Positions 1 to 22,260 of a stretch of 22,260 nucleotides of DNA are shown here, piece after piece. Location of the stretch: the IMG/VR virus record IMGVR_UViG_3300006737_000252, positions 1 to 22,260 of that record; one strand, written 5' to 3'. Source of the stretch: a virus. How positions within the stretch are numbered: the first letter of the stretch is position 1; each line of letters opens with the position of its first letter. The notes beneath the pieces are model-generated. The model searched no databases, was not told the origin of the DNA, and was given only the letters and a program-made list of their open reading frames with translations. The position numbers were made by a program, and so were the translations under genes.

Positions 1-699
1 ACCTGACAATACATCTGTGCTTGAGTTAAAAGTTAATCCTGATGCTGTCTTTGGACCTAAATCCCCAGTCGCTGCCGTTGTAAACAAGGGAAAACAAGTA
101 GTGTCTGAGGATTCATCTGCAACAGTAATTGCAGTAGGTACATAACTTGATGATGCTTTTGCGTCTAATTGTGTTTGTATCGCTGATGTTACGCCATCTA
201 AATAACCTGCTTCTGTAGAAGTTACTGCTGATACACTAACATCGCCACTACCGTCTGATACTAACAGTCTTGATGCTGTTAAATCTGCCATTTTAGAAAA
301 AGCTATTGCTGCACTTGTATTAACATCTGCGTTTACAATAACGCCTGTGCCAATAGCTGATGTTCCTGTTACATTCCCTGAACCATCAAAAGATGCTGAT
401 GTCCAAGTAACATCACCGGTCATACCTATTGTACGACCTGTAGCTAAAGCAGTTGCACTAGCAGCTAAAGTTGCAGAAGATGCTGTTCCCGTTACATTTC
501 CTGTTAAATTCCCAACAAAACCACCAGTACCCGTTATTGTTCCCGATGAAGTAATACTCGTTGCAGTTAATTCAGGCATATTTGCTGCTATGTTTGCTAA
601 AGTAACTTTTAAGTTAGAACTAGACTGAACAATAGGAAATATTGCACTACTTGTTGGCGTAGTAGTTGCTGTAAAATCTGAAATCTTTTTAGTTGCCAT
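1..699 (-). CDS. Tail fibre-like protein, N-terminal part (runs off left edge)
   Basis: The frame is open from an ATG at 699 (MATKKISDFTATTT) to the window edge, 233 codons with no stop. The protein is rich in Ser, Thr, Ala and Gly. It contains GGFVGNLTGNVTG and YLDGVTSAIQTQLDAK, which recur in phage tail fibre and collar proteins, and ends here at a STDVLSG-like stretch, also typical of such fibres. The role is host contact or virion appendage. It is the last gene of the minus-strand virion block and follows a 69-aa gene closely. The fibre class is well supported; the receptor-binding end is not in this window. Confidence 0.75.
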   Translation of the reverse strand, partial: MATKKISDFTATTTPTSSAIFPIVQSSSNLKVTLANIAANMPELTATSITSSGTITGTGGFVGNLTGNVTGTASSATLAASATALATGRTIGMTGDVTWTSASFDGSGNVTGTSAIGTGVIVNADVNTSAAIAFSKMADLTASRLLVSDGSGDVSVSAVTSTEAGYLDGVTSAIQTQLDAKASSSYVPTAITVADESSDTTCFPLFTTAATGDLGPKTASGLTFNSSTDVLSG

Positions 700-909
700 T
701 TATTGTATTGTCCAAGTGGTTGTAGATATTGCTGGTGCATCTTGCCAATTTCCCGGTGCAATATCAGTTTTGTCTTCTTGTTGTATTAATTCGTTATTTT
801 CTGTAGCTATTAACAATAGATTGTCTTCAGTTTCTATATAACCTTGTGCTGTTTCTGGTACATTTGTCCAAGAAGTGCTACTTGTGCTTACAGTCGCCCA
901 CGTTGTCAT
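700..909 (-). CDS. Small virion-region protein, 69 aa, unknown
   Basis: A short acidic protein (MTTWATVSTS) with repeated Trp-containing segments (TTWATVS, TSWTNVP, GNWQDAP, TTWTIQ), which suggests small beta-strand repeats. Its start overlaps the stop of the upstream adaptor gene by one base at 909, and its stop abuts the fibre gene start at 699, so it is translated as part of the late operon. Similar Trp-repeat proteins sit beside fibre genes in marine phages, so a virion or fibre-attachment part is plausible. I do not recognise a named family. Confidence 0.6.
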   Translation of the reverse strand: MTTWATVSTSSTSWTNVPETAQGYIETEDNLLLIATENNELIQQEDKTDIAPGNWQDAPAISTTTWTIQ

Positions 910-1535
910 TAAGCTGCCCCGTAATCTATTCTAGTTGTTGGAGCTGTTCCTGAATGTCTATCTCTTTCGTTTGTATCTATTAAATCTTTTTTAGCCCTAT
1001 CATATAAACTTGCCCATGTTTGTAATCTTTTATCATTTTGCAAATAAGGTTCTGCTTCAACTAAAGAGCCGTATAAATACAAATCAGGGTGATATGTAAG
1101 CATATCGTTTGTAGTGTTAGAATCCGAAAGAGGAGTAAAATATTTATAATAAAGCATTTCTATTTCATAAACCGAATCGGGTATCGGTCTTAATTGAAAA
1201 TTATTGCCAATAATAGAATAAGCTTTAGGTTTTCCTGTTGAGCTTCCACCTTTAACTCTGTCCATTATTTCAGGAGTTAAATATTCTAAAGAAGTTTTAG
1301 GGTCAGTATTTAATTGTATATTACGCATAGCTACATAATTATCAGGTAAACTGTAATATTCTGTGTCAGCTATTGTACTAGCTGTTACTCTAGTTTCCAT
1401 TCTTCTTATTTTAAAATCACGTCTATGTCTTGATTCTGTTAAAGCAATAAAATCAGGAATTATATTTGTTAAATCTTCTCTATCTAGCCAACTAGCTATT
1501 GCTGTTTTTAGTTCTGCGTATGTTGATATTGCCAT
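909..1535 (-). CDS. Head-tail adaptor (connector) protein
   Basis: 208 aa starting MAISTYAELKTAIASWLDRED. The N-terminal helix pair followed by IPDFIALTESRHRRDFKIRRMETR, the central beta-rich YYSLPDNYVAMRNIQL and the later EIEMLYYKYFTPLS followed by an aromatic-rich LYLYGSLVEAEPY helix are the pattern of phage adaptor proteins that sit under the portal. Length agrees with that family. It overlaps its neighbours by single stop/start bases at both ends, inside the virion operon between capsid and fibre genes. The family is a recognition call from sequence pattern; the exact tail type it docks to is not shown. Confidence 0.7.
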   Translation of the reverse strand: MAISTYAELKTAIASWLDREDLTNIIPDFIALTESRHRRDFKIRRMETRVTASTIADTEYYSLPDNYVAMRNIQLNTDPKTSLEYLTPEIMDRVKGGSSTGKPKAYSIIGNNFQLRPIPDSVYEIEMLYYKYFTPLSDSNTTNDMLTYHPDLYLYGSLVEAEPYLQNDKRLQTWASLYDRAKKDLIDTNERDRHSGTAPTTRIDYGAA

Positions 1536-1834
1536 TATATTACTCTATTTGTTGTTTTTAGATACCTGTAATCAGGACTATTTAATAGCCTTTTTACTGC
1601 TTCCATGTGATTTTTATTATTAATATCAACCCCATATTTATTCTTCCATTCGTAAACTACAGTTAATGGTATCCTAGCAGATAAACGAAATTCGTCTTTA
1701 CTACTATGGTCATTATCTCGTAATCTTTGATTAGAGTCTATCAGGGGTTTGATATCTTCTATATGCTCTATAGCAAACTCGTTAGTAGCATCGTGAAAAT
1801 GAAAAACCTGATTTCTGTCAAGTTTTCTTTTCAT
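1535..1834 (-). CDS. Small virion-region protein, 99 aa, unknown
   Basis: A charged protein (MKRKLDRNQVFHFHDATNEF) with a likely helical C-terminal half around EAVKRLLNSPDYRYLKTTNRVI. It shares single stop/start bases with both neighbours (1834 and 1535), so it is tightly coupled within the late operon. Proteins of this kind occur between capsid and adaptor genes in marine phages, but I know of no assigned function. No membrane segment or signal peptide is visible. Confidence 0.65.
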   Translation of the reverse strand: MKRKLDRNQVFHFHDATNEFAIEHIEDIKPLIDSNQRLRDNDHSSKDEFRLSARIPLTVVYEWKNKYGVDINNKNHMEAVKRLLNSPDYRYLKTTNRVI

Positions 1835-2121
1835 TATTCACTAAGCTCCTGAACAAAAACAGTAGGTGTTCCACTACCATGTATAGTTGCCATCTTCATG
1901 CCACCATCTATTTTGAAGATGATAGATTCATCTCCTGCCATGTATATTGAAGTAGCAACCACTGCTGTAGGATTTGCTCCAAACTCAATAAATACAGGGC
2001 CAGTAGTTGTTACTCTTACATATTCAATACTAGCATTAAAAGCTGATGTTTGTGCCGAAGTTCCACTTGTCGTTCTTGTGTGATTCGCTATAACTCTGTA
2101 ACCACCTAGCCAATTTGCCAT
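1834..2121 (-). CDS. Small beta-rich virion protein, 95 aa
   Basis: The protein begins MANWLGGYRVIANHTRTTSG and is made of alternating hydrophobic and Ser/Thr-rich strands (IEYVRVTTTGPVFIEFG, SIYMAGDESIIFKIDGG). That composition suits a capsid decoration or head-fibre subunit. It sits two bases after the 115-aa gene and directly before the 99-aa gene in the head block. A good Shine-Dalgarno, GGAG, lies before the ATG. Function is inferred from place and composition only. Confidence 0.6.
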   Translation of the reverse strand: MANWLGGYRVIANHTRTTSGTSAQTSAFNASIEYVRVTTTGPVFIEFGANPTAVVATSIYMAGDESIIFKIDGGMKMATIHGSGTPTVFVQELSE

Positions 2122-2123
2122 CT

Positions 2124-2471
2124 TTATCTCCTAATTACGAATGTTACCAATAATTTTTTAGCACCTGTAGAGCCACCATCTGTAATCATTTCGATAGTTC
2201 CATCTTCTTCGACTCTGTTAAGTGCTGTTGGTTCTGCTGAATCAACATCACCTGCTGCTGAGCCTGAGTGTGCAACTGTAATGCCACCACCTGTTACGGC
2301 AGTACCACCAATTTCAAAACTAATTGCAGCGTTTCCACCACTTATAGCTCCTTGTAATGCAGTAATAATTTTTACAATATTCCCACCATCAGGTACAGCT
2401 ACAAATGTGCTTGATGCAGTAGATATGTCTTCTATCTCTGCTGTTACAAAATAATCATTTAATGTTCTCAT
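2124..2471 (-). CDS. Probable capsid-associated (decoration-like) protein, 115 aa
   Basis: The sequence starts MRTLNDYFVTAEIEDISTAS and is Gly/Ala/Thr-rich and beta-prone (GGTAVTGGGITVAHSGSAAG), ending in KKLLVTFVIRR. It is the first gene after the major capsid protein, where phages of this type keep a cement or head-fibre protein. An SD-like GGAG precedes the start. It is separated from the capsid gene by a strong hairpin, so its level may be set separately. I cannot tell decoration from another head completion role. Confidence 0.55.
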   Translation of the reverse strand: MRTLNDYFVTAEIEDISTASSTFVAVPDGGNIVKIITALQGAISGGNAAISFEIGGTAVTGGGITVAHSGSAAGDVDSAEPTALNRVEEDGTIEMITDGGSTGAKKLLVTFVIRR

Positions 2472-2605
2472 TAAATTTCTCCAAAATTAATAACCCTCGT
2501 TCCGAAGCGATACCTTCTTCAAGGTCATTATTAAATGTATCTAAATTTTAAAAGTGGGGGAGTGAAACAAGGAGTGCAACTACTCCCCCTAACATAATAA
2601 CTAAA
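2472..2605 (-). terminator. Hairpin between capsid gene and downstream virion genes
   Basis: An 8-bp GC-rich stem (2556-2563 GGGGGAGT with 2582-2589 ACTCCCCC, 18-base loop) lies just after the capsid stop on the minus strand and is followed by ACTTTTAAAATTT. The T tract is short and interrupted, so it is more likely an attenuator or mRNA stabiliser that keeps capsid transcripts abundant than a complete terminator. A second small hairpin, ACCTT-GAAG-AAGGT on the minus strand, lies between it and the next start. Confidence 0.6.
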
Positions 2606-3550
2606 TTATGAAGTTGTTAAGTCAGCAACTTTCGAGTTAGCTGCTTCATTTTTAGCAACTAAAGTCCATTCTGTTAAGAGTAGTCTTTTCATTGCATCTC
2701 CAGTTTTTGCTAGTTCCATAGTTTGGAAAGGTCTTAAATACGCTGTAGACCACATTTCTGTGTCAGCAATTAAAGCAGTTCTTCCACTACCTCTTAGAAC
2801 TCTATCAGCTACTACTCTAACTTCACCGAAGTCAGAAACATAAACATCAATAGTAGCCACTAGGTTTCTATCTTCTGCCATGTCCATTCTTGTTGAGTTA
2901 CCAGTAAAACCTGATACTTTTTGTTTGTTGAAAGAGCCAACAATCAGCATATCTGGATTTCCACCAGCGTCATAACAAGCTTTAAGCTGTCCTTTAAGTA
3001 GTGCTTCAGTTAAAACTCTCTGAGTTCCATCTGTAACTACACCTGAACCGTTAGTAGAGCCACCTGTTCCGTGTGAACCATTGCTAGTACACCAAGATTC
3101 AAAACCTCTTGAAGTACGAGCTGAAGCTGCGTTACCTGAACCTGCACCTGCTGCAACTTTGCCAGTCATAGCAAGTTCCATATCACGTTTAAGCTCTTTA
3201 CCAGCTTTTGCTACTTGGTATGCTAACTCAGAGTTAACACCTGCATGAACAACTGCTTCTTGTGTTCCTGAAACCATGACTGGTTTGTAAGAAATTTGAG
3301 TATAGTTTAATACTCTTGAAGTAGCTGACATTGCAGCACTTGGTGAGTCTTCGCCTTCTGCTTGTGCGTTAGCTGCTGCTGCTGCCAACGAGTCTGTTTG
3401 CCATTCATGTTTAGTAAACGTAGCTGTGCCAGTTCCGATTGCTGACATGAACGGAGTATCTGTAGGAGTAATATTGTAGATTATATTTGCTAAATCTTCT
3501 CTATTACCCGTTACATCATATGTTTCAAATGTGTTTGTTAATTGTCCCAT
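2606..3550 (-). CDS. Major capsid protein, SU10-like
   Basis: 314 aa starting MGQLTNTFETYDVTGNREDL. The opening with YNITPTDTPFMSAIG, then KHEWQTDSLAAA, RVLNYTQISYKPVMVSGTQEAV and the late NPDMLIVGSFNKQKV / DVYVSDFGEVRVVADR segments are the signature of the SU10 major capsid family (HK97 fold). Length fits. It follows the scaffold gene and is itself followed by a strong hairpin, as expected for the most abundant late product. ATG is the only sensible start. No N-terminal delta domain is apparent; the separate upstream scaffold fits that. Confidence 0.9.
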   Translation of the reverse strand: MGQLTNTFETYDVTGNREDLANIIYNITPTDTPFMSAIGTGTATFTKHEWQTDSLAAAAANAQAEGEDSPSAAMSATSRVLNYTQISYKPVMVSGTQEAVVHAGVNSELAYQVAKAGKELKRDMELAMTGKVAAGAGSGNAASARTSRGFESWCTSNGSHGTGGSTNGSGVVTDGTQRVLTEALLKGQLKACYDAGGNPDMLIVGSFNKQKVSGFTGNSTRMDMAEDRNLVATIDVYVSDFGEVRVVADRVLRGSGRTALIADTEMWSTAYLRPFQTMELAKTGDAMKRLLLTEWTLVAKNEAANSKVADLTTS

Positions 3551-3587
3551 TTTATTACACCTATGGTAAAAGTTAGTATATCAAGAG

Positions 3588-4613
3588 TTATGAGAAAAAA
3601 GATTCAAGAAGCTTTGCAGCGTCTTTGACGTTCCCTGTTCTCTTTGCTCTTGCTCTTAGTGCCTTAACTTTATCACTTGCAACTTCAGACTTAGAAGTAC
3701 CTGAACCCGGTTTTTGTACTTTTGGAACAACTTTAGTTTTCTTTTTAGAAATTTTAGCTTTTAATAAATTTTCATAAAGCATAGCTTTGTGTAAAACCTC
3801 TACACTTCTAGCGTCTATTAAAGTATTTAATTCTTGTTCAGTAAAACCTTTTGTTACTGCATAATTTTTAACAGCTTGTTTTACTTGACTACCTTTCTCA
3901 GGGTCTCCCCATTCAGGCAATCTTTGAATTAAATCATCATAATTAACTTTTTTAGCTTCTTCAAATTGTCTTAATTGCTCTTGTTGTTGTTTTTGTACTA
4001 CTTGTTCTTGTTCTTCTTTTAAAAGTCTCCTATTTTCTTGAAGTTCTCGGAAAGTATCTCGCTTTGCCATGTACTCCATAGGGTCATCTTCCTTGAGTTT
4101 ATTCCAATCTGTATTTGCAAATTCTTTTAATTTAGTATCTGCTTGACTGTTAAATTGTTCAAGTTGTGATAAGTAACGCTGTCTTTCCTGTTGAGTCGCA
4201 GCTAATTCATCGTCAGCTTTTTTGCGTTGCTCTGCCAATACTTGACTTTTTCTTGTGTAATCAGCTTGTCTACTATAACCATTCTGTAATTCTTCAAGAG
4301 TAACCTGTTTATCTTCACCATCTACCTTGATAGTGTATAAGTTAGGTGTCCCGTCCTCTACTTCCTGTTCATCGTCAACCAAATCTTCAGGAGACAACTC
4401 GTTAGGGTCATCTTCTTCCGTTTTAACTGATTCGGACTCCATGTCCTGTTCAGAAGTCATTTCCTCGACTTCTTCTTGCAATTCTTCCTCTACAGGTTGT
4501 TCCGTTGCTGGAGACTGTAATTGAGCCATCATTGCTTCCTGTGCTGACCTGACATCAGTTACTGGAATTCCTTTATTTTTGCTTTCTAATACAGGTATAT
4601 CTTCTTTAGCCAT
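3588..4613 (-). CDS. Capsid scaffolding protein
   Basis: 341 aa, very acidic in the first third (repeated Glu/Asp-rich runs around residues 38-90), then YTIKVDGEDKQVTLEELQNGYSRQADYTRK, a motif common to scaffolds of phages with SU10-like capsids, then a long Glu/Gln/Lys coiled coil (about 110-215) and a basic C-terminus. It lies immediately upstream of the capsid gene in transcription order. Scaffolds direct procapsid assembly and are expelled or degraded. The acidic front, coiled coil and place make the call firm although scaffolds diverge fast. Confidence 0.85.
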   Translation of the reverse strand: MAKEDIPVLESKNKGIPVTDVRSAQEAMMAQLQSPATEQPVEEELQEEVEEMTSEQDMESESVKTEEDDPNELSPEDLVDDEQEVEDGTPNLYTIKVDGEDKQVTLEELQNGYSRQADYTRKSQVLAEQRKKADDELAATQQERQRYLSQLEQFNSQADTKLKEFANTDWNKLKEDDPMEYMAKRDTFRELQENRRLLKEEQEQVVQKQQQEQLRQFEEAKKVNYDDLIQRLPEWGDPEKGSQVKQAVKNYAVTKGFTEQELNTLIDARSVEVLHKAMLYENLLKAKISKKKTKVVPKVQKPGSGTSKSEVASDKVKALRARAKRTGNVKDAAKLLESFFS

Positions 4614-4870
4614 TATTTAACTCCTTGTTTATTTTCCTGTTCTAATATAACTCCGTTTTCAATAGTGTTAATCAAAACTTGTTTAAATTTTAAAGCTGCA
4701 ATTTGTTGATGATAAAGCGTTTCTCTCGCTTTACTATCTGAAGCTTCTGTGGAAATCCAACTTTGATATCCGTCATTCAATATGTTATTGAGTGCGTTAG
4801 ATACCATTGGATTTTCTAAAAGTTCTTTTGCTCTTTGCCCTTCCTGTATTTGCTTGTCTTTATCTACCAT
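4613..4870 (-). CDS. Small helical protein before scaffold, 85 aa
   Basis: Mostly helical and charged (MVDKDKQIQEGQRAKELLEN), with a central NALNNILNDGYQSWISTEA and a C-terminal helix. It overlaps the upstream HTH-like gene by 11 bases and shares one base with the scaffold start, so it is coupled to both. Small proteins of this size and place in portal-to-capsid gene blocks of marine phages are usually unassigned. No metal site, signal or membrane segment is seen. Confidence 0.6.
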   Translation of the reverse strand: MVDKDKQIQEGQRAKELLENPMVSNALNNILNDGYQSWISTEASDSKARETLYHQQIAALKFKQVLINTIENGVILEQENKQGVK

Positions 4871-5063
4871 TTTCTGCTCCTATTTGGTTGATTCTATCCA
4901 CTATATAAGTGGTTATAGTTTTTCTCCCAGCGAGATACCCATGAATATCATTCTTAGGAATAGATGTCTTCAAGTGTAACTCATTTACTGAAATGCGATA
5001 TTTCAACATAAGTTGTTGTAATTCTGTGTTTGTAAGTTCTGATTTTTCAGTTAATTTACTCAA
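4860..5063 (-). CDS. Small HTH (Cro/C1-like) protein, TTG start
   Basis: 67 aa. LQQLMLKYRISVNELHLKTS followed by IPKNDIHGYLAGRKTI fits a helix-turn-helix of the XRE/Cro type: helix, short turn, recognition helix, then the Gly-Arg-Lys loop before a last helix. The start is TTG at 5063, whose first base directly follows the TAA of the 48-aa gene upstream (TAATTG), so translation is probably coupled; no clear Shine-Dalgarno is present. A DNA-binding gene inside the head block is unusual. It could set late or early transcription, or be a domain re-used structurally. Confidence 0.55.
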   Translation of the reverse strand: MSKLTEKSELTNTELQQLMLKYRISVNELHLKTSIPKNDIHGYLAGRKTITTYIVDRINQIGAENGR

Positions 5064-5210
5064 TTATTTTTTCTTTTTTGTTTTCTTTTTTTTCTTTTTA
5101 GGAAACCCAGCTTTCATATTTGCATATGCTTTAGCTGATATTGTAGAATTTTTTTTACTTCTACTTGTTCCTGCCTTTTTTCTTTTGTTTATATTTCTGT
5201 ATAGACTCAT
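5064..5210 (-). CDS. Lys-rich small protein, 48 aa
   Basis: The ORF begins MSLYRNINKRKKAGTSRS and ends in a run of Lys (GFPKKKKKKTKKKK). Its ATG overlaps the TGA of the upstream 48-aa gene (ATGA) and its stop abuts the TTG of the next gene. Very basic mini-proteins of this kind are found repeatedly between portal and scaffold genes of SAR11-type phages, where their job is not known; DNA or RNA binding, or charge balance in the head, is possible. Confidence 0.6.
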   Translation of the reverse strand: MSLYRNINKRKKAGTSRSKKNSTISAKAYANMKAGFPKKKKKKTKKKK

Positions 5211-5353
5211 TTTCCTACCTTTTTCATTGCTAATTTATGTGCTTGTGTAAATGTTTTACCTTTATTCATTTCCTTACGCATAAAAGCCATATGCTTTGCA
5301 GTATGATGAACTTTATGTTTTGCAAGAGTAGCTTTTTGTCTTTTAGTTAACAT
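5207..5353 (-). CDS. His/Lys-rich small protein, 48 aa
   Basis: MLTKRQKATLAKHKVHHTAK begins this protein, which continues with MAFMRKEMNKGKTFTQAH and ends KKVGK. The stop TGA overlaps the next ATG, and its start lies inside the end of the 18-aa ORF upstream. Minus-strand GGAAAGGG before the ATG can act as ribosome binding site. The pattern RQKATL-KH-VHHT-KHM-FM is one I recognise as recurrent in marine phages near head genes, without a known function. Confidence 0.65.
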   Translation of the reverse strand: MLTKRQKATLAKHKVHHTAKHMAFMRKEMNKGKTFTQAHKLAMKKVGK

Positions 5354-5403
5354 TTGCCCTTTCCTTTCTTTTTGCCTTTCTTTGGTTTTTTATATCCGTA
5401 CAT
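5347..5403 (-). CDS. Tiny Lys/Gly-rich ORF, 18 aa
   Basis: The ORF reads MYGYKKPKKGKKKGKGKC from ATG at 5403 to TAA. A GAGG lies ten bases before the ATG. It overlaps the TAA of the 68-aa gene upstream and the start of the 48-aa gene downstream, continuing the chain of overlapping mini-genes. Mini-ORFs with a GYKKPKKGKK core occur at the same place in related phages, which argues it is translated, but at 18 codons this is only suggestive. Confidence 0.4.
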   Translation of the reverse strand: MYGYKKPKKGKKKGKGKC

Positions 5404-5609
5404 TATAATAACCTCATTAGTTCTGTAAATTTATCTGTCATTAATATAAATATAACTAAAGCTCCCCAGATAACATATTTAAATCTAAAAACTTCAATCT
5501 TTACATCTCTCATATCTCTCTCAATATGCTGTAAGTGATTGTTTTTTATATCATTAATATCTTTCTTGATTAACTCTATTTCTATATTTAATTCGTTTAA
5601 ATCTTTCAT
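5403..5609 (-). CDS. Coiled-coil plus membrane-anchor protein, XhlA/holin-like
   Basis: 68 aa: an amphipathic coiled coil (LNIEIELIKKDINDIKNN and on to about residue 42) followed by one hydrophobic segment (YVIWGALVIFILM, about 45-57) and a short tail. This is the shape of the haemolysin XhlA / phage holin-accessory family, which acts at the inner membrane in lysis. It sits between two tiny basic genes, overlapping each. No endolysin is visible in the window, so the lysis role is an inference from topology alone. Confidence 0.5.
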   Translation of the reverse strand: MKDLNELNIEIELIKKDINDIKNNHLQHIERDMRDVKIEVFRFKYVIWGALVIFILMTDKFTELMRLL

Positions 5610-5764
5610 GCTCGTCTGCCAGTTGCTTTTTTACCTAATGTAGTAAATGCTTTTGCAACTGCATCGTTCTGAGACAACCCTTGACTCCTTAATTTTCTAA
5701 CCATATTGCTAAATAATCTGTTGTACTCTGCTTTACTGTTTACTCTTTGTTTAAATCTGTTCAT
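5606..5764 (-). CDS. Small basic helical protein, 52 aa
   Basis: The sequence begins MNRFKQRVNSKAEYNRLFSN and ends GRRA; it is basic and predicted helical. Its ATG overlaps the portal stop (TAATG) and its TGA overlaps the next start (ATGA), so it is translated as part of the late chain. No known family. It belongs to the set of four mini-genes placed between portal and scaffold. Confidence 0.6.
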   Translation of the reverse strand: MNRFKQRVNSKAEYNRLFSNMVRKLRSQGLSQNDAVAKAFTTLGKKATGRRA

Positions 5765-7797
5765 TATTGTGGGCCTATTCCTACCGGTCTTCCTTGTGTA
5801 GCTTCTAAAGCAAGTTCTGCTTTGTTTATTTCCATTTGTTGTTTTTTTAGTTCTAACTCTTGTTGTTTTATTGCAAGTTCTACTGTTGCCATATCTTTTT
5901 CTAGTTTAAGTTTAGCTTGAGCCATTGTTGTGTCTATTTGTAGTTTCTGAACCTCAATTTGTGCTTTTTGAGTAGCTATTTTTTCGTCAATACTCGGTTG
6001 AGGAGGAGGTGGTGGTGGCATATTTGCTGGATTAGTTATAAATTGGTCAGGATTAGAATAACCTGACTGCTGTATAAACTCAGAAATAGTATTATAAATG
6101 TTTTCTGTAGTTACCATAGTCCCCATTCCACCATTTTCTATTAATTTTTGTAAAATATTCATAATTGCAGAAGTTGTTTGCATTTTAGATTGATGATTTC
6201 CACTACCAATGCCTACATTTACAGTACAATTAAGTTTTTCTTTCCAACGAGAAACGTCTAAAGGCACAAACTTGTTGTTAAGGTAAACAATTTTTTTTCT
6301 ATCTTCGTATTTTTGTACTAGGTTATAAATGCTTCTAAACACATCTTTTATGCCTGTTTCAGCAAACATACGAGCTATTAACTCTACTCTTTGCATAGCA
6401 GACTCTGTTGCTGCTGATATAGCTCCTGACGTTACATGAGATGTAAGCACATCAGGGTTTAATCCTTGCGACATTTTAGATACACCTGACCTTTCTTCTC
6501 TAATTCCGTCTAGATATTGCACCATTTGAAAGGCATATGGTTGTATTTGTGGTGTGGGAAGTGGTGTAACAGCGTTAGGAGACCTCATTCTAACAATTCC
6601 ACCCGGTCTAGATGTTAATAAGTCATCTAATTCTACTTGTCCTGCTAATACTGCATATCTTGCGTTATTAGTTAGATACATATTGTCTAAAAGATTACGC
6701 ATTATTGTAGATTTTATCAACTGTATGTCAGAAACTGTGTCTGCAATACTCATTCCGTAAAATTTATGAGGAATCGGCAACGGGCAAATAGTAGAAAACG
6801 GAATCATGTCTATTTCTTCATTATCTAGTATTACATTGCCACCTTTTGTAATTTTTCTTAATTCTGCTATGCCGTCTCCGTTATAATCAATGTGCATATA
6901 ACATTCTTCTATCCAAACGGCTCTCGTTGCACCTGTTCCCTCATCTGAAGGCATACTTTCATCATCATAGCTAAATCTAGCCAATCTTTCTTCGTCCCAT
7001 TCTCCTTGTGACTGAGAATAAGTAGGCAAATTATCTACAAGGTTCTTGTCATAACCCTCAGAAATCAAATCAGATACTGTTTTTTTAACTCTATGACAGA
7101 CAAAAGTAGCAGATTCTAAATCTACTGCTCGTCTTGATACTAAAAATTCTTCAGGAGGTACAGAAACTACCTTAACTTGTCCATAATTTTTAGTACATTT
7201 AACTTTAACGTCATGTTGTACTACAGCAGGGCTAATTAAGTTGCCAAAATCATCTACTTGTTGTTTTTCTATTTGAGTCTCTGTATGTTCTAAGACTTCT
7301 AGCTCATCATTAGCTAAAATAGACTGATATTCAATATCTGTAAGATTTTCGTAGTTTTCTGTTGTTATTTTTTTGTTTTCTTCCCAATAATGCTTAACTA
7401 TTCCTGTTTTGCTTATTAATGCGTCTTTAAAAGCGTCATATAAGACCTTAAAGCCGTTATTTTGCTTGTTAAAGACATAATTAACATAGTCAGTAGCCTG
7501 TTTAGCCATTTCTATGTCTTCAGGGCCTTGTGGCTCAAATTCAGCTATATTGTTATGCGTTGTAAATATACGCATAAGACTAGGCATAATGTATTCAATA
7601 GTATCTCTTACATCGGTTGTTACTATTTCTGACCTACCATCAATTTCGTTGCCAAAAGGCTCTCCTAGATAGTATTTCATAGCTTCTTCTCGTTGGTGTG
7701 AGAGTTCGCTGCTCATATGTCCAGTAGATGAGTCTATTTCTGACGATAATTTAGCAATTAATTCGTCTTCGGTCATTTTTTTGTATTTTTTTACCAT
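5764..7797 (-). CDS. Portal protein, P22-like family
   Basis: 677 aa. It opens with MVKKYKKMTEDELIAKLSSE, then EIVTTDVRDTIEYIMPSLMR and a long wing region; the middle has PLPIPHKFYGMSIADTVSDI and RNLLDNMYLTNN, and then RSGVSKMSQGLNPDVL, all typical of P22-type portals. A Pro-rich hinge (about 595) is followed by a long Gln/Lys coiled coil at the C-terminus. The dodecameric portal forms the DNA channel at one capsid vertex. Length matches P22-like portals. It lies directly after the large terminase, the classical packaging order. Confidence 0.92.
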   Translation of the reverse strand: MVKKYKKMTEDELIAKLSSEIDSSTGHMSSELSHQREEAMKYYLGEPFGNEIDGRSEIVTTDVRDTIEYIMPSLMRIFTTHNNIAEFEPQGPEDIEMAKQATDYVNYVFNKQNNGFKVLYDAFKDALISKTGIVKHYWEENKKITTENYENLTDIEYQSILANDELEVLEHTETQIEKQQVDDFGNLISPAVVQHDVKVKCTKNYGQVKVVSVPPEEFLVSRRAVDLESATFVCHRVKKTVSDLISEGYDKNLVDNLPTYSQSQGEWDEERLARFSYDDESMPSDEGTGATRAVWIEECYMHIDYNGDGIAELRKITKGGNVILDNEEIDMIPFSTICPLPIPHKFYGMSIADTVSDIQLIKSTIMRNLLDNMYLTNNARYAVLAGQVELDDLLTSRPGGIVRMRSPNAVTPLPTPQIQPYAFQMVQYLDGIREERSGVSKMSQGLNPDVLTSHVTSGAISAATESAMQRVELIARMFAETGIKDVFRSIYNLVQKYEDRKKIVYLNNKFVPLDVSRWKEKLNCTVNVGIGSGNHQSKMQTTSAIMNILQKLIENGGMGTMVTTENIYNTISEFIQQSGYSNPDQFITNPANMPPPPPPQPSIDEKIATQKAQIEVQKLQIDTTMAQAKLKLEKDMATVELAIKQQELELKKQQMEINKAELALEATQGRPVGIGPQ

Positions 7798-7806
7798 TAT
7801 TTTCCT

Positions 7807-9225
7807 TTAAACTATTGATATATCAGGCCCTAACCTGCCTTTTGTGTGCCATTTTGATGTTTCTGTGTCTGCGTGTCTTAGGCTCATAGTTGCATATCTA
7901 GTAGCCGACATTAAATCGTCTTTTAATTTTACTAATTTACCATCTTTACGATGATACATACGAAACTCTCCAAACCAATCGTATAGAGTATTAAAAACCT
8001 TAAATCTTCCTGTTTCCATTCGATTCAACATTTCCATTAATCCGGGTTCTACCGAGTTTCCTCCCTTATTTTCTCCCAATGCAGGTGGATTTTCAAAATG
8101 AAAAGGCATCATATTGACTCTAGCTTCCCTATATTGCTCTGCTAGTGTCTTGCCCGAGCCTTTATCATGTTGATATCCGTCATGTGGCCATACTATTGGG
8201 ATATAATGACTCCCCTCTCTTTCGTTTATATGACTTGCGTGATAACTAGGTATTTGTTTACTCATGCTATAACAGTCATAAACGTAGACAATATCCTCGT
8301 CTCTGTCCCAAGCCAACCAAGCTACTGCTGTAGGGTGGTCATAACCAAAGTCTAGTCCTGCGATTCTAGCGAAATGCTCTGGTATAGTGAAGGGTTCACA
8401 AGCTAGACTCTCCTCTAGGATAGGGAAAACGAGTCCACTACCTATTGTTGGAATCCCTTTAGACCTCATTTCTCTCTCATGTGGAGGTAATGCTGCCAAA
8501 ATCTGTTCTTTCATGTCTTCTGTTAGATGACTAGCGTCTTCCCAACCTGCCGATATTAAAGCCTGTTTGGGTCTTAATTCTGTTGTAAAATTCTGTACTA
8601 CCTCTGTCATGCCTGATTCAGGGGTAAATGTCATGTAAACCTGCCCTTGTCTGTCTAGGGTACGAGTAATACATTGTGAATAGATATCCTGTGCTGGTTC
8701 TTCGTCTAACCACACCAAATCTATAGACTCCCCCATAAATTTTTCAGCACCCATTTCATAGGCTTTAAAGGCTACTCTTGACCAACCACCCGATGAATGT
8801 TTAACCAATACGGAGGAATGTGCGTTTGGTACACCGGGTTTTCTAGTCGTTTCGCCAATTAAGTGCTTTGGTATGCTACCTTTACCCTTATCTCTAGGAT
8901 TATCAGGTTGCCCAAATAACTCGCTTTGGCAGATATCTCTTGTGGTTTCATTGGACGCACCACAAACCCAAGCCCGAATGGGCTTTAAAAATTTTTTTCC
9001 TACCCACCAATCAGGGTATAATCCCGTCAAATGTATTGCCATTTCCATAGCACCCACATAACTCTTACCTACCCTATTCGCTGCCATAAGCAATCTTTGA
9101 TTAGCTTCTGCTCCAGCTTCGTGGAAACTCTTTTGAAATTTATAAGGTTTATAGTAATTAAGCCTGTTTTCTTCGTGCCGTTTCTTTAGCGTGGTGATTA
9201 TTTCTTGTATTTTCTCTTGGCTCAT
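7807..9225 (-). CDS. terL: Terminase large subunit
   Basis: 472 aa packaging motor. Walker A is AANRVGKS (residues 48-55), Walker B is IDLVWLDEE (168-176) and the C-terminal nuclease shows LDFGYDHPTAVAWL with Asp292 and the late DDLMSA pair (Asp436-437), matching the RNase H-like terminase nuclease. It cuts concatemers and translocates DNA through the portal encoded next. It begins the late block after a non-coding spacer holding a TTGATA-17-TTATAT promoter. No Shine-Dalgarno stands out before the ATG. The small subunit is not adjacent: it lies about 12 kb away. Confidence 0.95.
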   Translation of the reverse strand: MSQEKIQEIITTLKKRHEENRLNYYKPYKFQKSFHEAGAEANQRLLMAANRVGKSYVGAMEMAIHLTGLYPDWWVGKKFLKPIRAWVCGASNETTRDICQSELFGQPDNPRDKGKGSIPKHLIGETTRKPGVPNAHSSVLVKHSSGGWSRVAFKAYEMGAEKFMGESIDLVWLDEEPAQDIYSQCITRTLDRQGQVYMTFTPESGMTEVVQNFTTELRPKQALISAGWEDASHLTEDMKEQILAALPPHEREMRSKGIPTIGSGLVFPILEESLACEPFTIPEHFARIAGLDFGYDHPTAVAWLAWDRDEDIVYVYDCYSMSKQIPSYHASHINEREGSHYIPIVWPHDGYQHDKGSGKTLAEQYREARVNMMPFHFENPPALGENKGGNSVEPGLMEMLNRMETGRFKVFNTLYDWFGEFRMYHRKDGKLVKLKDDLMSATRYATMSLRHADTETSKWHTKGRLGPDISIV

Positions 9226-9252
9226 ATTTTATGCACACTAATCCACTTCTAA

Positions 9253-9281
9253 ATATAACACTTTTTTTTGCATCATATCAA
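9253..9281 (-). promoter_or_regulatory. Predicted promoter of the late (terminase) operon
   Basis: On the minus strand TTGATA (9276-9281) and TTATAT (9253-9258) are 17 bp apart, upstream of the terminase ATG at 9225. No TGTTAACA site lies next to it, unlike several early promoters, which fits separate late control. Confidence 0.5.
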
Positions 9282-9502
9282 GTTTTTTTATAACAATATT
9301 AGTAGATGCTTATGGTCTTATATTTCCCACCATAGCGTGAAGTGAACGAAGGTGTTTGTGTTTATGTATTAGAGGGGGTGAGGGTGTAATTGATATCTAG
9401 GAATTGTAATCATGGAATAATTTTTGGTTATTGTTTAATTGTTTTTTTATTCTGCAAGATTTATTTCAAGGTAAAGTGCGTGGCTATAAACTATTCATTC
9501 AC

Positions 9503-9529
9503 TACGTATTTAAATCTTACGTGTTAACA
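9503..9529 (+). promoter_or_regulatory. TGTTAACA operator-like site, copy 1
   Basis: TTTAAA (9509-9514), a 7-bp gap, then TGTTAACA (9522-9529). The preceding TACG is shared with copy 2, making a 27-position direct repeat with few differences. Confidence 0.6.
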
Positions 9530-9648
9530 ATCTAATTATAATTCATTAATGTTTTATAGTTATATCTGTCTAAAGAATAAGTAATAAAAGGTTTTCTGCG
9601 ACTTATGAATCTTTATCTTTTTATTAGACCACTACAATGAAAACTTGA

Positions 9649-9675
9649 TACGTATTTAAATATTAAATGTTAACA
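9649..9675 (+). promoter_or_regulatory. TGTTAACA operator-like site, copy 2
   Basis: TTTAAA (9655-9660), 7 bp, TGTTAACA (9668-9675), then C. It lies between the end of the protease operon and the late promoter, just beyond the terminator. Confidence 0.6.
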
Positions 9676-9690
9676 CGTTAAATTTAAAAC

Positions 9691-9724
9691 AAAAAAAAAG
9701 AGCATTAAATTAATAATGCTCTTT
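9691..9724 (-). terminator. Rho-independent terminator of the protease operon
   Basis: AAAGAGCATTA (9697-9707) pairs perfectly over 11 bp with TAATGCTCTTT (9714-9724) around a 6-base loop. On the minus strand the stem is followed by a run of nine T, a strong terminator directly after the SprT-like gene. It closes leftward early transcription before the late block. Confidence 0.9.
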
Positions 9725-9740
9725 AGTTTTCCGTTATGTA

Positions 9741-10829
9741 TTATTTGTTAAACGGATTAGGCTCTAATGGTTTTTGTGGTTTTGTTGTTTCAACCATTTC
9801 AGTAGAGTCTTCATTTTCGTAATCTGTCCCTGCGTGATTACATTCCCATTTAACATTTGTATGCTTTGCGTTTTGATTAGTCACTGAGAATCTGCTTCCA
9901 CAAGTTTCGCATTTGTAGGTTTTTGTTTTACAAATTCTTTTCTTGCTTTCCCAATTCCATTCAGTGAATAACCATTTCTTGCCCTCTTTGATAACATCTT
10001 TAAACATGATATCAAACTCGTCATTTGGTTTTGTGCTAGTAAAATCTTTACCCGACTTACCACCAATACCATCAAGACCAACGGCTTTCGCAATTCTCTT
10101 GAACTCTTTTCCGTGTGAGCTTTTGCAATTATCTGTCGCATGAACTAACTCATGAATAAGAACTTCTAAAAAATCATAAAAGTTTTTTACTGACCATTTA
10201 AGTTTTTTCTTTTCTTCATCATGATAAAGAGTATCAATATTTATATGTATCTGCGTCATTTTTTTGTTTTGCCTGTCGCATGATTTAGTATAACAATTTC
10301 CGAGAACTTTTGATTTTCCTCTGCTTGATATATGAGATAAAGAAACATTTATATCAGACGGATTAAAAGTATCTGTTGATTTATCTAAAAATGTTTTTGC
10401 TATCATTGGGAGAATCTTATCTATTATTTTTTGTCTAATAATATGTTCAGATTCTTTCACTTTAGATTTTGATATTTCTCTTTCTTTGTTGTTTTCTATA
10501 TTATGATATTTTCTAACGTATTTAGTAATTAAAATATCATCTTTTCTATGTTGAGGATAATCTTTATTAATATAAAATTTATCCCCGAACTGTCCGAAGA
10601 ATTTAGCAAGATTATATTTGCCGTCTTCTTCTAAATGTGCAAGAAAATCATTAACAAGATTCATATCAATTCTCTTATTAAGAAATTTTTTGAACTTGTC
10701 ATTTTCTCCTGCGATTGATTGAATTATGTTTAACCCTTTAACTCTCGGCTTATTAGACGGATTGTTAAAAGGAGCATAATTTTTATAATCGCTTTTTCTT
10801 TCTGTTTTTTTTCTTGTTGCCGTTTTCAT
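9741..10829 (-). CDS. SprT-like zinc metalloprotease with C-terminal zinc ribbon
   Basis: 362 aa. The active site is LIHELVHATDN (HELVH at 226-230, third ligand probably His239 in SSHGKEF), the SprT/Spartan pattern. The C-terminal part has CETC (307-310) and Cys330/His332, forming a zinc ribbon as in SprT. The first 120 residues are basic and unassigned. SprT-like enzymes cleave DNA-bound proteins; phage versions are common in pelagiphages but their targets are unknown. The gene is second in a leftward early operon. Its leader has a 9-bp hairpin whose second arm can also pair with the ribosome binding site. Confidence 0.85.
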   Translation of the reverse strand: MKTATRKKTERKSDYKNYAPFNNPSNKPRVKGLNIIQSIAGENDKFKKFLNKRIDMNLVNDFLAHLEEDGKYNLAKFFGQFGDKFYINKDYPQHRKDDILITKYVRKYHNIENNKEREISKSKVKESEHIIRQKIIDKILPMIAKTFLDKSTDTFNPSDINVSLSHISSRGKSKVLGNCYTKSCDRQNKKMTQIHINIDTLYHDEEKKKLKWSVKNFYDFLEVLIHELVHATDNCKSSHGKEFKRIAKAVGLDGIGGKSGKDFTSTKPNDEFDIMFKDVIKEGKKWLFTEWNWESKKRICKTKTYKCETCGSRFSVTNQNAKHTNVKWECNHAGTDYENEDSTEMVETTKPQKPLEPNPFNK

Positions 10830-10836
10830 TTTGTCT

Positions 10837-10871
10837 TCTCCTGTTATGAGAGGAGATTTATTTCTCCTCTC
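10837..10871 (-). promoter_or_regulatory. Leader hairpin with possible Shine-Dalgarno switch
   Basis: GAGAGGAGA (10848-10856) pairs perfectly with TCTCCTCTC (10863-10871). On the mRNA (minus strand) the order is GAGAGGAGA, loop, TCTCCTCTC, then the ribosome binding site AGGAGA (complement of 10837-10842). The middle arm can pair with either flank, so folding could hide or free the binding site of the protease gene. There is no T run, so it is not a terminator. Confidence 0.55.
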
Positions 10872-10885
10872 GGTTTATTGTTGCC

Positions 10886-11188
10886 TTATGCGACTTTTTG
10901 TTTTGCTTCCTGCCACCTAATGTATGCTCTGTCATGACGAGAAATGATTGCTTCTTTTTCTGCTATAACATTTTCTAATGTACACTTGTTAAGTAAAGCG
11001 ATACCATAATTTTCATATAGCTCCACACTTACTAACCTTGTATCCCAAAAAAGATAGGTAGAAAATGTTTTTTCTTCATCTGTCTGTACATCTTTATTAT
11101 CAATATTATTTCTACAATCATTATTAGTTCTTATTGTAAAAATAAGGTCATTGATAGTTTTTAGATGTTTTTTGTTTAATGTTTTCAT
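10886..11188 (-). CDS. Small early protein, 100 aa, unknown
   Basis: The protein begins MKTLNKKHLKTINDLIFTIR and is charged and mixed alpha/beta, with no recognised domain. A longer frame to 11218 would add MFHVKQEEKK, but those codons are the parS palindrome read as protein, and an AGGAAG eight bases before the 11188 ATG makes the shorter start better. It is first in the leftward operon driven by TTGATT-16-TATAAT (11255-11282) and precedes the SprT-like gene. Confidence 0.65.
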   Translation of the reverse strand: MKTLNKKHLKTINDLIFTIRTNNDCRNNIDNKDVQTDEEKTFSTYLFWDTRLVSVELYENYGIALLNKCTLENVIAEKEAIISRHDRAYIRWQEAKQKVA

Positions 11189-11201
11189 TTTTTTTTCTTC
11201 C

Positions 11202-11217
11202 TGTTTCACGTGAAACA
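11202..11217. promoter_or_regulatory. parS: Perfect chromosomal-type parS site
   Basis: TGTTTCACGTGAAACA is an exact 16-bp palindrome identical to the ParB-binding parS consensus of bacterial chromosomes (Bacillus, Caulobacter). It lies in the leader of the 100-aa early gene and beside the divergent control region. No parA or parB is recognised in the window, so any ParB would come from the host or from elsewhere in the phage genome. Confidence 0.85.
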
Positions 11218-11254
11218 TTTATTTACTGAATAAAATCACTTTATCCATATTTAA

Positions 11255-11282
11255 ATTATATCAAATTGGACGCTTTAATCAA
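11255..11282 (-). promoter_or_regulatory. Predicted leftward early promoter
   Basis: On the minus strand TTGATT (11277-11282), a 16-bp gap and a perfect TATAAT (11255-11260). A start near 11248 would put the parS in the 5' leader of the 100-aa gene. The TGTTAACA-type site at 11287-11307 is directly upstream. Confidence 0.65.
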
Positions 11283-11286
11283 CATA

Positions 11287-11307
11287 TTTAAAAAGAAAAT
11301 GTTAACT
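11287..11307 (+). promoter_or_regulatory. TGTTAACA-type site, copy 3
   Basis: TTTAAA (11287-11292), 7 bp, TGTTAACT (11300-11307). Its TTTAAA end abuts the -35 of the leftward promoter, a position suited to repression or activation. Confidence 0.55.
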
Positions 11308-11329
11308 ATTTTTATTTGAATACGGGTTT

Positions 11330-11349
11330 ATACTATATATATATAGTAT
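11330..11349. repeat. 20-bp perfect palindrome
   Basis: ATACTATATATATATAGTAT is self-complementary over all 20 bases, in the middle of the divergent region. AT alternation makes it easily melted or cruciform-prone; it might equally be a protein-binding dyad. Confidence 0.6.
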
Positions 11350-11393
11350 TGAATAATTTAAATATTGAAATTAAATTAAATAATGCTTGACTT

Positions 11394-11492
11394 TTGTAAA
11401 ACGTCAAAAATGAGCCGATAAGGAGCTTACAGAAGATAACAACCTTTAAGGTATAATCATACACGGGACATTGTAAAAACGTCAAAATGGGC
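11394..11492 (+). repeat. Two imperfect direct repeats in control region
   Basis: TTGTAAAACGTCAAAAATG (from 11394) and TTGTAAAAACGTCAAAATG (from 11471) start 77 bp apart and differ by an inserted or lost A. Each is followed downstream by CTTACAGA(A/G)GAT (11426 and 11521). The first also forms a TTGAC/GTCAA inverted repeat (11387-11407). Confidence 0.5.
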
Positions 11493-11620
11493 ATGATTTC
11501 GAGCCACGTAAAATCAATGACTTACAGAGGATTTTTATTTAGTAATATTTTAGAAAGTCAACTTTTATTTTATTTATATTTTACGTTTTACTATTTACTA
11601 TTATTTTAATCTATGCCGTG

Positions 11621-11641
11621 TTTAAAATTGAAATGTTAACA
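11621..11641 (+). promoter_or_regulatory. TGTTAACA operator-like site, copy 4
   Basis: TTTAAA (11621-11626), 7 bp, TGTTAACA (11634-11641), then C. No clear promoter follows within 40 bp. Confidence 0.6.
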
Positions 11642-11691
11642 CTAAAAATTTAATCACATGAGCAAGAACAATATCAAGAGCAAGTAATATG

Positions 11692-11712
11692 TTTAAAAAT
11701 TTTATGTTAACA
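11692..11712 (+). promoter_or_regulatory. TGTTAACA operator-like site, copy 5
   Basis: TTTAAA (11692-11697), 7 bp, TGTTAACA (11705-11712), then C and ATAAATCAT 8 bp further on. The latter tail is shared with copies at 12856 and 13434. Confidence 0.65.
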
Positions 11713-11748
11713 CTAAAAAAATAAATCATTATTATTATAAAATAAAAG

Positions 11749-11805
11749 TTTAAATTCTAACTAATTAATTGTAGAATTATATTAATGATTGAGTGATTCA
11801 ATCAT
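11749..11805 (+). promoter_or_regulatory. Predicted promoter and 5' hairpin of the 85-aa gene
   Basis: TAGAAT (11772-11777) with a poor TTTAAA -35 (11749-11754) at 17 bp. Seven bases after the -10 begins an 8-bp hairpin: ATGATTGA (11785-11792), loop GTGAT, TCAATCAT (11798-11805). The same loop and distance occur at the 12986 gene with a different stem. The -10 assignment rests partly on that match. Confidence 0.45.
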
Positions 11806-11829
11806 ACTAATTAAATAAAAGGTAAATAT

Positions 11830-12087
11830 ATGAATATTGAAAATTTAAAAGTATCTGAAAGAGGTAGTAATTATTTTGTATTATCGGATGATGATTGTTT
11901 ACGTCTTTATAGCTACGATTCATTAATAGCTATTAAGTTCTATGACGGGAAAACTTTTCTCGATAATAAAACATGGGATTACTCTTTAACAACAGGTAAG
12001 CATAGAAATGCTTTTCTAGGAGAAGATAAAAAAATCACATCGTACAAAATCAAAGAGGGTATATATCAACTAAAAGACTTGAATTAA
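11830..12087 (+). CDS. Early protein, 85 aa, unknown
   Basis: It starts MNIENLKVSERGSNYFVLSD and appears mainly beta, with alternating hydrophobic and polar residues (DCLRLYSYDSLIAIKFYDGK). It has no Cys and no motif I recognise. An AAAAGG before the ATG serves as a modest ribosome binding site. First gene of the rightward early group, behind a leader with a stem-loop at its predicted 5' end. A 6-bp inverted repeat (ACTTGA 12077, TCAAGT 12091) spans its stop and runs into the next TGTTAACA site. Confidence 0.65.
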   Translation: MNIENLKVSERGSNYFVLSDDDCLRLYSYDSLIAIKFYDGKTFLDNKTWDYSLTTGKHRNAFLGEDKKITSYKIKEGIYQLKDLN

Positions 12088-12103
12088 AAATCAAGTGTTA
12101 ACA
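12083..12103 (+). promoter_or_regulatory. TGTTAACA operator-like site, copy 6
   Basis: ATTAAA (12083-12088), 7 bp, TGTTAACA (12096-12103), overlapping the end of the 85-aa gene and about 50 bp before the next ATG. Confidence 0.55.
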
Positions 12104-12129
12104 ATTAAAAAATAAAGGAATCATTTAAC

Positions 12130-12143
12130 GGGCATGGAAGCCC
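12130..12143 (+). promoter_or_regulatory. Small leader hairpin before the 181-aa gene
   Basis: GGGC-ATGGAA-GCCC, a 4-bp GC stem in otherwise AT-rich leader, directly before the ribosome binding site AGAGGGAG of the gene at 12156. Confidence 0.4.
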
Positions 12144-12155
12144 AAGAGGGAGAAA

Positions 12156-12701
12156 ATGAAAAAACTAGAATTAACAACAACAAATCATCACGGGAGAAAC
12201 GTAAAACAACGTATTCAAAAAATTATTGATGACTATGAAAAATGCAGAAAAAAAATTAACCCCACTACGGGTAAAAATGCTCCTAGCATGACTTGGAATA
12301 CGGCAAAAAAATTATATAGAGAATTTGAAAATGCTAAATTATACGTTAACGATATATACCAAGTAATATATTATAATGAAAAAATGGTAGATGATATGAA
12401 ATATTCTTACGAAGAATTCAAGGGAAGAATTAGATATTTAAGCATAAAAAGGCATGACAGGGAAGCCATACAGGATTGGAGAGATTTGCAAGATATAAAA
12501 AATCAAATATGTGGAGAAGATTCGGAAGCGATACAATTATATCCAAATGAAAAAAGACTAGTAGATACGGCTAACCAATATCATCTCTGGGTATTCCCGA
12601 AAGACTATTTAATTCCTCTTGGTTTTGATGATAGGGTAGTAATAGAAGATGAGCTTGACGGAGAGGAAGAAACGGCAAAACAGAGGGCGAGAATTGATTA
12701 G
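12156..12701 (+). CDS. DUF7694-like early phage protein, 181 aa
   Basis: The C-terminal half, DWRDLQDIKNQICGEDSEAI then LYPNEKRLVDTANQYHLWVF and PLGF, matches a conserved phage family that I recognise as DUF7694, whose function is unknown. The N-terminal 90 residues are basic and helical and are not usual for the short family members. A strong binding site, GAGGGAG, precedes the ATG. Acidic C-terminal tail. The family assignment is from memory of the conserved LYP-ES/NE-RLVDT-NQYHLWV signature. Confidence 0.7.
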   Translation: MKKLELTTTNHHGRNVKQRIQKIIDDYEKCRKKINPTTGKNAPSMTWNTAKKLYREFENAKLYVNDIYQVIYYNEKMVDDMKYSYEEFKGRIRYLSIKRHDREAIQDWRDLQDIKNQICGEDSEAIQLYPNEKRLVDTANQYHLWVFPKDYLIPLGFDDRVVIEDELDGEEETAKQRARID

Positions 12702-12855
12702 CTGAAAAAATCGGCTCTTTGACAGCTTCATAATGCCTTTAAAATAAATATTGATGATGTATTACTCATGAAGATTATTTTGAGGGCAAAATCAAGGGCA
12801 AAATATCTATAAAAATCAATAACTTACAATGGTGTAATATATTAGCTGTCTAAAA

Positions 12856-12945
12856 TGTTAACACAATAAAAATAAATCATAATAAATGTTGACGTTATTG
12901 CAATAATTACTTATCATATCTGTAGTAGTTAAGTGATTTGACTAC
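12856..12945 (+). promoter_or_regulatory. Promoter with TGTTAACA site and 5' hairpin, 130-aa gene
   Basis: TGTTAACA (12856-12863, copy 7, without TTTAAA), then 24 bp after the GTTAACAC end comes TTGACG (12889-12894), 17 bp, TATCAT (12912-12917). Seven bases further an 8-bp hairpin begins: GTAGTTAA (12925-12932), loop GTGAT, TTGACTAC (12938-12945), with one G-U pair. This is one of the best promoter matches in the window. Confidence 0.65.
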
Positions 12946-12948
12946 ACA

Positions 12949-12969
12949 ATTAAAATGAGTGTGTTAACA
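12949..12969 (+). promoter_or_regulatory. TGTTAACA operator-like site, copy 8
   Basis: ATTAAA (12949-12954), 7 bp, TGTTAACA (12962-12969), full core GTGTTAACAC. It lies in the transcribed leader, 16 bp before the ATG at 12986, downstream of the predicted promoter, as a roadblock-type operator would. Confidence 0.55.
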
Positions 12970-12985
12970 CACTAGGATATGAAAA

Positions 12986-13378
12986 ATGTTAAAAGACGCA
13001 ACAAAAAATATATCAAGTAAGACATTATGTTTATCAAGAGATGAGATTATGGCAGACTTGATTGAGATGATTACTGTTGATAACCCAAGACTCAGTGAAG
13101 ATTCTGAGCTTGACGAAAGGTTTTTAACCTTGACGGCTTTGCGATTGTTAATTAAGGAATTGCAAACAAGCCAAGATAGAGTTTTAAAAACTTGTTCAGA
13201 CGAAAATGGCGAGTTAACAAAAATCATTAAGAGAGTAGATTTGAAACCTTTACTCCCACACGTTGAAGAAATGCAACGTGAAATATATAACGATATAAAA
13301 CATTCTACTTATTTAAAAGAAAGAATAGAGGGTAAAAATGTTTCTTTCCCTGAATTACAGGAAGAAGCAGTTATATAG
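12986..13378 (+). CDS. Early protein, 130 aa, unknown
   Basis: A mainly helical, acidic protein starting MLKDATKNISSKTLCLSRDE, with coiled-coil-prone segments around LTALRLLIKELQTSQDRVLK and LPHVEEMQREIYNDIKHS. No recognised domain. AGGA seven or eight bases before the ATG is the binding site; an overlapping ATG at 12979 leads only to a very short frame. Last of the rightward early group and followed by a strong terminator. Confidence 0.65.
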   Translation: MLKDATKNISSKTLCLSRDEIMADLIEMITVDNPRLSEDSELDERFLTLTALRLLIKELQTSQDRVLKTCSDENGELTKIIKRVDLKPLLPHVEEMQREIYNDIKHSTYLKERIEGKNVSFPELQEEAVI

Positions 13379-13387
13379 TTATAACAT

Positions 13388-13416
13388 AAAGGCAAGTTTA
13401 ACGACTTGCCTTTTTT
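13388..13416 (+). terminator. Rho-independent terminator
   Basis: AAAGGCAAGT (13388-13397) pairs with ACTTGCCTTT (13404-13413) around loop TTAACG, then a T run. It ends the rightward unit between convergent genes. Confidence 0.9.
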
Positions 13417-13420
13417 GTTG

Positions 13421-13441
13421 TTTTTAATAAAAGTGTTAACA
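13421..13441 (+). promoter_or_regulatory. TGTTAACA operator-like site, copy 9
   Basis: TTTTTA (13421-13426), 7 bp, TGTTAACA (13434-13441), then the ATAAATCAT tail (from 13450) that runs to the stop of the leftward gene. No promoter is seen, and it lies between convergent genes. Confidence 0.55.
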
Positions 13442-13454
13442 CAAAAAAAATAAA

Positions 13455-13760
13455 TCATTTTTCTGATTCTTTCATCTCATTTATTTTCTCGGGACAACCT
13501 GTCCCATACTTTGCTTTTATTCTTGCTATCTCTTGCTTTATCGCCATAAGCCATATGCAATCAGCAAGAGTACATAAATTGGTGTTATTTACGTTGTCTA
13601 AGTAGTGTCTATGAAGCAATCTAAGACCTTTTATGCCTATCTTAGTACACTTCTTTTGTATTTCATTGGCTCTAATCTCGGTATCAGAGTAATTGTTTCC
13701 CTCTGATACCTCTTTTTCTGAAGCCATAGTCATTATATCTCTGTCTGTATGTAGTTTCAT
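13455..13760 (-). CDS. Small early protein, 101 aa, unknown
   Basis: Helical and charged, starting MKLHTDRDIMTMASEKEVSE. A central segment, KIGIKGLRLLHRHYLDNVNN, is followed by LADCIWLMAIKQEIARIKAK. The ATG overlaps the end of the upstream 75-aa gene by four bases (13757-13760), so the two are coupled. No family recognised; last gene of its leftward run. Confidence 0.65.
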   Translation of the reverse strand: MKLHTDRDIMTMASEKEVSEGNNYSDTEIRANEIQKKCTKIGIKGLRLLHRHYLDNVNNTNLCTLADCIWLMAIKQEIARIKAKYGTGCPEKINEMKESEK

Positions 13761-13984
13761 TCTACGGCTTCTAAATGTTCTTCTTCCATAAAGACTACTA
13801 CTTGATAATTTCTTTTTGGCGACATTTTTTGTAGAGCATTTTTTAAGTCTATTACTTTGTCTTCATCTTCCCATGTTTCTGACGCATGAGTGTACATACT
13901 GTTTGTGCTGTACTCTGATGTATAGACGATGCCATATCTTAATGTTCTCTTTGGTTCTGTTTCTTGTTTTTTAAATATTTCCAT
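13757..13984 (-). CDS. Small early protein, 75 aa, unknown
   Basis: Starts MEIFKKQETEPKRTLRYGIV; the middle has an aromatic and Ser/Thr-rich stretch and the end is acidic (VVVFMEEEHLEAVE). An ideal AAGGAGAAACTT ribosome binding site precedes the ATG. Its own promoter, TTGATG-17-TATACT, lies upstream with a TGTTAACA site 24 bp behind it. No domain recognised. Confidence 0.65.
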   Translation of the reverse strand: MEIFKKQETEPKRTLRYGIVYTSEYSTNSMYTHASETWEDEDKVIDLKNALQKMSPKRNYQVVVFMEEEHLEAVE

Positions 13985-14015
13985 AAGTTTCTCCTTGTTT
14001 CAATTAATATAAATT

Positions 14016-14090
14016 AGTATAGCATTGTTATAGTATAACATCAAACTTTTTATATCTTTATTTTTAATGTGTTAACACAATAATTTTAAA
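14016..14090 (-). promoter_or_regulatory. Promoter with TGTTAACA site, copy 10
   Basis: On the minus strand: TTTAAA (14085-14090), 7 bp, TGTTAACA (14070-14077) with C, then 24 bp, TTGATG (14039-14044), 17 bp, TATACT (14016-14021). It drives the 75-aa and 101-aa genes. The site is two bases after the stop of the 110-aa gene. Confidence 0.7.
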
Positions 14091-14092
14091 TG

Positions 14093-14425
14093 CTAATGTT
14101 TTGTTCTAGTATTATTCTTTACTACAATTTTTTTCTTTTTCTCTATATCTAAAACTTCTCTTTCAACCTCTATCCACTCGCTGACGATGTCTTGCATAAG
14201 CTGTTCTAAAATCATAAAACATTCTTCTTCCGAGTATTTCCGACTTTTAGCTGACATCACTATGCAATGGTGTATACTCTCTAGCACGACATTCATCATA
14301 CAATCTACGACAATTTTACCCGATTCTTCTGTTTTATTATATTTTTCCCAACCATTGTTTTCGAAAAAGTAAATCATAGTGCTTGTCACTTCTTCAATTA
14401 TTTCGTCTTTTGTATATTTTTTCAT
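14093..14425 (-). CDS. Early protein, 110 aa, helical, unknown
   Basis: The protein starts MKKYTKDEIIEEVTSTMIYF and is almost wholly helical, with two amphipathic segments (VVDCMMNVVLESIHHCIVMS and CFMILEQLMQDIVSEWIEVE) and a basic tail. An AGGAAA binding site precedes the ATG, and it lies 23 bp after the 104-aa gene. No recognised family. Confidence 0.6.
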   Translation of the reverse strand: MKKYTKDEIIEEVTSTMIYFFENNGWEKYNKTEESGKIVVDCMMNVVLESIHHCIVMSAKSRKYSEEECFMILEQLMQDIVSEWIEVEREVLDIEKKKKIVVKNNTRTKH

Positions 14426-14448
14426 TATGTTTCCTGTTATTTATTTGT

Positions 14449-14763
14449 TTAAATTTGCAAGTACCATGCTAAAAGCTCATCAATATCGTTCCCGTCTTGG
14501 TCATAACCTCTACCATAATGGTTCATTCCTTTGAATTTGCATTCAGTACGACAGGCACAACATTTGCCTTTTGGTTTAGGTAAGCGACACATAGCCAATG
14601 CGTAATCACAAGAGGGTTCGATATCAAGTCCTTTATCTTTTGCTTTTTTAAAACATGATATGAATTTATGATACATATCAAAATCTTTAGCCTGTTCTAA
14701 ACATCTCTTGTAATATTTTTTATTCCTAGATTTTCTCCAATCTTTTAAATAATTATTAGTCAT
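14449..14763 (-). CDS. Cys-rich early protein, 104 aa, possibly leaderless
   Basis: Begins MTNNYLKDWRKSRNKKYYKR and carries a Cys cluster in the second half (CRLPKPKGKCCACRTECKFK), so a zinc- or cluster-binding role is possible. The predicted promoter TTGACA-17-TAATAT ends six bases before the ATG, so transcription would begin at or next to the start codon, and no ribosome binding site is present. The next Met is about 30 residues in. Family unknown. Confidence 0.65.
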   Translation of the reverse strand: MTNNYLKDWRKSRNKKYYKRCLEQAKDFDMYHKFISCFKKAKDKGLDIEPSCDYALAMCRLPKPKGKCCACRTECKFKGMNHYGRGYDQDGNDIDELLAWYLQI

Positions 14764-14769
14764 AATTAA

Positions 14770-14845
14770 ATATTAGTCAATATTGTTGTTATTGTCAATG
14801 GCAGTTAAGCATTTATTATTTTTGTGTTAACTTCTATTTTCTAAA
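14770..14845 (-). promoter_or_regulatory. Promoter with TGTTAACA-type site, copy 11
   Basis: On the minus strand: TTTAGA (14840-14845), 7 bp, AGTTAACA (14825-14832) with C, 25 bp, TTGACA (14793-14798), 17 bp, TAATAT (14770-14775). This is the closest sigma70 match in the window and leaves no leader before the ATG at 14763. Confidence 0.7.
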
Positions 14846-15120
14846 GACTTTAGTTTTTCTTCTAATTGTTTAGTATAATTTTTTTTATCTTGATTATACC
14901 TTTTCTGATATTCAAGTCTTGCGTCCCTGTTTTTTAAATATCTTTCTTTTTGCTTAGATAGTCTTACCTCTCTTTCTTCTTTGGCTTCTGTTTTTCTTTT
15001 TAGCTTACCTTTTTCTAATAATTCTTTTTTTTGTTCCTGAGAGAGATTTTCGTATCTGTTTTTTTGTCTTTCTTTTATTTTTTCAGCATTTTTTTTATAG
15101 TATTCTGTCCAATAGGTCAT
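14827..15120 (-). CDS. Charged coiled-coil early protein, 97 aa
   Basis: Starts MTYWTEYYKKNAEKIKERQK and is a nearly continuous Lys/Glu/Arg helix with repeated Y-KN and RY-K patterns, resembling the repeat proteins with Y-KNKEKI motifs. I chose the ATG at 15120 over an upstream in-frame ATG at 15144 because GGAG sits eight bases before it and because the 15144 ATG falls in a TGTTAACA site. Function unknown; nucleic acid binding is possible from charge. Confidence 0.6.
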   Translation of the reverse strand: MTYWTEYYKKNAEKIKERQKNRYENLSQEQKKELLEKGKLKRKTEAKEEREVRLSKQKERYLKNRDARLEYQKRYNQDKKNYTKQLEEKLKSLENRS

Positions 15121-15135
15121 GTTTAATTCTCCATG

Positions 15136-15156
15136 TGTTAACATTAATATCTAGAA
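15136..15156 (-). promoter_or_regulatory. TGTTAACA operator-like site, copy 12
   Basis: TGTTAACA (15136-15143) between the SSB-tailed gene and the coiled-coil gene, just before the latter's GGAG. The flanking hexamer is degenerate (TTCTAG). No promoter follows. Confidence 0.5.
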
Positions 15157-15477
15157 TGGTAAATCATCGTCCCCATTCTTTACCCTTGCATATTCATTGT
15201 CTTCTTTGTTCTCTTGTTTTGGCTTGTTTTCTTTAGAGAATACTTTTCTTTTCTCTTTTTTGTACGTCACAAATCTCTTGCCGTCTTTTTCGTTTAACCA
15301 AATAGATATGGATTGTGGCTCTGCGTCTTGGCTAGACAAAAAATTATTGTTTTGAAACAAGGGGAAAGCTTTGCCCTCGTTCATATACAAATCTTTTGCT
15401 TTATCAAACAATTCTTCCATTTCTTTTTGGTATTTATCGTTAATAAATAGATTTTCAAATATTGGTTTATCCGTCAT
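15151..15477 (-). CDS. SSB-tailed early protein, 108 aa
   Basis: Starts MTDKPIFENLFINDKYQKEM and ends exactly in NGDDDLPF, the acidic tip of bacterial single-stranded DNA-binding proteins (DDDIPF in E. coli) that docks recombination and replication proteins. Before it are a Lys/Glu-rich linker and a short beta segment, SISIWLNEKDGKRFVTYKKE; the core is shorter than a usual OB fold. An ssDNA-binding or SSB-mimic role is inferred. It overlaps the 55-aa gene upstream by four bases (ATGA). Confidence 0.6.
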   Translation of the reverse strand: MTDKPIFENLFINDKYQKEMEELFDKAKDLYMNEGKAFPLFQNNNFLSSQDAEPQSISIWLNEKDGKRFVTYKKEKRKVFSKENKPKQENKEDNEYARVKNGDDDLPF

Positions 15478-15641
15478 TTTTTGTTCTCCTGTATTATGTT
15501 TAATATGTTTTCTGCCATTTGTTGTCTTTCGTGATGTGTATTTACATCTATAAAATCATCATTTGCTGGGTTGCTAAAAAATTCTTTCGATTCTTTTATA
15601 ACTCTCAAACAATACCCCTCTATCTTATTTAATTGACTCAT
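15474..15641 (-). CDS. Small early protein, 55 aa, unknown
   Basis: MSQLNKIEGYCLRVIKESKE begins this frame, which ends ENKK with its TGA overlapping the SSB-like start. GGAG five bases before the ATG is a good binding site and the previous gene's stop is two bases upstream. No domain recognised; included because the coupling on both sides is clear. Confidence 0.6.
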   Translation of the reverse strand: MSQLNKIEGYCLRVIKESKEFFSNPANDDFIDVNTHHERQQMAENILNIIQENKK

Positions 15642-15643
15642 AC

Positions 15644-15994
15644 TTACTCCGTGATTATCCCCGATTCTCTAATCTCATACTCTATGTCATTGTATAAAGA
15701 GTTCCCTCTGTAAGTGTTTTCCATGACCTTAGACTCCTCGTTTCTTTTATAAAAAGATTCTTCTAACTCTCTATCTATTCTGACTAAATTATCTACTACT
15801 GTTGTATATACAATTTCAGACAATTCAACAATTTTTTGTTCTTTCATTTCTGCGTAAAATTCTCTCATCATCTTTTCTTCTTCTTCCCGTGTAATTGGTT
15901 TTTTTTGTGTTAACACATCTTTTTTAAATATGTTGTCGTAATTAGTGTTAAACTTCTCTTTGTTGAATTTTCTTACTCTGTCGCCTTTACTCAT
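15644..15994 (-). CDS. Early protein, 116 aa, helical, unknown
   Basis: Starts MSKGDRVRKFNKEKFNTNYD, then KKDVLTQKKPITREEEEKMM and a long amphipathic helix. GGGA before the ATG serves as binding site. A complete TGTTAACA site with TTTAAA lies inside the gene (15908-15928), encoding the residues around VLTQ. A second ATG ATG pair near 15873 follows GGAAGAAG and could start a shorter internal product. No family recognised. Confidence 0.6.
   Translation of the reverse strand: MSKGDRVRKFNKEKFNTNYDNIFKKDVLTQKKPITREEEEKMMREFYAEMKEQKIVELSEIVYTTVVDNLVRIDRELEESFYKRNEESKVMENTYRGNSLYNDIEYEIRESGIITE
15908..15928 (-). promoter_or_regulatory. TGTTAACA operator-like site, copy 13 (intragenic)
   Basis: On the minus strand TTTAAA (15923-15928), 7 bp, TGTTAACA (15908-15915) with C. 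It is the only copy wholly within a coding gene. Confidence 0.55.
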
Positions 15995-16208
15995 TAGCTT
16001 TCCCTGTTGTTAATTCTATTCTATAATTATTCCCATTTTCTTCATCTTCAACATAAACATAGCCTATGCTTATGCCATGTTTTTTTACTAACTCGTTTAT
16101 TTCTGATAACAATAAATCTGCTAAATCTGTATTTGGTAAATCATAGTCCCATGAAACCCAATACTCTCTCGGCTTATCATTCCATGCGTTAGTTTTTAAT
16201 TTACTCAT
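15987..16208 (-). CDS. Small early protein, 73 aa, unknown
   Basis: MSKLKTNAWNDKPREYWVSW begins a compact alpha/beta protein with DLPNTDLADLLLSEINELVK and GISIGYVYVEDE. A longer frame from 16265 exists, but GGGAG nine bases before the 16208 ATG, and overlap of only eight bases with the upstream gene, favour the short start. It overlaps the 116-aa gene by eight bases. Function unknown. Confidence 0.6.
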   Translation of the reverse strand: MSKLKTNAWNDKPREYWVSWDYDLPNTDLADLLLSEINELVKKHGISIGYVYVEDEENGNNYRIELTTGKANE

Positions 16209-16437
16209 CTTTAAAATCTCCCTCAAGCAATGGTTGTGCGTCATCTCCGTACTCTGTTCCGTCATAAGTAATCGTAATACCTTTTGAATATTGATATTCC
16301 TTACTCACATCTTCTATCCGTGAGTCTTGATAGATGTCTGAAACTTCTTCTTCTGTTAGCTGTTTATCACTTTCAATAGTCCATGACCTAACATCAACAG
16401 ATGATTCGCTTACTTCATATATATATTTTTCATTCAT
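16201..16437 (-). CDS. Small acidic early protein, 78 aa
   Basis: Starts MNEKYIYEVSESSVDVRSWT and is strongly acidic, with alternating beta-like and loop segments. A short, very acidic protein next to a DNA-binding gene could be a DNA mimic or partner, but this is only a guess from composition. It overlaps the winged-helix gene upstream by four bases, indicating coupling. Confidence 0.6.
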   Translation of the reverse strand: MNEKYIYEVSESSVDVRSWTIESDKQLTEEEVSDIYQDSRIEDVSKEYQYSKGITITYDGTEYGDDAQPLLEGDFKDE

Positions 16438-16682
16438 TTTTTCTTACCTTTATAAACGTATGTAGCAAAATGTGATTTTCCTACCCGAGTTTCAACGGAT
16501 TTTATATTGAAATGTACTCTTAAATTAAAAATTATTGATGATAGTCTTGTTGCTTTGTATTTTGTTATAGCTTCCCATGATGTAATAGTTTCTTTTTCCA
16601 TGAGATGTGCTAACACTTTCTCTATTTTTGTTTCGGGTTTAGACACGTTCCACCCGTTAATTATTCTGTCTTTTTTAGCCAT
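16434..16682 (-). CDS. Winged helix-turn-helix protein (HTH_39-like)
   Basis: 82 aa. KIEKVLAHLMEKETITSWEA then KYKATRLSSIIFNLRVHFNI and the wing VETRVGKSHFATYVYK match the small phage HTH family often reported as HTH_39: helix, Trp/Leu-E-A turn, recognition helix with AxRLSxxIxxLR, then a beta hairpin. DNA binding is likely; its target is unknown, and the repeated TGTTAACA sites are the obvious candidates. It overlaps the 52-aa gene before it. Confidence 0.7.
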   Translation of the reverse strand: MAKKDRIINGWNVSKPETKIEKVLAHLMEKETITSWEAITKYKATRLSSIIFNLRVHFNIKSVETRVGKSHFATYVYKGKKK

Positions 16683-16819
16683 TGGCTTCTCCTTGTTTGT
16701 TCAATACTTAAATATTGACAAACTTTTATATTCTTGTCAAGCCTTATAATGTCCCCGTATTCGTTGATGTTTTCGGTTTTGATATCTCCATATTCATGAT
16801 ATGTTATTTTTTCACTCAT
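16661..16819 (-). CDS. Small early protein, 52 aa
   Basis: Starts MSEKITYHEYGDIKTENINE and ends QWLKKTE. The ATG is preceded by AGGAGG with seven-base spacing, the strongest Shine-Dalgarno in the region, so it is almost certainly translated. It contains a short imperfect repeat (HEYGDIKTENIN / NEYGDIIRLDKNI). It overlaps the HTH gene by 22 bases and is the first gene downstream of the structured RNA array. Function unknown. Confidence 0.65.
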   Translation of the reverse strand: MSEKITYHEYGDIKTENINEYGDIIRLDKNIKVCQYLSIEQTRRSQWLKKTE

Positions 16820-16845
16820 TTGTTATCCTCCTATATCTCCTTGTT

Positions 16846-17343
16846 AATTTATTAAGAGATAGATAGACTAGTTTTGCTCCATACATAGTCATCTTGGTAG
16901 TCTTTATGTTGGCTTTCAAGGACTAAGAATCACCAACCATCTATGCCTACCTATCCCATACTCATGTCCATTATATCCCCATGAGCAATTCATTAAGGTG
17001 AGTGCATATTCTAGATTACACCCACCCATACATAACACTTGCGTACTCCCATGTTATGTATAATTCATTAAGGATAGATAGGTGTATGCTTGGTCTGCTT
17101 CTGTTTGCATATCCTTAGTCGCAGTCGGTATACCTACACCATTGCTCCCTATCTATCCCATTACCTAGCCGTTTTCCATTGTTTACAATTCCTTTTGTCT
17201 ATTTCACTAGGCAATTCATTAAGGATAGATAGGTTTGTAAAGTGTCTGCATACTGACCAATACAATTAATTTGTATGCTATTACCTATCTATCCCTATTA
17301 ATGCCCAATGGTTTCATCTATACGCAAGAGCCATTGTTAATAG
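16846..17343 (-). ncRNA. Four-unit structured RNA array
   Basis: Four related units on the minus strand. Each has a leading hairpin, a long outer stem and a conserved linker CTTAATGAATT (the last reads CTTAATAAATT). Outer stems: 17223-17234 with 17283-17294 (12 bp), 17072-17082 with 17148-17158 (11 bp), 16997-17004 with 17019-17026 (8 bp, different sequence, one G-U), 16856-16868 with 16945-16957 (13 bp, three G-U). Leading hairpins: 17295-17343 (7+6 bp), 17164-17211 (5 bp), 17028-17061 (10 bp) and 16961-16985 (6 bp). All stem differences are G-U on the minus-strand RNA and would be A-C on the other. No ORF of note. The array may be a stable RNA or a leader of the 52-aa gene. Confidence 0.75.
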
Positions 17344-17362
17344 TATTCTACATCTCTTTCGA

Positions 17363-17423
17363 GGTATAACTGTCCCAACTAACGACATCAATCCCTTCTC
17401 TGTGTTAACACTTTATTTTTAAA
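17363..17423 (-). promoter_or_regulatory. Promoter of the RNA array with TGTTAACA site, copy 14
   Basis: On the minus strand TTTAAA (17418-17423), 7 bp, TGTTAACA (17403-17410) with C, then TTGATG (17386-17391), 17 bp, TATACC (17363-17368). The -35 is the same hexamer as at the 75-aa gene, but only 10 bp from the site. Transcription would start near 17356, thirteen bases before the first hairpin arm. Confidence 0.55.
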
Positions 17424-18093
17424 CACATACTTTAGCTTCATATATTAAGCTAATACTTTTTTCTATTTCTCCTTTAAATTGTTCTATTGGTTTTTTTAAT
17501 TCATCATCTTTTTCATTCAGTAATGCCCATGAATATATTTCTAAATATTTTTTAAGATAATTTTCAAATTCTTCGTTTCTTTTACATTCCCAAATTTTAG
17601 TGTGATTCGGTGTCCAATTAATTAAATGAGTTTTTTCTACTCTTTCTTTGTTTTTTTGGCTTTCTAACCAACTATTCAACACCATTTGTTGCCCGTATAT
17701 TTGAGGAAGCTTATCTTTTGGTAAATCTTTATAACATGACTTGCCACCCATACTGCATTTGACTTCAAGAATACAGCTAAAATCTGATTTTATCCCGTCA
17801 GGAGTGCTACTTAGACTAATTGTTTCTTCTTGGTCTAAATCGAGCCAATTTGGGACGGAAAACGACTTTTGTTTATCGAGTATATAGTTTGGCATTTCTT
17901 CTGCCCATACAACCCATTCTGCAATTCCATGCTTTTCGTGAAGATTCCCATAATTCATTATGTATTTTTGCCAATCTCCCTCGATTTCTCTTTCTTTTCC
18001 CTCTAAATCAAGTGCTAACTGTTCTTCCCGAGAAACATATTTTCCAAAAATATAATTTATAAAATTACTGCTTCTTAGATTTAGATTTTTCAT
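17419..18093 (-). CDS. YqaJ/lambda-type exonuclease
   Basis: 224 aa. GNLHEKHGIAEW (about 49-60), LSSTPDGIKSDFSCILEVKC with Asp99, Glu110 and Lys112, and LPQIYGQQMVLNSW (129-142) give the PD-(D/E)XK exonuclease pattern, including the QxxxQ helix of YqaJ-type recombinases. It would resect double-strand ends to 3' single strands for annealing. Its start overlaps the end of the annealing-protein gene by 29 bases, the usual pairing. The stop overlaps the TTTAAA of a TGTTAACA site. Confidence 0.8.
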   Translation of the reverse strand: MKNLNLRSSNFINYIFGKYVSREEQLALDLEGKEREIEGDWQKYIMNYGNLHEKHGIAEWVVWAEEMPNYILDKQKSFSVPNWLDLDQEETISLSSTPDGIKSDFSCILEVKCSMGGKSCYKDLPKDKLPQIYGQQMVLNSWLESQKNKERVEKTHLINWTPNHTKIWECKRNEEFENYLKKYLEIYSWALLNEKDDELKKPIEQFKGEIEKSISLIYEAKVCV

Positions 18094-18577
18094 CTTTTAT
18101 AACCTTTTTGTTTTTTATGTTTTTGACTTCTGCAATAGCTTCGGCTACTTGTTCATCTGTTGTTCTTTCAAAAGCATCGACTTTATCTGCCATTTGCAGT
18201 TTTCCGTCTTTTCCTTTTACTAAATCTGCGTCAGAATAAACTACACCACTCACATTTGTAAATTCCCTAATAACTCTGTCTTTTGCTCTTTTGATAGCCA
18301 TTGCCCAAATATAAGCATTGGTATTGTTTTTTGGGGAAGATTCCCCGTAGTCTGTATGAGTAATTCCGTCTAACGTAGCAGAGCATTTGATAACACAAAT
18401 TCCTGCTTGGCTATTAAATTCTATCTCGGTAAGTTCGTAATCTGCAATGCCTAATTTATTGGCTACTTTTAGCCAACCTCTATGCAAAAGGATAGGGCTT
18501 CCATGACAATCCCAAAATAGATTTTCGTCTAAATCGTAGGTTTCCATAAAAACTTTCGTTTCTTTATCAAATTTCAT
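18065..18577 (-). CDS. Putative single-strand annealing protein
   Basis: 170 aa. The core HGSPILLHRGWLKVANKLGI, then THTDYGESSP and MAIKRAKDRVIREFTNVSGV with VYSDADL resembles the phage annealing proteins (Erf/Rad52/Sak-like) with their conserved A-KRAKDR helix. The C-terminus is Lys-rich. The role is inferred partly from its partner: the next gene is an exonuclease with overlapping frame. AAGGAGAAAACA is an ideal binding site. The subfamily is not certain. Confidence 0.6.
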   Translation of the reverse strand: MKFDKETKVFMETYDLDENLFWDCHGSPILLHRGWLKVANKLGIADYELTEIEFNSQAGICVIKCSATLDGITHTDYGESSPKNNTNAYIWAMAIKRAKDRVIREFTNVSGVVYSDADLVKGKDGKLQMADKVDAFERTTDEQVAEAIAEVKNIKNKKVIKDEKSKSKKQ

Positions 18578-18601
18578 TGTTTTCTCCTTGTTTCAAATAC
18601 C

Positions 18602-18630
18602 ACAATAATACAAAGATTTATACAATGCAA
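18602..18630 (-). promoter_or_regulatory. Predicted promoter of the recombination operon
   Basis: Minus-strand TTGCAT (18625-18630), 17 bp, TATTGT (18602-18607), 25 bases before the ATG at 18577. No TGTTAACA site is adjacent. Confidence 0.45.
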
Positions 18631-18653
18631 GGAATATTTGAATAATTTTTATA

Positions 18654-18774
18654 TTGACTTTCTAATAATTATAGATAACTATGTATGTATAATTATATAT
18701 AAATAAACATATATATTTATAATTAACTATAGTTATTAATAAATAAGTTATAAATAACTAAGGAACAAGGAATA
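18654..18774 (+). promoter_or_regulatory. Predicted rightward promoter and leader
   Basis: TTGACT (18654-18659), 17 bp, AACTAT (18677-18682) upstream of the loader-like gene. The leader that follows is almost wholly A/T and can form TAGTTATT/AATAACTA (8 bp) just before AAGGAACAAGG. Divergent from the recombination promoter. Confidence 0.45.
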
Positions 18775-19221
18775 ATGACAGAACAAGAATTTAAGGCTTT
18801 TATCGAGTTAGTAGATAAAGCATATCCTAAACAGAAATTACTCAATAACACACAAAAAGGATTTTTTTGGTTAGCTTTGAGAACATATCAAATGGAAGAC
18901 TGTATCAGGGCATTTTCAGTACATACACAATCAAGCGAATGGAAGCCACAAGTTTGTGATGTGGTTAAAAACCTGTCTGATTCTAGTTTAGAAATTAAGA
19001 AGTATCTTTTGGATTTTTTTAACAGAAAAGAAGTAAAAGATGAAACGGCTAACAAGGTTTACCAAATGCTCGGGGGATTAAAATTGAACAAAACTTGCGA
19101 AAAAGATTACGAAAAAATAGAAGAAAGATTTGTTGAGCTTTATCGAAGCCACAAAACGAAAGAGAACTTTGATAGTTTGCCAACAAAAGTAAAAAATAAA
19201 TTAATAGGAGTGATTAAATGA
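18775..19221 (+). CDS. Putative helicase loader-like protein, 148 aa
   Basis: The first 70 residues, with FIELVDKAYPKQKLLNNTQK, FFWLALRTYQMEDCIRAFSV and SSEWKPQVCDVVKNL, follow the pattern of phage helicase-loader N-terminal domains (G39P-like: YP, W--L-DY--E---A, W-P---D). The C-terminal half is helical and unassigned. If right, it would recruit the host or phage replicative helicase to the origin. No primase or helicase is in the window. AGGAACAAGG precedes the ATG. Confidence 0.45.
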   Translation: MTEQEFKAFIELVDKAYPKQKLLNNTQKGFFWLALRTYQMEDCIRAFSVHTQSSEWKPQVCDVVKNLSDSSLEIKKYLLDFFNRKEVKDETANKVYQMLGGLKLNKTCEKDYEKIEERFVELYRSHKTKENFDSLPTKVKNKLIGVIK

Positions 19222-19481
19222 TAGATATGAACGAATTCCACAGGCTATTAGCCAATAATACAAAAGAAACTTATGAGAAAGCAATAATGGAGCTTTATAT
19301 AATCTATGTAAGTGAAACAAAAGTATCTGAAAAAAAAGGTGTATATTCACAAGAAGATTATATTATGGGAAATGAAGACGGGAAAAAAGAAATTTTGGCT
19401 CTCATTGAAAAGCTTTTGACAGAATTGGTAAATACAAAAAATAACGAGGGAATGGCAATCGTGCCTAAAGAAGAAAAATGA
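19218..19481 (+). CDS. Small early protein, 87 aa, unknown
   Basis: A helical, charged protein starting MIDMNEFHRLLANNTKETYE, with YSQEDYIMGNEDGKKEILAL in the middle. It overlaps the loader-like gene by four bases (ATGA) and the next gene by four, so the run is translationally coupled. No family recognised. Confidence 0.65.
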   Translation: MIDMNEFHRLLANNTKETYEKAIMELYIIYVSETKVSEKKGVYSQEDYIMGNEDGKKEILALIEKLLTELVNTKNNEGMAIVPKEEK

Positions 19482-19831
19482 TTAAGCTCGGGGACGAAAC
19501 ATTAGAAAAAGCCGTTCACAAAATATCTGAGCTAGGGCAAGAACTTGCCAAATGGGAGAGTTTATATGAAAAATATAACTCAGAAATGAAATATCATAGA
19601 GATATGGAATATTTAAAGCTAATGAATGACAAAATGACGCAAAAAGAGAGAGAAGCTATCGCTAACACACAACAAAAAGTGATAGATTACATAGACTTGA
19701 TAGCTGAAGCTAAAGAAAAATACATAGGTTTAAGGCATAAAATTAAGTCTGCTGAATTGTTTTGTGATTTATTTAGAACACAATCTGCAAATGTACGCAG
19801 AGAAAAGAAATTTTATCAGGAGTTAAGCTGA
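19478..19831 (+). CDS. Coiled-coil early protein, 117 aa
   Basis: Begins MIKLGDETLEKAVHKISELG and is helical and charged throughout, a likely coiled coil, ending ANVRREKKFYQELS. It overlaps its neighbours by four and one bases. No motif recognised; function unknown. Confidence 0.65.
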   Translation: MIKLGDETLEKAVHKISELGQELAKWESLYEKYNSEMKYHRDMEYLKLMNDKMTQKEREAIANTQQKVIDYIDLIAEAKEKYIGLRHKIKSAELFCDLFRTQSANVRREKKFYQELS

Positions 19832-20049
19832 TGAGCAAAACGTGTAATTATTTTTATTTTGATACAATAGAAGAAATAGAAAACTTGGGGGAAGACTACA
19901 ACAGGAATTATTCTGTGAGAGCATTGCAAGAAGTAGGATTTAGCGAAAAAGAAGCTAATGATTTTTGTGATGATTTAGAATCTAAATGGGATATACAAGT
20001 AGATTATCTTTCAGAAGTAGAAAAAGAGGAAAGCCCGTTTGACGATTAA
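19831..20049 (+). CDS. Small acidic early protein, 72 aa
   Basis: Starts MSKTCNYFYFDTIEEIENLG and is acidic, ending KEESPFDD. It shares one base with the previous stop. A bulged hairpin starts at its stop codon. No family recognised. Confidence 0.6.
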   Translation: MSKTCNYFYFDTIEEIENLGEDYNRNYSVRALQEVGFSEKEANDFCDDLESKWDIQVDYLSEVEKEESPFDD

Positions 20050-20073
20050 GTGTCAGACATTTAGGTCTGCACT
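20049..20073 (+). other. Bulged hairpin after the 72-aa gene
   Basis: AGTG, one unpaired T, CAGAC pair with GTCTG and CACT around ATTTAG, a 9-bp stem. TTTGGGGGG follows instead of a T run, so it is not a normal terminator. Confidence 0.5.
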
Positions 20074-20095
20074 TTGGGGGGAGTATAGCTAAGTG

Positions 20096-20116
20096 TGTTA
20101 ACACATAATTTTTAAA
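20096..20116 (-). promoter_or_regulatory. TGTTAACA operator-like site, copy 15
   Basis: On the minus strand TTTAAA (20111-20116), 7 bp, TGTTAACA (20096-20103) with CAC. It ends one base before the ATG of the HNH gene, which is on the plus strand, so the site faces away from that gene. Confidence 0.55.
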
Positions 20117-20117
20117 C

Positions 20118-20393
20118 ATGGCTAAGAAACCCAACAAACAAACCCGAGAAGAATATAAAAAATGTGCGTCATTTGGTTGTGTTGTATGTGCTAAAATATA
20201 TGGGGTTTTTTCAGAATGTGAAATTCATCATTTAACGGGGGCAGGAATGGGATTGAGGAACGAAAAAAAATTTGTCGGGCTTTGTTATTTACATCATAGG
20301 GGCAAAGACGGAGTACACCATAATAAAAAAACATTCGAAGAAAAATTTGGTACACAAGAAGAACTATACGAATGGTACAAAAATAATGATTAA
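20118..20393 (+). CDS. HNH-type nuclease, Ref-like
   Basis: 91 aa. CVVC (21-24), EIHHLTGAG (His37-38), GLCYLHH (Cys56, His59-60) and GVHH give the zinc-binding HNH pattern of the Ref/DUF968-type nucleases (P1 Ref is a RecA-dependent enzyme). The terminal FEEKFGTQEELYEWY also fits. It would act in recombination with the annealing and exonuclease genes. No strong binding site; the TGTTAACA site occupies its leader. Family call fair, RecA dependence not shown. Confidence 0.75.
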   Translation: MAKKPNKQTREEYKKCASFGCVVCAKIYGVFSECEIHHLTGAGMGLRNEKKFVGLCYLHHRGKDGVHHNKKTFEEKFGTQEELYEWYKNND

Positions 20394-20601
20394 GATAGAA
20401 AAAGATGTTCATTTAAGTGCTAGAAGCAAGTATGATGAATATATACAAGCTATGATTAACATGAAAAAGGGGGAGTCTTTTGTGGTAAATGAATATAAAA
20501 TTGTTGACGCAGTAAGACATTATGCTTGGCAAAAAGGCATTAAAGTGTCTTTTCGTACTATTGCAAAAGAAAAATTTAGGATTTGGAAGCTTGAAAGCTG
20601 A
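20386..20601 (+). CDS. Small phage protein, 71 aa (DUF7303-like)
   Basis: MIKIEKDVHLSARSKYDEYI begins it, then MKKGESFVVNEYKIVDAVRH and KVSFRTIAKEKFRIWKL. The pattern of a GESF loop, a helix and a closing R-A-E--RIW strand resembles a widespread small phage family I recall as DUF7303, of unknown function. I chose the ATG at 20386, which overlaps the HNH stop by eight bases; the longer frame from 20272 lies inside the HNH gene. Confidence 0.6.
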   Translation: MIKIEKDVHLSARSKYDEYIQAMINMKKGESFVVNEYKIVDAVRHYAWQKGIKVSFRTIAKEKFRIWKLES

Positions 20602-21112
20602 ATTATTAGCAAAACTATTGCCCTCATCATGTGATTTGTCTTCCACAAGGTCAAAGAGCCACGACTCTATTACGTCAGAAGATGTGCTTTTAAAACTTTC
20701 TTACGCAAGATTAAACAACAATGAATTATATTACGTTTTATCTAAGTTTTTAGATGATGATTCTTCTCGTGGAAAAATATATTTTAATTTAGTAAAAGAA
20801 TTAGAAATTTTATTTGGTGTAAATGATGATTTGGTGTCAAACGATTTGGTGTCAAACTACGTACAAGCCGGTATAACAGAATCTATTATAACAAAATGTC
20901 CATTCTGCAATGGAACTGGTGTGCTTTTATTCAAAAATTCCGTAGAAAACTGCCCACATTGCAATGAAGGTAATTTTATATATACAGATTTAATAAGGTC
21001 TAGCTTTGTTGGTGTAAAAGAAAAAGATTTCAATAAAGAAAAATATAAAATAATTATGGAAAAATTAATAGATATTGAGATTAGTGCTTTAGATAAATTA
21101 GGAGATGTATGA
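20591..21112 (+). CDS. Zinc-finger protein resembling antiterminator Q
   Basis: A CPFCNGTG and a CPHCNEGN pair, 20-odd residues apart, form a DnaJ-like zinc finger as in lambdoid Q antitermination proteins; the surrounding helices also agree. A TTG at 20591 with GGATTTGGAAG before it gives 173 aa and overlaps the prior gene by 11 bases; an ATG at 20522 would add 23 residues buried in that gene. An in-frame 15-bp tandem duplication (20828-20857) repeats five residues. Q-like proteins switch on late transcription. Moderate confidence in the family. Confidence 0.5.
   Translation: MKAELLAKLLPSSCDLSSTRSKSHDSITSEDVLLKLSYARLNNNELYYVLSKFLDDDSSRGKIYFNLVKELEILFGVNDDLVSNDLVSNYVQAGITESIITKCPFCNGTGVLLFKNSVENCPHCNEGNFIYTDLIRSSFVGVKEKDFNKEKYKIIMEKLIDIEISALDKLGDV
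20828..20857 (+). repeat. 15-bp in-frame tandem duplication
   Basis: GATTTGGTGTCAAAC occurs twice in a row inside the zinc-finger gene, repeating DLVSN. It is a likely slippage product. Confidence 0.8.
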
Positions 21113-21318
21113 AAAAAAATTACTACTGTTATAGAGCAACAGTTGTATTTAGTGGTGCAGTTGGTGCAGTTTCGGAAGAAGAAGCGATTGACAAAGTTGT
21201 TAAAGATAGCGAAAGATTACCTGAAACTGTGTCTTTTACACGCAAAGAAGTAAAAGTACGTAAATTACAAAAAAAACCTCAGAAAGGTCTATACCATGAC
21301 CCCAAATATGAGCTTTAA
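21109..21318 (+). CDS. Small early protein, 69 aa
   Basis: Starts MKKNYYCYRATVVFSGAVGA, then EEEAIDKVVKDSERLPETVS and a basic end. The beta-strand, EEEA helix, beta layout resembles small phage proteins of unassigned role. It overlaps the zinc-finger gene by four bases (ATGA). Its stop overlaps the stop of the convergent small terminase gene by four bases. Confidence 0.6.
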   Translation: MKKNYYCYRATVVFSGAVGAVSEEEAIDKVVKDSERLPETVSFTRKEVKVRKLQKKPQKGLYHDPKYEL

Positions 21319-21812
21319 TGTTTAGTCAATGATGGTTTAGGTGATTGTTTTTTTACTGTTTTTATAATTTTTTTAGATTTTTTTTCTTCCATTTCTTGAA
21401 GTTTTGGTGCAAAACCGGGCATATCTTTAACTAAAACAGCTAATTCTTCCATCAATTCTGCGTCAGATTTTTGTTTGGTGTCATCTATATTTAAGTTTAT
21501 AGTCTGAGGATTAAAATTACCTAGTTCTAAAACAAGTCTTGCAGAATTTAAAACTACAGAATCTTGTTCTGAATTTAACATATCCTGTAATCTGCTAATT
21601 GCGTAACTAGAAGTAGATGCTATCCTTTCTTCGTTTTTCTTTCTAATTTCGTTAGATAGTTTTTTGCGAAGATAAGAACCCATTTGGCTAGGGCTTTTAT
21701 CTTTATCCCAACCTGCTTTTATACAACTAGCTTTAGCGTTTCCTTGTGTATCTCCCTCACAAAAAAATTCTATAAACTTGGCTTCTTTATCTAAGTCTGC
21801 TTTTTTTGGCAT
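21315..21812 (-). CDS. terS: Terminase small subunit
   Basis: 165 aa. The N-terminal FIEFFCEGDTQGNAKASCIK is the helix-turn-helix of small terminases, then GSYLRKKLSNEIRKKNEERI with the helical oligomerisation part and a Lys-rich tail. It binds the packaging site and loads the large subunit. It lies about 12 kb from terL, on the same strand, separated by the whole early region. Family recognition is good. Confidence 0.8.
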   Translation of the reverse strand: MPKKADLDKEAKFIEFFCEGDTQGNAKASCIKAGWDKDKSPSQMGSYLRKKLSNEIRKKNEERIASTSSYAISRLQDMLNSEQDSVVLNSARLVLELGNFNPQTINLNIDDTKQKSDAELMEELAVLVKDMPGFAPKLQEMEEKKSKKIIKTVKKQSPKPSLTKH

Positions 21813-21813
21813 A

Positions 21814-22041
21814 TTATTGTCCTAACGGGTTGTCTGACCTTGCTTTCATTTCATTAACTTTAGCGTTTAATACTGCTATCTCTGCTTTATTAATGGCAAT
21901 GTCTGCTGTCAAAGGTTTAATATCTACTGCTTTTTGAGATTCAAGCACATTAATTCTTTCGATTAGCTTTCCTTGAAAGATTGCAAATCCCAGTAATGTA
22001 ATAATGAGTGAGCCTATTCCTAGCCATTCTTTAACTCCCAT
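21814..22041 (-). CDS. Membrane-anchored coiled-coil protein, 75 aa
   Basis: One N-terminal hydrophobic segment (WLGIGSLIITLLGFAIF) followed by a helical, coiled-coil-like part (ERINVLESQKAVDIKPLT and on), the topology of small inner-membrane spanin or holin partners. The gene ends one base before terS. The lysis call is inference from shape; there is no endolysin in the window to support it. Confidence 0.5.
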   Translation of the reverse strand: MGVKEWLGIGSLIITLLGFAIFQGKLIERINVLESQKAVDIKPLTADIAINKAEIAVLNAKVNEMKARSDNPLGQ

Positions 22042-22042
22042 A

Positions 22043-22260
22043 TTAATATCCTCTTATTCTTTTTAAATGTTCTTCTGCTCTTATGCGATTATCTATAGAT
22101 TCCTGAAGAATCTTTTGACTTGTTGCCACAGGGTCACTATATGCAATTTGATTCTCAGCATATATATCTCGCAAATCAAGGTATTCTCTTTGGTCATCAT
22201 AGCTACCTCCATCAATAACTAATTGATTATTAAATATATTATTGTTGGTTTGTCCGTAAT
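22043..22260 (-). CDS. C-terminal end of a late protein (runs off right edge)
   Basis: 72 codons end at a TAA at 22043, with the 5' part beyond the window. The visible portion contains GSYDDQREYLDLRDIYAENQ and a helical end, EHLKRIRGY. No family can be assigned from this fragment. The stop lies next to the ATG of the 75-aa gene at 22041, so both belong to one leftward operon with terS. Confidence 0.6.
   Translation of the reverse strand, partial: YGQTNNNIFNNQLVIDGGSYDDQREYLDLRDIYAENQIAYSDPVATSQKILQESIDNRIRAEEHLKRIRGY

Follow-up and report, generated by a model that had tools for sequence, protein, structure and literature searches.

The window, that is, the whole stretch of 22,260 nucleotides that was analysed, represents 22.3 kb of a podovirus genome. 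SU10-type capsid and portal genes were identified by profile matches, and the portal protein, which is LUZ24/PaP3-like, displayed 38-41% identity to those of a Manatee Spring phage and PaP3-like phages. No tRNA or tmRNA was detected in the window. A four-unit array lies on the minus strand at 16846-17388, between the minus-strand genes 17419-18093 (upstream) and 16661-16819 (directly downstream). The first-pass annotation had described about 500 gene-free bases at 16846-17343. The absence of genes was confirmed, all open reading frames inside the array being shorter than 60 aa (at most 40 aa on the minus and 59 aa on the plus strand), while the extent had to be corrected, as the first leading element starts near 17388. 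A coding origin of the array was ruled out since no reading frame spans it.

The upstream gene encodes a 224-aa protein that is exonuclease-like by motif only (PD...EVK) and gave no match in Pfam, PHROG or PDB. The downstream one is a small accessory gene of 52 aa. Genes 18065-18577 and 17419-18093 resemble an annealing-protein/exonuclease pair, neither of them having a profile match. The 170-aa product of the former may be a single-strand annealing protein; an alpha-beta-beta-beta-alpha core was predicted with moderate confidence, and comparison of the predicted fold with double-stranded-RNA-binding domains resulted in a weak match only (E = 0.003). At 20118-20393 the window encodes a protein related to the RecA-dependent nuclease Ref (Pfam RecA_dep_nuc), and a similar-looking small gene occurs in genomes of the phage group termed C below.

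In each unit a leading hairpin precedes an outer stem, whose 10-13 pairs enclose a variable interior, and the linker TTAATGAATT or a variant of it follows. All four units that had been proposed, with their leading hairpin, outer stem and linker, were found on the minus strand, to which the following coordinates refer. Leading element 1, of about 92 nt (ATGTCGTTAG...GGGCATTAAT, 17297-17388), recurs in L044, L132 and L133, and the CAATGG/CCATTG hairpin noted previously at 17304-17343 is its 3' half. In unit 1, the outer stem arms GGATAGATAGGT (5', 17283-17294) and ACCTATCTATCC (3', 17223-17234) enclose an interior of family F00 (17235-17282), followed by the linker TTAATGAATT at 17213-17222. Unit 2 begins with the leading hairpin GCCTAGTG...GGCTAGGT (17163-17212), continues with the 5' arm GGATAGATAGG (17148-17158), an F08 interior (17083-17147) and the 3' arm CCTATCTATCC (17072-17082), and ends with the same linker (17062-17071). 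The leading hairpin of unit 3, ATACATAAC...GTTATGTAT, occupies 17028-17061; its stem arms GGTGGGTGTA and TGCACTCACC are at 17017-17026 and 16997-17006, with the linker TTAATGAATT at 16987-16996. Unit 4 comprises the leading hairpin GCTCATGGGG...ACATGAGT (16960-16986), of which L068 has a near-identical counterpart, the 5' arm GGGATAGGTAGGC (16945-16957), an F03 interior (16869-16944) and the 3' arm GTCTATCTATCTC (16856-16868). Its linker (16846-16855) is the variant TTAATAAATT, after which the next gene has its ribosome-binding site (AGGAGG). The stem variants were as reported: GGATAGATAGG/CCTATCTATCC in units 1 and 2, a different sequence with pairing kept in unit 3 (two G-U pairs), and three differences in unit 4 (three G-U pairs). 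Most cassettes have an ATG (or GTG/TTG) at the 5' edge, for example just upstream of window position 17158 and in L148, which together with the 5' arm forms a start-Gly-stop minigene, ATG GGA TAG.

An exact search with the 3' arm plus linker retrieved 56 stretches from 2.9 million viral contigs and none from 257 Gb of cellular genomes. With the loci added by a second search pattern, a total of 64 public viral loci was reached, in which 117 units were catalogued (74 distinct). GenBank phages gave chance matches only and no near relatives of the array. The nine records examined carry one array per genome.

The loci sort into three phage groups, which were assigned by genes not shared between groups: A, including the window (18 loci), B (24 loci) and C (22 loci). 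Terminase, portal and capsid are unrelated between the groups; the terminases of B and C show about 39% identity and that of A none with either. Among the late genes that the groups have in common, one encodes a 143-aa protein that the window's phage shares at 90-98% identity with G012 or group B phages, the figure for AP013540 coming from 50 compared residues, and identity is lower in other group C phages. Sites of this gene are G013 9844-10275, G012 54072-54503, G024 26681-27118 and AP013540 15350-15781. The shared late gene set, with the 143-aa protein as marker, suggests that the groups have one host. This host is likely to be SAR11, judging from the group C terminase, which is 81% identical to that of the Pelagibacter phage EXVC031P Hodr. 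A search for the host by exact match in cellular genomes gave no match. Hodr is the isolate closest to group C but does not carry the cassette sequence; in front of an early gene it has a very stable, long hairpin (L190:12205-12373; -55 kcal/mol, z -5.8) whose sequence is unrelated to the cassettes.

Folding of the region beyond chance was confirmed against shuffled sequences, the minus strand giving z = -6.7 and the plus strand -4.7. For units 1-4, the minus-strand values were -6.7, -3.8, -5.1 and -3.0, and those of the plus strand -4.1, -3.3, -2.4 and -0.8. As had been supposed, no known RNA family matches the array. Rfam, permissive threshold included, gave a single weak hit to the MIR6149 microRNA model, which was rejected (wrong strand, 21 bits vs a cut-off of 100). 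In the relatives Rfam recognised tRNA only, the cassettes and the GAGGACU RNA described below being unmatched.

The outer stem evolves under compensatory change. In 25 distinct arm pairs, 99.6% of the cells are paired, vs 84% after shuffling and < 50% when slid; the percentage is inflated, as units were found partly by pairing, a bias that weighs less on the count of compensatory types. Two-sided changes occur at 8 of the 10 pairs, and the covariation score, computed on a padded arm alignment, was 0.577 vs 0.238 for shuffled arms. Identical interiors with compensated arms were observed among units of families F06, F16 and F17, the only ones for which the interior-anchored arm count was used. 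At the window's own locus, the close relative L132 carries GGATAAATAGG/CCTATTTATCC, in which an outer-stem G-C pair has become A-U with compensation on the other side.

The first-pass annotation had read every deviation from perfect pairing as G-U on the minus strand. The relatives agree, giving 40 G-U vs 3 A-C among non-Watson-Crick pairs; detection treats both alike, and chance stems from the same scan give 6 vs 7. The pairing is therefore placed on the strand of the array, and the genes are on this strand too. G-T is better tolerated than A-C in single-stranded DNA too, so that the asymmetry alone indicates single-strand pairing and not RNA. An RNA nature of the pairing strand is supported by the flanking genes, which are co-oriented with the array (45 of 46 upstream, 41 of 42 downstream), and by the gene strand being the better-folding one in 61 of 63 arrays.

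The interiors behave differently. The GTATGC/GCATA pairs noted in two of them exist, but interiors in general are no better folded than shuffles (mean z -0.3 when taken alone), and the idea that they are generally folded RNAs was rejected on average. No convincing motif common to the interiors was found. The proposed selection on the minus-strand fold is supported by the relatives, through the compensatory changes in the outer stem, the 40:3 bias and the orientation of the flanking genes; the selected fold is that of the outer stem and leading hairpins, and not of the interiors.

The interiors sort into 46 families, at least 12 of which occur in more than one phage group, with near-perfect conservation across unrelated phages. 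Cross-group matches of at least 28 nt numbered 131 and end at cassette edges. The best whole-cassette match pairs L139 (group C) with L148 (group A), identical at 86/86 nt from TG|GGATAG to TTAATGAATTAAC, that is, from just 5' of the 5' arm to just 3' of the linker. Unit 1 of the window (as L066) agrees with the group B phage L143 at 81/83 nt, from GGGATAG to the linker, and its interior is also common to L164-L166. Unit 4 agrees with the group B loci L024 and L118 at 85/86 nt from the interior through the 3' arm, and a leading element is shared by L040 (A) and L076 (B) at 98/100 nt. The units are exchangeable cassettes common to three phage groups with unrelated capsid and terminase.

Other modules are found in the same arrays. 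A genuine tRNA-Asn (GUU) sits between the same kind of linkers in three of them (L108; L140:10126-10199; L143:881-954). The first 8 nt of the unit 2 leading hairpin are the same as in the tRNA-Asn module of L140 and L143, and the common leading hairpin shares its 5' sequence GCCTAGTG with that module. The GAGGACU RNA is an 82-nt three-way junction in which P1 and P2 covary around a near-invariant core (CUUAAUGAGGACUAAA...ACCAAAUCCUCGCC), with palindrome exchanges among UCGA, CUAG, CAUG, UGCA and CGCG. Its sites include L131:5768-5855, where it takes the place that leading element 1 has in the window, L146, L194:11212-11293, L198:9586-9670 and L205:12175-12256. A model of this RNA found 27 copies in the collected loci, including the unrelated phages L194, L198, L200, L205 and L206, in which the gene-free regions look structured as well. 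Long gene-free regions with further structured-looking segments and no Rfam match surround it in L194 (10600-11200), L196, L200 and L206. A small gene of about 50 codons is likewise a mobile module: in L092, L138, L147 and L151, which belong to groups B and C, it is flanked by the same linkers, and the copies in L092 and L138 are identical at 98/98 nt.

Turnover is visible at the site itself. Relatives that match the window over long stretches, with 94-99.6% nucleotide identity, differ from it in the array found at this position: one cassette led by the GAGGACU RNA in L131, one cassette in L132 and two in L133. The small genes behind these arrays also differ. In the more distant relative L135, the array and at least five small genes (15644-16819) are both missing. 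Because of these variants and the lack of both in L135, the array is regarded as the head of a hypervariable accessory-gene block that is itself in flux. The simplest account of the exchange is that the cassettes would move by homologous recombination, with the repeated linkers and stem arms as its sites; recombination genes carried by the phage may assist.

According to PMC4503421, the promoter early stem-loops (PeSLs; Arbiol 2010, Comeau 2014) are mobile regulatory cassettes of T4-type phages, described as promoter-terminator motifs. The likeness lies in intergenic stem-loop units among small variable genes, tied to module shuffling between phages; a strict promoter stands directly before the first unit at 8 group A loci, and none above background precedes the window's array. 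The present arrays differ in having no terminator and no promoter per unit, in a phage that, with its SU10-type capsid and portal genes, is not T4-like; in combining as many as four stems, whose interiors are interchangeable, within one constant frame; and in an exchange that crosses unrelated phage groups, with tRNA and other structured RNAs among the modules. The array was not classed as a PeSL because two features that define these elements in the same source, the terminator and the T4-type genome, are missing. GOLLD and ROOL (PMC12286853) are also non-coding structured phage RNAs with tRNAs alongside, but each of them is one RNA several hundred nt long for which Rfam has a model, whereas the units here are short independent cassettes. 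The near-unchanged passage of such cassettes between three unrelated groups of ocean phages points to a previously unlisted kind of mobile, structured phage RNA.

Regarding expression, 8 of 19 strict promoters in group A lie directly 5' of the first module, and at those 8 loci the predicted transcript begins with a hairpin. For the window's array, no upstream promoter above background and no promoter per unit was detected, and no terminator-like site was found in 16600-17700. Many group B and C arrays sit between genes and not behind a promoter. In many loci, the window included, the last linker runs into a ribosome-binding site. The linker is AU-rich and contains GA|AUU, which matches the RNase E motif RN|WUU (PMC5222698). 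This match was not counted as evidence because linker variants, few in number and judged by eye, keep RN|WUU no better than chance. The tRNA modules imply cutting of at least the arrays that bear them, and processing at the linker would be argued from these tRNAs only.

It was judged about an even chance that the array, made of exchangeable RNA cassettes, is transcribed as a leader or intergenic stretch heading a block of accessory early genes in a marine podovirus. Its function, as read from the sequence, would be exerted in cis: as a structured and probably processed leader at the 5' end of the transcript, the hairpins would protect or insulate the mRNA of the small gene behind them. Structured modules, and in some arrays a tRNA, would be set free by cleavage within single-stranded, AU-rich linkers.

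The main and serious rival is that the array is processed to stable small RNAs acting in trans, which bind host proteins or RNAs, for instance as decoys against RNA-based defence, their diversity and exchange reflecting an arms race. This appears possible, with a probability well short of even. It is favoured by the number of interior families and their conservation across unrelated phages, by the tRNA-Asn and the GAGGACU RNA within the same arrays, and by the rapid turnover among near-identical phages. There is also a precedent, as phage PhiTE escapes ToxIN by expanding a pseudo-ToxI RNA array (PMC3475682). That array, like other type III toxin-antitoxin RNAs, resembles the present one in its tandem, recombining structured units of changing number; the units here, however, measure 70-160 nt and differ in length and interior, and are not identical short pseudoknot repeats. 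No ToxN-type toxin gene was found beside the array when neighbouring genes were searched with PADLOC, Pfam and PHROG, and the neighbourhood yielded no toxin-antitoxin or defence gene, which argues against the rival, as does the fact that arrays nearly always run into a gene. The interiors' lack of a shared motif and of excess fold was also weighed against it, but on balance favours neither the trans nor the cis reading. Highly identical interiors in unrelated phages are compatible with a specific trans function no less than with recent exchange.

A put-like antitermination role, with RNA elements acting on the transcribing polymerase at the start of the early gene block, seems improbable. Group A arrays do begin at the predicted transcript start, the units have two hairpins, and Hodr, a relative of group C, carries its long hairpin (z -5.8) immediately ahead of an early gene. 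Nevertheless, many group B and C arrays are intergenic with no promoter before them, and known put sites are far less variable than the array sequences.

Equally doubtful is the proposal that the cassettes are DNA elements, either attC-like single-stranded recombination sites or miniature inverted-repeat transposons, whose RNA folding is incidental. The coincidence of exchange edges with cassette edges and the mobility of the small-gene module would suit such elements, as would the G-T tolerance of single-stranded DNA. Integron attC arrays, too, have conserved ends, a variable centre, hairpins and one cassette orientation; the cassettes here, in contrast, are non-coding, and their ends show compensatory change. 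The stem sequence varies freely with pairing kept, unlike terminal repeats read by a transposase, and the arrays are co-oriented with genes and present once per genome in the nine records. The window genes, scanned by profile, include no integron integrase, and no integrase or transposase was seen beside the window's array. A transposon-like inverted-repeat element was rejected because the ends covary and are not fixed, and no regular target duplication was seen in the flanks. Neutral tandem repeats or chance palindromes without selection, to which the GATA-rich, simple-sequence arms might point, are very improbable, being contradicted by the covariation, the G-U bias, the fold z-scores and the recurrence in unrelated phages.

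The arrays show intact structured, non-coding RNA units passing between phages that have neither capsid nor terminase in common. This trading directly attests that the RNAs are worth keeping, and provides natural variants ready for asking why. Module shuffling, known for genes and for the stem-loop cassettes of T4, thereby extends to RNA cassettes of marine phages, and RNA biology gains at least one more conserved, structured RNA, the GAGGACU RNA. The array resembles mobile regulatory cassettes, and there is a real chance that it represents a new class of mobile trans-acting RNA. In its fullest form, which is unlikely though far from negligible, the unrelated phages of one marine host clade would share a pool of mobile, non-coding, fixed-frame RNA cassettes, including tRNAs and at least one new three-way-junction RNA, that are processed to stable RNAs and act in trans on host or defence factors. 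If true, this pool would be a non-coding counterpart of gene-cassette arrays.
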